A stretch of 64,000 nucleotides of DNA from Pontibacter sp. HSC-14F20 (GTDB lineage: Bacteria > Bacteroidota > Bacteroidia > Cytophagales > Hymenobacteraceae), in NCBI RefSeq assembly GCF_019599265.1, contig NZ_JAHZTC010000011.1, forward strand, positions 1 to 64,000. The letters run 5' to 3'. This document shows, one piece after another, positions 1 to 64,000 of this stretch (its first letter is position 1; each line of letters starts with the position of its first letter). The notes beneath the pieces are model-generated. The model saw only the letters and a program-made list of their open reading frames with translations, was not told the DNA's origin and searched no databases. The position numbers were made by a program, and so were the translations under genes.

Positions 1-358
1 GGTGGTGCCGCGACATGGTGGTCTGCACGTAGCGCCTGCCTGGCTTTATGAGCAGGCCAAACTCCCTGAGGCAGCCAAAGAGCCTGTCCCTGCCCACTTT
101 GAGGCCCAGGCTCCTGAAGGCCGGCTGTAGTTTAACGTGCAGCTTGCGAGTGCCCAGCCGGGGCAAAAGTTTGCGCTGCTCACAGACCAGCTGCCGCACC
201 TGTTCTTTGAGGAGAGTTGTTTTGGCCGCTTCTTTTTGCAGCTTGTAGAGGTACTGGCGGCTGTAGCCCAGGCTGCGGGCTACTTGCTTTCGGGTGGTTC
301 TTCCTGCCCCTTTGGCCGGAAAGCTGTTTTCGAGAGGGGCAAATACTTTTTTCGGATG
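1..358 (-). CDS. IS3-family transposase OrfB, N-terminal part (window-truncated)
   Basis: Reading the minus strand after the stop codon at 361-359 gives an open frame to the window edge. It contains a basic segment with TTRKQVARSLGYSRQYLYK, then VRQLVCEQRKLLPRLGTRKL and VGRDRLFGCLREFGLLIKPG, followed by RRYVQTTMSRHH. This is the conserved segment of IS3 OrfB just ahead of the DDE integrase core (rve), which would lie outside the window. There is no good independent start: in IS3 elements OrfB is made as an OrfAB fusion by -1 frameshifting, and the A_AAA_AAG heptamer at 352-346 joins the OrfA frame to this frame exactly. Whether the full protein is functional cannot be judged from this portion. 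Confidence 0.8.
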
Positions 359-685
359 TTAGTGCCAAACTGCTCGTCGGCAATGTCGATGGCCCGGTTC
401 AGGATCATTTTCTCCTGCTCCAGGCGCCTGATCCTGGCCTCCAGGTCATTGATTTTCTTGCGCGGTGGCTGTGTCTTTCATAGGGCATTTGCTTGTCCAG
501 TCTAACTGACCGTGTTTACGCAGCCACACCAAAACAGTCGATCGCCCCTGGATGCCATACCTGAGCTGGGCCTGCTTGTAAGTCAACAGCCCTTTTTCTA
601 CCTGGTCTACGACCGCCAGTTTGAATGCTAAACTGTAGTCCTTTTGACTTTTCCGCAAAAAGACACTCTTGCTCGTCTCTTCCAT
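280..685 (-). pseudogene. IS3-family OrfA, apparently frameshifted
   Basis: From the ATG at 685 (MEETSKSVFLRKSQKDYSL) the frame encodes the OrfA helix-turn-helix region, including LTYKQAQLRYGIQGRSTVLV and WLRKHGQLDW, then stops at 448-446. The expected C-terminal leucine-zipper segment (INDLEARIRRLEQEKMILN, then DIADEQFGTNIRKK) is found immediately downstream but in another frame, ending at 280. One extra base near 455-470 (around GCGCAAG on the minus strand) would explain the break. The frame of the second half is the one that feeds the A_AAA_AAG slippage site, so the break separates the DNA-binding half of OrfA from the OrfAB fusion. A sequencing error is the main alternative to real inactivation. 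Confidence 0.65.
346..352 (-). promoter_or_regulatory. Programmed -1 frameshift heptamer A_AAA_AAG
   Basis: On the minus strand the OrfA frame reads CGA AAA AAG TAT. Slipping back one base gives AAA AAA GTA TTT GCC and enters the OrfB frame (VFAPLENSF). This is the canonical slippery site by which IS3 elements make the OrfAB transposase. The OrfA frame itself continues to a stop at 282-280. Confidence 0.7.
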
Positions 686-736
686 ATAAGTCAACTTTTG
701 TGTCAACTTATTTCAGGACGGTACATCTTTCTTATA

Positions 737-776
737 AAAAGAAGCGGCTCCAGAATCACCTGAAGCCGCTTCTTTT
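737..776 (-). terminator. Rho-independent terminator of aspA
   Basis: GAAGCGGCT at 741-749 pairs with AGCCGCTTC at 764-772, with flanking A and T runs on both sides, so it can act in either direction. It lies 16 bases past the aspA stop codon. Confidence 0.85.
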
Positions 777-791
777 ATAGTTTGGCTACTC

Positions 792-2201
792 TTATATATT
801 AATGAACTTAGGATGAATGAGATTCTCCATTGAGAATATCTCATCCCATTTAGCTTGCGTGATGAGTTTACGCTCTAGTACTGTAATCTCGTGTATAGAC
901 TTACCAGTATTCAACGCTTCTTTTGCAATGGATGCCGACTCTTCGTAACCTAAAATCGGGTTTAGCGAGGTGACAATGCCGATACTGTTCATGACCATAT
1001 TTCGGCAGATCTCTTCGTTTGCTGTTATACCGTCTATGCACTTGCTTTGCAAGGTATAGCAGGCGTTTTCCAGAAAAGTCAGGGAGTTAAAAAGGCTGTA
1101 GGCTATCACTGGCTCCATTACGTTGAGCTGTAACTGACCGGCCTCTGCAGCCATGGTAACGGTTATATCTGCCCCAATAACATAGTAAGCCGTTTGATTT
1201 ACGACTTCAGGTATAACAGGATTTACCTTGCCTGGCATGATAGATGAACCAGGCTGCATACGTGGCAGATTGATTTCATTCAAGCCTGCACGTGGTCCTG
1301 AAGAGAGCAGTCGTAAGTCGTTGCAAATTTTGGATACTTTTACGGCGCAGCGTTTCATCACACCAGATACCTGTACATATGCACCTGTATCGCACGTAGC
1401 CTCGATCAGGTCTTCGGCGAGCACAACAGGTACACCTGATATCTCTTGCAGAATGTCTGTTACCAGCTGTGGATAGCCCTGCGGAGCATTTATAGAGGTA
1501 CCAATTGCCGTTGCCCCCATGTTAATTTCGCAGATCAGCATTTTAACTTCGTGCAGACGCTGAATGTCTTCCCGGATGGTTGTTGCGTAACCGTGGAACT
1601 CAGCTCCTAAAGTCATGGGTACAGCATCTTGTAGCTGCGTGCGTCCCATTTTCAATACTTCTTTAAACTCTTCTGCCTTGCGCCCAAATGACTGCTGTAA
1701 AGCTTCCAGACTTTCAATGAATGCCTGTATTTTCCAGTAGAGTGCCAGCCTGAAAGCCGTTGGATAAGCATCGTTTGTAGACTGAGAGCAGTTCACATGG
1801 TTATTAGGATGGAGGAAATTATACATGCCTTTCGCATGTCCCATGTGTTCCAGACCAATGTTAGCGATCACCTCGTTTACGTTCATGTTCACCGAAGTCC
1901 CGGCACCTCCCTGAATCATGTCTGTTACAAACTGATCCAGGTACTCTCCGGCAATCAGTCTATCACTGGCATACACGATAGCATCTGTCACCTCTTTGTT
2001 TATAACGTCACATTTGTGGTTGGCCAGTGCAGCTGCTTTTTTTACATAAGCAAAAGCCTTTATGAAAAGAGGTTCTTTCGAAATAGGTGTACCGGTAATA
2101 TGAAAGTTCTCTAGCGCGCGCGTCGTCTGTATGCCATAGTAAACTTCATTGGGAATTTCTCTTTCTCCCAAAAAGTCGTGTTCAATCCTTACGTTTTCCA
2201 T
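792..2201 (-). CDS. aspA: Aspartate ammonia-lyase
   Basis: Fumarase/aspartase superfamily enzyme that converts L-aspartate to fumarate and ammonia in the cytosol. The superfamily signature GSSIMPGKVNP lies about two thirds along (near residue 318). Upstream are the conserved blocks GAGTSVNMNVNEVIAN and CSQSTNDAYPTAF. At 469 residues it has the usual length. The SSIMPGKVNP loop with N-terminal IEHDFLGEREIP fits aspartase better than class II fumarase, although the two are hard to separate by eye. The gene starts 25 bases after the ribonuclease D stop codon on the same strand, so the two are probably cotranscribed. A strong terminator follows, then the insertion sequence. Confidence 0.92.
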   Translation of the reverse strand: MENVRIEHDFLGEREIPNEVYYGIQTTRALENFHITGTPISKEPLFIKAFAYVKKAAALANHKCDVINKEVTDAIVYASDRLIAGEYLDQFVTDMIQGGAGTSVNMNVNEVIANIGLEHMGHAKGMYNFLHPNNHVNCSQSTNDAYPTAFRLALYWKIQAFIESLEALQQSFGRKAEEFKEVLKMGRTQLQDAVPMTLGAEFHGYATTIREDIQRLHEVKMLICEINMGATAIGTSINAPQGYPQLVTDILQEISGVPVVLAEDLIEATCDTGAYVQVSGVMKRCAVKVSKICNDLRLLSSGPRAGLNEINLPRMQPGSSIMPGKVNPVIPEVVNQTAYYVIGADITVTMAAEAGQLQLNVMEPVIAYSLFNSLTFLENACYTLQSKCIDGITANEEICRNMVMNSIGIVTSLNPILGYEESASIAKEALNTGKSIHEITVLERKLITQAKWDEIFSMENLIHPKFINI

Positions 2202-2226
2202 GCTGTTTTCTTAAAGACAAACTTAT

Positions 2227-3411
2227 TTACTCCTCTGTTTGCTGTGGAGCTGCTGAAACATGTATTGCTATACCTAATTCATGCGCTACTTCCAGTACAA
2301 TCGCACTGCCATATTTCTTATTACAGCGCAGCTTGCCGTTTTGGCTATAGTCCGTTATCAGGCTTTGGTTAATGATTAATTTAGATGCATATTCTCCATA
2401 CCTGGCCATGATCTCTTTCTGCACTGCTGTCATCAATTCTTTGCGGCGTTCTGTTTCAGGTGTCCGCAAAGGCCGCTGAAAACGGTGCTCAGGATAGTCA
2501 TGACTGATGTGGTTGGTTTTGGCTGCTTCTTTGGCTTCCTGCAATGTTTCTTGTAGCAGCCGCTCATTTTTTGGCTTTTTCAGATTGCCGTGTATACCTC
2601 TCGTGTGGTTCAGCCATTCATGTATATCCGCGTTCGGATTATTAGCCAACTCTACCAATGCATCATTAGGAATAACAAAGTGAGCTGGTTTGTTAAACTG
2701 CTGTGCCAGATTTTCCCGTAAGGTATACAGAAATTTCAGAAGATATTGCTGATAGTAATTGAGGCGATATGAATGCTTCAGGCGCAGGTGCGGGTTTTCT
2801 GACTCCGTATACTTAAGCTGCTCCAGCAAGTAGTTCTCCTCTTCGAGCCAGTGCATGCGGTCAAGCTTCTGTATTTCCTGAAGTAGTTTAGCCTTAACCT
2901 GATGCAGGTATATTACATCAATGGCTGCATAGCGGAGCTGGTCTTCTGTAAGAGGTCGCTTGTTCCAGTTACTCGACTGCTGCGACTTATCGATCTCTTT
3001 CCCAAATTCTTCTTTGAGCACGGTTGCCAACGAAGAGCGCTCGTAGTTTAGGATTTTAGCAGCCACATCCGTGTCAACTATACCTTTTACAGAGCAACCC
3101 ATCTTATCAAGCAACAGGATGTCATTGTTTGAATGGTGAATGATCTTTGTAATTGCCGGATTTTCCATTAACCCGAAAAAAGGCTTCAGATCATTAATGT
3201 AGAATGGGTCTATAATAAAGCATTTTCCTTTGCCATCAGCAATCTGGATCAGGCAAAGGTTAAAGCCATAGGTATAGCGGTTCTGATCAAATTCAAGGTC
3301 AACGGCAAGCTCCTCGCATTGCTCCAATTGCTGCACGGCCTGACGCAAGTCTGCGTCAGCTGCCACAAGCACAATCGCTACACCGTCTTCTTCTAAAGAT
3401 AATTTTTCCAT
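2227..3411 (-). CDS. rnd: Ribonuclease D (DEDDy 3'-5' exonuclease with HRDC domain)
   Basis: 3'-5' exoribonuclease acting on tRNA 3' ends and other structured RNAs. The exonuclease motifs are visible: Exo I as DLEFD (residues 38-42, with Leu in the position usually Thr), Exo II as HHSNNDILLLDKMG (Asp97), and Exo III as YAAIDVIYL (Tyr161, Asp165), preceded by the family segment WNKRPLTEDQL. Residues about 220-300 form an HRDC-like helical domain. The C-terminal third is less conserved. It precedes aspA by 25 bases in the same orientation. The start is the ATG at 3411, since upstream DNA is the intergenic region with the terminator at 3477-3528. Confidence 0.88.
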   Translation of the reverse strand: MEKLSLEEDGVAIVLVAADADLRQAVQQLEQCEELAVDLEFDQNRYTYGFNLCLIQIADGKGKCFIIDPFYINDLKPFFGLMENPAITKIIHHSNNDILLLDKMGCSVKGIVDTDVAAKILNYERSSLATVLKEEFGKEIDKSQQSSNWNKRPLTEDQLRYAAIDVIYLHQVKAKLLQEIQKLDRMHWLEEENYLLEQLKYTESENPHLRLKHSYRLNYYQQYLLKFLYTLRENLAQQFNKPAHFVIPNDALVELANNPNADIHEWLNHTRGIHGNLKKPKNERLLQETLQEAKEAAKTNHISHDYPEHRFQRPLRTPETERRKELMTAVQKEIMARYGEYASKLIINQSLITDYSQNGKLRCNKKYGSAIVLEVAHELGIAIHVSAAPQQTEE

Positions 3412-3476
3412 TGGCTAAATTTAAACAAGTATTAAGCCATATCCATACCTCCTATACTATTTTTCTTTAGTTAAAT

Positions 3477-3528
3477 GTTTATAAAAAAGCCCCCTTCCGG
3501 CAAAGCGGAAGGGGGCTTTTTTATAAAC
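3477..3528. terminator. Strong bidirectional terminator
   Basis: A perfect 23-base-pair stem with a GCAAAG loop; the GC core is CCCCCTTCCG/CGGAAGGGGG flanked by runs of six A and six T. It sits after the stop codon of the small lipoprotein gene and ahead of ribonuclease D, separating the two minus-strand transcripts. Confidence 0.92.
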
Positions 3529-3541
3529 GAAATTATGTATG

Positions 3542-3772
3542 CTACTGAATAGGTCTTTCTTCTGGGATATCGTCTGCCACACCATCATTTACGGTTGTAT
3601 CCATAACGGTAGTAGTGTCAGTTTCCATGTCCATGTCTGCATCCACATCAATATCAGAGGTCTCTACCTCGTCAATACGATCAGTTTCCGTGGCTGTGTT
3701 ATTATCGGTACCACAAGCTGTGAAAGCAAAAAAAGCGAAAGCAGCGAATGCAAATTTTATTGTCTTTTTCAT
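3542..3772 (-). CDS. Small acidic lipoprotein, function unknown
   Basis: The ATG at 3772 gives MKKTIKFAFAAFAFFAFTAC, a typical lipoprotein signal with the lipobox FTAC and Cys20. The mature part, about 56 residues, is almost all Asp, Thr, Glu and Val, with repeated D/T patterns such as DMDMETDTTTVMDTT. No domain is recognised. It is likely anchored to the inner leaflet of the outer membrane or to the inner membrane. An in-frame TTG three codons upstream could also start it, but the ATG puts the basic n-region right at the N terminus. It stands alone between two terminators. Confidence 0.7.
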   Translation of the reverse strand: MKKTIKFAFAAFAFFAFTACGTDNNTATETDRIDEVETSDIDVDADMDMETDTTTVMDTTVNDGVADDIPEERPIQ

Positions 3773-4108
3773 GATTTTCAATTTTTGTTAAACAAGTAAA
3801 TTGTACTTATTTATTCAGGTTATACGGAAAGGTAACCCATAAGATTAGTCTTTTTGATGCTAATCCCTGTGAAAGGATCGTATTTGGTTGTTAAAAAGTG
3901 TTTTATGTGGGTGAGCGGCAGGTCTTAAATCAGGCATAGTGATGCGGCTATTATAGTGAGTTAGTTATAAAATATAATTTTATTAATTTATTGAGGCTTG
4001 GCGCAGCTGTTTAGGTATGATGTGAGTGAATGCTTCTAATGAAGACCAATAAAAAAGGAGCCTTCCTGACATTTCAGAAAGACTCCTTATTAATAGAGGG
4101 GATAATCT
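3773..4108. other. AT-rich intergenic region
   Basis: Holds the terminator of the M28 peptidase gene at its right end and, presumably, the promoter of the small lipoprotein. A markedly AT-rich patch lies near 3965-3995. No ORF or RNA gene is evident. Confidence 0.5.
4049..4091 (-). terminator. Terminator of the M28 peptidase gene
   Basis: AAGGAG and CTCCTT close an imperfect stem (internal arms CTTCCTGA and TCAGAAAG) flanked by A and T runs, about 18 bases past the peptidase stop codon. Confidence 0.8.
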
Positions 4109-5836
4109 CTATTGGATTTCAGCCAATGATTTTTCCCGTTTCGCTCTAAACTCAGATTTTTCGCGCCATGCTGGGTATGTGGTGCCGTTTGCCACCCGGA
4201 GCCCCACCCGGAAATAAAGCTGGAGATCTTCTACAGCACCGTCCAGGTTCCAATCATCGTACACTTCATCGCTTACTTTGTGATAATGCTCGGCTGTGTA
4301 CTGCTCTTGCTTTTTGGTGATAAAGTCGGCAGCCTGCTCACGGGCAACTATACCTGATTTGGCATAAAGGGCTGGCACACCTTGCTTGGCAAACTCAAAG
4401 TGATCAGAGCGGTAAAAGGAGCCTTTCTCCGGAGATGCCTCCGGAACGATGCGACGGTTTTGCGTGCGGGCTTCTTCCTGCAGAATATCCTCCAAATCAG
4501 AGTTGCCGTACCCAATCACAATTACATCTTCGGTTGGATGGTAAGGATTGAGCACATCCATGTTGATGTTGGCCAGGGTTTTGGTGAGTGGGTATAGCGG
4601 ATTAGAGGCATAGTACTTGGAGCCCAGCAAACCCTTTTCTTCAGCGGTTACAGCCAGAAACAAAATAGAACGCTTCGGCTTCTCGGGTAATTGTGTAAAG
4701 GCTTTTGCCAATTCAATGAGTCCCGCCGTGCCACTGGCATTGTCCATGGCACCGTTATAAATCTGGTCACCTTGCAGTTTCTCGTCTTTACCCAAGTGGT
4801 CCCAATGGGCCGTGTACACCACATATTCGTCTTTCAACTGCGGGTCGGACCCCTCCAGCTTAGCGATCACATTCTGCGATTCTACTTCGCGCAGTTTGTT
4901 TTTAATTGTGAAGTTTGCCTTTGCATTCAGCGGCACAGGTTTAAAGCCTTTTTGAGCAGCAGCGCTCTTTAGCTTTTCGAAGTTGTTACCGGAGGCTGTG
5001 AAGAGTTCGCGCGCCTTGTCATCCGTTATCCAGGACTCTACTGCTAAGCGGTCCATGTTCTTGCCCGGGTTGCTGATGTCAAAGTTTTCGCGGCTCCAGC
5101 TTCCTGATATCACTTCGTAAGGATAGCCTGCCGGATCTGTTTCATGGATAATGATGGCAGCAGCAGCGCCTTTTTCTGCAGCAATCTCATATTTGTAGGT
5201 CCAGCGGCCGTAGTAGGTCATGGCCTTTCCGCCAAACATGGTGCTGTCCAGCTGCTCCGGGTTATTTGAGCTAGGTATAGGCGGATCGTTTATAAGCATC
5301 ACGATGGTTTTGCCTTTTACATCCACCCCTTTGTAATCGTCCCAGCCATACTCAGGTGCTACAATACCGTAGCCCACAAACACCAGATCAGAGTTGTCTA
5401 CGTTCACATCCTGCACAAAGCGGCGTGATACAGCCACGTAATCATCCGGAAAAGAAAGGTTAATGGTTTTGCCTCCCGCCGTGAAATTTGCCTGAGGCTG
5501 TGCGGTAAAGCCAAACATCGGAACCTTCTGCACAAAGGTACCATTCGGATTGCCCGGCTGTAAACCCAGCTTCTTAAACTCGCGGGTGAGGTAGTTTACA
5601 GTAGAATCTTCGCCGGCAGTGCCAGGGCTACGACCTTCAAACTCATCAGAGGCGAGCACCTTGATGTGCTGCAGGAGGTCGTTGGCGTTTATGCTCTGTT
5701 GAGCGGTAAGCAGGCCAGTTGTGTCGCTGGCAACTGCGGTGCGGTCGTTGTCGCTGTCTGCTACCTCTCTGGCATTTTCGTTACAGCCAAAAGCCAGCAG
5801 GCTGAGCACAGCCAGACCGATCATATCTTTTTTCAT
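4109..5836 (-). CDS. M28-family zinc aminopeptidase, lipoprotein
   Basis: Predicted exported metallopeptidase. The N terminus [18 protein letters not shown] ends in a lipobox with Cys18. A PA-like insert occupies roughly residues 130-300. The M28 zinc-binding residues follow in order: HWDHLG (about 343), GAMDNASG (about 360), TAEEKGLLG (about 397, with the catalytic Glu) and [12 protein letters not shown] (about 477). Length, 575 residues, fits the PA-domain M28 aminopeptidases common in Bacteroidota. It probably trims peptides in the periplasm or at the cell surface. It is monocistronic, with its own terminator, and a short inverted repeat lies in its 5' region at 5854-5879. Confidence 0.88.
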
Positions 5837-5853
5837 AGGGGTTTATAGGTATG

Positions 5854-5879
5854 TTAAAGTACTGAAGATAATACTTTAA
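5854..5879. promoter_or_regulatory. Inverted repeat upstream of the M28 peptidase
   Basis: TTAAAGTA at 5854-5861 and TACTTTAA at 5872-5879 form a perfect 8-base inverted repeat with a 10-base spacer, 18 bases before the peptidase start codon. It could be an operator or a leader hairpin. Confidence 0.4.
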
Positions 5880-5990
5880 TTTATACCTATAGTTACGGAC
5901 GTCCAGATTTTGATCAGGCAGCTATTTCCCGACTGTTTGGTATGGCCGTGTAAAGTGTTTCAATTAGACTGAGAAGAAGTTAGGTGACTG

Positions 5991-6266
5991 CTACAACTGA
6001 TATTCCTTTATAACGGTCCGTTGGCAGCCAGCTTCCCGGTATAGCATCTTGTAGCGTTTGCCGCGAGATTGATGATTAATAAACTTTTCCTCCCAGAATC
6101 GTAGGTTCGACTTGGAGTATACCTGTAGGCAATGAGGGCAGGGATACCAAAAATAGCCTTGCAGGAAATGATCAAGCCCCGGCTGTGAAATAGATGGTAG
6201 GCTTTGCGACAGTGTACACGGCACACGCGCAAGCTTTATTATAAATCGAGACTTTTTCTCTGGCAA
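5991..6266 (-). CDS. Possible small CxxC protein, unknown
   Basis: An open frame of 91 codons in an otherwise gene-free stretch. The C-terminal two thirds look protein-like: YFWYPCPHCLQVYSKSNLRF, then WEEKFINHQSRGKRYKMLYR and EAGC. The CPHC pair plus a later Cys could bind zinc. The N-terminal third is less convincing, so the real start may be further in. A competing frame on the same strand (6008-6232) looks random. No family is recognised, and the call rests on length and on composition that looks coding. Confidence 0.35.
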   Translation of the reverse strand: MPEKKSRFIIKLARVPCTLSQSLPSISQPGLDHFLQGYFWYPCPHCLQVYSKSNLRFWEEKFINHQSRGKRYKMLYREAGCQRTVIKEYQL

Positions 6267-6489
6267 TCAATTCCCAAAGGGTCATACTGTATACCTCAAA
6301 AGACAGCAAGTCTAATAATTCAGAATAAAGGAAGTATTCAATCTGATGTAAGAACTATAAGTATAAACGCTGCAGTAATTTCATCACTTACATGAAGTCT
6401 CATGCTATCATTCTACCTTATATATAGATAATACATGTTGAGGTATAGTGCTGATAAATAGATGTATTTGCTTATGCGAATGCGTAAAG

Positions 6490-6519
6490 TTTGATTTGTT
6501 ATAAATACTCTTAACTTTG
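6490..6519 (+). promoter_or_regulatory. Probable Bacteroidota-type promoter of sucA
   Basis: TTTG at 6490-6493 and TAACTTTG at 6512-6519 are separated by 18 bases and match the -33/-7 consensus (TTTG, TAnnTTTG) of the primary sigma factor in this phylum. The start codon follows 28 bases later. Confidence 0.6.
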
Positions 6520-6547
6520 CCTTCACACACAGCCGTAAACATCAGTT

Positions 6548-9304
6548 ATGGATAAATATACCTATATCGCCAATGCGCACGGAGCCTATATAGACGAGCT
6601 TTATAAAGCTTATCAGCAGGACCCGGAGTCTGTGGACTTTGGATGGCGCAAATTCTTTGAAGGTTTTGACTTCTCAACAGCTTACAACGAGAACGGCCAC
6701 GACACAGCAGAAACCACTGCCGGTGCTCCTGCCAAATCTGCCGCCGCTGGCGAGTCAGACAAAGAGGTAGCTGTTCGCAATTTTATATATGCCTACCGCA
6801 GCCGCGGTCACCTACGTTCTAAAACCAACCCGGTACGTGAGCGCAAAGACCGTAAGGCCCTGCTCGACCTGAAAGACTTTGGACTTTCAGAAGCGGACCT
6901 GGACACTGTGTTTCAGGTGGGTGAAGTAATCGGTATCGGACCCGCTAAACTGCGCGACATTGTGGCAAAGGTACAGCAGATTTACGAAGGGCCGATCGGT
7001 TATGAGTATATGTACATCCGCAACCCGGAAGTGCTTACGTGGTTGCAAAACAAAATAGAAAAAGAATTCCCTGCCTTTAACCCAGGTATAGAATACAAAA
7101 AACGCATTCTTTCTAAACTGAACGAAGCGGTTGTATTCGAGAACTTCCTGCACACAAAATTTTTAGGTCAGAAGCGTTTCTCACTGGAGGGTGGCGAAAC
7201 AACTATACCTGCCCTGGATGCCATCATTGACAAAGCCTCTGATTTGGGTGCAAAAGAAGTGGTGATAGGTATGGCGCACCGCGGTCGCCTGAACGTGTTG
7301 GCTAACATCATGGGCAAAACCTACGAGCAGATTTTCTCGGAGTTTGAGGGCACAGCCACACCAGACCTTACCATGGGCGATGGTGACGTGAAGTACCACA
7401 TGGGCTTCTCTTCTGAAGTAGTGACACCTACATCCGGTAATACAGTTAATCTGAAACTGGCACCGAACCCATCGCACTTAGAGGCGGTGAACCCAGTGGT
7501 GGAAGGCTTCGTGCGTGCCAAGATTGACTGCATGTACGACCGCGACCCGAAACAAATTGTACCTATCCTGATTCATGGCGACGCTGCCCTGGCCGGACAA
7601 GGTATAGTATATGAGGTAACGCAAATGGCCAAGCTGAAAGGCTACCAGACCGGCGGTACCATTCACTTCGTGATCAATAACCAAGTAGGCTTTACTACTG
7701 ATTTTGAAGATGCCCGTTCTTCTATCTACTGCACGGACGTAGCCAAAATTATCGATGCACCGGTGCTGCACGTGAATGGCGACGACCCGGAAGCGGTTGT
7801 GTTTGCTGTTCGCCTGGCTACAGAGTACCGTCAGAAGTTCGGCAACGACATCTTTATCGACATGGTGTGCTACCGTCGTCATGGCCACAACGAGGCAGAT
7901 GAGCCGAAATTCACGCAGCCGCACCTGTACAATCTGATATCCAAGCACCCGAATCCGCGGGAGGTATACAACAAGAACCTGATTGCCCATGGCGATATCA
8001 ATGTAGAACTGGCTCAGTCCATGGACAAAGAATTCCGCCAGATGCTGCAGGATCGTCTGGATATGGTGAAGCAGAAACCTTTGCCTTACAACTACCAGTC
8101 TCTGGAGAAGGAATGGCAGACACTGCGTCGCTCAAAACCAGAAGACTTCAACCAATCTCCTGAAACAGGTATAGCTCCTGATGTAGTGGAGCGGGTAGGC
8201 AAGGCGCTGTCAACGGTGCCGCAGGGCTTTAAGCCACTCAAGCAAATTGAGAAGCTCCTGAAAGACCGAAAAGAAATGTTCTTCGAGAGCCGCCAACTAA
8301 ACTGGGCTGCTGCCGAATTGCTGGCTTACGGTTCCCTGTTAGCAGAAGGAAAAACTGTGCGCCTAAGCGGACAGGATGTGCAGCGCGGTACGTTCTCGCA
8401 CCGTCACGCCGTGCTCCGTGATGCCAATACCAGTGCTCCTTATAATAGCCTGAACCATATCCAGGACGACCAGCGCCAACTGGAAATCTATAACTCTTTG
8501 CTGTCAGAGTATGGTGTGCTGGGCTTTGAGTTTGGCTATGCGATGGCAAACCCAAATGCACTCGTTATCTGGGAGGCACAGTTCGGGGACTTTGCCAACG
8601 GTGCTCAGGTAATGATTGATCAGTTCGTGGCCGCTACCGAGTCTAAGTGGCAGCGCATGAATGGTGTGGTAATGCTGTTGCCGCACGGCTACGAAGGGCA
8701 GGGCCCGGAGCACTCCAATGCCCGTCCGGAGCGCTTCCTGCAATTGGCTGCAGAAAATAACATGTACGTGACCAACATTACAACGCCAGCCAACTTCTTC
8801 CACTTCCTGCGTCGTCAGTTGGCCTTGCCATTCCGCAAGCCAGCTATCAATATGGCACCTAAGTCCTTGCTGCGTCATCCAAACGTGGTGTCTCCAGTGG
8901 AAGATTTCACGAAAGGAGGCTTCAGAGAAGTAATCGGTGACGATTATGCAGCCGCAAAATCAGTAAAGAAAGTATTGCTTTGTACTGGTAAGGTATACCT
9001 CGACCTGGTGGAAGAGCAGCAGAAGAACAAGCGCAAGGATGTGGCCATTATCCGTATGGAGCAGCTGGCACCGTTCCCGAAAGTGCAGTTGGAAACTGAG
9101 CTGAGTAAATACAAGAACGCGAAGGTATACTGGGTACAGGAAGAGCCGGAAAACATGGGCGGCTGGATGTACGTGCTGCGTGTGATGCGCAATGGCGTTG
9201 AAGATGTAGTAGCCCGTAAACCAAGTGCTTCGCCTGCAACAGGGTATAACAAAATACACGGCAAGGAGCAGACAGAGTTGATTGAACGTGCCTTCGCTAT
9301 TTAA
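6548..9304 (+). CDS. sucA: 2-oxoglutarate dehydrogenase E1 component
   Basis: Thiamine-diphosphate enzyme that decarboxylates 2-oxoglutarate and passes the succinyl group to the lipoyl arm of E2; cytosolic, TCA cycle. At 918 residues it is full length. It starts with the usual tail (YIANAHGAYIDELYKAYQQD, then FGWRKFFEGF). Active-site blocks are visible: GMAHRGRLNVL near residue 241, the ThDP/metal region GDAALAGQGIVYE near 344, and YRRHGHNEADEP near 440. The C-terminal transketolase-like part has EAQFGDFANGAQ and LLPHGYEGQGPEHS. It leads the E1-E2-E3 gene series, with 120 bases to odhB. A good promoter is present upstream. Confidence 0.96.
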   Translation: MDKYTYIANAHGAYIDELYKAYQQDPESVDFGWRKFFEGFDFSTAYNENGHDTAETTAGAPAKSAAAGESDKEVAVRNFIYAYRSRGHLRSKTNPVRERKDRKALLDLKDFGLSEADLDTVFQVGEVIGIGPAKLRDIVAKVQQIYEGPIGYEYMYIRNPEVLTWLQNKIEKEFPAFNPGIEYKKRILSKLNEAVVFENFLHTKFLGQKRFSLEGGETTIPALDAIIDKASDLGAKEVVIGMAHRGRLNVLANIMGKTYEQIFSEFEGTATPDLTMGDGDVKYHMGFSSEVVTPTSGNTVNLKLAPNPSHLEAVNPVVEGFVRAKIDCMYDRDPKQIVPILIHGDAALAGQGIVYEVTQMAKLKGYQTGGTIHFVINNQVGFTTDFEDARSSIYCTDVAKIIDAPVLHVNGDDPEAVVFAVRLATEYRQKFGNDIFIDMVCYRRHGHNEADEPKFTQPHLYNLISKHPNPREVYNKNLIAHGDINVELAQSMDKEFRQMLQDRLDMVKQKPLPYNYQSLEKEWQTLRRSKPEDFNQSPETGIAPDVVERVGKALSTVPQGFKPLKQIEKLLKDRKEMFFESRQLNWAAAELLAYGSLLAEGKTVRLSGQDVQRGTFSHRHAVLRDANTSAPYNSLNHIQDDQRQLEIYNSLLSEYGVLGFEFGYAMANPNALVIWEAQFGDFANGAQVMIDQFVAATESKWQRMNGVVMLLPHGYEGQGPEHSNARPERFLQLAAENNMYVTNITTPANFFHFLRRQLALPFRKPAINMAPKSLLRHPNVVSPVEDFTKGGFREVIGDDYAAAKSVKKVLLCTGKVYLDLVEEQQKNKRKDVAIIRMEQLAPFPKVQLETELSKYKNAKVYWVQEEPENMGGWMYVLRVMRNGVEDVVARKPSASPATGYNKIHGKEQTELIERAFAI

Positions 9305-9424
9305 TTCATAATGATTGCTGAATAAGGACGTTTGGCTGGTGGAGGGTAATTATCCATTAATCATTCGTCGTTATTCAGTAATGATTCGTAATTCTTAATT
9401 CGTAATTCATAATCGATAGAAAAT
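9305..9424. repeat. sucA-odhB spacer with inverted and direct short repeats
   Basis: The left part has TTAATTCATAATGATTGCTG and AATAA; the right part has TTATTCAGTAATGATTCGTA followed by near-copies of AATTCGTAATTC. The halves ATTGCTGAATAA and TTATTCAGTAAT are complementary except at one base, so the spacer can fold into a long imperfect hairpin. The spacer between the two ABC permeases (16678-16974) has a similar architecture. Confidence 0.5.
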
Positions 9425-11011
9425 ATGAGCTTAGAAGTTAAAGTGCCTGCCGTAGGTGAGTCCATCACTGAGGTAACCATAGCCCAATGGCTAAAGAAAG
9501 ACGGCGACCGAGTGGAAATGGATGAGGTGATTGCGGAGCTGGAATCTGACAAAGCCACATTCGAACTGCCCGCAGAAGCCGCAGGCATTTTACGCATCGT
9601 TGCCCAGGAAGGCGATACCATTGAGGTAGGCGCTACGATCTGCCGCATCGAGCAAAACGGCGAAGCCGGTGGCGCTCCTGCTGCCCCAGCCGCTAAACAA
9701 GAAACTGCAGCACCAACTATTGCTGCTCCGGCTGCACAGGAGCCAGCTCCGGCCGCTGCACAGGGTGCCGGTGAGACAAAAGAAATGCGTGTACCAACTG
9801 TAGGCGAGTCTATTACAGAAGTAACGATTGCCAGCTGGCTGAAAAACAACGGCGACCATGTAGAAATGGACGAGGTAATTGCCGAACTGGAATCAGATAA
9901 GGCGACTTTTGAATTGCCGGCTGAAGCCGCAGGTACGCTGCAGATCGTAGCCCAGCAAGGCGACACGGTAGAGATCGGTGGATTGCTTTGCCGCATTGTG
10001 CAGGGTGCAGGTGCCGGCGCTGCTCAGCCAGCCGCTCAACCAAGCGCTCCTGCTGCACAGCAGGCTTCTCAGCCAGCCGCTGCCGCTCCATCTGGTGGAC
10101 AAACCTACGCATCAGGCACACCTTCGCCAGCAGCCGGAAAGATTCTTTCTGAGAAAGGCATCAACCCAGCTGATGTGCAAGGTACAGGCCGCGACGGTCG
10201 CATTACGAAAGAAGACGCCGTGGGCGCTCAGAAATCAGCTGCGAAACCGGCTGCCGCCGCTGCCCCTGCCGCTAAGCAGGAAACTGCTGCCGCACCAGCT
10301 GCTTCAGGTGATCGCAACCAACGCCGCGAGAAGATGAGCTCACTGCGCAAAACAGTTGCCCGCCGCCTGGTACAGGTGAAAAATGAAACGGCTATGCTGA
10401 CGACCTTTAACGAGGTGGATATGAAGCCGATCATGGATATACGCGCCAAATACAAAGACAAGTTTAAGGAGAAGCACGAGGTAGGCCTTGGTTTCATGTC
10501 TTTCTTTACGAAGGCCTGTACCGTAGCCCTGCAGGAGTGGCCAGCTGTGAATGCACAGATCGATGGCAATGATATGATCTTCAATGATTTTGTGGATGTG
10601 TCTATCGCTGTTTCTTCACCAAAAGGTCTGGTAGTGCCGGTTATCCGCAACGCGGAAAGTCTGACACTGGATGGCATTGAGAAAGAAGTAATTCGTCTGG
10701 CGAAGAAGGCACGCGACGGGAAACTTTCGATTGAAGAGATGACAGGCGGTACCTTCACGATCACCAATGGTGGTGTGTTTGGTTCTATGATGTCAACGCC
10801 AATCATCAACGCGCCGCAGTCGGCTATACTTGGTATGCACAACATCGTGCAGCGTCCGGTTGCCGTGAACGGACAAGTTGAGATCCGTCCGATGATGTAC
10901 CTGGCCCTTTCTTACGATCACCGCATCATCGACGGTCGTGAGTCAGTTAGCTTCCTGGTTCGCGTGAAGGAGCTGTTGGAAGATCCGATGAGATTGCTTC
11001 TTGGCGTCTAA
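9425..11011 (+). CDS. odhB: Dihydrolipoyllysine succinyltransferase, E2 of 2-oxoglutarate dehydrogenase, two lipoyl domains
   Basis: Transfers the succinyl group from E1 to CoA and forms the core of the complex. Two lipoyl domains are present, each with [15 protein letters not shown] (lipoylated Lys near residues 43 and 160), joined by Ala/Pro-rich linkers. Next is an E3/E1-binding domain ([20 protein letters not shown], near 233) and the catalytic domain ending with [16 protein letters not shown] (catalytic His near 500). The [12 protein letters not shown] opening is typical of succinyl rather than acetyl transferases, and it lies directly after sucA. The second lipoyl domain is the unusual point, since many OdhB proteins have one. 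Length is 528 residues. Confidence 0.95.
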
Positions 11012-11020
11012 ATTATTGAG

Positions 11021-11057
11021 ATAAGGAAGGAGGGGTAAGCGCTAAAGTTTGCTCCTC
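11021..11057 (+). terminator. Probable terminator after odhB
   Basis: AAGGAGGGGTAAGC pairs with GTTTGCTCCTCCTT (with G-U pairs) and is followed by TATTTTTTG. It could separate lpdA from sucA-odhB or only attenuate readthrough. Confidence 0.7.
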
Positions 11058-11081
11058 CTTTATTTTTTGCTTTTGCAGAGT

Positions 11082-11113
11082 ATGGCAGGAGCGAGGACAC
11101 TCGCTCCTGCCAT
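11082..11113. repeat. Perfect 14-bp stem-loop between odhB and lpdA
   Basis: ATGGCAGGAGCGAG at 11082-11095 and CTCGCTCCTGCCAT at 11100-11113 form a perfect stem with a GACA loop. No T run follows, so it is not a classic terminator. It may be a REP-like dispersed palindrome or an mRNA processing or stabilising element. Confidence 0.6.
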
Positions 11114-11171
11114 GTGAACTATAGAAACCAAAATAAAACGAGAGGTATACCTCTCCCTAAAATAGAGACAG

Positions 11172-12575
11172 ATGAAATACGATGTTACAGTAATCGGTTC
11201 TGGTCCTGGCGGGTATGTGGCGGCTATACGCTGCGCACAACTGGGCCTGAAAACTGCTATTATAGAGAAATACAATGTGCTGGGCGGTACTTGCCTAAAT
11301 GTGGGCTGTATACCTTCTAAGGCACTGCTTGATTCATCAGAGCATTACCACAACGCGGCGCATACCTTTAAGGAGCACGGTATTGAGCTGAATGACCTAC
11401 AGGTGAACATTGAGCAGATGATCAACCGCAAGGCTGGCGTGGTGAAGTCGAATAACGACGGCATTGCCTTCCTAATGAAGAAAAACAAAATCGATACCTA
11501 CTACGGTATGGGTTCTTTTGTGAACAAGAACACCATCAAAATAGCAGGTACAGACGGTCAGGAGCAGCAGATCGAGACAGACAAAACTATTATCGCAACA
11601 GGTTCTAAGCCAACTTCGCTTCCTTTCCTACCGATTGACAAGAAGCGCATCATTACCTCTACAGAAGCTTTGGAACTGAAAGAGGTACCGAAGAAAATGA
11701 TCGTGATCGGTGGTGGTGTGATTGGTTTGGAGCTGGGTTCTGTGTATGCTCGCCTGGGTACGAAAGTGCAGGTGATTGAATATATGGACGCCATCATCCC
11801 GACCATGGACCGAGCGTTGGGTAAAGAGCTGCAGCGTGTGCTTAAGAAAACATTGGGCTTCGAGTTCTTCTTCAACCACAAAGTAACCGGCGCTACCAAC
11901 GGAGGCGAAACAGTAACTGTGACGGCTGAGAACCCGAAAGGCGAAACCGTGACCTTTGACGGTGACTACGTGCTGGTATCGGTGGGCCGTAAGCCTTATA
12001 CCGAAGGACTTGGTTTGGAGAATGCCGGTGTACAGATGGGTGAGCGTGGCATGATTGCCGTAAACGACCACCTGGAAACCAATGTACCGGGTATCTACGC
12101 GATCGGTGATGTGGTGCGTGGCGCGATGCTGGCCCACAAAGCTGAAGAAGAAGGCGTGTTCGTGGCAGAGACCATCGTAGGCCAGAAGCCGCACATCAAC
12201 TACAACCTGATCCCGGGTGTGGTGTATACCTGGCCGGAAGTGGCGGGCGTAGGTTATACCGAGGAGCAGCTGAAAGAGCAGGGCCGTACCTATAAAACAG
12301 GTTCCTTCCCGTTCAAAGCTTCAGGTCGTGCCAAGGCGTCGATGGATACGGACGGTTTCGTTAAAGTGCTGGCCGACAAGGAAACAGACGAGATCCTGGG
12401 TATGCACATGATCGGCCCACGTATAGCTGACCTGATTGCAGAGGCAGTCGTGGCGATGGAATTCCGAGCTTCGGCAGAGGATATTTCCCGCATGAGCCAT
12501 GCACACCCAACGTATACGGAGGCCATCAAAGAGGCTTGCCTGGCAGCGACAGAAAACCGCGCCCTGCATATCTAG
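11172..12575 (+). CDS. lpdA: Dihydrolipoyl dehydrogenase (E3)
   Basis: FAD-dependent enzyme that reoxidises dihydrolipoyl groups with NAD+, shared by 2-oxo acid dehydrogenase complexes. Visible features: the N-terminal FAD dinucleotide fold VIGSGPGGYVAA (8-19), the redox disulfide GGTCLNVGCIPSK (Cys41, Cys46), the NAD fold VIGGGVIGLELGSV, the second FAD motif GIYAIGDVVRGAMLAHKAEE, and the C-terminal dimer/active-site segment SHAHPTYTEAIKE. Length 467 is normal. Placement after odhB suggests it serves the 2-oxoglutarate dehydrogenase complex, though it probably also serves others. A hairpin and a likely terminator precede it, and a clear terminator follows. Confidence 0.96.
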   Translation: MKYDVTVIGSGPGGYVAAIRCAQLGLKTAIIEKYNVLGGTCLNVGCIPSKALLDSSEHYHNAAHTFKEHGIELNDLQVNIEQMINRKAGVVKSNNDGIAFLMKKNKIDTYYGMGSFVNKNTIKIAGTDGQEQQIETDKTIIATGSKPTSLPFLPIDKKRIITSTEALELKEVPKKMIVIGGGVIGLELGSVYARLGTKVQVIEYMDAIIPTMDRALGKELQRVLKKTLGFEFFFNHKVTGATNGGETVTVTAENPKGETVTFDGDYVLVSVGRKPYTEGLGLENAGVQMGERGMIAVNDHLETNVPGIYAIGDVVRGAMLAHKAEEEGVFVAETIVGQKPHINYNLIPGVVYTWPEVAGVGYTEEQLKEQGRTYKTGSFPFKASGRAKASMDTDGFVKVLADKETDEILGMHMIGPRIADLIAEAVVAMEFRASAEDISRMSHAHPTYTEAIKEACLAATENRALHI

Positions 12576-12596
12576 TTAAGATCATATTGGCATAGT

Positions 12597-12633
12597 AAAA
12601 ACAGCATCACCCGAAAATGGTGGTGCTGTTTTT
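12597..12633 (+). terminator. Terminator of lpdA
   Basis: AAAAACAGCATCACC and GGTGGTGCTGTTTTT form a near-perfect stem with a short loop, 21 bases after the stop codon. Confidence 0.88.
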
Positions 12634-12716
12634 GTTTTATAACTATATAGCGATTAAAACTCTCTGGTTATGTTTTACGTTGTATTAAAACATGAAGCAC
12701 TAAACCAGGTATAGCC

Positions 12717-12926
12717 ATGAACGAGCCGCAGCAATCCTTTGACAAAGTATTAAAAATCATGTTGGGACTCGGCATCCTGCTGCCTTTCCTGGTCGCGAGC
12801 TATACCTGCCAAGTGATCAGCTCTAGCCTGTTGGCAAAGGGCTTATTGTTTGTAACCATCTTCACTTTCGCTTTTCTCATCTATTGGATCGTGGTGCGCA
12901 CCATCGTGCAGTTTCTGGAAGAATAA
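12717..12926 (+). CDS. Small two-helix membrane protein, unknown
   Basis: 69 residues starting MNEPQQSFDKVLKIMLGLG. Two hydrophobic segments (about 16-33 and 39-61) suggest two membrane helices with a short link containing Cys. No family recognised. It is preceded by the lpdA terminator and followed by an 86-base gap to the pentapeptide-repeat gene, so it may have its own promoter. An AGGTATA word ends 4 bases before the start codon. Confidence 0.6.
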   Translation: MNEPQQSFDKVLKIMLGLGILLPFLVASYTCQVISSSLLAKGLLFVTIFTFAFLIYWIVVRTIVQFLEE

Positions 12927-13012
12927 AATAGATGGTCAGGCAACCATTCGCAGACTTGCTTCATCTAGAGGGTATAAGCTGATATTTCACTCAAAACTTA
13001 TACCTTAAGACC

Positions 13013-13792
13013 ATGAAAAAATCATTCCTACTCCTTTTCCTGTTAGCGGTTCCTTTTCTAACCTGGGCGCAAACGCGCGTGAATGCCTCTGAAATTATCT
13101 CTAAGATAAACCGTGGCGAGGCCGTGACTTACAAGAATGCTGAAATTGTGGGGGTGCTGGACTTGACGCGTCTGGACAACATGCGCCTCGATAAAAAGGC
13201 TGACAATAAGAATAGTACGAATGAGTATATCAGCACCGTAAAAGCACCTGTGACCTTTGTGAACTGCACTTTCAAAGACGACGTGCTGGCGTATTATAAT
13301 CCGGATAACCAAGATATAAAACTTCTCAACAGGAAAAACGAGTTGTTCAATACTGATTTCGAAAAGGCTGTTCGATTTGAGGACTGTGTGTTTGAAGGAT
13401 ACAGCGCTTTTAAATATGCCAAATTCAAAGATGACGTATCGTTTGCAGGCAGCAGTTTTCAACACGAAGCGTTGTTCAAGTACACCAAGTTTTCCAGATC
13501 AGCTGACTTTACGAACGCAAAGTTTGCAGAAGAGGCCAACTTCAAGTACGTAGCATTTCCGGCGGAGGCAAGTTTCGAGAATGCTGCTTTTAAAAGAGAG
13601 GCGAATTTCAAATATGCCAAGTTTAGTGGTGACGCTGATTTTAAGGCGGCAGATTTTAGAGGTTTGGCCAACTTTAAATATACCAAAGTAACGAACAACA
13701 TGCACTTACAAAGAGCCATGTTCAGAGGCGATGAGGACTTTAAGTATACAAAAGTCAACAACCGAATGGTCTTTAGCCGAACTGAAAACTAA
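13013..13792 (+). CDS. Exported pentapeptide-repeat protein
   Basis: The signal peptide MKKSFLLLFLLAVPFLTWAQ (cleavage after WAQ) is followed by a domain with EIISKINRGEAVTYKNAEIV and GVLDLT, then from about residue 115 onward many A(D/N)F-type pentapeptides such as FKYAKF, ADFTNAKF and ANFKYVAF. These build a right-handed quadrilateral beta helix. The periplasmic role is unknown. Its stop codon overlaps the convergent minus-strand gene by four bases. Confidence 0.85.
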   Translation: MKKSFLLLFLLAVPFLTWAQTRVNASEIISKINRGEAVTYKNAEIVGVLDLTRLDNMRLDKKADNKNSTNEYISTVKAPVTFVNCTFKDDVLAYYNPDNQDIKLLNRKNELFNTDFEKAVRFEDCVFEGYSAFKYAKFKDDVSFAGSSFQHEALFKYTKFSRSADFTNAKFAEEANFKYVAFPAEASFENAAFKREANFKYAKFSGDADFKAADFRGLANFKYTKVTNNMHLQRAMFRGDEDFKYTKVNNRMVFSRTEN

Positions 13793-14361
13793 ATGGTGTC
13801 CTTGCCGCCCAGCAAGTGGAGCAACTTCCCCAAACCCCCTTCAGGAAGGTAAGCAGGTATAGGAGCCAACTCCAGCCACTGAGTACGCACCTGGTTAACC
13901 AGTGCTAAGCTCAGTGGCTCTTTATACCGTCGAGTGGCTATTTGCACTGCTACAGCTGTTTTCAAGGTATTTGCCTTCACCCTGATGGTGTGCTGGCTAT
14001 ACCTGGCCGGGTGCAGATGCACGTGCCTTCCTTCAACTACGCCCCAACGCAGTACCCACTTGCTTTCGTCAGACAGGCTAATCAACTTATACTCCGCTCC
14101 ACTGTCCGACAGGTATAGCCGGTAAGCATCTGGGGCAAGGGCGCGGTGCTTTTGCAGGTATAGGGTGGTTTCATTAGCAATTTGTTGGGCGGATAACTTA
14201 CCCAGGTATAGGTCGAGCTGCGAACGGCCTAACGTCTTAAGCTGTGCCCTCAGAAATGAATCTTCTGCATCGGTATGTGTCTCTATAAACTCCCGAATAT
14301 ATCCCAGGTGATGCTTCAAAGGGTGAAAAAGGATGGGCTGGGGTAGGTCCGAATATCGCAT
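13789..14361 (-). CDS. Conserved hypothetical protein
   Basis: 190 residues with no signal peptide or membrane segment. The N-terminal half (LPQPILFHPLKHHLGYIREF, HTDAEDSFLRAQLKTLG) is helical; the middle has EYKLISLSDESKWVLRWGVV followed by RHVHLHPAR and suggests a beta-rich segment. The composition is that of a genuine gene and the frame is cleanly open. No family is recognised. It converges with, and overlaps by four bases, the pentapeptide-repeat gene. Several AGGTATA words lie inside it. Confidence 0.7.
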   Translation of the reverse strand: MRYSDLPQPILFHPLKHHLGYIREFIETHTDAEDSFLRAQLKTLGRSQLDLYLGKLSAQQIANETTLYLQKHRALAPDAYRLYLSDSGAEYKLISLSDESKWVLRWGVVEGRHVHLHPARYSQHTIRVKANTLKTAVAVQIATRRYKEPLSLALVNQVRTQWLELAPIPAYLPEGGLGKLLHLLGGKDTI

Positions 14362-14670
14362 AGCCTTTCTACGAAGCTCAGGTATAGCGATTAAATTATT
14401 TTCTATAGCGCAGGCAACCTCCCGCCTGTCTGTTTCATCTTTATCATGAACAAAGCAAAATAGTCAGGTATTGAGTTTCGTTTTAACTTAAATAAGGGGT
14501 GAGGTAACTGAAACTACTCTGCTAAAAGGTAATCGGTTAAGAGACAAATTATACCTATCAATCGATAGAAAAACCTTGTAGGTATAAAATTTAGAAATCC
14601 TGGCACTATATAGAGCACCTTGTCTGGCAAATTCCTGTAAATTATTTGCCGTCATTTTTGTCTGTCGCCT
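14362..14670. other. Divergent promoter region of the hypothetical gene and the ABC operon
   Basis: About 300 bases, AT-rich, with AGGTATA/TATACCT words near 14380, 14550 and 14580. It must contain the promoters for both flanking genes, but no convincing TAnnTTTG element was seen. No ORF of note. Confidence 0.4.
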
Positions 14671-15390
14671 ATGATACAGTTGGAAAATATACATAAATAC
14701 TATGCAGTGGGGCACAACAAACTGCACGTGCTCAAAGGCATTGATATGCACATAGAAGAGGGCGAACTGGTCTCGATCATGGGCTCTTCCGGCTCTGGCA
14801 AATCCACGCTGCTCAACATACTCGGCATCCTCGACGACTACGACAGCGGCAGCTATACCCTGGCAGGCACGCCTATCCGGAATCTATCAGCTGCGAAGGC
14901 TGCCTATTACCGCAATAAGTTTCTGGGTTTCGTATTTCAGTCCTTCAACCTGCTTTCTTTCAAAAACGCGATAGAGAACGTGGCCCTACCACTCTACTAC
15001 CAGAATGTGGGCCGCAAACAGCGCAACAAACTGGCCCTAGAGTACCTCGACAGGGTGGGCCTAAGGGATTGGGCAGAGCACTCCCCCAACGAAATGTCAG
15101 GTGGTCAGAAACAGCGGGTAGCCATTGCCAGAGCGCTTATTTCGCAACCTAAACTGATCCTGGCCGACGAACCGACCGGTGCCCTCGACACGCAGACTTC
15201 TTACGATGTGATGGATATTTTCAAAGACGTGAACAGCAAAGGTATGACGGTCGTAATCGTGACACACGAAAACGACATTGCTGCCCAAACGCACCGCGTT
15301 ATCCGGCTCAAAGACGGTCTGATCGTGAATAGTGACCACGGTGCAGAAGAGGCTATACTCGCTGCAGAAGCTGTCGCGGCGAAGAGTTAA
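14671..15390 (+). CDS. ABC exporter ATPase, MacB/LolD type
   Basis: ATP-binding subunit energising the two FtsX-type permeases that follow. It has Walker A GSSGSGKST (38-46), the Q-loop GFVFQSFNLL, the signature MSGGQKQR (about 142), Walker B LILADEPTGALDT (about 162) and the switch His in VIVTHEND. At 239 residues it matches stand-alone MacB/LolD ATPases. The permease gene starts 42 bases later, and an adaptor gene closes the operon, which points to a tripartite efflux system rather than lipoprotein sorting. The substrate is not shown by the sequence. Confidence 0.9.
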   Translation: MIQLENIHKYYAVGHNKLHVLKGIDMHIEEGELVSIMGSSGSGKSTLLNILGILDDYDSGSYTLAGTPIRNLSAAKAAYYRNKFLGFVFQSFNLLSFKNAIENVALPLYYQNVGRKQRNKLALEYLDRVGLRDWAEHSPNEMSGGQKQRVAIARALISQPKLILADEPTGALDTQTSYDVMDIFKDVNSKGMTVVIVTHENDIAAQTHRVIRLKDGLIVNSDHGAEEAILAAEAVAAKS

Positions 15391-15432
15391 CGAACATAGA
15401 CACCAGCAATCAACAATTTAACAATCAAGTAG

Positions 15433-16677
15433 ATGTTCGACCTAGACAAATGGCAGGAGATAATCGGGACGATGCAGAAAAACAAGCTGCGTACGTTCCT
15501 GACCGCTTTTGGCGTGTTCTGGGGCATCTTTATGCTGGTGCTTTTGCTGGGTGCGGGCAAGGGATTGGAGAACGGCGTGTACAACCGTTTCGGGGCCGGA
15601 GCCAAGAATAGTATCTACGTCTGGACCGGCAAAACGGCACTGGCCCACCAAGGCATGTCGCCGGGGCGCGAGATAAAACTGACCAATCAGGATATAGCGT
15701 CAGTGCACCGCGATGTGGATAATGTGCAGCTACTCTCGCCCCGCAACCGGGTGATGGGGGAGTATACCATCAATTACAGAACCCAAAACGGCTCTTACCA
15801 AGTGTTTGGTGCCGAGCCGGGTTTCCTGAAAATAAATGGCGAAATTCCGTTCAGAGGCCGTTTGCTCAACGACATCGACGAGCGTGAGAAGCGCAAAGTC
15901 GTCGTGATCGGTGATCAGGTGAGCAAAGTGCTGTTCGGAGAGGCCGATCCGGTGGGCGAGTACGTCAACATTAAGGGTATACATTTTAAGGTAGTAGGCA
16001 CCTTTAAGATGCGCGGCAATAACAGCAGCCGTCGCGAAGAGCGGGCTTATATCCCTTTCTCGACCTTACAGGCTGCCTTTAACCAACCTAACCAGGTGCA
16101 GATGATGGCGCTGGTGGCAGAGCCCGGCGTGAGCGCCAAAGACATGGAGGGCCGTCTGCGTAATTTGCTGGCCGAGCGCCATAAATTCTCGACCGACGAC
16201 AAGATGGCCATTGGGGTAGAGAATACAGAAGCGGAATTCTTGAAAGTGATGGGCCTCTTCAATGGTATCAAAATATTTGTGTGGATTGTAGGTATAGGCA
16301 CCCTGATCGCCGGCATCGTGGGCGTGAGCAACATCATGCTGATCATCGTGAAAGAGCGTACCCGCGAGATCGGCGTGCGCAAGGCCTTAGGAGCTACGCC
16401 ATTTTCCATTGTGAGCCTGATCCTGCAGGAGTCTGTAGTGATAACGGCTTTCTCGGGTTACTTAGGTTTGCTGGCAGGTACAGGTGTGCTCGCTGGTCTG
16501 GAATATCTGATGGAATCGTCAGGTACGGAAGCACCTTTCTTTGCCAATCCGGAGGTAGACCCCGGCGTAGCGCTGGCGGCCACTTTGGTACTGGTGATCT
16601 CCGGAGCCCTGGCCGGTCTGATGCCCGCTCTGAAAGCAGCCAGAATCAAACCGATAGAGGCGCTGAGGGCGAGTTAG
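15433..16677 (+). CDS. ABC exporter permease 1, MacB/FtsX type
   Basis: 414 residues. It has a first membrane helix near residues 18-42 (LRTFLTAFGVFWGIFMLVLL), then a large periplasmic MacB-type domain to about 275. Three further helices follow, the first with GVSNIMLIIVKERTREIGVR and KALGATPFSIVSLILQES, the FtsX coupling region. The C terminus LKAARIKPIEALRAS is the family ending. It is paralogous to the next permease: both begin with the same DKW(Q/T)EI...KLRT segment. The two probably form a heterodimer driven by the upstream ATPase. Confidence 0.9.
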   Translation: MFDLDKWQEIIGTMQKNKLRTFLTAFGVFWGIFMLVLLLGAGKGLENGVYNRFGAGAKNSIYVWTGKTALAHQGMSPGREIKLTNQDIASVHRDVDNVQLLSPRNRVMGEYTINYRTQNGSYQVFGAEPGFLKINGEIPFRGRLLNDIDEREKRKVVVIGDQVSKVLFGEADPVGEYVNIKGIHFKVVGTFKMRGNNSSRREERAYIPFSTLQAAFNQPNQVQMMALVAEPGVSAKDMEGRLRNLLAERHKFSTDDKMAIGVENTEAEFLKVMGLFNGIKIFVWIVGIGTLIAGIVGVSNIMLIIVKERTREIGVRKALGATPFSIVSLILQESVVITAFSGYLGLLAGTGVLAGLEYLMESSGTEAPFFANPEVDPGVALAATLVLVISGALAGLMPALKAARIKPIEALRAS

Positions 16678-16974
16678 AATTTTGAATGAGTGATGGAGTG
16701 GAGGAATTTGAGAGCTAGCGATTTAGTGAATGAGTGATTTTTATTTATGATTTACTAAGCGATTAAATGGAGATAAGACTATAGAACCGGTTAGTTATTC
16801 ACTTGATGAATCGTGAGCATAATAATCAATCATAATTATTGTTTGCCAAAGTTTTTCTGAATCAATGACCCAATAATCAACAAAACAACTACTTATTGAA
16901 TACTCACTAATTCAATTAATAAGAAATAAACAATCACTCATTCATTAAGTCACTCATTCACTCAATAAAAAAAC
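16678..16974. repeat. Permease spacer with inverted short repeats
   Basis: This 297-base, AT-rich spacer interrupts an otherwise tight operon. AGTGAATGAGTGATT at 16725-16739 is matched in inverse at 16932-16944 (AATCACTCATTCA), followed by a second copy GTCACTCATTCACTCAA. Another GAATGAGTGAT lies at the left edge. The arms are about 195 bases apart. The architecture suggests a degenerate palindromic element or MITE-like remnant. No ORF. Confidence 0.55.
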
Positions 16975-18225
16975 ATGATCGACATTGATAAATGGACCGA
17001 GATTTATAACACCGTAAAAAAGCACAAGCTGCGTACGGCGCTGACGGCTTTTGGGGTGTTCTGGGGCATTTTCATGTTGGTGCTTTTGCTGGGTGCGGGC
17101 AAGGGGCTGGAGAAAGGTATAACCTCTGAATTTAACGTGGCTAAAAATGCTGTGTTTGTCTGGACGCAGCGCACCAGTGTGCCTTACATGGGCCTGAAAG
17201 CGGGGCGTTTTATCCAGATGACCAACGATGATATAGACGCTATCCGGGCTTTTGTGCCCGAGGTGGGGGTGATCGCGCCGAGCAACCAGGTGCGCGGAAG
17301 CTTTTCGGTGGTGTATGGCACCAGGAGTTCTTCCTTTACCGTGAATGGCGAAACACCCGAAGTGCTGCACGTAAAGCCGACCAATATTTTGAGTGGTCGC
17401 TTCATCAACCAAAAAGATGTAGAAGAGCGTCGCAAGGTAGCGGTGGTGGGACCGCGTACCCTGGAGCTGCTGTTTGGCGAAGGAGAAGACCCGATTGGCA
17501 AGTACATCAGTATCAAAGGCATTTATTTTCAGGTGGTGGGCACTTTCAAACCGATCGGCAAGGACGAAGAAGTGGTGCAGGATGCCCAGACTATTTATAT
17601 ACCCAACACAACCTTGCAGCAAGCATTCAATCAGCCCAACCAGGTAAACTTCTTTGCCATGACACCAAAGCCAGGTATAGCAGCGGCCGTGGTGGAGGAA
17701 AAAGTGAAAGCCCTGTTGATGAAGCGACACAAGGTGGCCCCGACCGATTTGAAGGCCTTCGGCTCAGCTAATGTGGAGAAGGAATTTCAGGATGTGCAGG
17801 GGCTGTTTGCAGGTATAGCGGGCTTCAGTTGGCTGGTGAGCATCGGCACCATCGTGGCCGGTATCATCGGGGTAGGCAACATCATGCTGATCGTAGTGAA
17901 AGAACGGACCAAGGAAATAGGTATACGCAAGGCACTCGGCGCGACACCGCTCTCCATCGTGAGCCTGATCATTCAGGAATCCATCGTGATCACGGGTTTT
18001 GCCGGTTACATTGGATTGCTGGCAGGTACCGGGCTTATCGCGACCATCGAAGGCTTTATGGTGGATAACAATGTGCAGGCAGGATTCTTTGGTCCGCCAG
18101 AGGTGAACCCGACCGTAGCTGTAACAGCAACAATACTATTGGTGGTGGCCGGCGCTCTGGCCGGACTTATACCTGCCACCAAGGCGGCCCGTGTGAATCC
18201 GGTCGTGGCCCTGCAGGAAGAATAA
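16975..18225 (+). CDS. ABC exporter permease 2, MacB/FtsX type
   Basis: 416 residues, paralogous to permease 1. The N-terminal helix lies in LRTALTAFGVFWGIFMLVLL, the periplasmic domain runs to about 275, and the C-terminal helices follow with GVGNIMLIVVKERTKEIGIR and KALGATPLSIVSLIIQES. The ending TKAARVNPVVALQEE is typical of the family. Near-identical first-helix segments and different periplasmic domains point to duplication followed by divergence in substrate-facing parts. It is separated from permease 1 by a repeat-bearing spacer and from the adaptor by 43 bases. Confidence 0.9.
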   Translation: MIDIDKWTEIYNTVKKHKLRTALTAFGVFWGIFMLVLLLGAGKGLEKGITSEFNVAKNAVFVWTQRTSVPYMGLKAGRFIQMTNDDIDAIRAFVPEVGVIAPSNQVRGSFSVVYGTRSSSFTVNGETPEVLHVKPTNILSGRFINQKDVEERRKVAVVGPRTLELLFGEGEDPIGKYISIKGIYFQVVGTFKPIGKDEEVVQDAQTIYIPNTTLQQAFNQPNQVNFFAMTPKPGIAAAVVEEKVKALLMKRHKVAPTDLKAFGSANVEKEFQDVQGLFAGIAGFSWLVSIGTIVAGIIGVGNIMLIVVKERTKEIGIRKALGATPLSIVSLIIQESIVITGFAGYIGLLAGTGLIATIEGFMVDNNVQAGFFGPPEVNPTVAVTATILLVVAGALAGLIPATKAARVNPVVALQEE

Positions 18226-18268
18226 TTTAAGGCATCGAATTAACAAGAACATAATTGAGTATACCCCT

Positions 18269-19366
18269 ATGAAAAAGGTTTTTATCGGACTGTTCGTAAT
18301 CCTCATGCTGGCTGCATCTGTTTGGCTGGGCCGGTACTTCTACAACAAGGCCAACACCGATCCGGTTGTGTATAAAACTGAAGAGCCTTTTACCACCGAC
18401 ATTGTGAAGAAAACAGTGGCCACAGGGGCGATTGTGCCGCGCAAAGAGGTGGAGGTAAAGTCGCAGGTGTCGGGCATTGTGGAGGAACTGTATGTGGAGG
18501 CAGGGCAGATCGTGAAGCAGGGACAACTGTTGGCCAAGGTGAAGATTGTGCCGAACATCGTAAACGTGAACAACGCGCAGAACACACTAGAAACAGCCCG
18601 CATCAACTTCGACGAGGCTAAGCGAGAACTGGCTCGTTATCAACAGCTCTACGACCAAAAAGTGATTGCCGAACAGGAATACCGCCGCTTTAAATCAGAC
18701 TACGAACTGAAGCGCGAAGCCCTGCAGTCGGCGGAGAGCAACCTGCAACTCGTGCGCGAGGGTGCTTCCAAGCGCAGCGGACAGGCTTCTAACCTGGTTT
18801 ACTCCACAATCGACGGCATGCTACTAGACGTACCGGTAAAAGTGGGCACTTCCATCATCGAGCGCAACAACTTCAATGAGGGCACCTCTATCGCCACCGT
18901 GGCCGACATGCGCAGCCTGATTTTTGAAGGCAAAATCGACGAGTCGGAAGTAGGCAAGCTGAAAGAAGGTATGGACCTGCTCTTAACCATTGGTGCCATC
19001 GAAGGCCGCGTATTCAATGCCGAACTTGAGTACATTGCTCCGAAAGGCGTGCTGGAAGAAGGCTCTATTAAATTCCCTATCCGTGCCAAGGTGAAGCTCG
19101 ACGAGAAAGACTTTATCCGGGCAGGGTATAGCGCCAACGCCGACATCGTACTCGACAAGCGAGAAAAAGTAATGGCGGTGAAAGAAAGTCTGCTCAAGTT
19201 CGAGAAAGACAAGTCGTTTGTAGAAGTTGAGACCGCTCCGCAGGTGTTTGAGAAACGTGAAGTGAAAACCGGTTTATCAGACGGCATCAATATAGAAGTT
19301 GTGTCAGGGCTCAAGACTTCAGAAAAAGTGAAAGTGCCGGACGCGAATGTGCCTCAGAATAGTTAA
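18269..19366 (+). CDS. Periplasmic adaptor (membrane fusion protein), MacA type
   Basis: 365 residues. One N-terminal membrane anchor (about 5-25), then a lipoyl-like half motif (VEVKSQVSGIVEELYVEAGQ, about 62-81), an alpha-hairpin from about 100 to 165 rich in Glu, Arg and Gln, the second lipoyl half (SNLVYSTIDGMLLDVPVKVG), and beta-barrel and membrane-proximal domains. It would link the ABC permeases to an outer-membrane TolC-type channel, which is not encoded in this window. It is the last gene of the operon, with a terminator 22 bases on. Confidence 0.88.
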   Translation: MKKVFIGLFVILMLAASVWLGRYFYNKANTDPVVYKTEEPFTTDIVKKTVATGAIVPRKEVEVKSQVSGIVEELYVEAGQIVKQGQLLAKVKIVPNIVNVNNAQNTLETARINFDEAKRELARYQQLYDQKVIAEQEYRRFKSDYELKREALQSAESNLQLVREGASKRSGQASNLVYSTIDGMLLDVPVKVGTSIIERNNFNEGTSIATVADMRSLIFEGKIDESEVGKLKEGMDLLLTIGAIEGRVFNAELEYIAPKGVLEEGSIKFPIRAKVKLDEKDFIRAGYSANADIVLDKREKVMAVKESLLKFEKDKSFVEVETAPQVFEKREVKTGLSDGINIEVVSGLKTSEKVKVPDANVPQNS

Positions 19367-19387
19367 TTGTTTGTTTAAGGTGAGAGG

Positions 19388-19414
19388 AAAAAGCGGGCTT
19401 AGCCCGCTTTTTTT
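19388..19414. terminator. Terminator of the ABC operon (bidirectional)
   Basis: AAAAAGCGGGC-TTA-GCCCGCTTTTTTT. It also ends the convergent minus-strand gene, whose stop codon is five bases away. Confidence 0.92.
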
Positions 19415-19418
19415 ATGT

Positions 19419-20009
19419 TCAGACAAATAGCCACAGCAGTATAAAATGCGAAGGCAGGTATACACAGATCGGGAAAAACAGCATGGATAGTGTAAAGTAT
19501 AGTGCCTTAGGTATAACGGTTTGCGGTTTGCTGCCAAGACCGTATACCCAGTTCACATTCTCTTTGGGGTCGGTGAGGAAATAGCTGAGCGGCAGCACGA
19601 CCCAGGTCAGTACCGTCTGGTACCAGAAAGCGCGGGTATCGTAACCCCACTCGATCAGCAACCAAATCACAATGGCCGGCAGAAATACATGGAACAGCGA
19701 CAGCCCCCGCAAAAACAGGCTCTTGTCCTGATGAAACATGTAATCACTCAGGCCCAGCAGTTCTTTTCCGGTAAGCAGGCGCCCGAAATAATCGATATTC
19801 CAGACAAGCTCCAGCCCCAGCACTCCCACAGCCATCATGCTCAGTAAAAGATGATTTTCCGTCCAGAGCACAATGCCCACCGAGAACAGCGCTACATCCG
19901 AAAACCACAGAAAATTGCCCGGGCCATAGTGCTTCCAATACACTGGCACCAATACCATCAGAAATAAGGTATAGGCGATCGGCAACCAGAGAGGAATGGT
20001 GTCAGGCAT
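19419..20009 (-). CDS. Multi-pass membrane protein, unknown
   Basis: 196 residues with about six hydrophobic segments. Conserved-looking motifs include WKHYGPGNFLWFSDVALF, LELVWNIDYF, and FLTDPKENVNWVYGLG with a Pro-Gln-Thr stretch. No enzyme family is assigned; proteins of this look are annotated as conserved membrane proteins in several phyla. It converges with the ABC operon and shares its terminator. Confidence 0.75.
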   Translation of the reverse strand: MPDTIPLWLPIAYTLFLMVLVPVYWKHYGPGNFLWFSDVALFSVGIVLWTENHLLLSMMAVGVLGLELVWNIDYFGRLLTGKELLGLSDYMFHQDKSLFLRGLSLFHVFLPAIVIWLLIEWGYDTRAFWYQTVLTWVVLPLSYFLTDPKENVNWVYGLGSKPQTVIPKALYFTLSMLFFPICVYLPSHFILLWLFV

Positions 20010-20166
20010 GAAAACAGAAGCATTTAACCGATCATCTTATACTTCACTTCGCTACGAAAAGATGGAAAAGGTCAGCATGAGGTCTCAAATTATACCTGAC
20101 CGTTAACAAAGTGCCGGTCAGGCAAGTAAAACAATACAAGGGATTGATTTATAATTGGTTAAATAG

Positions 20167-20670
20167 ATGTTTATGAAACGTGAGGATAGAAGTGTCAGGA
20201 GGGTATTATTTTATTTTTTGGTATTGTTGAGCGGTTTTGCTTATGCCTGCGACGAGGACGATAAGAAGGATGACACGCTCCAGAGTGAGATCGAATTCAC
20301 GAATGTAGGGCTGTCCGGAGAAAACGAGGTGCCGGCTGTCACTACAAATGGATTTGGCTCCCTCACCGCTACCTACGACCGGAGCACCCGGGTGCTGACG
20401 TATAATTTTAGCTGGACGCTTGGCAGCGCAGATGATAACACGTCAGCTATACACTTTCATGGTCCGGCACTTGCCACCGAGAGTGCTCCTGTCGTGATAC
20501 CGATCGAAAACCACCCCACGAGCCACACCGGTTCCATGACGGGCACCACCAGGGAACTCACCCAAACAGAAGAAGAGCAATTGCTTGACGGAAAATGGTA
20601 CCTGAATATACACAGCAGCACTTACCCCGACGGTGAGTTGAGGGGACAATTATTGCGTGGCGAAAACTAA
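20167..20670 (+). CDS. CHRD-domain lipoprotein
   Basis: The N terminus MKREDRSVRRVLFYFLVLLS, then GFAYAC, is a lipoprotein signal (Cys about residue 28 from the first Met; the Met at 20173 is an equally good start). Residues 40-165 form a CHRD (chordin-type) domain: FTNVGLSGENEVP, GFGSLTATYDRSTRVLTYNF, AIHFHGPA and WYLNIHSSTYPDGELRGQL. CHRD proteins are extracytoplasmic; their function in bacteria is poorly known. It is followed after 93 bases by the acetyltransferase gene, which has its own promoter candidate. Confidence 0.85.
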   Translation: MFMKREDRSVRRVLFYFLVLLSGFAYACDEDDKKDDTLQSEIEFTNVGLSGENEVPAVTTNGFGSLTATYDRSTRVLTYNFSWTLGSADDNTSAIHFHGPALATESAPVVIPIENHPTSHTGSMTGTTRELTQTEEEQLLDGKWYLNIHSSTYPDGELRGQLLRGEN

Positions 20671-20711
20671 GTATGAGCTGTTGCTGATGGAAATATTTTG
20701 TGGATGACCTG

Positions 20712-20744
20712 TTTGACAATGAGACAGGTATAGGCGTAAATTTG
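20712..20744 (+). promoter_or_regulatory. Candidate -33/-7 promoter of the GNAT gene
   Basis: TTTG at 20712-20715 and TAAATTTG at 20737-20744, spaced 21 bases, match the Bacteroidota consensus. An AGGTATA word lies in the spacer. Confidence 0.45.
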
Positions 20745-20763
20745 CAGCAAATTAGAATATCCT

Positions 20764-21243
20764 ATGCTCTTGGCTACCACCGACGCTACCGTACAGATAC
20801 TTGATTACGAGCCGCAACATGCCGGCGCCTTTCGCGCTCTCAATGAAGAGTGGATCACCCGCTATTTTGTAATGGAAGAGGCCGACTACAAATCGTTAGG
20901 CAATCCGCAAAGTTACATCATCGACAAGGGAGGCTTTATTTTGATGGCCAGCTACCAGGGCGAAATCGTAGGCACCTGCGCACTGATCAACGATGGCGAT
21001 GGTGTGTACGAGTTAGCTAAAATGGCCGTGACTCCCAAAGCTCAGGGCCTGAGGATCGGAAAGCTATTAGGCGAGGCAGCCATCCGGAAAGCCCGTGAAG
21101 TTGGTGCCCGCAAGGTATACCTGGTATCAAACCGAAGATTGGAAACAGCGTTAAATCTCTACCGAAGATTGGATTTTGTAGAAGTTCCGATGCCGCCGAG
21201 CATCTACGAGCGTGCCGATATCAAAATGGAATTGCCATTGTAA
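20764..21243 (+). CDS. GNAT-family N-acetyltransferase
   Basis: 159 residues. The acetyl-CoA binding core is visible as YELAKMAVTPKAQGLRIGKL (residues about 88-107, with the R/Q-x-x-G-x-G/A signature as QGLRIG) and is followed by LGEAAIRKAREVGARKVYLV. The C-terminal part (LNLYRRLDFVEVPMPP) is standard for the family. The substrate cannot be told from the sequence. The ending and length resemble stand-alone acetyltransferases related to the GNAT half of MarR-GNAT fusions. Confidence 0.85.
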   Translation: MLLATTDATVQILDYEPQHAGAFRALNEEWITRYFVMEEADYKSLGNPQSYIIDKGGFILMASYQGEIVGTCALINDGDGVYELAKMAVTPKAQGLRIGKLLGEAAIRKAREVGARKVYLVSNRRLETALNLYRRLDFVEVPMPPSIYERADIKMELPL

Positions 21244-21270
21244 AGAAGGTATAGCTGTGCAGGTATACCT

Positions 21271-21831
21271 TTAGATCAGGCTGGTTTGGCGGTTTACATC
21301 CTGGCGGGCAACGCCCACTGTCATCCAGCAGCCTTTATACATACCTTTTCGCTGCTTAGCCAGTATGAACAAGTAAGGTACCTGCTCCCCACCTGCTCCT
21401 TTAATAACCACCAGTTGATAGGCGGTATTATCGGTTATTACCATTTTGCCAGTTTTGTATGAAACGAAGTTGAGCATGGGGCTGTAGGCTGGGTCGCGCA
21501 CCATCATCCGGAAATGGTTAAGCGGCCCGAGACTTACCCGGCTGGTTGGCGACGAAAAATTAAAAACCGTGATGATGCCACTGTCGGTCATGTCGTTTCG
21601 TTGGAGGGCATGGAGCTGTATTTTGATGACCTGGCGTGGAGAAAGTGCCTTAGAGGGCTTCAGAAACCGGGCTTTTGAGTTCATAACCGTTTTGGCTTCG
21701 TCCGAGGTGTAGCGTACATGGTCGTCCGCATTCATCTCAGGCATAGCCGGAAACTGTACCCACAGCAACACCAGCAATATGACTCCTACTCCGAGCAGGA
21801 GTTTGTCGTACATATTTTCAAACCCTCTCAT
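21271..21831 (-). CDS. DUF4864-like membrane-anchored protein
   Basis: From the ATG at 21831 (MRGFENMYDKLLLG) the protein has one N-terminal membrane helix, then a periplasmic domain. The segment SPRQVIKIQLHALQRNDMTD, then GIITVFNFSSPTSRVSLGPL and FRMMVRDPAYSPML, follows the pattern of DUF4864 (a fold with an early helix, a phenylalanine-rich 'FASP' turn and an MVR-x-Y-x-P segment). Function unknown. A TTG two codons upstream is a less likely start. It converges with the acetyltransferase gene, with a 27-base gap full of AGGTATA words (three copies in 21240-21272). Confidence 0.65.
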   Translation of the reverse strand: MRGFENMYDKLLLGVGVILLVLLWVQFPAMPEMNADDHVRYTSDEAKTVMNSKARFLKPSKALSPRQVIKIQLHALQRNDMTDSGIITVFNFSSPTSRVSLGPLNHFRMMVRDPAYSPMLNFVSYKTGKMVITDNTAYQLVVIKGAGGEQVPYLFILAKQRKGMYKGCWMTVGVARQDVNRQTSLI

Positions 21832-21970
21832 GTTCAATATGTACTTTATATAGGGCTAATAAGTTGTTAATAAATCATTTTGCCGTGCGAACAGTTATTT
21901 TTTGCGGGTAAATGCGCAACCGCTTATATCAAATTGAGAGGATTGCGTATAAGAGTTGGATTTTTCCTTT

Positions 21971-22762
21971 ATGCGTCATTTCCTCACATACCTCTTTCAA
22001 TCTATACGCGGCTGGCTGGTCAGGCAACCGCTGGTGCAGCGGCTATACCTGCGGTTCCCAGGGCTTTTCCGTTTTCTGCTCCGCCGCTTCGATACCACAA
22101 CTTTTATTGGCTTACCTCTGTCCATTCTATTGTTGGTCATTGGTATCAATGCGGCCTTGCTTTCTCACCTCACCGAAGATGTGATTGAATCGGAAGGGGT
22201 AGTGCATGTCGATAAAGCATTTACTGCCTTTCTCTTCAACATGCGCAGCGAGTGGCTCAGCCAGACTTTTTATGCACTTACGCAATTGGGCACGCGGGAA
22301 GCAGTGTTTGCCGTTGGCGGTCTGGCCACCATCGTGTTTTTATACAACCGGCGCTATACAGCGGTGCTGGCTTTCTGGCTGACCATGGCAGGAACCGGTC
22401 TATCGGTGCAGTACGGTAAGAAGTTCATCAGCCGCGACCGTCCCACCGATGTGGCCTTCTATCCGGAGCACAACTTTTCTTTCCCGAGCGGGCATGCCAC
22501 CACTAGCATAGCGCTTTGGGGTATATTGGCCTATTTTGGGTACCGCCACCTGCACCGGAGGCGCTCGCGTAATATAGTGCTGGCCGGAGCCGGAGCATTG
22601 ATTTTACTCATAGGTTTCAGCAGGATATACCTGGGCGTGCACTTTCTTTCGGATGTGCTGGCTGGCTTTCTGCTGGGCGCCATGTGGGTGCTTCTAGGGA
22701 TTAGCATCGTGGAAGTGATGAGCTACCTCAGAGCCCGTAAGAAGCTGCGTACCTCTTCATAG
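21971..22762 (+). CDS. PAP2-family phosphatase
   Basis: Integral membrane lipid or polyprenyl phosphatase. The three catalytic motifs are clear: KKFISRDRP (motif 1), FSFPSGHATTS (motif 2, catalytic His in SGH) and SRIYLGVHFLSDVLAG (motif 3, nucleophilic His). About six hydrophobic segments surround them. The ATG at 21971 (MRHFLTYLFQ) is preferred over an in-frame TTG 15 bases upstream. Substrate (undecaprenyl pyrophosphate, phosphatidate or PGP) is not determinable. It is followed after 65 bases by the phospholipase C-like gene, so both may act on phospholipids. Confidence 0.9.
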   Translation: MRHFLTYLFQSIRGWLVRQPLVQRLYLRFPGLFRFLLRRFDTTTFIGLPLSILLLVIGINAALLSHLTEDVIESEGVVHVDKAFTAFLFNMRSEWLSQTFYALTQLGTREAVFAVGGLATIVFLYNRRYTAVLAFWLTMAGTGLSVQYGKKFISRDRPTDVAFYPEHNFSFPSGHATTSIALWGILAYFGYRHLHRRRSRNIVLAGAGALILLIGFSRIYLGVHFLSDVLAGFLLGAMWVLLGISIVEVMSYLRARKKLRTSS

Positions 22763-22827
22763 AATATAGCCTATACACTATCTCTTTGCCAGCTTTTGCG
22801 TACAACACCTGACGCATACCTATTACG

Positions 22828-24087
22828 ATGAACAATCGCACCCTTACAAAACTGGGCTCCCTGGCCCTGATGCTATACCTGCTGCTAACGGCAACTACCG
22901 CGCGGGCTTATGGTGTACTCACGCACCAAGCCATTATAGATGCTGCCTGGAAAGATTCTATTAAACCTCTGCTGCGCAAGCGCTTCCCCAATGCTACAGA
23001 CGAAGACCTGCAGAAGGCCCATGCGCATGCCTATGGAGGCTCTATTGTGCAGGATATGGGCTACTTCCCGTTTGGTAACACGTTCTTCACAGACCTGACG
23101 CATTATGTCCAGAGTGGTGCCTTTGTAGAAAACCTGATCAAATCAGCTACTACTGTGGAAGAGTATGGCTTTGCGCTCGGCGCTTTGTCGCATTACAATG
23201 CCGATATACACGGACACTCACTCGGCACCAACAAAGCAGTGGCGCTGGTATACCCTAAGGTGAAGGCTGAGCATGGTCGGGAAGTAACGTATGCCGAAGA
23301 TCCCGTGTCACATATCAAAACGGAGTTCGGGTTTGATGTACTGCAGGTAGCAAGAGGAAATTACGCATCTGAGCAATACCAGGATTTTATCGGGTTTAAG
23401 GTGTCGAAAGAACTGTTGGAACGTGCTTTTCTGGAGACGTATGGCCTCGAACTGAATGACGTGTTTATGAACGTTCCCATGGCCATCGGGACCTACCGCT
23501 ATACCATTCGTGGTTTTCTGCCGGACCTGACCAAGGCCGCCTGGCAGGCCAAGCGTAGTGATATACAAGAGGCTAGTCCAGGTATAACCCAAAGCTAGTT
23601 CCGTTACCACATGAAGCGCGCTGAGTTTAACCAGACTTGGGGCACAGACTACGAAAGACCCAACCTGCTTGTTCGCTTTTCAGCCTGGATCATCAAAGTG
23701 CTCCCTAAACTAGGGCCTTTCCGTACGCTTGCCTTTAAACCACCAACTCCGGAGGCAGAAAAACTATTCTATCACAGCTTCAATACCTCCGTCGAGAATT
23801 ACACAAAGCTCATAAAGCAACTCAGGCAACAAGGCCAGCTCGAACTAGACAATATGCAGCTCGACACAGGAGAGCCTACAAAGCCCGGCAATTACAAGCT
23901 TGCCGACGAAACGTACGCTGAGTTGCTGGACAAACTTGCCAAATCTGATTTCAAAAACACGAGCCCTGCGCTGCGACAAGATATTCTGAAATTCTACCAA
24001 AGCCGGATGGCGATCAAGGAAGTGGAGGAAGACGACCTGGCTGAATTGAAAGAGGATTTGGAAAAGCTGCAGGCATTTCAATTGTAG
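22828..24087 (+). pseudogene. Zinc-dependent phospholipase C-like protein, split by an in-frame TAG
   Basis: The first part (256 codons from 22828) has a signal peptide ending ATTARA, then YGVLTHQAIIDAAWKD and GALSHYNADIHGHSLGTN, typical zinc-ligand regions of Zn-dependent phospholipase C-like proteins. It stops at a TAG at 23596-23598. The next codons stay open in the same frame to 24087 and begin FRYHMKRAEFNQTWGTDYER, then continue with FKPPTPEAEKLFYHSFNTS, which looks like the normal C-terminal region of such proteins. One base change (for example AAG or CAG to TAG) would explain it. A second start at 23611 (MKRAEFNQ) could yield a separate C-terminal piece. Either a recent nonsense mutation, a sequencing error or readthrough is possible. 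Confidence 0.7.
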
Positions 24088-24338
24088 TAAGGGAACAGGC
24101 ACCTGTGCTCACAGGTATAATAAAAAAATTGCCCGCACATACACCACCCAAACAGCTCACCAGCTGCTGATGCGCATATAATTATAGCGTGCCGGACTTG
24201 TGCGCACACAGGAATGTGAGCGACAATTGAAACCCTACGCCCCAAAACCCGATACATATAAGTCTGACACCCTGCATAAAAGTCCGGTTTTGGATGCATG
24301 TCAGGGTGTGCATGTGTTTAATTAAAACAAACTTACCT
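24088..24338. other. Intergenic region upstream of the Asn/Ser-rich protein
   Basis: About 250 bases with one AGGTATA word near 24112. No RNA gene or hairpin terminator is obvious. It presumably holds the promoter of the following gene. Confidence 0.3.
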
Positions 24339-24785
24339 ATGGAAAATAGAACGAATAAGAATTCGCAATCGAATCAGAATCCAACAGCTCAGAGCAGCTC
24401 ACAGTCAAATATATCGAACATGGGCTCCAGCCAGTCCTCAGCTTCAAATATGGGTAGCAGCAGTCAGTCTTCTGCCAGAAACTTATCTGGAAGCAACCAG
24501 TCAGGCTCTTCAGGCAAGTCGGGTTGGATGGACACTTTCAAGAAGGAGAACCTGGATAACCTGACAGGCAAGCTGCAGGAGTTTGGCAACAACACCATGA
24601 ACAAAGTGAACGGCCTGAGTACTACGCAAAAAGTAGTCGGCGGCTCTTTGCTGGCGCTGGGCGCAGGCTGGGTAGCCATGAACTCGATGAACAAAAACAA
24701 ATCAGGCAATATGAGCTCTAAAGGAGCCAGCTCTCAGAACAAGCTGAACAAAAACCTGAATAAAAACCTCGGAAGCAACCGCTAA
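24339..24785 (+). CDS. Low-complexity Ser/Asn/Gly-rich protein, unknown
   Basis: From the ATG at 24339 (MENRTNKNSQSNQ) the first half is Ser/Asn/Gln low complexity with repeats of SNMGSSSQSS type. A short amphipathic part follows (WMDTFKKENLDNLTGKLQEF), then one hydrophobic segment (KVVGGSLLALGAGWVAMNSM, about 105-124), and a Lys/Asn-rich tail with repeated LNKNLNKNL. The layout suggests a small protein with one membrane-embedded helix and disordered ends. No family recognised. An upstream ATG at 24294 is in frame but its extra residues are Cys-rich and unlikely. Confidence 0.6.
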   Translation: MENRTNKNSQSNQNPTAQSSSQSNISNMGSSQSSASNMGSSSQSSARNLSGSNQSGSSGKSGWMDTFKKENLDNLTGKLQEFGNNTMNKVNGLSTTQKVVGGSLLALGAGWVAMNSMNKNKSGNMSSKGASSQNKLNKNLNKNLGSNR

Positions 24786-24811
24786 TTGCTCCGTTTATAG
24801 AACTACATGGC

Positions 24812-24840
24812 AAAAAGCCGGGTGATCAGCCCGGCTTTTT
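24812..24840 (+). terminator. Terminator
   Basis: AAAAAGCCGGG-TGATCAG-CCCGGCTTTTT, 26 bases after the stop codon of the low-complexity protein. Confidence 0.9.
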
Positions 24841-24923
24841 GTTTCATGTAGGTATAGCCAACAGGCAAGTCCTGCGTATAGCAACAAAACTGACCTTAAT
24901 AACTCTATGAAGAAGCGAATACT

Positions 24924-25370
24924 ATGGAAGTAAGCAAAGCATTGGTGGGCGGTCTGGCAGGGGCCGTTGCCTTAACAATTGCACATGAAACCCTGCGCAG
25001 ACTTGTGCCTGAAGCGCCCCGTATGGATGTGCTGGGCATGCGGGCCATTTCAAAGATCATGAAAAAAGCGGGTGCACAGCCGCCTGAAGGAGGTGCCCTG
25101 CGTACCTGGGCGATGGTAGGCGATGTGGTTTCAAACTCACTTTACTACAGCTTGGCCGGAGCCGGCAAAGATAGCTGGTTGCGGGGCAGTCTTCTGGGAG
25201 CCGGAGCTGGGGCAGGTGCTGTGCTATTGCCCGGCCCCATGGGCTTGGGCACTGACCCGAGTAACCGCACCAACAGTACCCGTGCCATGACAGTGGGGCT
25301 ATACCTGATGGGTGGGCTGGTTGCCGCTGCCGTGGGCAGCACACTTGCCTGCGACGAAAAAAATTGCTGA
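24924..25370 (+). CDS. Small glycine/alanine-rich membrane protein, unknown
   Basis: 148 residues, with MEVSKALVGGLAGAVALTIA at the N terminus, then HETLRRLVPEAPRMDVLGMR, and a Gly/Ala-rich hydrophobic middle and C terminus (LLGAGAGAGAVLLPGPMGLG, LYLMGGLVAAAVGSTLACDE). Three or four membrane segments are likely. Its pattern resembles stress-type hypothetical membrane proteins, but no family can be named. It converges with the HTTM gene, with 46 bases between. Confidence 0.65.
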   Translation: MEVSKALVGGLAGAVALTIAHETLRRLVPEAPRMDVLGMRAISKIMKKAGAQPPEGGALRTWAMVGDVVSNSLYYSLAGAGKDSWLRGSLLGAGAGAGAVLLPGPMGLGTDPSNRTNSTRAMTVGLYLMGGLVAAAVGSTLACDEKNC

Positions 25371-25416
25371 GACCGGAGATAGTGGTTTCGTATTGTGCTC
25401 TGTATTTGTGCTGAGT

Positions 25417-26931
25417 CTACTCTGGTAGATTGGCGCAGATGCAGAGCACTTCTTTTTGGGGAGTAACCGGCTGGTAATCAGGAAGTGTAAATTCTTTCAT
25501 ATATACCACTTGCAGTTCTTTTACAGGATTGTCCGGATGAGCCTCGTTCCAGCGGCGCACCAGGTAATTGCAGTAGTAGGGCCTTAAGAAAGCAAATTGC
25601 ACGAACAGGTAATTTTCGGAATACTTCCGCCAGCGGTCATTCTTAAACATGCTCACAACAGAGGTCGGTTTGGCGTAATCTGCCTCTTTCCCCTCACGGT
25701 TCAAATCGATAAGCTGACCATTGGCTGCCTGGCCCTCCAGCACATACCACCCATCGTCCTTAAAAACGGCCGGTGCAAACATACCCCAGCGCTGGTCAAC
25801 ACGTAGCAGGCTGCCAAACCAGGTGGTGGAGTCCGGCATGGCAGGCACCCGTGTAGTTGCTCCCGCCAGGTTCCACCAGATGCAGTAGATTAACACGAAA
25901 GTCACCAAACCTTCACGAACGTATTGCAACTGATTCTTAGAAAGCAGCGGCTTCTGCATACTAATCTGTAGTCGCAGTTGGGCCGGGCTTTTAAAGCTTC
26001 TGAAAATGCGCTGGAACTGACCGGAAAACGGCCTCCTGAATGATGTCAGAAACTTTTTCTCTACCCAATTCATGGCCTGAGGTGGGAGCAGACCCGAAAT
26101 AGAGGCAATATTGATGAGGTAAAACAAACCGACAAACAGGGTCAGGCTGATACCAATATGGAACATGAACAGCACCCCCACCACCACAAGCCGCCATACA
26201 TGATTGTAGAAAGGAATAAGCAGCAGGAAAGGAAGCAGCAGTTCAGTGTACCAGGTAGTGAGCGTCAGGAACCGGAGTAATTCCGGGTAAGGGTATATGA
26301 GTTTGCCTACCGGCATCAAAATCTGGTCAAGGCTGAGGGCGTAGTAGAGTGCGGTACCGTCGATGCTCCACTCCGGTGAGCTTTTGAGCAAAGCCGTGCA
26401 GAAGTAAACCAGAAAAATCTGCATGATGTAAGCTACTGTTGCCGCACTGAAGTAGCTGGTTTGCTGCAGCCCAAGCTTAGGAGCCTTGGTTGCATCGTAG
26501 CTGTAACATTTTCCCCATGGCAGAAACATACCCCAAAAGAGCAGCATACGGAGCAGGTCATCACCGCCTTGTGCTATAAATGTATTTCGGTTTTGGAGCG
26601 ATACGAGCAGTACCCAGCTGACGATGGTGGCGGTGCGCGTCTTGTATCCAAGTAGCAAGCAAACAGCAAACACGGCAGCGATCAGAAAAAGCACGGCCTG
26701 CACCTGCCAGAGTCCGCTCAGGGTATGGAAGGAAAAATGGTAGGGATGCCAGCCAAACTGATGCAGCACATGCAGCGGCAGTACACCCATGTTGGAGTAG
26801 TGTGCCTCGAGGTCTGTGGTACGTATAGCCAGGTCAGTTATAATAATGCCAGCTACCCAAATGCGCATGATGGCCAGGGCTCGCAGGTCAACTGTAAAAA
26901 CACGGCGCAGGTATTGTTGCAGTTGATGCAT
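25417..26931 (-). CDS. HTTM-domain membrane protein
   Basis: 504 residues. The HTTM (horizontally transferred transmembrane, vitamin-K-carboxylase-related) domain covers about residues 10-330: it opens with VDLRALAIMRIWVAGIIITD, continues with MGVLPLHVLHQFGWHPYHFS and has many membrane helices. The C-terminal part is an extracytoplasmic domain with WFGSLLRVDQRWGMFAPAVF and DDGWYVLEGQ. Members are membrane proteins of unclear reaction. The gene stands alone. The terminator of the TTTG-repeat lipoprotein lies just upstream. Confidence 0.85.
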   Translation of the reverse strand: MHQLQQYLRRVFTVDLRALAIMRIWVAGIIITDLAIRTTDLEAHYSNMGVLPLHVLHQFGWHPYHFSFHTLSGLWQVQAVLFLIAAVFAVCLLLGYKTRTATIVSWVLLVSLQNRNTFIAQGGDDLLRMLLFWGMFLPWGKCYSYDATKAPKLGLQQTSYFSAATVAYIMQIFLVYFCTALLKSSPEWSIDGTALYYALSLDQILMPVGKLIYPYPELLRFLTLTTWYTELLLPFLLLIPFYNHVWRLVVVGVLFMFHIGISLTLFVGLFYLINIASISGLLPPQAMNWVEKKFLTSFRRPFSGQFQRIFRSFKSPAQLRLQISMQKPLLSKNQLQYVREGLVTFVLIYCIWWNLAGATTRVPAMPDSTTWFGSLLRVDQRWGMFAPAVFKDDGWYVLEGQAANGQLIDLNREGKEADYAKPTSVVSMFKNDRWRKYSENYLFVQFAFLRPYYCNYLVRRWNEAHPDNPVKELQVVYMKEFTLPDYQPVTPQKEVLCICANLPE

Positions 26932-26962
26932 GGTGTTAAGCGAGGGTTATAGTTAAAAAAGC

Positions 26963-26997
26963 AAAAAGGCAAGGCCCCAGTAGGTGCTTGCCTTTTT
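26963..26997 (-). terminator. Terminator of the TTTG-repeat lipoprotein
   Basis: AAAAAGGCAAG and CTTGCCTTTTT form a stem around a 13-base loop, 25 bases past the stop codon of the minus-strand gene. Confidence 0.85.
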
Positions 26998-27021
26998 ACT
27001 TACAGTGTCTAAGTATACCTC

Positions 27022-27567
27022 CTATCGGGGAGTAGTGCCCATAGTTGTCGTTCCAGTTGTAGTGCCTGTGGTAGTACCAGTAGTAGTGCCTGTGGTTGTG
27101 CCTGTGGTTGTGCCTGTAGTCGTACCAGTTGTAGTTCCGGTAGTCGTACCAGTTGTAGTTCCGGTAGTCGTACCAGTTGTAGTTCCGGTAGTCGTACCAG
27201 TTGTAGTTCCGGTAGTCGTACCAGTAGTAGTTCCGGTAGTCGTACCAGTAGTAGTTCCGGTAGTCGTACCAGTAGTAGTTCCGGTAGTCGTACCAGTTGT
27301 TGTTCCAGTCGTCGTTCCAGTTGTAGTACCTGTGGTCGTACCAGTAGTAGTGCCAGTCGTAGTTCCGGTAGTCGTTCCAGTTGTAGTACCTGTCGTTGTC
27401 CCGGTCGTTGTCCCGGTAGTTGAGCCCGTAGTTGTTGTACCAGTAGTTGTACCATTCATATCGGTATCTGTTGCATCAGTACCGGTGGTAGTGGTATCTG
27501 CACAACCGGTCATTACCGTTGCTGCTACAAACGATAGCGCAAGCATGTTTACAAATGTCTTTTTCAT
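27022..27567 (-). CDS. Lipoprotein of TTTG tandem repeats
   Basis: 181 residues. The signal MKKTFVNMLALSFVAATVMT, then GC, gives a lipobox with Cys22. After a short DTTTTGTDATDTDMN segment, nearly all the rest is the tetrapeptide TTTG repeated about 30 times, ending TMGTTPR. The protein would be an extended Thr/Gly chain on the envelope, a likely candidate for O-glycosylation, which is an inference. The DNA repeat is 12 bases, with a 24-base higher-order period. Copy number could vary by slippage without a frame change. Two overlapping open frames over the same DNA are repeat artefacts. Confidence 0.7.
   Translation of the reverse strand: MKKTFVNMLALSFVAATVMTGCADTTTTGTDATDTDMNGTTTGTTTTGSTTGTTTGTTTGTTTGTTTGTTTGTTTGTTTGTTTGTTTGTTTGTTTGTTTGTTTGTTTGTTTGTTTGTTTGTTTGTTTGTTTGTTTGTTTGTTTGTTTGTTTGTTTGTTTGTTTGTTTGTTTGTTTMGTTPR
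27048..27445. repeat. 12-bp tandem repeat (minisatellite)
   Basis: About 30 copies of a 12-base unit, in two alternating forms on the plus strand (GTTCCGGTAGTC and GTACCAGTTGTA), giving near-perfect 24-base periodicity over about 27115-27300. The unit length keeps the coding frame open in several frames. The flanks of the array are more degenerate. Confidence 0.9.
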
Positions 27568-27739
27568 AGTCCTTAAGTTTGTAATACTGTAAAAATTAGA
27601 TTTCAGTATCCTATTTACGGAACTAGTGCTATTTGGATAGTTTTTTTGGGGAAATAGACCGGATAAATCCTGCTTTGTTACTAAATACAGGGCTCCCGGG
27701 ACAAATATTCAGGTATAACCAAACGAATCGGAGGTAATC

Positions 27740-29104
27740 TTACCCGGTGCTCTGGCTGTCGTTTTGCTGGTGGAGGTACTCTTTTCTGGCGCTTTCCAGT
27801 TTTTCTATTAACTCCTGTTGCTGCCGTTTCAGGCTTTCTGCCACCGGGCTGTTGCTCATAAAGAGGCGCAGCAGCAGCCAGTGTTCCCGCACGCGCAGCA
27901 ATGTATTCCAGTAGCGCAATGCCAGAAAACCCGATAGCGGCAGGCTGATCAGGTATAGCAACAGGTATAGGGCATTGGGACAGAAGTGCCACAAGGTATA
28001 GGCCTGGAGTGTATACAGCAACGGAAACGAAAAGATGCCCACCGACAACATGATCGGCGCCCTGAACTCCTGTTCCTGCGTAAGCACGTCGGCTACTTTG
28101 GAAGGTATAATATAAGCCAGGTAATTGTTGATAAGCCCGTACAGGTATAGCGGCATAGTGAGTGTCAGCAGCACAGTGCGAGCGAGCGTCTGACGGAGCA
28201 GTACGTTGTTTTCCTCCACAGTGGGGAGGTGCTGCAGGTCCAGTTCCTGAAGCTGACGGGTGTATGCCCGTATTTTATTTTGAAAGTGCTCCACCCGCAC
28301 CGGTTGTGTTTCCAGGAAGTAAGCCAGGCCTTTCGCAATAGCCCTTGTCAGCAGAAAGTCGCGCACGTGGCGGGGTGCTGCAATAGGTGTTTCTGCGGCC
28401 AGCCTTCCTTTGTATACGTCCTCGATCTGCCGTATGAGTATATCCTCGTCGTCAGAAGGTGTTATCACGATCAATTTTTCCAGCTGTTGCCGTATGTGAT
28501 CGGTCAGTTCGTTGACAGTACTTTTCCCGTCGTGCCGGTAACGGGACAGGTATGAAGCTACCGCAATGGGTTTGCCCACATTCACAAACACATCACTTCG
28601 GAAGCGGGTAGGGTCGGAATAGTTGAGACCTACCGGGAGTATCTGCAAGTCAGCCACCTCCGCCAGAAGCTCTACAGCACTCAGCGCCATTCGGGCCGTG
28701 CCTGTCTTGAGCTTGCGCAGGCGCCGTTCATTAAAGCTGGTCCCCTCCGGAAAGATAAGCAGCGTTTTCTGAGCTTCCAGCGCTTGGTAGCTGGCTTTGA
28801 ACGTGGCTTCATTATCTACAGGTTCGTTTGGCTGGTCTTCTCTGCGGTTAATCGGGATCAGGTTCATGTGGTGGAGCAGCCAGTTATGCAGTGGAGAACT
28901 GAAGACGGTGCTCTTGGCGATGAAGTATACCTGCTGGGGAAGCAGCGAGGCGATCACGATCGGATCCATGAACGTGTTGGGGTGGTTGGCTACAACAAGC
29001 AGCGGACCACGCGCTGGCATCAGGTGGCGGTTGCGCACCACAAACCTCCGGAAGAACACCCACAGGCCCGTGCGTAAGATCAGCTTTAAAACAAGGTATA
29101 GCAT
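27740..29104 (-). CDS. Membrane-associated PlsC-family acyltransferase
   Basis: 454 residues. Acyltransferase motifs: VANHPNTFMDP (HX4D box, near residues 40-50), then LIPINRRED, and FPEGTSFNERRLRKLKTGTA. These define lysophospholipid acyltransferases of the 1-acyl-glycerol-3-phosphate type. Beyond about residue 230 there is an extended C-terminal half with several hydrophobic segments (PLYLYGLINNYLAYIIPSKV, LLYLISLPLSGFLALRYWN), longer than the core family. It probably acylates a glycerophospholipid intermediate at the inner membrane. Many AGGTATA words lie within it. Confidence 0.85.
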   Translation of the reverse strand: MLYLVLKLILRTGLWVFFRRFVVRNRHLMPARGPLLVVANHPNTFMDPIVIASLLPQQVYFIAKSTVFSSPLHNWLLHHMNLIPINRREDQPNEPVDNEATFKASYQALEAQKTLLIFPEGTSFNERRLRKLKTGTARMALSAVELLAEVADLQILPVGLNYSDPTRFRSDVFVNVGKPIAVASYLSRYRHDGKSTVNELTDHIRQQLEKLIVITPSDDEDILIRQIEDVYKGRLAAETPIAAPRHVRDFLLTRAIAKGLAYFLETQPVRVEHFQNKIRAYTRQLQELDLQHLPTVEENNVLLRQTLARTVLLTLTMPLYLYGLINNYLAYIIPSKVADVLTQEQEFRAPIMLSVGIFSFPLLYTLQAYTLWHFCPNALYLLLYLISLPLSGFLALRYWNTLLRVREHWLLLRLFMSNSPVAESLKRQQQELIEKLESARKEYLHQQNDSQSTG

Positions 29105-29273
29105 ATGCGCTTTTCGGGTGTGTAGGCGTACCTCACCGGGAAATGTGCCTGTGTTTAACCTACCAATATAAGCAATTTATTATAGCTGGTTGTGGCGGGA
29201 GCGGATAAAATAAAGCCTCGAAAACGGATAGCTACCTGTTTTGGATGTGACGGGCAAAACCAGGAAATGCTTC

Positions 29274-29672
29274 TTATTCCTCAGAAATGAGCCAGTCGTA
29301 AGCAGAGGTGAGGTCGTCGAACTCCCGGGTTTCGAAGGGGAGCGGGGAGGATTTGCTGGCAAACAACTGCTGGAACTGGCGGTTGGCAGCTGGGTCGAAG
29401 GGTTTGAGAGATGCAGAACGCCTGAGCGGGAGCTGGCTGAAAGCCTGCGTGTATACATCACGGGTCCAAGCCAGGTCATCGGGGTCGAGTGGGGTGAGTA
29501 GGCGGCTGTCCGTAATAGCATACGGCACTCCCAATTCACGGGCCAGCCTGATGAGTCTGATAAGCGCCTGCCTGTACTGCAGACTGCTGCATTTTCCATA
29601 CCATTGACTCAGCAGCACATGGCTAGCCGCATGGTACTCTACGAGCAGATAATCTGTTTGGAAGTAAACCAT
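29274..29672 (-). CDS. Hypothetical protein, possible STAS-like fold
   Basis: 132 residues. The alternation of short strands and helices (YLLVEYHAASHVLLSQWYG, ALIRLIRLARELGVPYAITD) is reminiscent of STAS-like proteins of Bacteroidota, with the Asp/Ser-Arg of TDSRLLTPLDPDDLAWTRD in the position of a small-domain loop. This is a fold guess, not a family match. No signal peptide. A rival frame of similar length on the same strand (29180-29599) looks like a shadow. It stands alone between the acyltransferase and the next gene. Confidence 0.6.
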   Translation of the reverse strand: MVYFQTDYLLVEYHAASHVLLSQWYGKCSSLQYRQALIRLIRLARELGVPYAITDSRLLTPLDPDDLAWTRDVYTQAFSQLPLRRSASLKPFDPAANRQFQQLFASKSSPLPFETREFDDLTSAYDWLISEE

Positions 29673-29937
29673 AATATATGGTGTTAAACCGGTGAATCCC
29701 AGCCTAATGATAGTGAATAATTATGGTATAATCAATCTTTTAACAATAAAATAAAGCTATCTAAATATTGCAGTAACTCTATATTATGCAGTCCTTATCC
29801 TGTTTTTTATGGGAGCTGATAATTGTATCTGTTGCTTCTGGTTTTGATGTCTTCTACTGCTTCAATAGGAAAGGAAAAAGCCGCAAAATAACAGCAGGAG
29901 ATGCTGGCATTTTGCGGCTTCTATGGTAAATAACTTC
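29673..29937. other. Intergenic region with terminator
   Basis: Holds the AT-rich promoter side of the preceding minus-strand gene and the terminator at 29879-29920. No ORF. Confidence 0.4.
29879..29920 (-). terminator. Terminator with nested hairpin
   Basis: AAGCCGCAAAAT and ATTTTGCGGCTT form the outer stem, and CAGCA/TGCTG form an inner hairpin. It ends the small minus-strand gene at 29938. Confidence 0.85.
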
Positions 29938-30159
29938 TTATTTCGTTCTTAAATTATTAGCGTTACTGCCGTCCAGTTTGCGGGTGTCTTCCTCTTTTTT
30001 GGCTGCGACATTGCCTCCTTCTTCTACGCCTTCCGGCTCAGCGTCTATAATGTCGCGCTCTTCTTTTTTGACACCTTCAAGTGGCTCCGGGTTTTCGTCA
30101 GGCAGACGCTCGCTTTCATCGGAGTTGGTTATGATATCGTCTTCGCGTGGTGTTTCCAT
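29938..30159 (-). CDS. Small acidic hydrophilic protein, unknown
   Basis: From the ATG at 30159 the product is 73 residues (METPREDDIITNSDESERLP), dominated by Glu, Asp, Lys and Pro, and probably disordered. An upstream in-frame extension to 30282 is possible but its composition differs and it has no better start. A clear terminator follows. No function can be named; such proteins are common in this phylum as cytosolic low-complexity proteins. Confidence 0.55.
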   Translation of the reverse strand: METPREDDIITNSDESERLPDENPEPLEGVKKEERDIIDAEPEGVEEGGNVAAKKEEDTRKLDGSNANNLRTK

Positions 30160-30465
30160 GGTTGTATAGGTTAGATTATACCTTGTGTACGTATCGGGCG
30201 TGCAAGGTTTGTGTATACCGTGTGTTAGCGTATCGTGTTGCTTCATTTCTATGGTATTATTCAATAAATGCACCGCAGTCAATGCGTCAGGTATACAGCA
30301 TAGGTATGGGCCATAACAACCTTATCAGCCACCAAGAATCTCTTTTTTGCGCCTTGTTTAGAACGCTTATCGGAGAGAATATTATTCAGGTATGTAAAAA
30401 AGTATTGGCTTTATGTAAAATATATTTTACTTTTAGTAAATAGAATCGTACATATAATAAAAACT
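30160..30465. other. Divergent regulatory region before the membrane protein/XRE pair
   Basis: Contains AGGTATA words and, at its right end, the GTAAAA-based operator-like array at 30394-30440. No ORF of note. Confidence 0.5.
30394..30440. promoter_or_regulatory. Operator-like array: 16-bp palindrome and three GTAAA half-sites
   Basis: GTAAAATATATTTTAC at 30415-30430 is a perfect 16-base palindrome. The half-site GTAAA(A) occurs at 30394, 30415 and 30436, exactly 21 bases (two helical turns) apart. It lies 26 bases before the membrane protein start codon and ahead of the co-encoded XRE regulator, where an autoregulatory operator is expected. Confidence 0.6.
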
Positions 30466-30939
30466 ATGAAAGAGATGTTGCCACAAGTAAAACTGCTGCC
30501 ACACAGGTATAAGCGCTATGGTATTTTAGTGCTCATTGTCGGTATACCCCTCATGATGCTGCTAACCCTCGCGCTCATTGGGCTAGGTATAGTGACAGAC
30601 ACAAAAACTTTTTTCACAGAATGGAATAACCCAATGGTTTATTACCCTATCATTATCGGACTGGCGCTGCTTAATTTCTCACAAGAAAAGGAAGAAGATG
30701 AAATGGTGCGGCATCTGCGCTACCAGGCGTTTATGAACGGTGTTTTCTACCTGATAATCGGTATCCTGATGCTTCCTTTATTTTACAACGCATTTAGGCT
30801 ACTGCGAGGCGCGACTATTGAGATGCCTGATATCGGCGGAATGTTAGGGGCGCTTATGCTGCTGCTTATTTATACCTATGGCTCTTTCAGGTATAAGCTA
30901 CACCAAACCCGAAAAGCCCTCGAAGCTGATGCGGAATAA
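30466..30939 (+). CDS. Membrane protein coupled to an XRE regulator
   Basis: 157 residues with four hydrophobic segments (about 20-43, 60-70, 90-107 and 125-140). No family is recognised, though small membrane proteins are often encoded with a small helix-turn-helix regulator in this arrangement. Its stop codon overlaps the start of the XRE gene by 11 bases, which strongly suggests translational coupling. A palindromic array sits upstream. It may be controlled by, or sense for, the partner regulator; this is inference. Confidence 0.75.
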   Translation: MKEMLPQVKLLPHRYKRYGILVLIVGIPLMMLLTLALIGLGIVTDTKTFFTEWNNPMVYYPIIIGLALLNFSQEKEEDEMVRHLRYQAFMNGVFYLIIGILMLPLFYNAFRLLRGATIEMPDIGGMLGALMLLLIYTYGSFRYKLHQTRKALEADAE

Positions 30940-31129
30940 CATTAAGGTAGAGCGGGCTAAAAAAGATATGACGCAGGAGCAGCTGGCTGAAGCCCTGGGC
31001 GTCACCCGGCAGACCATCAATGCCATCGAGAAAAATAAATACCTGCCTTCCACCTTGCTCGCCCTTAAAATGTCGAACCTGTTTGGCCTGACCGTAAATG
31101 AGCTTTTTGTGCTCGAGGAGGGCGATTAA
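30929..31129 (+). CDS. XRE-family helix-turn-helix regulator
   Basis: The ATG at 30929 gives 66 residues: MRNNIKVERAKKDMTQEQLA, then EALGVTRQTINAIEKNKY and LPSTLLALKMSNLFGLTVNE. This is a complete, minimal Xre/Cro DNA-binding domain, with the recognition helix in VTRQTINAIE. It starts inside the last codons of the membrane protein gene (11-base overlap). Small regulators of this form usually repress their own operon; the palindrome at 30415-30430 is the obvious candidate site. Confidence 0.88.
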   Translation: MRNNIKVERAKKDMTQEQLAEALGVTRQTINAIEKNKYLPSTLLALKMSNLFGLTVNELFVLEEGD

Positions 31130-31206
31130 CACGCTGCAACAGGTTTTGGTACAGGTATAGCAAGCAGCCTGTGTTATAAAAAGATGCTGATCGGGTGTAT
31201 TTTTCG

Positions 31207-31238
31207 TTTGTGAGCACGAACATTTTGCGGTAACTTTG
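31207..31238 (+). promoter_or_regulatory. Probable promoter of carB
   Basis: TTTG at 31207-31210 and TAACTTTG at 31231-31238, separated by 20 bases, match the Bacteroidota -33/-7 consensus. The predicted transcript would start just ahead of the ATG at 31263. Confidence 0.65.
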
Positions 31239-31262
31239 GGCAATTTATACCTACCCAAGCAA

Positions 31263-34076
<2,814 letters not shown>

Positions 34077-34095
34077 TGGCTGCCTAAGAATTTGT

Positions 34096-34127
34096 AAAAA
34101 CCCTCTTCTGAAAAGGAGAGGGTTTTT
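34096..34127 (+). terminator. Terminator of carB
   Basis: AAAAACCCTCT and AGAGGGTTTTT form a stem with a 10-base loop, 19 bases after the stop codon. Confidence 0.9.
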
Positions 34128-34801
34128 GTTTTTAGTGGTATAGTAGAAGTGTGTTTTCGATAACCTCTGGCTATAGCGGTGGCTTTTGCAGGTATAGCGT
34201 CCTATGTTGTTTTATAGCTTCGCCTGTGCGGCTGGCACCTATTTTTTTTCTTGACAAAAAAATCGAGGGCCCCTACCCCCAGTAGGCAAAAAAGTCAAGA
34301 CCCTCCAAATCGAGGCCCCCTACCCCCACTCGCTGAACGCTCTTGACAGGGGGACCCCTTCACCCCCAACAGTGGAGCGTCATTTAGGTGCACTTGGCAA
34401 AGCTATATCTTCGTAGTTTCTGTACAAGGATGTCTTGCTATACCTGCCAGTGGTGCATGACTTTTACAATAGTGCCTATACCCGTAAAGTATTAACAGCA
34501 GAAATCCTCCTCTTGAGAGAGGCAGGTTAATTATGCATGGAAATCCTGAAAATCCTTATTCAGACAATTTAAAGGCGACCACAATCCTCTCTATAACTCA
34601 CATCCCGAGAGTATTTAGGACGAGAGCAAGGTGTATCCACTCATATTCCCATTTTCAAGCCGATTCCAAAATCATTATCTTTGCATGAGCCCCGCCGAAA
34701 TGGCAGGCAAAAACTTTTTGGCAGGGGAATTGTATCTGAACAGGTACTGTTTTTGTTAACAAGTAGCTGGCCATATGCTGGCTATACCTTAACCGACTAT
34801 C
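34128..34801. other. Long intergenic region with C-rich repeats
   Basis: After the carB terminator the plus strand carries a pyrimidine-rich element at 34250-34380, then AT-rich DNA to the DUF4834 start codon. TATCTTTG at 34676-34683 could be a -7 element, without a good -33 partner. AGGTATA words occur near 34191, 34440 and 34783. No convincing ORF. Confidence 0.5.
34255..34375. repeat. Duplicated C-rich element
   Basis: AATCGAGGGCCCCTACCCCC (about 34260) and AATCGAGGCCCCCTACCCCC (about 34307) are near-identical units about 47 bases apart, interspersed with CTTGAC and GTCAAG words. The strand asymmetry (C on plus) is marked, unlike the rest of the window. Confidence 0.6.
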
Positions 34802-35074
34802 ATGATCAAATTCATATTTGTTACCCTACTCGTTATCTTTTTCATCCGAATGGTAGCCCCATTCCTGTTTCGCTGGCTACTGGCTTTCTTTGTGAAGAAG
34901 AGTCTGCGCAACGGCACTTTCTTCTATTCTAACATGAATCAGCCACGTCCTGAACCGCAAACAAATAGCAATGGCAGGCGACAGGGTGATGTCAAGATCG
35001 ACTATGTGCCGGAGCAGCCTGACCGCAAGGATTTCAATGGCGGCCAGTACGTCGATTATGAAGAAATAAAATAA
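34802..35074 (+). CDS. DUF4834-family protein
   Basis: 90 residues. N-terminal membrane helix (MIKFIFVTLLVIFFIRMVAP), then FLFRWLLAFFVKKSL and a hydrophilic tail with DYVPEQPDRKDFNGGQYVDY. This matches DUF4834, a small Bacteroidota family of unknown function with one or two N-terminal helices and a conserved acidic/aromatic tail. It is followed after 206 bases by the YfhO gene. Confidence 0.8.
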   Translation: MIKFIFVTLLVIFFIRMVAPFLFRWLLAFFVKKSLRNGTFFYSNMNQPRPEPQTNSNGRRQGDVKIDYVPEQPDRKDFNGGQYVDYEEIK

Positions 35075-35280
35075 AAAGCCTATCTTTCAGCTCTATTCAA
35101 AGAGCATATTTAAATTTCGTTTTTGCAAGCGAAAGATGGTCAGAATGGGTTCTGACGCAATGTTTTTAGAGTTGCATAGCAGCGCTATGTGACGAGAAAA
35201 GCATAATGTCAGGTTCAGTTATGAGCAGTTTGCAGCGTAAAGGATGAATTTTAAACATGCTCTAAGGTTTCTTGAAAGAT

Positions 35281-37725
35281 ATGACAGCTTCTATTGACTT
35301 TAAGCGCGATGTGCTTCCGCATATCATCGCGATCCTGATTTTCCTTGCTCTTACCGCCGTTTACTTTGCCCCAGTCCTGTTTGAGGGCAAGGCGATGGCG
35401 CAGCATGACATTCTCCAGTTTAAGGGCGGCGCCAAAGAGATACAAGACTACCGCGAGGCCACCGGCGAAGAAACCCTCTGGACCAACTCCATGTTCAGCG
35501 GCATGCCTTCGTACCTGATCAACACTCGTTATTCCGGGGACTTATCGGGCTACATCCATAGCATTCTGACCTTCAATATGCCGGCTATGGCGGGCAATAT
35601 CTTTATTACGCTGCTCTGCGCCTACATTTTGCTGGTGACGTTGCGGCTCAACACCTGGGTATCCATTATCGGTGCCATTGCCATTGCCTTCACGTCCTAT
35701 AACTTCATCATTCTGGAGGCGGGCCACAATACCAAGTCACTCACCATTGCCTACATCCCACTAGTAGTGGCTGGCATGTTCTATGCCCTGAGGCGGAACG
35801 TCTGGATAGGGGCAGCCATTTTTTCATTGGCACTCACGCTCAACCTGCACTTCAACCACCTCCAGATGACCTATTACATGCTCCTGATGGTGCTGGTTTG
35901 GATGGTAGTAGAGCTGATCTATGCCATCAAGGAGGGAAGAATTGCCGACCTGATCAAGCGCGGGCTGGTACTAGGTATAGCGGCTGTGCTGGCGGTGGGC
36001 GTGAACTTCGGCAGACTCTATACCGTGGCCGAGTACAGCCAGCACAGTATACGCGGCAAGTCCGAGCTGAGTGTGGCCAACAGCGGCGACAAAACCTCCA
36101 GCGGCCTTGACCGCGACTATGCTTTCAACTGGAGCTACGGTGTGGGCGAAACCATGACATTGCTTATACCTGACTTCTATGGTGGAAGCAGTAGTAACAC
36201 CCGCCTTGACAAGGACTCCCAAAGCTACCAGGCGCTACTGGGTCTGGGGATGCCATCGGTGCAGGCAGAGCAGGCGCTCGAGCAGGGCTTGCCAACTTAC
36301 TGGGGGCCGCAGCCCATGACGAGCGGTCCGGTATACGTAGGGGCGATTGTCGTCTTCCTTTTCGTATTGGGCCTTTTCATCGTCCATAAACCTACCCGCA
36401 TCTGGCTTCTGGGCGCTACTATCCTGTCGATTGTGCTGGCCTGGGGCAAGAATTTTGAGGTTTTCAACTACTTCATGTTCGACTACTTTCCGGGCTACAA
36501 CAAGTTCAGGGCGGTTTCATCGGCACTAATTATTGCGCAGATCACGATGCCGCTACTAGGTATTCTGGCGCTTTACAAAGTCATCCGCGATCGCCATCTG
36601 ATCAAAGATCTGGACAGAAAACTGATGATCTCAGCAGGTATAACCGCCGGTGTCTGCTTGCTGGTATGGCTGTTTGCCGGATCAGCCAGCTTCGTAGGTG
36701 CCGTGGATGCGCAGTTGCAGCAGTCTTACTTCCCGCTCGACGCCATTCGTGCCGACCGCGAAAGCATGATGCGCTCCGATGCCCTACGGGCATTTGTCTT
36801 TATTGCGCTGGCCTTCGGACTGCTATACCTGTATCTGAAAAATAAGCTGTCGGCCACTATGGCGATGGCAGGTATAGGTTTGCTGATACTCGTGGACCTG
36901 TGGAGCGTGAACAAGCGCTACCTCAACGACGGCGACTTTGAGAAACGTGTGGTGGAGAAGCACTTCCAGCCGACCAAAGCCGACCAGATGATCCTGCAGG
37001 ACAAAGACCCGCACTACCGTGTGCTATACCTGCCAAACCCGTTTAACGATGCCCGTACTTCGTACTTCCATAAGTCGGTAGGTGGTTACCATGGTGCCAA
37101 GTTGCGCCGCTACCAGGATGTAATAGACCGCCACATCGCCCAAAATAACCTGGAGGTGCTGCGCATGCTCAATACCCGCTACGTGATCACAGGCGACCAA
37201 CAGCAGCCGGTGCAGCGCGTGCCGGGCGCACTGGGCAATGCCTGGTTTGTGAGCGAGGTGAAAACGGTGAATAATCCGGATGAAGAAATTGAAGCACTGA
37301 ACGGACTGGACGCCAGTACGACCGCTGTGATGGACGTGTCGAAGTTCAAGACTTCTGCCTCCAGCTACAATACCGAGGGCTCTACCATCGAGTTGACTGA
37401 CTATAAGCCAAACGCCCTGACCTATGCGGTGAATGCAGCGCAGGCTGGTCTGGCAGTGTTCTCTGAGATATATTATGAAGATGGCTGGCAAGCCTACCTG
37501 GACGGGCAACCGGTGGACCACATACGAGTAAACTACATCCTGCGGGCCATGGAAGTGCCGGCCGGAAAACACACCATCGAGTTCAAGTTTGAGCCGAGTT
37601 CTTATACCTTAGGTAATACCATCTCATTGATCTCGTCTATTTTGCTGCTCATAGTTATAGGTGGTGCTATTTTTTACGGGATGCGCCGCAAGCCTGAGGA
37701 AGTAGAAAAAGAAGTGATCGTATAA
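35281..37725 (+). CDS. YfhO-family membrane protein
   Basis: About 814 residues. The ATG at 35281 (MTASIDFKRDVLPHIIAILI) is preferred over a TTG three codons upstream. Many membrane helices fill the first two thirds, with motifs seen in YfhO proteins: GMPSYLINT, LILEAGHNTKSLTIAY, PDFYGGSSSNTR and a soluble C-terminal domain (ALGNAWFVSEV, EIYYEDGWQAYLDGQPVD). The C-terminal soluble domain is followed by one last helix. YfhO proteins are GT-C-like and implicated in polymer or lipid glycosylation. A weak terminator-like hairpin follows. Confidence 0.88.
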   Translation: MTASIDFKRDVLPHIIAILIFLALTAVYFAPVLFEGKAMAQHDILQFKGGAKEIQDYREATGEETLWTNSMFSGMPSYLINTRYSGDLSGYIHSILTFNMPAMAGNIFITLLCAYILLVTLRLNTWVSIIGAIAIAFTSYNFIILEAGHNTKSLTIAYIPLVVAGMFYALRRNVWIGAAIFSLALTLNLHFNHLQMTYYMLLMVLVWMVVELIYAIKEGRIADLIKRGLVLGIAAVLAVGVNFGRLYTVAEYSQHSIRGKSELSVANSGDKTSSGLDRDYAFNWSYGVGETMTLLIPDFYGGSSSNTRLDKDSQSYQALLGLGMPSVQAEQALEQGLPTYWGPQPMTSGPVYVGAIVVFLFVLGLFIVHKPTRIWLLGATILSIVLAWGKNFEVFNYFMFDYFPGYNKFRAVSSALIIAQITMPLLGILALYKVIRDRHLIKDLDRKLMISAGITAGVCLLVWLFAGSASFVGAVDAQLQQSYFPLDAIRADRESMMRSDALRAFVFIALAFGLLYLYLKNKLSATMAMAGIGLLILVDLWSVNKRYLNDGDFEKRVVEKHFQPTKADQMILQDKDPHYRVLYLPNPFNDARTSYFHKSVGGYHGAKLRRYQDVIDRHIAQNNLEVLRMLNTRYVITGDQQQPVQRVPGALGNAWFVSEVKTVNNPDEEIEALNGLDASTTAVMDVSKFKTSASSYNTEGSTIELTDYKPNALTYAVNAAQAGLAVFSEIYYEDGWQAYLDGQPVDHIRVNYILRAMEVPAGKHTIEFKFEPSSYTLGNTISLISSILLLIVIGGAIFYGMRRKPEEVEKEVIV

Positions 37726-37729
37726 ATTG

Positions 37730-37765
37730 AGGCTCCGGTTTTGTAAATCGGGGCCTTTGTTTTAA
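37730..37765 (+). terminator. Possible terminator between YfhO and the PLP gene
   Basis: AGGCTCCG and CGGGGCCT form an 8-base stem (one G-U pair), followed by TTGTTTT. The PLP gene starts only nine bases further on from the stem region, so it may only attenuate. Confidence 0.5.
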
Positions 37766-37770
37766 GCCAC

Positions 37771-38670
37771 ATGGAAGCACCGCTGCAACAACTGCACAGT
37801 CCGCTTTGGGAGGAGCAAGGTATAGCGCTTTGGGTAAAGCGGGAGGATCTGTTGCATCCTACCATCTCGGGCAATAAGTGGCGCAAAATCAAGTACAACC
37901 TGCAGGAGGCAAAGCAGTTGCAACACGACATGCTACTGACTTTTGGCGGGGCCTACTCCAATCATATCGCGGCAGTAGCGGCGGCAGGGCAGGAATTTGG
38001 TTTCAAGACCATTGGCATCCTCAGGGGAGAGGAGCACCTGCCGCTCAATCCCACACTCACGTTTGCCACTTCGGCAGGTATGGAACTGCACTACCTTTCT
38101 CGTGAAGCTTATCGGCAAAAGTCTGACCCCGTATACCTGACACAACTGTCCGACCAGTTTAGAAATCCTTACATTATACCTGAAGGCGGCACCAATGCCC
38201 TGGCCGTGAAAGGCTGCACTGAAATTGTGGCAGACATCCCCATCGACTACGACTACATCTGCTGCGCCAGCGGCACGGGCGGCACTCTGGCCGGGATCAT
38301 CGCCGGACTTGAGGGCAAAAGGCAGGTGGTAGGCTTTCCGGCTTTGAAGGGTGGAGAATTCCTAAAGGAGGAAATCGAGCAACTGATCGACAGATATAAC
38401 GGGCACTACTACGATAACTGGCAACTGATCACAGATTATCATTTCGGTGGCTATGCTAAGGTAAAACCGGAATTGCTGGACTTTATGCGCAGCTTTCAGC
38501 AGGAGCACCAGCTGCCGCTGGAGCCTGTTTATACCGGCAAGATGTTTTATGGCCTGGTTGATCTGATCCGGAAAGGCTACTTCCCGAAAGGCAGTCGCAT
38601 TGTGGCGGTGCATACCGGCGGACTGCAGGGCAATGCCGGTTTTCAGGAAAGGCTGGGTATAGCCCTGTAA
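37771..38670 (+). CDS. PLP-dependent deaminase (ACC deaminase / D-cysteine desulfhydrase family)
   Basis: 299 residues, fold type II. The PLP lysine is in TISGNKWRKIKYNL (SGNK, near residue 36), and the phosphate/substrate loop is LLTFGGAYSNH (near 57-67). The glycine-rich segment CCASGTGGTLAGIIAGLEGK completes the site, and the C terminus VAVHTGGLQGNAGF is typical. Family members deaminate 1-aminocyclopropane-1-carboxylate or D-cysteine; D-cysteine desulfhydrase is the commoner activity in bacteria lacking a plant association. It is 45 bases after YfhO and 68 before the DUF4230 gene. Confidence 0.85.
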   Translation: MEAPLQQLHSPLWEEQGIALWVKREDLLHPTISGNKWRKIKYNLQEAKQLQHDMLLTFGGAYSNHIAAVAAAGQEFGFKTIGILRGEEHLPLNPTLTFATSAGMELHYLSREAYRQKSDPVYLTQLSDQFRNPYIIPEGGTNALAVKGCTEIVADIPIDYDYICCASGTGGTLAGIIAGLEGKRQVVGFPALKGGEFLKEEIEQLIDRYNGHYYDNWQLITDYHFGGYAKVKPELLDFMRSFQQEHQLPLEPVYTGKMFYGLVDLIRKGYFPKGSRIVAVHTGGLQGNAGFQERLGIAL

Positions 38671-38738
38671 CTGATTTGAACTTTAGCACCATAATTGCTG
38701 TGTAGACCGTAGTTATCACAACCGACAAAAAGCTGCTC

Positions 38739-39368
38739 ATGCCCCTTATCCGATCTTTGTTCCGCCTGCTGCCCTTCATCCTGCTGCTCGTAGTGGGCTG
38801 GTACGTCTGGCGACAAGTGAAAGACACCTTTGGCCCCGATGAGAAACAACCTGAAGTCATCGTGAATCACAACACCATCCTAACCACTGTAGAAGAGCTC
38901 GGGAAGATGGAATTGGTGCGCTATAATTTTAAAGACGTAGTGGAGTACGAGAAAAATGTATCGCGCTGGGTGCCCAATTCCAAGGTGGTGCTGATCGTGA
39001 CGGGAGAGGCCGTCGGCTGTATCGACTTTACCAAACTGACCGAACAGGACATCCTTTTCCAGGGGGATTCGCTGGTGCAGATCAGTTTACCGGAACCCGA
39101 ACTTTGCTATTACAAGATAGATCATAGCAAGTCCAAAGTTTTTTCAAAGGAGAACACCTATTTCCAGGATGCCGATCTGGTGCAGGAAAGCTACCGCTAC
39201 GCTGAATCCAATGTAAAAGAAGCTGCCATCAACTCCGGCATCCTGCGCCAGACGCAGGTAAATGCGGAGAAGGTGCTGAAGCCAATTTTAGAGGAAATAA
39301 CCGGCCGTAAAGTCGTGCTGGTGCCACAGCGACGTATCCAGAACCCGGAAATGCCAGGGAAGAGGTGA
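38739..39368 (+). CDS. DUF4230-family protein
   Basis: 209 residues. N-terminal helix (LLPFILLLVVGWYVW), then a soluble domain with KMELVRYNFKDVVEYEKNVS, VLIVTGEAVGCIDFTKL, ISLPEPELCYYKIDHSKSKV, an amphipathic segment and REITGRKVVLVPQ-like ending (EEITGRKVVLVPQRR). The pattern matches DUF4230, a family of membrane-anchored extracytoplasmic proteins of unknown function. It forms the last gene of the run from YfhO. Confidence 0.85.
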   Translation: MPLIRSLFRLLPFILLLVVGWYVWRQVKDTFGPDEKQPEVIVNHNTILTTVEELGKMELVRYNFKDVVEYEKNVSRWVPNSKVVLIVTGEAVGCIDFTKLTEQDILFQGDSLVQISLPEPELCYYKIDHSKSKVFSKENTYFQDADLVQESYRYAESNVKEAAINSGILRQTQVNAEKVLKPILEEITGRKVVLVPQRRIQNPEMPGKR

Positions 39369-39701
39369 TTTGATTTTTCGATTGTTAAGGCGTTAAATGT
39401 CAGAGCCAGTGTTAATTATTTTGGAGAGCAATTTCGCTTGTAGTGACAGGTCGCAATCTACCCGCACGTGCACCTGACGACAGAGCAGGAAATTTGAAAG
39501 GCAGTAAGCTCCATCATTTGAATCCTTCAATTCTGTAAATTCTTGGGGTAGGGAGCCTATCTACAGATTCAGCCAATTACACCGTCCACGATTCGGGAAG
39601 GTACTGACCTATCATTACAGATAGGCAGTGTGTATGCCTGACCATGTCGGCATCTACCCTCCCAACACGACGTTACGCTGTAACATCGCTAATTTCAATT
39701 C
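39369..39701. other. Intergenic region, nothing recognised
   Basis: 333 bases between convergent genes. No ORF, hairpin terminator or tRNA-like structure was recognised, and no AGGTATA word was seen. Confidence 0.4.
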
Positions 39702-40226
39702 CTAACCTTCCAAATTCTTCAGCGCATCCTGCACCAAATCATTTTCATAGCCTTTGCTGACGAGGTAATAAGTGAGTTTCTGGCGGCGGGCGAAGGGGTT
39801 CTTTTCTTTTTCGGTGGCGTTTTTCTTCTCAAGAAGCTGTAGCAGGTTTTGCTCATATACCTCGTAATCAATTTCCTTTAGGCCCTGCTTGATGCAGTAG
39901 TCCGAGATGCCTTTGGCCTTGAGGCCTTGTGTGATCTTGCGGCGCCCCCATTTCTTGAGACCGTACTTACCCCGCACATAGGCCTGTGCGTAGCGCTCCT
40001 CATCCAGCATTTTCTCCTGACCCAGCCGGACAATAATTTCCTCTACATCGTCAGGTTCCAGGCCATAGGTATAGAGTTTGGTGCGCACCTCCTGCTGCGT
40101 ACGTTCCTGGTAAGCACAGTAAGCGGCCGCCTTAATCAGGGCCTCTTTCGGGGTATAGGTTTTCTGTTTCTTCTGTCGTTCCAAATCGTTCGTTTTGCTC
40201 CTGTTTAAAACACGCGCAGGTGCCAA
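39702..40226 (-). CDS. recX: RecX regulatory protein
   Basis: RecX inhibits RecA filament growth. The protein has the tandem three-helix RecX modules: KEALIKAAAYCAYQERTQQE, LYTYGLEPDDVEEIIVRLGQ, then EKMLDEERYAQAYVRGKYGL and KKWGRRKITQGLKAKGISDY (with the R-x-G/K signature) and FARRQKLTYYLVSKGYEND. No ATG precedes the conserved part in this frame; the most upstream candidate is a TTG at 40226, with another TTG 15 codons in. recA is not in the window. Confidence 0.85.
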   Translation of the reverse strand: MAPARVLNRSKTNDLERQKKQKTYTPKEALIKAAAYCAYQERTQQEVRTKLYTYGLEPDDVEEIIVRLGQEKMLDEERYAQAYVRGKYGLKKWGRRKITQGLKAKGISDYCIKQGLKEIDYEVYEQNLLQLLEKKNATEKEKNPFARRQKLTYYLVSKGYENDLVQDALKNLEG

Positions 40227-40437
40227 AGAGTTGCGGGAAAAGTTGAATGCTTACTCAAAGATAAGCTTTCTCGGAGTTAATTTTTAACGGTGCCGTAGTT
40301 GTGGTTCTGTCAGGTATAGCAACAAGCACCTTCGTATAGGCTCAAATCAGACATACTCAATCTGATTCTGACAATTAAATCACACAACTAAACCTTATTC
40401 CGCTCACCTTTGTAAAGCCAATCTATAATGCTGGTTT

Positions 40438-41319
40438 ATGTTTTCAAAAGGAGTCAGGTACATGCTGATGTCGACGCTGTTTTTTTCGCTCATGAACGTG
40501 TGCGTGAAAATGGTGCCGCATATACCTGCCATCGAGGTGATTTTGTTCCGATCGGTAGTGTCGTTAGTGATGAGTTATGTGGTACTGCGCAGTAAGCGGG
40601 TGAGGGTATGGGGGACCAACTACGGCCTCCTGATTGCCCGTGGTGCGGCCGGGGCTATAGCGCTGATGCTGTTCTTTAATACACTGCAGAATATACCGCT
40701 GGCCACGGCGGCTACCCTGCAGTACCTTTCCCCTATCTTCACCACGATCATGGGCATTTTTATTGTGAAAGAGAAGGTAAAGCCCTGGCAGTGGGTATTC
40801 TTTGCCGTATCTTTTGCCGGCATCCTGATCATCGAAGGGCTTGACGCCAGTGCCGATTCCTTCTATGTGTGGCTGGGGGTGCTGAGTGCTGTTTTCTCCG
40901 GGCTGGCATACAACTTCATTCGGCGCCTCAACATACGGGAGCATCCGTTGGTGATCGTGTTTTACTTTCCGCTGGTGGCCCTGCCGATCTCGGGCATCTA
41001 CTCCATTTTCAACTGGGTGCAGCCCGAAGGATGGGACTGGGGCATCCTGCTGATGGTGGGTGTACTGACCCAGCTCGGGCAGTACTACATGACCATGTCG
41101 TATCAGGCAGAGGAAATCTCCAAAGTCGCCAATCTCAATTACATCGGCATTATCTACGCGCTTTCGCTAGGCTTTATTTTGTTTGATGAGCATTTCGAGC
41201 TGGCAACTTATGTAGGTATGGGGCTCGTGTTGGTGGGAGTGGTGCTGAACGTGCGCTACAAAAATCGCCTGTCGCGGCGAGAGATTGAGGCTCACGAAAC
41301 GAAGCTGCCGAAGGTATAG
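40438..41319 (+). CDS. EamA-family transporter (DMT superfamily)
   Basis: 293 residues with ten hydrophobic segments in two EamA repeats (first about 3-135, second about 145-280). Motifs include EVILFRSVVSLVMSYVVL, the repeat-end GILIIEGLDA, and second-repeat TQLGQYYMTMSYQAEEISKV and NYIGIIYALSLGFILFDE. Likely an inner-membrane exporter or importer of small metabolites; the substrate cannot be inferred. It is divergent from recX, with a 211-base shared upstream region. Confidence 0.88.
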   Translation: MFSKGVRYMLMSTLFFSLMNVCVKMVPHIPAIEVILFRSVVSLVMSYVVLRSKRVRVWGTNYGLLIARGAAGAIALMLFFNTLQNIPLATAATLQYLSPIFTTIMGIFIVKEKVKPWQWVFFAVSFAGILIIEGLDASADSFYVWLGVLSAVFSGLAYNFIRRLNIREHPLVIVFYFPLVALPISGIYSIFNWVQPEGWDWGILLMVGVLTQLGQYYMTMSYQAEEISKVANLNYIGIIYALSLGFILFDEHFELATYVGMGLVLVGVVLNVRYKNRLSRREIEAHETKLPKV

Positions 41320-41507
41320 CGGAGGTTAAGGCTTCGGCACACGCTGCCTGGACTTCTGCAAGATGACAATGAGGCATGGCAATGTAAAACCTATACCAGC
41401 AAAGTGCTTAGCGGGCTTAAATTCTAAAAAAGCTAAACACGATGGGCGGGTTTTGTCGTTAGTTCTTAAATTGTAAAGCCTTACATTCAAGACAAGAGTC
41501 TACTTAC

Positions 41508-44093
41508 ATGCGCCCTGTTTTCTTACTTTTCCTGCTATACCTGTTGCCGGCCATTACCTTGGCGGGAACACTGCGTGGGCGCATCACCGACGAGAACAAC
41601 CAGGGCTTACCTTTCGCTAGCATCTACATCAAAGAAACTTCCAGTGGTACTGCTTCCAACGACCAGGGCAATTACCAACTGCAACTCCCGGCCGGCACCT
41701 ATACCTTAGAATTTAAGTATGTCGGGTATAGAGCCCGCATCGAAACCGTGACCGTAGGCGACGGCGCGCAGGAACTGAACGTGCAGTTGTTGCCGGAGGT
41801 GCTTAACTTGAAAGAAGTGGTGGTGAAAGCGGCCGATGAAGACCCGGCTTACGGCATCATGCGCAACGCCATCCGGCTCCGCAAATACCATCGCGACGAA
41901 GTGAATGCCTGGAGCGCCCGGGTATACATGAAAGGCTTGGCTCGCATGGACAAAGTGCCCGGTAAGGTGCTCGGCGTGCGGGTAGTGGATGTGGATACGG
42001 GCATCGTATACCTGTCGGAGTCGGTGTCGGAGCTGCATTTTAAGAAGCCCAATAAGGTGAACGAGCGGGTGATCTCCTCTAAAGTGAGCGGCAAGAAACA
42101 GGGCTTCAGCTTTAACCAGGCTTCGGAGATGAACATCAGCTTTTATGATAATTTGCTCAAAGTACAAGGGCTGAGTGAGCGGGGTTTTGTGTCACCGCTG
42201 GCCAACAATGCACTTTTCTTTTACCGCTTCGAGTACCAGGGTACATTCGAGGAAAACGGGCGCACCATCAACAAGATCAAAGTCATCCCGAGGCGGAAGA
42301 ACGATCCTGTGTTTCAGGGAAGCATTTATATTGTAGACGGTACCTGGCGCATTCACAGCACTGACCTCACGCTCACCAAAAATGCAGGTATAGATTTTGT
42401 CGATTTTATCCGGGTGCGGCAGGTATACGCGCCGGTGCAGGACCATGTCTGGATGCCGGTATCACAGCGCTTTACGTTCGAGGCCTCGGGGCTTGGCTTT
42501 AAAGGCGGAGGCTATGCTACAGGCGTGTACTCCAGGTATAAGGTGCAGCCCGCTTACAGCCGTCCGCCTACGGTGGTGGAGCCGGAGCCGGAGGTGGTGG
42601 AAGATGCCATGGCAGTGGAAGTAAAGCCTGCGCGACGACAGCGTGCCCGGGTGATCGAACCGAAAGAGGCCACACCCGAAGAGCAGCCTGCCATACACGA
42701 CGAAAAACTCTTCAGCCGCGAAGTGCTGGTTGTGGAGAAAGAAGCAAACACCCGCGACTCGGCTTATTGGGCCGAGATCCGGCCGGTACCGCTCACCGAG
42801 GAAGAACAAATCGACTACCAGCGTAAAGACAGTCTGGAGGTCATCCGCGAGTCAAGGGTATACAAAGATTCCGTGGACCGCATCCGCAACAAGCCGACCT
42901 TTGGCAGCTTTTTTACGCGCGGCTATACCTACAGCAACACCTACGAACGTCGCACCTTCCGGATAGATCCGTTGCTGAGTCTGACGGGCGGATCGAGTGT
43001 ACTGCAATACAATACCGTAGAGGGTGTGGTGGCGAACGTGGGCATGGAGTACCGGCAGAATTTTGAGGACCGCCGCTATTACGAGATAGAGCCGACCATC
43101 CGTTACGGATTCGCCAATGAGAAACTTAACGCCAAACTGCGTCTGAGCTATACCTATAATCCTATCAAACGGAGTTCGGTTTCGGTAGAAGGTGGCCGCT
43201 TCGTGGACCAGATCAACTCCACTAACCCGATCTCGCCATTTGCCAACACGGTTTATACCTTGCTGATGCAGCGCAATTACCTCAAACTCTACCAGCGCGA
43301 CTACGCCCGGATAAACTACCGCTCCGAAATTTTGAACGGCGTCACCATCCTGACCTCGCTTGATTATTCGCACCGCATGCCGCTGGAGAATTCTACTGGC
43401 TATACTTTCCGGGAAAGCAGCAGCGGTGACTTTATGTCCAACGTGCCTGAAAATGCAGAACTGGCCGATGCATCTTTCGAGCCGAATCAAGCACTGACAG
43501 CTGCTTTTACGGTGGCTTTCCGGCCGGGCATGAACTACATCTCCCGACCCGACCGCAAGATCAATATCGGCTCGCGCTGGCCTACTTTTTCGCTGGGCTA
43601 TCGGGGAGGTCTAAAAGCGCTGGGGGGCGATGTGAGGTATACCACCTTGGCGTTGCGCATTTCCGACGACTTCAGTCTGGGCCTGCTGGGCAGCAGTGAG
43701 TACAGCTTTACGGGAGGCACTTTCTGGGGCAAAGAGAATATGCAGCTGATGGATTATCGCCATTTTAACGGCAACCGCACCATTTTCGCGGGCGTGTACA
43801 CCGGCTTCCAACTCCTCGACTACTACAGGTATAGCACCAGCAACCGTTACTTCGAAGGGCACTACGAGCACCACTTCAATGGTTTCCTGTTCAATAAAAT
43901 ACCGCTCTTCCGCAAGCTCAAGTGGCAGGAGGTGGTGAGTCTGCACTACCTTAACACACGCGAATCAGAAAACTACCTGGAGCTGGGCTTAGGTATAGAG
44001 CACATCTTCAAAGTACTGCGTGTCGATTTTTTTACTTCGTTTCAGGAGCGGCAGAAAGTGCATTCCGGTGTGCGGTTTGGTTTTGGATTTTAA
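41508..44093 (+). CDS. DUF5686 outer-membrane protein with carboxypeptidase-like N-terminal domain
   Basis: 861 residues. A signal peptide ends around LAG (residue 20), then a CarboxypepD_reg-like beta domain (GTLRGRITDENNQGLPFASI, TLEFKYVGYRA) and from about residue 110 the DUF5686 region with PAYGIMRNAIRLRKYHRDEV. The second half is a beta-barrel, ending HSGVRFGFGF with a terminal Phe, as expected for outer-membrane insertion. Between lies an inserted charged segment (about 365-470, rich in Glu/Arg/Pro). The function is unknown; these proteins are common in Bacteroidota and often sit alone, as here. Confidence 0.88.
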   Translation: MRPVFLLFLLYLLPAITLAGTLRGRITDENNQGLPFASIYIKETSSGTASNDQGNYQLQLPAGTYTLEFKYVGYRARIETVTVGDGAQELNVQLLPEVLNLKEVVVKAADEDPAYGIMRNAIRLRKYHRDEVNAWSARVYMKGLARMDKVPGKVLGVRVVDVDTGIVYLSESVSELHFKKPNKVNERVISSKVSGKKQGFSFNQASEMNISFYDNLLKVQGLSERGFVSPLANNALFFYRFEYQGTFEENGRTINKIKVIPRRKNDPVFQGSIYIVDGTWRIHSTDLTLTKNAGIDFVDFIRVRQVYAPVQDHVWMPVSQRFTFEASGLGFKGGGYATGVYSRYKVQPAYSRPPTVVEPEPEVVEDAMAVEVKPARRQRARVIEPKEATPEEQPAIHDEKLFSREVLVVEKEANTRDSAYWAEIRPVPLTEEEQIDYQRKDSLEVIRESRVYKDSVDRIRNKPTFGSFFTRGYTYSNTYERRTFRIDPLLSLTGGSSVLQYNTVEGVVANVGMEYRQNFEDRRYYEIEPTIRYGFANEKLNAKLRLSYTYNPIKRSSVSVEGGRFVDQINSTNPISPFANTVYTLLMQRNYLKLYQRDYARINYRSEILNGVTILTSLDYSHRMPLENSTGYTFRESSSGDFMSNVPENAELADASFEPNQALTAAFTVAFRPGMNYISRPDRKINIGSRWPTFSLGYRGGLKALGGDVRYTTLALRISDDFSLGLLGSSEYSFTGGTFWGKENMQLMDYRHFNGNRTIFAGVYTGFQLLDYYRYSTSNRYFEGHYEHHFNGFLFNKIPLFRKLKWQEVVSLHYLNTRESENYLELGLGIEHIFKVLRVDFFTSFQERQKVHSGVRFGFGF

Positions 44094-44183
44094 GGTATAG
44101 CGCTGGTATAAAAGCTGTTTTATAACCAAACACACAAATTGGCCGTTAAAAAATAGACTTGAACTAATCATTTTGAAACGACT

Positions 44184-44549
44184 ATGAAGAAGTTATCAGA
44201 TATACTTAAAACAGGGTTGGCAGTGGCGGTGGTAGCGGTATTGGGCACCAGTTGCGGCGAAAGACCGCAGTCGGACCCCGTAGATGACACCAGTACCTCC
44301 GAAGCTATCACGAACAAAAGCGAGTCCACACAAAACCTGACCAAGCCACGCCCAGCACCCATCGGTGACACGGCTGAAACAGGGGAGCAGGCCGACCGCT
44401 TTGGCAACCTGCCATCCAACGTAGACTCTGTGGCACGCCAGCGGGTAGAGCTCGACAAGCAAAGACAGCTACAGGAAAACCCAAACCAGCGACCTAAGAT
44501 CGAGACCCAACCCAACCGGGGTGCGGATGGCAGCAGAGAAGGACAGTAA
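44184..44549 (+). CDS. Small hydrophilic lipoprotein, unknown
   Basis: 121 residues. Signal MKKLSDILKTGLAVAVVAVL, then GTSC, so the lipobox Cys is residue 24. The mature part is hydrophilic and Gln/Pro/Arg/Asp-rich (QERQ-type: RVELDKQRQLQENPNQRPKI), probably disordered, with no recognised domain. It follows the DUF5686 gene by 90 bases and shares a terminator with the convergent RarD gene. Confidence 0.7.
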   Translation: MKKLSDILKTGLAVAVVAVLGTSCGERPQSDPVDDTSTSEAITNKSESTQNLTKPRPAPIGDTAETGEQADRFGNLPSNVDSVARQRVELDKQRQLQENPNQRPKIETQPNRGADGSREGQ

Positions 44550-44563
44550 ATAGCAACTCATAA

Positions 44564-44602
44564 AAAGAGGCCATACCTGAAAAGATCGGGTATGGCCTCT
44601 TT
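44564..44602. terminator. Bidirectional terminator
   Basis: AAAGAGGCCATACC and GGTATGGCCTCTTT form a perfect 14-base stem around an 11-base loop, between the convergent lipoprotein and RarD genes. Confidence 0.92.
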
Positions 44603-44620
44603 GTTTTTGGCAGGTATAGT

Positions 44621-45571
44621 CTATTTCACCACAGCCGTAGTACCGACCGGTGGGATGACCAGACCGGCGCCCGTTTTCTTGCGGCCTTTCAGATTGATGT
44701 TGTAGATGATCACGGAGATAAAGATGAGTACATAGGCCGCTACTTTTACCGCCGTGGTCTCTTCGTTGAAGTACATGAACGCGACAACAAAGTTGAGGAT
44801 CGGGTTGATGTACATCAGGATACCGATGGTGCCGGACGTGAGTTCTTTGAGAGCATAGAGGTTCAGAAACAGCGGCAGCACCGTGAAGACAGCGCTCAGT
44901 ATACCTGTCATCAGGAAAAAATGGCCATCCAGCACGACCCCAGAACTCCCTTTGAGTTGCTCGTAAAACGGCGCAATGAACACAAAAGAGAGTAAAAGCT
45001 GCAGCGTGAGCAGCACGATCTTGTCGTATACCTTGAGGATGCGCTGAGTGATCAGGTAAAAAGCATAGCTCAACGCGATCAACAGACTAAACAGCAGACT
45101 CGTCAGTTCACCCGTTCCGATCAGCACGCAGCTCAGCGCACTCAGCCCGATGGCTACCCACTGGTTCACCCGCAGTTCTTCCTTCAGCAAAGCAAAACCC
45201 AGCACGGCCGTCAGGATGGGGCAGAGCAGGTATGAGAACGAGCCCGTCTGGATGTTGATATGGTTGATCACGTAAATAAACGTCAGCCAGTTGATGGTCA
45301 GCAGCGAACCACCCAGAAAAGTGAAAAGCATGAACCTGCGTGCTTCTCGTGCAGGCGCGGCCTTCACCAGCGCAAGCGTCTCCATTAGTTTTTTTCGGCG
45401 GAAAAGCACTGTGATAAACAGTAGCAGCAGGACCGATAGCGCTACCCGGAAGAACAGGATTTGCCCGCTTGGGTAGTCGGCCAGGGCCTTGAGCGGGAAA
45501 GGTATAAAGCCCCAGATGACGAAGGCCGCTATACCTGCTGCGTAGTATGGTTTGGTGTTCGTTGTTTCCAT
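44621..45571 (-). CDS. rarD: RarD-type EamA transporter
   Basis: 316 residues with ten hydrophobic segments. The RarD subfamily is shown by GIAAFVIWGFIPFPLKALAD at the N terminus, GQILFFRVALSVLLLL, INWLTFIYVINHINIQTGSF and SYAFYLITQRIL. RarD proteins belong to the DMT superfamily with two EamA repeats; the physiological substrate is not well defined. It is one of two EamA-type genes in the window, both single, which look unrelated in position. It converges with the lipoprotein gene and diverges from murF-alr. Confidence 0.88.
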   Translation of the reverse strand: METTNTKPYYAAGIAAFVIWGFIPFPLKALADYPSGQILFFRVALSVLLLLFITVLFRRKKLMETLALVKAAPAREARRFMLFTFLGGSLLTINWLTFIYVINHINIQTGSFSYLLCPILTAVLGFALLKEELRVNQWVAIGLSALSCVLIGTGELTSLLFSLLIALSYAFYLITQRILKVYDKIVLLTLQLLLSFVFIAPFYEQLKGSSGVVLDGHFFLMTGILSAVFTVLPLFLNLYALKELTSGTIGILMYINPILNFVVAFMYFNEETTAVKVAAYVLIFISVIIYNINLKGRKKTGAGLVIPPVGTTAVVK

Positions 45572-45733
45572 TTCAATATAAAAGAGCGCAAATGTATCGT
45601 TTTGATTTTGAAAAAGCTGCTATATAGGTTTCGATATCCGTGTTTTGACATCAATTACCGGCCGGTTTAATTATTTGCAGCTCATCACAACCCTTCGTCT
45701 GAAACATTATCTTTGAGCTTTAAATTAAATTGT

Positions 45734-48184
45734 ATGCTCAGCTTTCACCAGCTTCAAGCCATTACAGGAGGTGCCGTGTTGCAACAGCTGCAGGACAGCC
45801 CCGTGGTGCACCTGCTCACCGACAGCCGAAAACTTTCGCAGCCGGCGGGCACGCTGTTTTTTGCCATTAGGGGTCGCCACAACGACGGGCACGTATACCT
45901 GGAGCAGCTCTATAAGCTGGGCGTGCGGCAGTTTGTGGTGGAGGAAGCAGCAGGTATGGAGCAGCTATACCCCGAGGCGAATATTTTGCAGGTAAAGAGC
46001 AGTCTGGAGGCTTTACAAGCTGTAGCTGCCTGGCACCGGACGAAGTTCCGTATACCTGTGCTGGGCATCACGGGCAGCAACGGCAAAACCATTGTGAAGG
46101 AATGGCTGGCGCAACTGTTGAGTCCGGAAGAGCTGGTTGTGAAGAGCCCGCGTAGTTACAATTCCCAGATCGGGGTGCCGCTCTCGGTTTGGCAGTTGGA
46201 TCAGAACCATACCTTCGGCTTGTTCGAGGCAGGTATATCGCAACCGGGCGAGATGCAGAAGCTGCAGCAAATCATACAGCCTATACTCGGGCTGATCACC
46301 AACATCGGAAGCGCCCACGACGAAGGTTTTACAAGTAGAAGGCAGAAGGTGGCGGAGAAAATGCGGCTATTCAGTGGAGTGGAGTTGCTTTTCTATTGTT
46401 TGGATCACGAGCTAATACACGAGGCGGTGCAGGCAAGCGGTATACCTGCCTTCACCTGGTCGCGCCAGCAGGGAGCCGATTTGCACATCTCAGGCAGCGC
46501 TGTTTCCGGCCATAAAACCATCGTGAGTTATACCTTCCAGAGTGAGCAGCACAGCCTGGCTATACCTTTCACAGACGAAGCTTCCGTGGAAAATGCCCTG
46601 CACTGCCTGGCAGTGCTGCTGCAACGAGGCACTGACCTGACGGCTATACAAGACCGAATGGACCGACTGCAGCCGGTGGCCATGCGCCTCGAAATGAAAG
46701 AAGCCATAAACGGCTGTTACCTCATCGACGATACTTACAACAACGATTTGGCCGGTCTTTCCATCGCCCTCGACCTGCTGGCCAGTCAGCCGAAGCGGGG
46801 GAGGCGAACACTTATACTTTCCGATTTGCTGGAGTCCGGTATGCCTGAAGGGAAACTCTACAGCGAAGTAGCCGCCCTGACCAAAGCCCGCCAAGTGGAG
46901 CGCCTGATCGGGATCGGGCCAATCATACAGGCGCATGGTGCTAAGTTCGGCGGCGACACGAGCTTCTATACCAGTACGGCCGAATTTCTGCAACATTTCA
47001 GTTCTGAGCAGTTCCGCAACGAGTTGGTGCTGGTGAAGGGCGCGCGCGTGTTCGGTTTCGAGAAGATTGTGCAGGCTTTTCAGCAGAAGGTGCACGGCAC
47101 GGTGCTGGAAGTGAACCTGGATGCGCTGGTGCATAACCTCAATTACTACCGTTCCAAACTGGCATCGGGCACCAAACTGATGGTGATGGTGAAAGCCTTT
47201 GCCTACGGCAGCGGTAGCTTCGAAGTGGCCAACCTGCTGCAGTTTCATCGGGTAGATTACCTGGCAGTGGCTTATGTAGACGAAGGTGTGAGCCTCCGCG
47301 AGCAAGGCATCACGCTACCGATCATGGTCATGAATCCGTCGCCGGATAGCCTGGCCAAACTGCACCAATACAGCCTCGAGCCTGAGATATATTCCCTGGA
47401 GTTACTCCACGATTTTCTCGCAACCGCCCAGCCTGGCATCAGCTACAAAATTCACCTGAAACTCGACACCGGTATGCACCGCCTTGGTTTTACAGGAGAA
47501 GACTTTGACGAACTTTTCGCTTTGCTCAGGCAGCATCCGCAGGTGCGGGTGGTGAGCACTTTCAGTCACCTGGCGGGAGCCGACGAAGCTTTGCACGACG
47601 ATTTTTCACAAGGGCAACTACAAAACTTCAAGGTGTTGGCTGCTGAGGTAGAAGAACGCCTCAGCTATACCTTGCTCAAGCATATTCTCAATTCGGCAGG
47701 CATCGTTCGCTTTCCGGAGCACCAGCTGGATATGGTGCGCTTAGGTATAGGTCTGTATGGAGTAGAGTCCACGGGTTCGGAGCAGGAGGCGCTGCAGCCG
47801 GTTAGTACGCTCAAAACCACCATCTCCCAAATCAAGCATATCCGGCAGGGCGAAACCGTGGGTTACAGCCGCAAAGGTATAGCTGACACCAACAAGACCA
47901 TCGCCACCATTGCTATCGGTTACGCCGACGGCTACGACCGCCGCTTCAGCAATGGCGCCGGCGAGGTGATCGTACAGGGGCATCGCGCTCCGATCATCGG
48001 CAACGTGTGCATGGATATGTGCATGATCGACCTGACCGGTATACCTGCCAAAGTAGGCGACGAAGTGACCGTGTTTGGCCCACAACTCACACTGGTCGAG
48101 CTGGCGCAGCGTATTGACACCATTCCGTACGAACTGCTCACCAACGTTAGTGCCCGCGTCAAGCGTATCTTCTTCTCGGAGTGA
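45734..48184 (+). CDS. Fused UDP-MurNAc-tripeptide-D-Ala-D-Ala ligase and alanine racemase
   Basis: Bifunctional cell-wall enzyme. The start is taken at the ATG at 45734 (MLSFHQLQAITGGAVL), not the TTG at 45713. The N-terminal about 450 residues form MurF: P-loop GITGSNGKTIVKEW (near residue 110), substrate part SPRSYNSQIGVPLS, and YLIDDTYNNDLAGLSIALDL. The C-terminal about 365 residues form PLP-dependent alanine racemase: VKAFAYGSGSFEVANLL with the Lys (near 484), DMVRLGIGLYGVE, GYSRKGIADTNKTIATIAIG, then GYADGYDRRFSNG and IGNVCMDMCMIDLTG. Fusing these makes D-alanine where the D-Ala-D-Ala-adding enzyme acts. The fusion is common in Bacteroidota. Confidence 0.93.
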   Translation: MLSFHQLQAITGGAVLQQLQDSPVVHLLTDSRKLSQPAGTLFFAIRGRHNDGHVYLEQLYKLGVRQFVVEEAAGMEQLYPEANILQVKSSLEALQAVAAWHRTKFRIPVLGITGSNGKTIVKEWLAQLLSPEELVVKSPRSYNSQIGVPLSVWQLDQNHTFGLFEAGISQPGEMQKLQQIIQPILGLITNIGSAHDEGFTSRRQKVAEKMRLFSGVELLFYCLDHELIHEAVQASGIPAFTWSRQQGADLHISGSAVSGHKTIVSYTFQSEQHSLAIPFTDEASVENALHCLAVLLQRGTDLTAIQDRMDRLQPVAMRLEMKEAINGCYLIDDTYNNDLAGLSIALDLLASQPKRGRRTLILSDLLESGMPEGKLYSEVAALTKARQVERLIGIGPIIQAHGAKFGGDTSFYTSTAEFLQHFSSEQFRNELVLVKGARVFGFEKIVQAFQQKVHGTVLEVNLDALVHNLNYYRSKLASGTKLMVMVKAFAYGSGSFEVANLLQFHRVDYLAVAYVDEGVSLREQGITLPIMVMNPSPDSLAKLHQYSLEPEIYSLELLHDFLATAQPGISYKIHLKLDTGMHRLGFTGEDFDELFALLRQHPQVRVVSTFSHLAGADEALHDDFSQGQLQNFKVLAAEVEERLSYTLLKHILNSAGIVRFPEHQLDMVRLGIGLYGVESTGSEQEALQPVSTLKTTISQIKHIRQGETVGYSRKGIADTNKTIATIAIGYADGYDRRFSNGAGEVIVQGHRAPIIGNVCMDMCMIDLTGIPAKVGDEVTVFGPQLTLVELAQRIDTIPYELLTNVSARVKRIFFSE

Positions 48185-48311
48185 CGTTTCTACCATCCAA
48201 TCTCTTCAGATTCTGAAATTATCAGGGCCAGCCAGCTCCAAATTCGCGCATCTTCAAATCATAAGTCCTATTCTTTTGCATTAACGGGGAACAGCTTGTA
48301 TCTTGCAGTTG

Positions 48312-48332
48312 TTTATAAATAGTCTAAATAAA
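48312..48332. promoter_or_regulatory. AT-rich imperfect dyad upstream of feoA
   Basis: TTTATAAAT at 48312-48320 and CTAAATAAA at 48324-48332 flank AGT. It sits where an iron-responsive operator would be expected, but the symmetry is imperfect and no Fur or DtxR site is claimed. Confidence 0.3.
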
Positions 48333-48344
48333 AGAAGAGAAGTC

Positions 48345-48593
48345 GTGCGTAACAGGATACAGGAATCAGAGCAACAGAAGAGTGTGCGCGATCTGAAGAT
48401 CGGGGAGAGCGGAGAGATTTCGAGCCTTAATGACCCGGAGATGGCGCTTAAGCTCCTTGAAATGGGGTGCATACCGGGTACTGCAGTGAAGCTGACCAGC
48501 AAAGCCCCTTTTGGAGATCCTGTTACCATTATTGTAAATGACTATACCCTCTCACTCCGTTTAGACGAAGCTGAAACCATTCTGCTGAAGTAG
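48345..48593 (+). CDS. feoA: Ferrous iron transport protein A
   Basis: 82 residues from the GTG at 48345, which is preceded by AAGAAGAGAAG. The SH3-like FeoA domain is clear: SVRDLKIGESGEISSLNDPE, LKLLEMGCIPGTAVKLTSKA, FGDPVTIIVNDYTLSLRLDE. An in-frame TTG lies further up (48303), but translation from it would pass through the AT-rich dyad. FeoA modulates the FeoB channel in the inner membrane. The feoB start codon is 12 bases downstream, so the two are cotranscribed. Confidence 0.87.
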   Translation: MRNRIQESEQQKSVRDLKIGESGEISSLNDPEMALKLLEMGCIPGTAVKLTSKAPFGDPVTIIVNDYTLSLRLDEAETILLK

Positions 48594-48605
48594 ATTTATT
48601 ACCAC

Positions 48606-50759
48606 ATGGCTGTTACTATGGAGGCGGAAGCGCCGGAAGCCAAACAAGTGCCTGTCCATCAGCCGGTGGCCAGAATCGCTTTAATTGGCAACCCGAATTC
48701 GGGTAAAACCTCACTTTTCAATCAACTCACAGGCCTTAACCAGAAGGTAGGCAACTTCCCGGGTGTTACCGTCGATAAAAAAACAGGTATCAGCCAGCTC
48801 ACGCCGCAACTCAAGGCGCAGATCATTGACCTGCCCGGTAGCTACAGCCTGTACCCCAAGTCCCTCGACGAGCGGGTGATCATCGACCTGCTCTACGATC
48901 CGGCATCAAAACATTCCCCTGACCTGGTTATTGTCACGGCCGACGCTTCTAACCTGAAGCGCAACCTGCTGCTGTTTACGCAATTAGCCGACCTTCGCAT
49001 ACCTGCTGTACTGGCTCTCAATATGATGGACGTGGCAGAGACCGAGGGTGTGAAGATCGACATCGAGGTATTGCAGCGCGACCTGGGCGTACCGGTTATA
49101 CCCATGAATGCCCGTAAAGGAGTAGGTATAGCGGCACTCAAAATTGTGATGTCGCAACAGCTGGCTCCTACCAAAACGTCTTTCTTTGATGTTCCGGCAG
49201 AGCTGAAGCCGCTTGTCGCCCAGATCAGAGAGCGTTTCTCGCTTCGCAATGATTACCTGGCGCTGCACTATGCACACCAGTACAAAAACCTACGCTTCCT
49301 ATCTGAACAGGACAAGGCATGGATGACCCAACTGCTGGATGCGGCTGACTTTAAATCGAATACGGCGCAGGCCAACGAGACCGTAGCCCGCTATGTGCGC
49401 ATCAATGAGATTTTGCTGGACGCCGTGCGCGTGAACAAAGCGAAAGAAGAAGAGAAGTTCAGCAACAAGCTCGACCTGATTCTGACGCACCGTGTATTCG
49501 GCTACCTGATTTTCGTGGGCTTGCTGTTTCTGGTGTTTCAGGCGGTGTTTGCCTGGGCTAGCTACCCGATGGACCTGATCGACGAAGGTATAGCCGGACT
49601 CAATAGTTTGATTCAGGAAAACTTTAGCGGACCGCTGATTAACTTGTTAACCGAGGGCGTGATTGCCGGCTTGGGTGGTGTACTGATCTTTATACCTCAG
49701 ATCGCTATTTTATTTGCCTTCATCGCCATTCTGGAAGAAACAGGTTACATGGCCCGCGTAACTTTCATGATGGACAAGATCATGCGCAAGTTCGGGCTGA
49801 ATGGCAAAAGTGTGGTTCCGCTTATTTCAGGTGTGGCTTGTGCCGTACCGGCTGTAATGTCGGCGCGCACGATCGAGAACTGGAAAGACCGGATGATTAC
49901 GATTTTCGTGACGCCGCTCATGAGTTGCTCGGCCCGTATACCTGTTTATACTGTACTTATCGCGCTGGTAGTGCCGGAGGTATACTACTTCGGTTTCCTG
50001 AACCTGCAGGGCATTGTGCTGATGGGCCTCTACCTTCTGGGCTTTCTGTCGGCCATCTTCTCTGCCTTGTTGCTCAAAGTATTGCTGCGGGCCCGCGAGC
50101 GCAGCTACTTCATCATGGAGTTCCCGGTATACCGCATGCCGCGCTGGAAAAATGTGGGCCTCACTATCTTTGAGAAGTCTAAGACCTTTGTGCTGGAGGC
50201 GGGTAAAATCATTGTGGCAGTTTCTATTATCCTGTGGGTGCTGGCCTCGTACGGTCCCGGCGATAGCTTTGAACGTGCCGAGGAGCGCGCTGTAGCAGAG
50301 GCCGAAGTAAAAGGCTTTGGCGAAGAGCAAACAAATAACCTGGTAGCATCTTACCAACTGGAGTCGAGTTACGCGGGCAAATTTGGTCAGGCGATTGAGC
50401 CGGCCATCCGGCCATTGGGCTACGACTGGAAGATAGGTATAGCGCTGCTCACCTCCTTTGCCGCCCGCGAGGTGTTTGTAGGCACTATCTCGACGATCTA
50501 TAGTATAGGCGAAGAAGAAAACGTAAGTACGATCAAAGATAAGCTGATGTCGGAGAAAGATGCCGATGGTAATCCGTTCTTTACGCCGGCGCGGGCCTTC
50601 TCGCTGCTGATCTTCTACGCCTTTGCCATGCAGTGTATCAGTACGCTGGCCATTGTGCGCCGCGAAACAAAAAGTTGGATGTGGCCACTGGCGCAACTGG
50701 TCTACATGACGGGATTGGCTTATGTATCTGCTTTTGCCGTTTTCCAGCTGATGAGCTAA
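48606..50759 (+). CDS. feoB: Ferrous iron transport protein B
   Basis: Inner-membrane Fe2+ transporter with an N-terminal G-protein domain. G motifs: GNPNSGKTS (G1), GVTVDKKTG (G2 region), DLPGSYSL (G3), NMMD (G4). A helical GDI-like segment follows, then membrane helices with Gate motifs (FIPQIAILFAFIAILEETGY; GVACAVPAVMSARTIENWKD, with the Cys near residue 413) and a second Gate (YDWKIGIALLTSFAAREVFV; YAFAMQCISTLAIV). Length 717 is complete. Ends with a strong terminator. Confidence 0.94.
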   Translation: MAVTMEAEAPEAKQVPVHQPVARIALIGNPNSGKTSLFNQLTGLNQKVGNFPGVTVDKKTGISQLTPQLKAQIIDLPGSYSLYPKSLDERVIIDLLYDPASKHSPDLVIVTADASNLKRNLLLFTQLADLRIPAVLALNMMDVAETEGVKIDIEVLQRDLGVPVIPMNARKGVGIAALKIVMSQQLAPTKTSFFDVPAELKPLVAQIRERFSLRNDYLALHYAHQYKNLRFLSEQDKAWMTQLLDAADFKSNTAQANETVARYVRINEILLDAVRVNKAKEEEKFSNKLDLILTHRVFGYLIFVGLLFLVFQAVFAWASYPMDLIDEGIAGLNSLIQENFSGPLINLLTEGVIAGLGGVLIFIPQIAILFAFIAILEETGYMARVTFMMDKIMRKFGLNGKSVVPLISGVACAVPAVMSARTIENWKDRMITIFVTPLMSCSARIPVYTVLIALVVPEVYYFGFLNLQGIVLMGLYLLGFLSAIFSALLLKVLLRARERSYFIMEFPVYRMPRWKNVGLTIFEKSKTFVLEAGKIIVAVSIILWVLASYGPGDSFERAEERAVAEAEVKGFGEEQTNNLVASYQLESSYAGKFGQAIEPAIRPLGYDWKIGIALLTSFAAREVFVGTISTIYSIGEEENVSTIKDKLMSEKDADGNPFFTPARAFSLLIFYAFAMQCISTLAIVRRETKSWMWPLAQLVYMTGLAYVSAFAVFQLMS

Positions 50760-50780
50760 GCCACAACCTCATATAATTTG

Positions 50781-50810
50781 AAAGGCCCGCCCCGAAAGGA
50801 GCGGGCCTTT
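50781..50810 (+). terminator. Terminator of feoAB
   Basis: AAAGGCCCGC and GCGGGCCTTT form a 10-base stem with a 10-base loop, followed by TGTTTC, 21 bases after feoB. Confidence 0.88.
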
Positions 50811-51309
50811 TGTTTCTATACCTGAAAGGACGCTGTTTATTTACCTATACCTGGCGTCGTAGGAATAGCAGATTACACAATTTAAGTATGTCAAGGTATA
50901 CGCGCTCTTTGTAAAATCTCAGAAGTGCATGAGTTATACCTGATTTTGTATTATTTGTCTTTTAATATTTGCTCTATTGCTAAAAATATTAAGATTAAGT
51001 CTAAATTGTTATAACAAATATGCTGCACTATAGGTATAACATATGGCGCAGGAATAAATGCAGCGGCCGAATGTGGTAGGTTCCTGGTAAGCTATAATTG
51101 AATGGGTTTGATAGCTGCAATCACTTAGTATCTCCACTTTACGGACGCCACTCTGGCTCCGGCATAATACGCCTACATCTGAACGGCTGCCTATCGGCAC
51201 CGGGAACCAACATCTGCCTTCTTCTGAACAGACGCCACTCTGGCGCTGGATACTTGGCTTTAATTCTATAAGCCAACCATACTCTGATTTTTACTAAATC
51301 CAGAAAGCG
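50811..51309. other. Intergenic region between feoB and the first SusC gene
   Basis: A cluster of five AGGTATA/TATACCT words lies within 50815-51040. A 14-base direct repeat GACGCCACTCTGGC occurs at 51144-51157 and 51231-51244. The last 60 bases lead to the SusC start codon. No ORF was accepted. Confidence 0.5.
51144..51244. repeat. Direct repeat upstream of the first SusC gene
   Basis: GACGCCACTCTGGC at 51144-51157 and again at 51231-51244, 87 bases apart, start to start. A nearby CATCTGAAC-type word is loosely repeated as well. Could be a duplicated regulatory site or a remnant of slippage. Confidence 0.5.
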
Positions 51310-54300
51310 ATGAAAAAACTTCTAGCAATAAGCTTCTTACTCATCTTTGCGTTGCAGCTACAAGTACTGGCCCAAGGAAGGGTTATTACTGGCAATGTGA
51401 CGGACGCTTCCTCAAATCAGCCTCTACCAGGTGTAGCGGTACTGGTGAAGGGAACATCCGTAGGTACCGCTACAAGTACCGATGGAAACTACTCTTTAAC
51501 GGTGCCGGATGGTGCCACTACCTTAGAATTCCGATTCCTTGGTTACCGTACGACTGAACGGGCCATTGGAAATGCTACTACTATTAACGTAGCACTCCCT
51601 CTAGCCACAGAACAACTCGGAGAAGTTGTGGTAACAGCACTGGGTATCGAGCGAAATAAGAATGAGCTGGCTTACTCTGCGCAGCAGGTAAGTGGTGAGC
51701 AGATTACGCGCACCAGGCCTGCCGACTTCGTGAATTCCCTCTCAGGTAAAGTGGCCGGTCTTGATATCCGTTCCAACAACACGATGGGTGGATCTACGAA
51801 CGTAATCATTCGTGGTAACAAGTCCATCACAGGTAACAACCAGGCGCTGTTTGTAATTGACGGCGTGCCGGTAAGTAATGCCAATACCAACACTGCCGAT
51901 CAGCAGTCTGGTAGGACGGGAACTGACTTTGGTAACGCTGCCGCCGACTTGAACCCTGATAACATTGAATCTGTGAACGTGCTGAAAGGTGCTGCCGCAA
52001 CAGCGCTTTATGGTTCGCGCGCAGCAAACGGCGTTATCATGATCACGACCAAGAAAGGCGCGAAGAACAGCCTCAACATTACAGTTAATAGTGGTGTTAC
52101 CTGGAGCACGATGGACAGGAGCACTTACGTTGACTACCAGAAAGAATATGGAGCAGGCTATTCCCAGGCGTTCCGTACCTCAGCTGACCTGGGTAGCGGC
52201 GTTGCGCCGGTCGTTCGTTTTCAGGATGATGCTTCCTATGGGCCTAGATTCGACCCGAACCTGCAGGTATACCAATGGGACGCTATTGATCCGCTCCACC
52301 CCAACTTTGGACAGACAAGGCCCTGGGTAGCTGCTGCGAATGACCCCCGTGATTTTTATGAAACTGGTGTCAACTCTAACCAGAGTATTATGATAAGCGG
52401 TGGTGGCGATAAAACTACTTTTAATGTAGGCTATACCCGAAACGATATTAAAGGCAACCTGCCCAATGCAACGCTTGATAAAGACCTTTTTAACTTTACG
52501 GGTTCTTTTGAGGCAACTGAGAAGATATCGGTAAGTGCTTCTGCCAATTATTCGCGCACAGTAGGTGTGGGTAGGTATGGCACAGGTTACCAAGGTCGTA
52601 ACCCTAACCAGCAGTTCAGGCAGTGGTGGCAAACCAACGTAGATATTGAAGAGCAGGAAGCTGCCTATTTCAGAAACCGCCAGAACATTACCTGGAACTG
52701 GAATGCGGCAAACACTGGCCCTATCTATTCTGACAACCCCTACTGGTCCAGATTCGAGAACTACTCTAATGATGCCAGAGACAACTTCTATGGCTATGTA
52801 ACTGCTACCTACAAGTTTACGGACTGGTTAAACTTAATGGGCAGAGTCACATACAACACAACCACAGATATGCAGGAAGAACGTGTGGCCGTAGGAAGTG
52901 CTGACGTGAGTGAATATGAGCGATATGACCGGGAGTTCAATGAAACCAACTATGACCTCTTCTTAAACTTCAACAGGGATATTACGGAAGATATTAGCCT
53001 GAATGGTTTGATTGGAACCAACCTGCGCAGAAACCGCCTCAGAGATATAAGAGCAAGTACGAATGGTGGCCTTGTTGTACCAAGACTATACACGCTCTCA
53101 AACTCAGTTAACCCCATCACTGCTCCTATCGAAAACTTTGAGCGCGTAGGTGTTGATGGCATTTTTGCAAATGCCAACTTCGGCTTCAGAGACACCTACT
53201 TCCTTGAGCTTTCTGCCCGTCGGGATAAATCCACAACATTGCCAGAAGGAGACAACTCATACTTCTATCCGTCTATAGCTGGAAACGTGGTGTTCTCTAA
53301 TCTTCTCCAAGTACCCTGGCTGTCAGGTGGTAAGCTTAGAGTAAACTATGCCGAGGTAGGCAACAGTGCTCCGGCATTTAGTATCTTCGATGTGTACACA
53401 CAGCCAACAGGATTAGGCTCAATTCCACTCTTCTCTATACCGAACACTAAAAACAACGAGGACCTGAAGCCAGAAAGAACCAAGAGCTTTGAAGCTGGTA
53501 TTGAGGCAGATTTCTTCAATAGCCTGTTTGGGTTTGACTTCACCTATTATCGTTCAAGCACAGTAGACCAGATCATCAACGTATCTACAACTGGTGCTAC
53601 GGGCTACACCGCACAGTGGGTGAATGCCGGGGAAGTAGAAAACAATGGTTTTGAGGTGGCTGCTTTTGCTACACCTGTTCAGTCAGGAGATTTCTCATGG
53701 AACATCAATATCAACTTCGCCCGTAACCGAAGTGAAGTCCTTAGTCTGTACCAGGATGTTCAGAACATTCCACTTGCCACTTTCCAGGGTGGTGTATCTC
53801 TGAACGCCGCTGTCGGTCATCCATTTGGTGTGATCAGGGGCACTGACTTCGTCTACACGAACGGACAGAAGACAGTAAACTCCGACGGGTACTACATAAA
53901 CTCTGGCAACGCAGCTGACATTATCGGTGATCCGAACCCGGACTGGACTGGTGGGGTTAACAACACCCTAACCTTTAAAGGTCTATCGCTCGGCTTCCTG
54001 GTAGATGTGCGTCATGGTGGCGATGTGTTCTCTCTTGACCAGTGGTATGGCGAAGCAACAGGCCTGTATCCGAATTCTGCAGGGGTAAACGACAAAGGAA
54101 ACCCTTCTCGTCTTCCGGTAGCTGAAGGTGGTGGTGTACTGCTGCCCGGCGTGAAAGAAGATGGCACCCCTAACGATGTGTATGCAGAGAATACAGACGG
54201 CAACGGAAATACTCCTTTCGGATATGCTGCCGGTGGTATAGAGGCCCCGAGGGCAATGTATGTATTCGACGGCAGTTTCGTGAAGTTGAGAGAAGTTGCT

Positions 54301-54519
54301 ATTTCCTATGCCTTGCCACAGACTTTAATAGAAAATATCGGCTTTATTAAAGGAGTTGAATTACAACTGATTGGCCGAAACCTGTGGATCATCCACAAGA
54401 ACATGGAATACTCTGATCCGGAAGAAGGCTTGAGTTCAGGTAACGCATCAAGAGGGTATCAGTCTGGCGCATACCCTGCCTTCAGAAACTACGGATTTAA
54501 CGTCAGATTTAACTTCTAA
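51310..54519 (+). CDS. SusC/RagA-family TonB-linked outer-membrane protein, copy 1
   Basis: 1069 residues. Signal peptide MKKLLAISFLLIFALQLQVL ending LAQ, then a CarboxypepD_reg-like domain (VITGNVTDASSNQPLPGVAV, LEFRFLGYRT), the plug with GEVVVTALGIERNKNELAYS, TRTRPADFVNSLSGKVAGLD and ESVNVLKGAAATALYGSRAA, and a 22-strand-type barrel ending FRNYGFNVRFNF (terminal Phe). It would form the TonB-driven channel beneath the SusD lid. The next gene, a SusD, starts 11 bases on. Close paralogue of copy 2 (56955); the substrate is unknown, and no glycoside hydrolases or peptidases are adjacent. Confidence 0.94.
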   Translation: MKKLLAISFLLIFALQLQVLAQGRVITGNVTDASSNQPLPGVAVLVKGTSVGTATSTDGNYSLTVPDGATTLEFRFLGYRTTERAIGNATTINVALPLATEQLGEVVVTALGIERNKNELAYSAQQVSGEQITRTRPADFVNSLSGKVAGLDIRSNNTMGGSTNVIIRGNKSITGNNQALFVIDGVPVSNANTNTADQQSGRTGTDFGNAAADLNPDNIESVNVLKGAAATALYGSRAANGVIMITTKKGAKNSLNITVNSGVTWSTMDRSTYVDYQKEYGAGYSQAFRTSADLGSGVAPVVRFQDDASYGPRFDPNLQVYQWDAIDPLHPNFGQTRPWVAAANDPRDFYETGVNSNQSIMISGGGDKTTFNVGYTRNDIKGNLPNATLDKDLFNFTGSFEATEKISVSASANYSRTVGVGRYGTGYQGRNPNQQFRQWWQTNVDIEEQEAAYFRNRQNITWNWNAANTGPIYSDNPYWSRFENYSNDARDNFYGYVTATYKFTDWLNLMGRVTYNTTTDMQEERVAVGSADVSEYERYDREFNETNYDLFLNFNRDITEDISLNGLIGTNLRRNRLRDIRASTNGGLVVPRLYTLSNSVNPITAPIENFERVGVDGIFANANFGFRDTYFLELSARRDKSTTLPEGDNSYFYPSIAGNVVFSNLLQVPWLSGGKLRVNYAEVGNSAPAFSIFDVYTQPTGLGSIPLFSIPNTKNNEDLKPERTKSFEAGIEADFFNSLFGFDFTYYRSSTVDQIINVSTTGATGYTAQWVNAGEVENNGFEVAAFATPVQSGDFSWNININFARNRSEVLSLYQDVQNIPLATFQGGVSLNAAVGHPFGVIRGTDFVYTNGQKTVNSDGYYINSGNAADIIGDPNPDWTGGVNNTLTFKGLSLGFLVDVRHGGDVFSLDQWYGEATGLYPNSAGVNDKGNPSRLPVAEGGGVLLPGVKEDGTPNDVYAENTDGNGNTPFGYAAGGIEAPRAMYVFDGSFVKLREVAISYALPQTLIENIGFIKGVELQLIGRNLWIIHKNMEYSDPEEGLSSGNASRGYQSGAYPAFRNYGFNVRFNF

Positions 54520-54530
54520 ACTATCAAGAG

Positions 54531-55952
54531 ATGAAGAAACTTATCATATGCTTATTCACGCTGGTATTTATGGCAGCGTGCGTAGACGACCTGGATGAAT
54601 ATAATATTGACACGAAGCGGGCCACCGATGTCCCGGCTGCCACGCTGTTCACCAATGCATTGCTAGGCCTGACGGATGTGTTGACTACCCCGAACGTAAA
54701 CACGAACAACATCAGGTTGTATGTGCAGCACTGGGCTACGACGCAATATGTGGAGGAGCCGAGGTATAACATGACTGGCCGTTTGATTCCTCAGAACTTC
54801 TGGAATGCGCTTTACCGGGACGTACTCGCTGACTTGAAAGAGTCTAAAAGATTGTTAGTCGCTAATGAGACGATAGACCCGGTAGTGAAAAATAACCAGT
54901 TGGCTCAAGTTGAGATTATGGAGGTATATACCTGGTCAGTGCTGGTAACTTCTTTTGGTGATATTCCTTATACCGAGGCGCTTGATCCGAGCAATACGCA
55001 GCCAGTTTATGATGATGACCAGGTGATTTACAACGATATCCTAGAACGCCTTGACATGGCTCTTGGTCTTATCAATACTGAGGAAGATGGATTTGGAGAA
55101 GGAGATGTGCTTTATAATGGAGATATGGCGCAATGGATTAAGTTTGGTAACTCTTTGAAGCTGCGGTTAGCCATGGTGATAGCCGATGTTGATGAAGCTA
55201 AAGCCAGAACGCTTGTAGCGGAAGCAGCGCCAAATGTGTTCCAAAGTAACGCCGATAATGCAACATTCCCTTACACGGCTGCAACCCCGAACAACAACCC
55301 CATTTCTGATAACGTGACAGGTCCGCTTTCGGCGAGGGAAGACTTTATAGCAGCCAGCACATTGGTTGATGTGATGAATGCGCTGAATGACCCTAGAAGG
55401 CCGCAATACTTTACAGATGTTGACGGACAGTTTGTAGGCGGCAGAGTTGGCTTTGCCAACAATTATGAAGATAACTCTACTGTAAGTGAGAAAGTGGCGG
55501 CACTTGATTTCCGTGGGGTATTGTTGGACTACGCTGAAGTTGAGTTCCTGTTGGCAGAGGCTGCAGAAAGAGGCTTTATTGCTGAGCCCGCTGCTGAACA
55601 TTACAATGCAGCTATCAGAGCATCCATCTTAGATTGGGGTGGAACAGAAGCTGAGGTAACCGCTTATTTGGCTCAACCTGGGGTTAACTACGCTACTGCT
55701 CCCGGTGACTGGAGACAAAAAATTGGTACACAAGCCTGGATTGCCTTTTTCAACCGCGGTTATGAGGCATGGTTAACCTGGAGAAGATTGGATGCACCAA
55801 CCCTGGCACCACCGGTGGAAGGACTGATTGTACCAACAAGATTGATCTATCCTGTTAACGAGCAGACGTTGAACCCAACTAATCGTGGAGCAGCGGCATC
55901 GGCAATAGGAGGAGACGAAAGCTCTACGAAGCTATTCTGGGATGTGCGATAG
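54531..55952 (+). CDS. SusD/RagB-family surface lipoprotein, copy 1
   Basis: 473 residues. Lipoprotein signal MKKLIICLFTLVFMAAC with Cys17; the next residues VDDLDE are acidic, consistent with a Bacteroidota surface-export signal. The body matches SusD-like_2-type proteins: TLFTNALLGLTDVLTTPNVN, YNMTGRLIPQNFWNALYRDV, VEIMEVYTWSVLVTSFGDIP and the late TQAWIAFFNRGYEAWLTWRR. It would cap the SusC channel and bind the nutrient. It is 11 bases after SusC copy 1, followed by a terminator. Substrate cannot be inferred. Confidence 0.93.
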   Translation: MKKLIICLFTLVFMAACVDDLDEYNIDTKRATDVPAATLFTNALLGLTDVLTTPNVNTNNIRLYVQHWATTQYVEEPRYNMTGRLIPQNFWNALYRDVLADLKESKRLLVANETIDPVVKNNQLAQVEIMEVYTWSVLVTSFGDIPYTEALDPSNTQPVYDDDQVIYNDILERLDMALGLINTEEDGFGEGDVLYNGDMAQWIKFGNSLKLRLAMVIADVDEAKARTLVAEAAPNVFQSNADNATFPYTAATPNNNPISDNVTGPLSAREDFIAASTLVDVMNALNDPRRPQYFTDVDGQFVGGRVGFANNYEDNSTVSEKVAALDFRGVLLDYAEVEFLLAEAAERGFIAEPAAEHYNAAIRASILDWGGTEAEVTAYLAQPGVNYATAPGDWRQKIGTQAWIAFFNRGYEAWLTWRRLDAPTLAPPVEGLIVPTRLIYPVNEQTLNPTNRGAAASAIGGDESSTKLFWDVR

Positions 55953-56000
55953 CGGCAGACCGAATGTATAGAAGATAAACTTGATAGTAGTTTTCTGCAG

Positions 56001-56030
56001 AAAATGCCCCCGAGCTTCGGGGGCATTTTT
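56001..56030 (+). terminator. Terminator of the first SusCD pair
   Basis: AAAATGCCCCCGA-GCT-TCGGGGGCATTTT, about 50 bases after the SusD stop codon. Confidence 0.9.
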
Positions 56031-56954
56031 CTTTTCTGATAATAGGTGTCAAGTTATAAATTACTGATTTACAGTTTATTGTGTGGTTGTTAGTTCGGGT
56101 TTTTACATTTGGAACAGGAAGTAGAGTACGCCTAGCTTTATCGTGTTCTCATCTTTAACACCAAAGAAGCTAAGAACTTGATTTTGTTTGTCTTATGTTT
56201 TAAAAATTTAATTTTTCTACTATAGTATTGAATAAATTTATCCTTTCCCATATATGTCCGTATAAGGAGGAGCTTTTACCGATTTGCTCAGATTAGGATG
56301 AAATCAGATCCCTAAGAGACGCTGGGAAGATGGTTAAGATTTGCTTTTGAGGTTAAAAAACGCACTAAATATTTGTGAAAGCCGAAAACATTCTTTAAAA
56401 TTGAACATCTCTCACCTTAAACAAATAAAATAATGAAAAGAACTCTACTACTCCTAGAGCTATTCTTATCTCACCGCCGCTTACCAATTGCAGGTAAATT
56501 AGCGGCCTCCTAAGTATTTATCGATTACCATAACCTGTTTTTAAGGTTATCTGACTGTTGTTTTCAGGCTTATACTGTCTGCTCTGGCTACGGCTGTGTT
56601 CATATTTTTATAAATTTTATAATTTAGTTTAGATTTTTCGGTATCTGATACAATGATTTGTTGAAGATAATCTTCTTTTCAGGGTCGTGCTTCTGTACTC
56701 TTAATATGCTGGCTCCAGCAATTTAGGTGAATCAGGGCAGGAGCCTGCTGCAGAGGGCCTTTCTGTCAACGGCATTGATCAGCACGAGAGATAGGGAACG
56801 GAGGAAAGTGATAGAAGAAGGAGGTGATCAACAGATAAAGTGAGCCTGAGCTCATGTTTCATATAAAACAAACGAACTGAAGCTGCTAGCCAGCGCAGTG
56901 ACAAAATAACACCTTAACCAATTTGAATTAATTCTTACCTAAACAAACAGCGCA
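56031..56954. other. Long region between the two SusCD pairs
   Basis: About 920 bases. It starts after the terminator, includes an AT-rich stretch and a short ORF at 56433-56513 with a signal-peptide-like start, and ends before the SusC copy 2 start codon. A TGATCA word recurs near 56778 and 56824. No AGGTATA word was seen. Promoter elements must be here but none was assigned. Confidence 0.45.
56433..56513 (+). other. Short ORF, possible relic of a SusC signal peptide
   Basis: ATG at 56433 gives MKRTLLLLELFLSHRRLPIA, then GKLAAS and a stop: 26 residues. The first nine resemble the basic-hydrophobic start of SusC or SusD, and the upstream sequence (ACAAATAAAATA just before ATG) resembles that before SusC copy 2. 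Could be a truncated copy, a leader peptide or chance. Confidence 0.3.
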
Positions 56955-59900
56955 ATGAAAAAAATTCTAATGCTATGCCTGCTGCTTGTGTCGGCCTTTA
57001 TCCAAGAGGCGATGGCGCAAGTCAGGGCAATCACCGGTACGGTGACAGACGCTAGTACTAAACAGCCGCTGCCAGGGGTTACAGTCCTGGTGAAAGGCAC
57101 ATCAGTGGGTACTGCCTCGGGGGCAGACGGTACTTATACTGTAAATGTGCCGGAAGGCGGCACCACCCTTGTTTTCCGATTTATTGGTTATCAGACAATT
57201 GAGCGGCCGATCGGTAACGAATCTACTATAAACGTGTCTTTGGGAACTGATACCCGCCAGTTAGGTGAGGTGGTAGTTACTGCCCTTGGTATCGAGCGTA
57301 ACAGAAACGAGCTGGCATATTCAGCTCAGGAAGTTAGCGGAGACCAAATTACACGTGCCAGAAATGAAAACGTAGTAAACTCACTGTCAGGTAAAGTTGC
57401 TGGTCTGGATATCAGAACCAACAACACCATGGGTGGTTCTACTAACGTTATCATCCGTGGTTATTCTTCACTAACTGGTAACAACCAGGCCCTTTTCGTT
57501 ATTGACGGTGTGCCTGTAAGTAATGCCAACAACAATGGTTCTAACCAGGCTACTGGCCGTGGTGGTGCTGACTTTGGTAACGCTGCAGCTGACTTGAACC
57601 CTGATAACATTGAGTCTGTGAACGTACTGAAAGGTGCTGCTGCAACAGCGCTTTATGGTTCGCGCGCAGCAAACGGTGTTATTATGATTACGACCAAGAA
57701 AGGTGCTAAAAATAGCCTGAGCGTTGCTGTAAACAGCGGTGTTACTTGGAGCAATATCGATAAGAGCACTTATGTGAAATACCAGAAAGAGTACGGCGGC
57801 GGTTATTTCCAGGGCTTCCGTGCATCTAACGATCTGGGCAGTGGTGTAGCACCAGTTGTTCGTTTCCAGGATGATGCTTCCTACGGTCCAAAATTCGACC
57901 CGAACCTGCAGGTATACCAGTGGGATGCAATCGACCCGCTTCATCCAAACTTTGGCAGAACCAGACCTTGGGTAGCTGCTGAAAATGACGCTACTGCTTT
58001 CTTCCGAACTGGCCTTAACTCTAACCAGAGCGTTGTAGTTAATGGTGGCGGCGATAAAACAACCTTTAACTTAGGTTATACCCGTAACGACATTAAAGGT
58101 AACCTGCCTAACTCTAATATAGACAAAGACATGTTCAACTTCAATGCTTCTTACGAAGCTACTGATAGATTGACAGTCTCTGCTTCTGGTAACTATACCC
58201 GTACAGTAGGTATGGGTAGATATGGAACTGGTTATAGCGGTACTAACCCTAACCAGCAGTTCAGACAGTGGTTCCAGACCAACGTGGACATGGAGGAGAT
58301 GAAAGACGCTTACTTCAGAAACCGCCAGAACATTACCTGGAACTGGAACAGCTCTAACACAGGCCCTATTTACTCTGACAACCCATACTGGACACAGTAC
58401 GAGAACTACTCTAACGACAGCAGAGATAACATCTATGGTTATGCAACTGTTAATTACAAAATTACAGATTGGATGAGCGCAATGGGTAGAGCCTCTTTCA
58501 ACACTACGAACGACATGCAGGAAGAGCGCGTTGCTGTTGGTAGTGCTGGTCTGAGTAGCTACTCCAGATACAACAGAGAATTTAATGAGACCAACTTCGA
58601 CCTGATGTTGAATTTCAACAAAGATATCTCTGAAGAGTTAAGCTTTACAGGTTTGTTAGGTGGTAACATTCGCAGAGACCGTGCTGAATCTATCTTTACA
58701 GCGACAAACGGTGGTCTGGTTGTTCCAAAACTGTACTCTATCTCTAACTCTGTTAGCCCTGTAAACCCTCCGACTGAAACGTTAACCCGCAGAGGTGTTG
58801 ACGGTATTTTTGCCAACGTGAACTTTGGTTTCAGAGACACTTACTTCATGGAGCTTTCTGCCCGTCAGGATAAGTCTACTACGCTTCCAGAAGGCGACAA
58901 CGCTTACTTCTATCCAGCTGCCGGTCTTAACGTGATCTTCTCTAACCTCATGGAAACTTCCTGGTTATCACACGGTAAAGTGAGAGTGAACTATGCCGAA
59001 GTAGGTAACGATGCACCGCCATTGAGTATCTACGATGTGTATACCAAGCCTACTGGTTTTGGCTCTACTCCGATCTTCTCGCTTCCAAGCACCAAGAACA
59101 ACCCTACTCTGAAGCCAGAAAGAAAGAAGAGTATGGAAGCAGGTATAGAGGCTGAGTTCTTCAACAACCTGTTCGGTTTCGACCTGACAGTGTACAAGGA
59201 AAACCAGATCGACCAGATCATGCCAGTTAGCCAGACGGCTGCTTCCGGCTACACAAGCCGTTACGTAAACGCCGGTGAGGTAGAAAACAAAGGTTTTGAG
59301 GTAGCTGCTTTCGTTACTCCAATCCAAACAGGAGATTTCACCTGGACCATGAACTTCAACTTCGCCCGTAACAGAAACAAGGTGCTGAGCCTGTACGAAG
59401 ACGTGCGGAACCTGTCACTTGCTTCTTTCCAGGGTGGTGTATCGCTTAACGCTGCCATTGGTCAGCCTTACGGTGTTATCCGAGGCACTGACTTTATTTA
59501 CACAAATGGTCAGAAAACAGTTGGAGAAAACGGATACTACCTGGTATCTGACAGATCAGACGAGATAATCGGCGATCCAAACCCAGACTGGACTGGTGGT
59601 TTCAACAACACACTGACATACAAAGGTCTGTCATTAGGCTTCCTGATCGATGTGCGCCATGGTGGTGATGTATTTTCTCTTGACCAGTGGTATGGTGAAT
59701 CTACAGGTTTGTATGCTCACACTGCCGGCCTGAACGACAGAGGAAATCCTTCTCGTGATCCGGTTGCAGATGGTGGTGGTGTATTGCTGCCAGGTGTTAA
59801 AGAAGACGGTACTCAAAACGACATCTACGGTGAGAACCAGGATGGTGACGGCATGACGCCTTATGGCTACGCTGCCAACGACTACGAAGGTGCTCCGCTC

Positions 59901-60167
59901 GCGATGTATGTGTTTGACGGTAGCTTCGTGAAGCTGAGAGAAGTTGCTCTTTCTTATGCTCTACCTGAGTCAGTTATCGGGAACCTGGGTTTTGTAAAAG
60001 GTGTTGACCTTCAGTTGATCGGCCGTAACTTATGGATCATCCACAAGAACATGGAGTACTCAGATCCTGAAGAAGGTTTGAGCTCTGGTAACGCTGGTAG
60101 AGGATATCAGTCTGGTGCTTATCCAGCTGTTAGAACTTATGGCTTCAACGTTAAATTAAATTTCTAA
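56955..60167 (+). CDS. SusC/RagA-family TonB-linked outer-membrane protein, copy 2
   Basis: 1070 residues, alignable along its whole length with copy 1. Signal MKKILMLCLLLVSAFIQEAM ending AQ, CarboxypepD_reg-like domain (AITGTVTDASTKQPLPGVTV), plug (GEVVVTALGIERNRNELAYS; ESVNVLKGAAATALYGSRAA), and barrel ending VRTYGFNVKLNF. The nucleotide sequence is closest to copy 1 in the plug (57575-57680), while codon use is richer in GGT, GCT, GTT and AAC, which is typical of strong expression. Its SusD follows after 11 bases. Substrate unknown. Confidence 0.94.
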   Translation: MKKILMLCLLLVSAFIQEAMAQVRAITGTVTDASTKQPLPGVTVLVKGTSVGTASGADGTYTVNVPEGGTTLVFRFIGYQTIERPIGNESTINVSLGTDTRQLGEVVVTALGIERNRNELAYSAQEVSGDQITRARNENVVNSLSGKVAGLDIRTNNTMGGSTNVIIRGYSSLTGNNQALFVIDGVPVSNANNNGSNQATGRGGADFGNAAADLNPDNIESVNVLKGAAATALYGSRAANGVIMITTKKGAKNSLSVAVNSGVTWSNIDKSTYVKYQKEYGGGYFQGFRASNDLGSGVAPVVRFQDDASYGPKFDPNLQVYQWDAIDPLHPNFGRTRPWVAAENDATAFFRTGLNSNQSVVVNGGGDKTTFNLGYTRNDIKGNLPNSNIDKDMFNFNASYEATDRLTVSASGNYTRTVGMGRYGTGYSGTNPNQQFRQWFQTNVDMEEMKDAYFRNRQNITWNWNSSNTGPIYSDNPYWTQYENYSNDSRDNIYGYATVNYKITDWMSAMGRASFNTTNDMQEERVAVGSAGLSSYSRYNREFNETNFDLMLNFNKDISEELSFTGLLGGNIRRDRAESIFTATNGGLVVPKLYSISNSVSPVNPPTETLTRRGVDGIFANVNFGFRDTYFMELSARQDKSTTLPEGDNAYFYPAAGLNVIFSNLMETSWLSHGKVRVNYAEVGNDAPPLSIYDVYTKPTGFGSTPIFSLPSTKNNPTLKPERKKSMEAGIEAEFFNNLFGFDLTVYKENQIDQIMPVSQTAASGYTSRYVNAGEVENKGFEVAAFVTPIQTGDFTWTMNFNFARNRNKVLSLYEDVRNLSLASFQGGVSLNAAIGQPYGVIRGTDFIYTNGQKTVGENGYYLVSDRSDEIIGDPNPDWTGGFNNTLTYKGLSLGFLIDVRHGGDVFSLDQWYGESTGLYAHTAGLNDRGNPSRDPVADGGGVLLPGVKEDGTQNDIYGENQDGDGMTPYGYAANDYEGAPLAMYVFDGSFVKLREVALSYALPESVIGNLGFVKGVDLQLIGRNLWIIHKNMEYSDPEEGLSSGNAGRGYQSGAYPAVRTYGFNVKLNF

Positions 60168-60178
60168 AATATCAGAAA

Positions 60179-61618
60179 ATGAAGAAACTTATCATATGCT
60201 TATTCTCGATGGTGTTTTTGGCATCATGCGTAGATGATCTGGACGAGTATAATGTCGACCAGAAGCAAGCTACAGTGGTTCCGGCTGTTACCCTGTTCAC
60301 GGGTGCAACTAAGAACCTGACAGACGTGCTGACGACACCCAACGTTAACACGAACAACTACCGTTTTTATGTGCAGCACTGGACATCCACACAGTACCTG
60401 GATGAGCCACGCTATAACATGACATCACGTACAATTCCGCAGAGTATGTGGACAACCCTGTACCGCGATGTGCTGGCGGACTTTGCCGAAGCGAAGAGAA
60501 TCATCAACGAGGATGAGACGCTTACGGAAGGTGTTAAACAAAACCAGCTGGCTCAGGTAGAGATCATGGAAGTGTATACCTGGTCTGTATTGGTAAACAC
60601 ATTTGGTGACGTTCCTTACACAGAGGCACTTAACTCTCAAAATGCATTGCCTGTTTATGACGATGCGCAGGCTATTTACAACGACATCCTGTCTCGTCTT
60701 GAAACCGCTGTAGATCAGATTAACACTTCTTCTGCCGGATTTACCGGTAGTGGTGACATCCTGTACGGTGGTAACATGCAGCGTTGGCTTAAATTTGGCA
60801 ACTCTTTGAAGCTGAAGTTAGGTATGGTAGTAGCTGATGTTGACAATGCAAAAGCGAAAGCGTTGGCAGAATCAGCAACGGCAGCAGATGCAGGTGGCGT
60901 TATTTCAAGCAATGCTGAGAATGCAGCCTTCGGATACCTGTCTGCTCCACCAAACAACAACCCAATCTCTTCTAACGTGAAGGGCCCACTTTCAACTCGT
61001 GAAGACTATGTTGCTGCTAACACATTGGTTGACGCCATGAACGAGCGCAACGACCCAAGAAGAGAGTTCTACTTCTCGCAAGTTGGTGGCCAGTTTAAAG
61101 GTGGCAGATATGGTTTCCCTAACACTTTCACTGACTTCTCTACTGTAAGCGCTAAGGTTGCTGATCCTACTTTCGAAGCTCTTCTGCTTGACTATGCTGA
61201 AGTAGAATTCCTGCTGGCTGAAGCTGTAGAAAGAGGTTATAACGTAGGTGGTACTGCTGCAGAGCACTACAATAAAGGTGTTACAGCTTCCATTACATAC
61301 TGGGGCGGTACAGAAGCTCAGGCTACTGCTTACCTGCAGCAGCCAAGCGTAAGCTACGCTTCTGCTCCTGGCGACTGGAAACAGAAGATTGGTACGCAGG
61401 AGTGGATCGCGCTATACAACCGCGGCTACGATGCATGGGTAACCTGGAGAAGACTGGATGCGCCAACGCTCCTTCCTCCGGTAGACGGACTGACTGTTCC
61501 GACAAGATTGATCTACCCAGTAAACGAGCAGACGCTTAACCCGTCAAACTATACTTCTGCTTCATCAGCAATCGGTGGTGACCAGAGCTCAACCCGTCTG
61601 TTCTGGGATGCTCAATAG
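60179..61618 (+). CDS. SusD/RagB-family surface lipoprotein, copy 2
   Basis: 479 residues, paralogue of copy 1. Signal MKKLIICLFSMVFLASC with Cys17, then VDDLDEYN (same acidic surface-export pattern). Shared blocks include LTDVLTTPNVNTNNYRFYVQ, VEIMEVYTWSVLVNTFGDVP and EWIALYNRGYDAWVTWRR. The first 24 coding bases are identical to those of copy 1 (MKKLIICL). It partners SusC copy 2, 11 bases upstream, and ends at a terminator. Confidence 0.93.
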   Translation: MKKLIICLFSMVFLASCVDDLDEYNVDQKQATVVPAVTLFTGATKNLTDVLTTPNVNTNNYRFYVQHWTSTQYLDEPRYNMTSRTIPQSMWTTLYRDVLADFAEAKRIINEDETLTEGVKQNQLAQVEIMEVYTWSVLVNTFGDVPYTEALNSQNALPVYDDAQAIYNDILSRLETAVDQINTSSAGFTGSGDILYGGNMQRWLKFGNSLKLKLGMVVADVDNAKAKALAESATAADAGGVISSNAENAAFGYLSAPPNNNPISSNVKGPLSTREDYVAANTLVDAMNERNDPRREFYFSQVGGQFKGGRYGFPNTFTDFSTVSAKVADPTFEALLLDYAEVEFLLAEAVERGYNVGGTAAEHYNKGVTASITYWGGTEAQATAYLQQPSVSYASAPGDWKQKIGTQEWIALYNRGYDAWVTWRRLDAPTLLPPVDGLTVPTRLIYPVNEQTLNPSNYTSASSAIGGDQSSTRLFWDAQ

Positions 61619-61677
61619 AAAATAATTTATTAATTAATTTAGTTTAAGAATACTAGGTAGTAGTCTTCTTCATTGGC

Positions 61678-61704
61678 AAAGGTCTCCGGAATCCGGAGAC
61701 CTTT
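61678..61704 (+). terminator. Terminator of the second SusCD pair
   Basis: AAAGGTCTCCGG-AAT-CCGGAGACCTTT followed by TTCTTTT, about 60 bases after the stop codon. Confidence 0.9.
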
Positions 61705-61918
61705 TCTTTTATGAGAACTGACATGTCGGTGGTGCCAGGATGAGTTGTTGATGAGAAGAAGTTTTAGCGAGGGAAAAAGGTTCGGCATGAAGTTCGGATC
61801 GATTGAAGGGAAGTGTGAAGTAATCCAGCATTTTTTTGAAAAGCTTTTTATAGCTCATGGTAATTGAATGTCTAAACTCTGTATATTTAAAAGTTATTGC
61901 TACATTATCTCACCTTAT
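61705..61918. other. Upstream region of the last TonB-dependent receptor
   Basis: About 214 bases, AT-rich, with no clear TAnnTTTG element and no AGGTATA word. Presumably the promoter region of the next gene. Confidence 0.35.
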
Positions 61919-64000
61919 ATGCCTCGGAACGTAGTTGCTTTGCTTCTTTTGCTGCTTATCTCCTCTATTAATGCATGGGCTCAGTCTGCAGATGGCAGGC
62001 AGTACAAGTTGTCTGGCACCGTGAGAGGGGCTTGGGGAGAAAGACTTGAGGGGGCTTTTTTAGTGATTAAGCCAGGTGATAAAGGTGTGGTTACAGATAA
62101 GCAGGGACGCTTTTCGTTGCTGCTGGAGAAAGGTAGTTACGAAATTACCTGCCAGTATATCGGGATGGCACCGCTCCGCGAAACAGTTACCGTAGCCGGT
62201 GATAAGGAGATCGAGTTAACGCTGGTGCGTGTCAACTTCAAACTGAAAGAGGTAGAGATCACAAGCAGGCCTGTCACAGATATTAACAGCACTCAGATGG
62301 GCAGTTCGTTCATCGATCAGAAGATGCTGACACGTATGCCGAAGCTACTGGGAGAAGCTGACGTGATGCGAAGTGTTTCTGCGTTGCCCGGAGTTGTAAA
62401 TGCAGGAGAGGGAACATCGGGCTTTTTCGTACGTGGTGGCAGTGCCGACCAGAACCTTGTGCTGATGGACGATGCCCCTCTGTTTAATGCCAACCATTTG
62501 TTCGGCTTCTACTCTGTCTACAATCCAGATATTCTTAAGAGTTATGAACTGCATCGAAGCGGTATATCTGCCAGGTATGGAGGCAGAATTTCTTCTATTC
62601 TGGATGTAAGCCTTCGGGATGGGAACGAGGAAAAAATGAAGTATGAGATCGGCCTGTCCCCCATTTCGGGGAAGTTTAGTATGGATGGGCCGCTATCTGA
62701 TAAACTCACATTTCTGGTTGCTTTTAGAGGGGCGTTTCCAAGCTACATTATGAAGCTCTTCCCCAACCGGAATATCAAGAACAGCTCCGGTCATTTCTAT
62801 GATGGCAACCTGAAATTTAAGTACAAACTGAACGCAAAGAATACTGTCAGTTTCTCTGGATACCATAGCGCGGACGGTTTCAAGTTTCCGAATGATACGA
62901 CTTACCAGTGGAAGAATACGCTGGGAACACTTAAGTGGAGCCACCTTTTCAACAACAACTTTTCAGGTATAGCCACGCTGGTTAAAAGCCACTACTCAAA
63001 CAAAGTCGAAGGCATTTCGATTGGAGAAGAATTTGCGCTTAACTCAGGTATAGACCTGACGCAGGTGAAGCTTGACTTCGGGTATTTCGGGCTCGATAAC
63101 CATGCGCTTGACTTTGGGGCCGATGCAACTTTATACGAGATTCAGCCAGGACAATTAGTGCCATACGGCAGTTCCAGCCTCAACCGGCGGCGCCTGGAAA
63201 GCGATAAAGGATATGAATCATCCGTCTACATTAATGATGAAATGACACTGACTGACAGGCTGTCCATGTCTGTAGGGTTGCGTTTTTCTCGGTTTGCTAA
63301 GATCGGGCCTTCAGATATTTATGTTTATGCAGAAGGGATGCCCAGGAGTGATGTGAATATCATCGACACGCTATCCTATGGTACGGGGAAGGTGGTGCAG
63401 ACTTATTCCGGGCTTGAGCCACGCGCATCTTTTAAGTACTCCTTAAATGGCAATACATCTTTAAAAGCAGGCTATAGCAGAACCAGACAGTACATTCAGC
63501 TTATCTCAAACACCGCCGCCATTACGCCGGTAGATGTCTGGAAGCTCTCGAACAATTACATCGAGCCGCAGGTAGCAGACCAGTTGGCTTTAGGATATTT
63601 CTATACAAGTGATGAAAAGTGGTATGACTTCAGTTGGGAGGTATACTACAAAAAGCTTTATAACCAGATCGATTACAAAGATGGCGCAACGCTACTCCTG
63701 AACCCCACACTTGAGTCGGATCTGTTATTCGGAGACGGAAACGCCTACGGTTCTGAATGGATGTTAAAAAAGAACCAGGGACGACTTACAGGATGGGTCA
63801 GTCTGACTTACTCAAGGTCATTTAGAAAGATAGCAGGTATAACCGAAGCAGAAACCATTAACGATGGAAAAGCTTATCCGTCTAATTATGACAAACCGAT
63901 CAATCTGAACATATTTGCCGATTATCATCTCTGGCCCAAATGGAAAGTGACGGCAAACTTTACTTATACCACCGGCAGACCCGTTACCGTAGCGGATTCC
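61919..64000 (+). CDS. TonB-dependent receptor with carboxypeptidase-like N-terminal domain (window-truncated)
   Basis: ATG at 61919-61921 opens a frame that runs to the window edge (about 694 codons seen). Signal peptide MPRNVVALLLLLLISSINAW ending AQ, then a CarboxypepD_reg-like domain (YKLSGTVRGAWGERLEGAFL, YEITCQYIGMAPLRETVTVA), then a TonB plug (LGEADVMRSVSALPGVVNAG, GTSGFFVRGGSADQNLVLMD, DAPLFNANHLFGFYSVYNPD) and the start of a barrel (GLEPRASFKYSLNGNTSLKA). It belongs to the single-receptor type without a SusD partner visible, unlike the upstream SusC genes. AGGTATA words reappear in it. Confidence 0.88.
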   Translation, partial: MPRNVVALLLLLLISSINAWAQSADGRQYKLSGTVRGAWGERLEGAFLVIKPGDKGVVTDKQGRFSLLLEKGSYEITCQYIGMAPLRETVTVAGDKEIELTLVRVNFKLKEVEITSRPVTDINSTQMGSSFIDQKMLTRMPKLLGEADVMRSVSALPGVVNAGEGTSGFFVRGGSADQNLVLMDDAPLFNANHLFGFYSVYNPDILKSYELHRSGISARYGGRISSILDVSLRDGNEEKMKYEIGLSPISGKFSMDGPLSDKLTFLVAFRGAFPSYIMKLFPNRNIKNSSGHFYDGNLKFKYKLNAKNTVSFSGYHSADGFKFPNDTTYQWKNTLGTLKWSHLFNNNFSGIATLVKSHYSNKVEGISIGEEFALNSGIDLTQVKLDFGYFGLDNHALDFGADATLYEIQPGQLVPYGSSSLNRRRLESDKGYESSVYINDEMTLTDRLSMSVGLRFSRFAKIGPSDIYVYAEGMPRSDVNIIDTLSYGTGKVVQTYSGLEPRASFKYSLNGNTSLKAGYSRTRQYIQLISNTAAITPVDVWKLSNNYIEPQVADQLALGYFYTSDEKWYDFSWEVYYKKLYNQIDYKDGATLLLNPTLESDLLFGDGNAYGSEWMLKKNQGRLTGWVSLTYSRSFRKIAGITEAETINDGKAYPSNYDKPINLNIFADYHLWPKWKVTANFTYTTGRPVTVADS

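Follow-up and report, generated by a model that had tools for sequence, protein, structure and literature searches.

In Pontibacter sp. HSC-14F20, the genes for a small membrane protein and a 66-aa XRE protein overlap, and three predicted 16-bp operator sites lie upstream of them in exact 21-bp steps. The presence of these sites, their spacing, their conservation and their overlap with candidate promoter elements are established here by sequence comparison. We strongly infer that the XRE protein binds the sites directly, and since the same or a matched site stands at related pairs in bacteria and archaea, self-regulation by the 66-aa protein is very likely. An initial annotation of this DNA proposed autoregulation through a phased operator. 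Comparison with relatives strongly supports this: the site recurs, its step is 20/21 bp, it goes with the XRE gene, and it changes in concert with the recognition helix.

Predicted operator array and promoter of the gene pair

Within the window (the whole 64,000-nucleotide stretch analyzed), the pair (Table 1) sits between minus-strand genes upstream, encoding an acyltransferase and proteins without a family, and carB downstream. The two genes overlap by 11 bases, as initially annotated. carB also lies 3' of the pair in 10/10 named Pontibacter loci, and the ten nearest relatives of the XRE protein in the species collection are all from Pontibacter. In Pontibacter arcticus (L008, 1500-2020) the membrane-protein gene shifts frame, and in P. 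lucknowensis (L009, 1500-2020) it is reduced to a remnant; in both, the XRE gene is retained beside carB. Elsewhere in the window, a minus-strand ORF (27022-27567) encodes a short, lipoprotein-like product whose main part is a long amino-acid repeat of the TTTG type, encoded by a tandem array of 15 copies of a 24-bp unit (27047-27405).

Table 1. Features of the membrane-protein/XRE locus, in window positions
Feature	Position	Strand	Basis or remark
Predicted operator site 1, GTAAAAAAGTATTGGC	30394-30409	+	8/10 match to GTAAAN6TTTAC
Candidate -33 element, ATTG	30404-30407	+	One mismatch; inside right arm of site 1
Predicted operator site 2, GTAAAATATATTTTAC, perfect palindrome	30415-30430	+	10/10 match to GTAAAN6TTTAC
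Candidate -7 element, TACTTTTA	30428-30435	+	One mismatch to TAnnTTTG; TAC common with site 2
Predicted operator site 3, GTAAATAGAATCGTAC	30436-30451	+	8/10 match to GTAAAN6TTTAC; over the predicted transcription start, whose position is inferred
157-aa membrane protein gene	30466-30939	+	ORF and translation
66-aa XRE (HTH_3) protein gene, CylR2 kind, recognition helix TRQTINAIE	30929-31129	+	ORF; domain and PDB sequence search

The central site, already described as a perfect 16-bp palindrome, ends 35 bases before the ATG of the membrane-protein gene and has no exact copies elsewhere in the genome. The window holds only one other perfect 16-bp palindrome, GAGAGGTATACCTCTC (11140-11155), which stands 16 bases 5' of an ORF (11172-12575) resembling dihydrolipoamide dehydrogenase. 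The three GTAAA half-sites of the initial annotation were found at its positions and in exact 21-bp steps; they form the sole such triple in the window when both strands are scanned. The annotation requires correction in one respect, as each half-site forms the left arm of a whole 16-bp site, and the outer two sites are imperfect. When the 150 bp upstream were shuffled 5000 times with dinucleotides preserved, neither three GTAAA at 21 bp nor an equally good triple was obtained (0/5000), and a single site matching the centre site in quality arose in 6.

According to excerpts from PMC7366714, the Bacteroidota promoter consensus has TTTG near -33 and TAnnTTTG at -7, and the same excerpts report that the -33 element was not found in Flavobacterium johnsoniae. 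Both candidate elements of the window share bases with the operator sites and are separated by a gap of 20 nt; aligned Pontibacter relatives have TTTGC at the position of ATTG in site 1. This register recurs among the Bacteroidota promoters described below. At 51/163 sites, TTTG completes a -7 box with the TAC of the operator, against 0 to 6 at each other tested offset, and in 38/81 promoters an operator arm supplies part of an exact -7 box. TTG lies 18-22 nt upstream in 31 of the 52 promoters having TAnnTTTR. A scan for promoters of the E. coli type yielded nothing useful. In archaea, a site of 9/10 was found at 30/41 loci, and in 17 of these 30 a TATA-like word starts 12-15 bp 5' of the site, with single cases at -26, -31 and -33. 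The sites lie on both promoter elements and the predicted start, and in archaea next to TATA; these positions fit repression by occlusion and suggest that the operon would be repressed.

Conservation of the sites and their link to the XRE gene

Profile searches with the membrane protein matched 44/395 Bacteroidota genomes and 59/200 genomes of the own family, and 108 loci were examined. Six were set aside before counting because of a broken gene, a wrong start or a downstream copy (L008, L099, L101, L112, L166 and L171), 13 were at first classed as XRE-less, and removal of similar sequences from the remaining 89 left 81 non-redundant promoters of XRE-containing pairs, 48 of them from the own family. 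This count leaves out L182 and some weaker profile matches, and the named Pontibacter loci are represented in it by duplicates. A site of at least 8/10 was present in 78/81 promoters (shuffle mean, 18.9), and two such sites spaced 20/21 bp in 52/81 (shuffle mean, 0.12; maximum, 1). The half-site spacing, whose loss upstream of homologous operons had been named beforehand as the outcome that would speak against the proposal, is therefore conserved. With the threshold raised to 9/10, 46 pairs were spaced 20 or 21 bp, and all other distances up to 39 bp together accounted for one. Counted by taxon label, the pair occurred in 10/16 and a site of 9/10 in 14/16, the labels being a mixture of named taxa and anonymous family numbers that may overlap. 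The strict pair was absent from the Prevotellaceae, Bacteroidales, f8, f11, f12 and f24 rows of the 81-promoter set.

Reinspection of the 13 loci first taken as XRE-less revealed one with a broken frame and tandem membrane genes (L109) and three (L103, L169 and L180) at which an XRE gene with the variant helix SRQSI or SRQAI had been missed; at these three the sites are present too. Nine membrane-protein homologues have no adjoining XRE gene (L105, L106, L111, L113, L170 and L173-L176). A site pair at 8/10 was found at 0/9 of them, and a single 8/10 site in two. Loci with XRE only, such as L034, retain good sites. Since site presence follows the XRE gene, with no pair at any of the nine XRE-less homologues, the sites belong to XRE. 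Downstream of the membrane-protein gene of four XRE-less loci (L170, L174, L175 and L176) lies a gene for a lipoprotein-like protein of ∼222 aa with a GGDPTPMG-like or similar motif.

The genome of strain HSC-14F20 itself carries a second membrane-protein/XRE pair, found by profile (L144; contig 76:92800-95300). Similar sites, again 20/21 bp from one to the next, stand upstream of it, and cross-talk between this paralog and the window pair may occur, judging from the likeness of their arrays. Genome-wide, GTAAAN{15,16}GTAAA had 35 matches, compared with 39 in the reversed control, and GTAAAN6TTTAC occurred at 4 places, compared with 6; as these counts are no higher than the control, no regulon is visible. 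Inspection covered 35 loci among the own-genome matches (L083-L085 and L184-L215). There, the best pair scored 18/20 at the window and 16 each at the contig 76 paralog, L205 and L189, and the best triples scored 26 (window), 24 (paralog), 22 (L205) and 20 (L189) of 30. Of the loci inspected, the window promoter and the paralog promoter thus have the best arrays. L205 falls within an open reading frame and L189 between ORFs resembling nuoA and nuoB, and we read both as chance occurrences; another match, L192, is likewise located in an open reading frame.

Related pairs in archaea and other phyla

Outside the Bacteroidota, 58 loci were chosen by XRE similarity, a selection which favors the same recognition helix, and up to 1.5 kb upstream was scored. 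A site of at least 9/10 was present at 37/58 (shuffle expectation, 3.85) and a 20/21-bp pair at 12/58 (shuffle expectation, 0.0). Archaea, Chloroflexi, Proteobacteria and Clostridia all include related pairs preceded by the same site. The 20/21-bp pairs include those of Methanosarcina, Methanolobus, a gammaproteobacterial locus from the Halieaceae (L039) and a locus of Ornatilinea (Chloroflexi; L074), which has four sites in succession. In Clostridia the 21-bp steps are lacking; the two sites there flank the promoter, at a distance of 45-47 bp from each other. At several ANME loci no site was found near the gene, and in some of these another gene seems to precede it.

A second set was chosen by the membrane-protein family PF09946 (DUF2178) in the phylum of a Methanosarcina genome, where 101/246 genomes matched; Methanosarcina acetivorans and Haloferax volcanii are among the species with PF09946 proteins. 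Scoring covered 28/32 loci, after removal of three duplicates (L216-L218) and one broken locus (L247). The GTAAA type of site scored higher in 18/19 loci with the helix TRQTI, compared with 0/9 loci with RRETI on single sites and one on pairs. Instead, 7/9 RRETI loci had GTTAG..CTAAC pairs at 20/21 bp, which 0/40 shuffles matched; the remaining two, L231 and L240, seemingly lie downstream of another gene. The association of helix with half-site gave Fisher P values of 1.4e-6 (single sites) and 2.5e-5 (pairs), uncorrected for relatedness. At the level of sequence, recognition helix (RRETI versus TRQTI) and half-site (GTTAG versus GTAAA) thus change together in the archaeal DUF2178 pairs, and the layout stays the same. 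The GTAAA site of 9/10 was absent from four Halobacterial loci (L063, L064, L069 and L076) despite their TRQTI helix core, and at three loci with TRQTILAIE (L230, L236 and L244) a good pair of neither the GTAAA nor the GTTAG type was found. TRQTI loci without GTAAA sites indicate that the helix core alone is insufficient to fix the site. Upstream of the four Halobacterial genes, another palindrome, about GGAAAGGATACCTTCC, was noticed by eye.

The two proteins and proposed control of the operon

The XRE protein matched HTH_3 (PF01381) with 58.4 bits (cutoff, 23). Its best PDB match was 9k3w, a "PbsX family" regulator (E = 2.1e-14), for which we recognized no paper in the open-licence literature searched. 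The membrane protein gave no Pfam or NCBIfam match above cutoff, and no solved relative was found by sequence. Defense and phage libraries contained no match for it and returned only general HTH matches for XRE. In an alignment of 17 sequences, P12, F71, E77, D78, E79 and R85 were invariant. Sequence and structure model point to four transmembrane segments with both ends inside, and the conserved charged EDE...R loop between the second and third segments is predicted to face the cytoplasm. The model, with a mean pLDDT of 78.5 (medium confidence; the other four models, 55-59), had no PDB fold match at E 0.001. Compared with the archaeal DUF2178 pairs, the window pair has the same gene order, 16-bp site and 21-bp step. 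The membrane protein itself had no PF09946 hit at E 0.1; its profile aligned with that of DUF2178 in the region of the DE motif (hhalign probability 78%, E 1.8e-5, in one comparison over 73 columns), which hints at a distant link.

The pair had been described as not in any named system, a statement that is half right. Among the nearest solved relatives of the window XRE is CylR2 of Enterococcus faecalis (PDB 1utx), likewise a 66-aa XRE protein (phmmer E = 4.5e-12, residues 3-60), and CylR1/CylR2 is a described membrane-protein/XRE pair. In excerpts from PMC3709268, CylR1 is a suspected membrane protein needed for induction, CylR2 binds the promoter, and the two are proposed as a possible novel two-component system without a phosphorelay. 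As in the window, a small membrane protein is encoded in the operon of the XRE gene, and the position of the repressor at overlapping promoters, as given in these excerpts, can be counted as a further likeness. However, CylR1 is described with three transmembrane helices, compared with the four predicted here, and CylR1/CylR2 controls a divergent lantibiotic operon, whereas no such operon lies at the window locus, where carB is downstream. A second parallel is VanU of the vanG operon. Excerpts from PMC4405338 describe it as a small XRE autorepressor with two adjacent imperfect palindromes over its own promoter and a footprint that covers -35 and reaches +10 with more protein. Its partner genes encode a two-component system, unlike the small membrane protein of the window. 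We recognized no paper on the operator or on the DUF2178 pairs in the open-licence literature searched, and prior work may exist. What is new is the operator, which is conserved, phased and in register with the promoter, and whose half-site changes with the recognition helix; operons of this type are already known in outline.

We lean towards a reading in which the two genes form one operon under its own XRE repressor, which would act by occluding the promoter; the membrane protein is the likely signal partner. XRE dimers would occupy all three 16-bp sites, perhaps cooperatively, from the same face of the helix, each site being two turns from the next. Bound XRE would block both promoter elements (-33 and -7) as well as the transcription start, and so keep both genes low. 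The membrane protein, mainly by analogy with CylR1/CylR2, may sense a change in the membrane or the arrival of a ligand and hold or release XRE in response, and repression of the operon would be lifted. The two Pontibacter loci that keep XRE beside a broken or remnant membrane-protein gene count against this reading, as do the Halobacterial, TRQTILAIE and Clostridial exceptions. The same XRE autorepressor could be relieved by another cue, the membrane protein being only a controlled product, for instance in membrane stress or immunity, that makes no contact with XRE. Homologues of the membrane protein at nine loci without any XRE, its lack of a clear family and the good sites kept at XRE-only loci such as L034 would all fit. 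This seems to us rather unlikely, given the close, usually overlapping pairing of the two genes across phyla and domains and the precedent of CylR1/CylR2, whose membrane protein is required for induction in the excerpts from PMC3709268.

It is improbable that XRE instead activates the operon, or activates and represses it according to the site filled, as in a phage-type switch. The three sites are unequal, with the best in the middle, as such a switch might have them, but in the window and in many relatives they lie over the core promoter and start, where repressors typically bind. Some toxin-antitoxin operons place the toxin first and are autoregulated by an XRE protein. A membrane toxin with an XRE antitoxin is still a very improbable description of the pair, since the nine homologues stand without XRE, the membrane protein matches no toxin family, and the fixed place by carB in all named Pontibacter loci is unlike that of a mobile addiction module. 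Lastly, the upstream region is AT rich and a single perfect site did arise in a few shuffles, but the view that the repeats are chance features of such a promoter is refuted by the Bacteroidota counts and by conservation and spacing across phyla, and we give it practically no credence.

Beyond this operon, we tentatively propose one common operator code, in which a 16-bp site recurs every two helical turns. It would be kept for one membrane-protein/XRE module in Bacteria and Archaea and locked to the core promoter of each domain (-33/-7 or TATA), and clades would change helix and half-site together. If this is true, one repressor design serves two basal transcription machines that differ greatly. 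A common, almost unstudied gene pair gains a predicted operator, repressor and partner; natural helix/half-site pairs become available for the study of recognition change, and membrane-to-promoter signaling without a kinase becomes directly testable in laboratory strains of bacteria and archaea.
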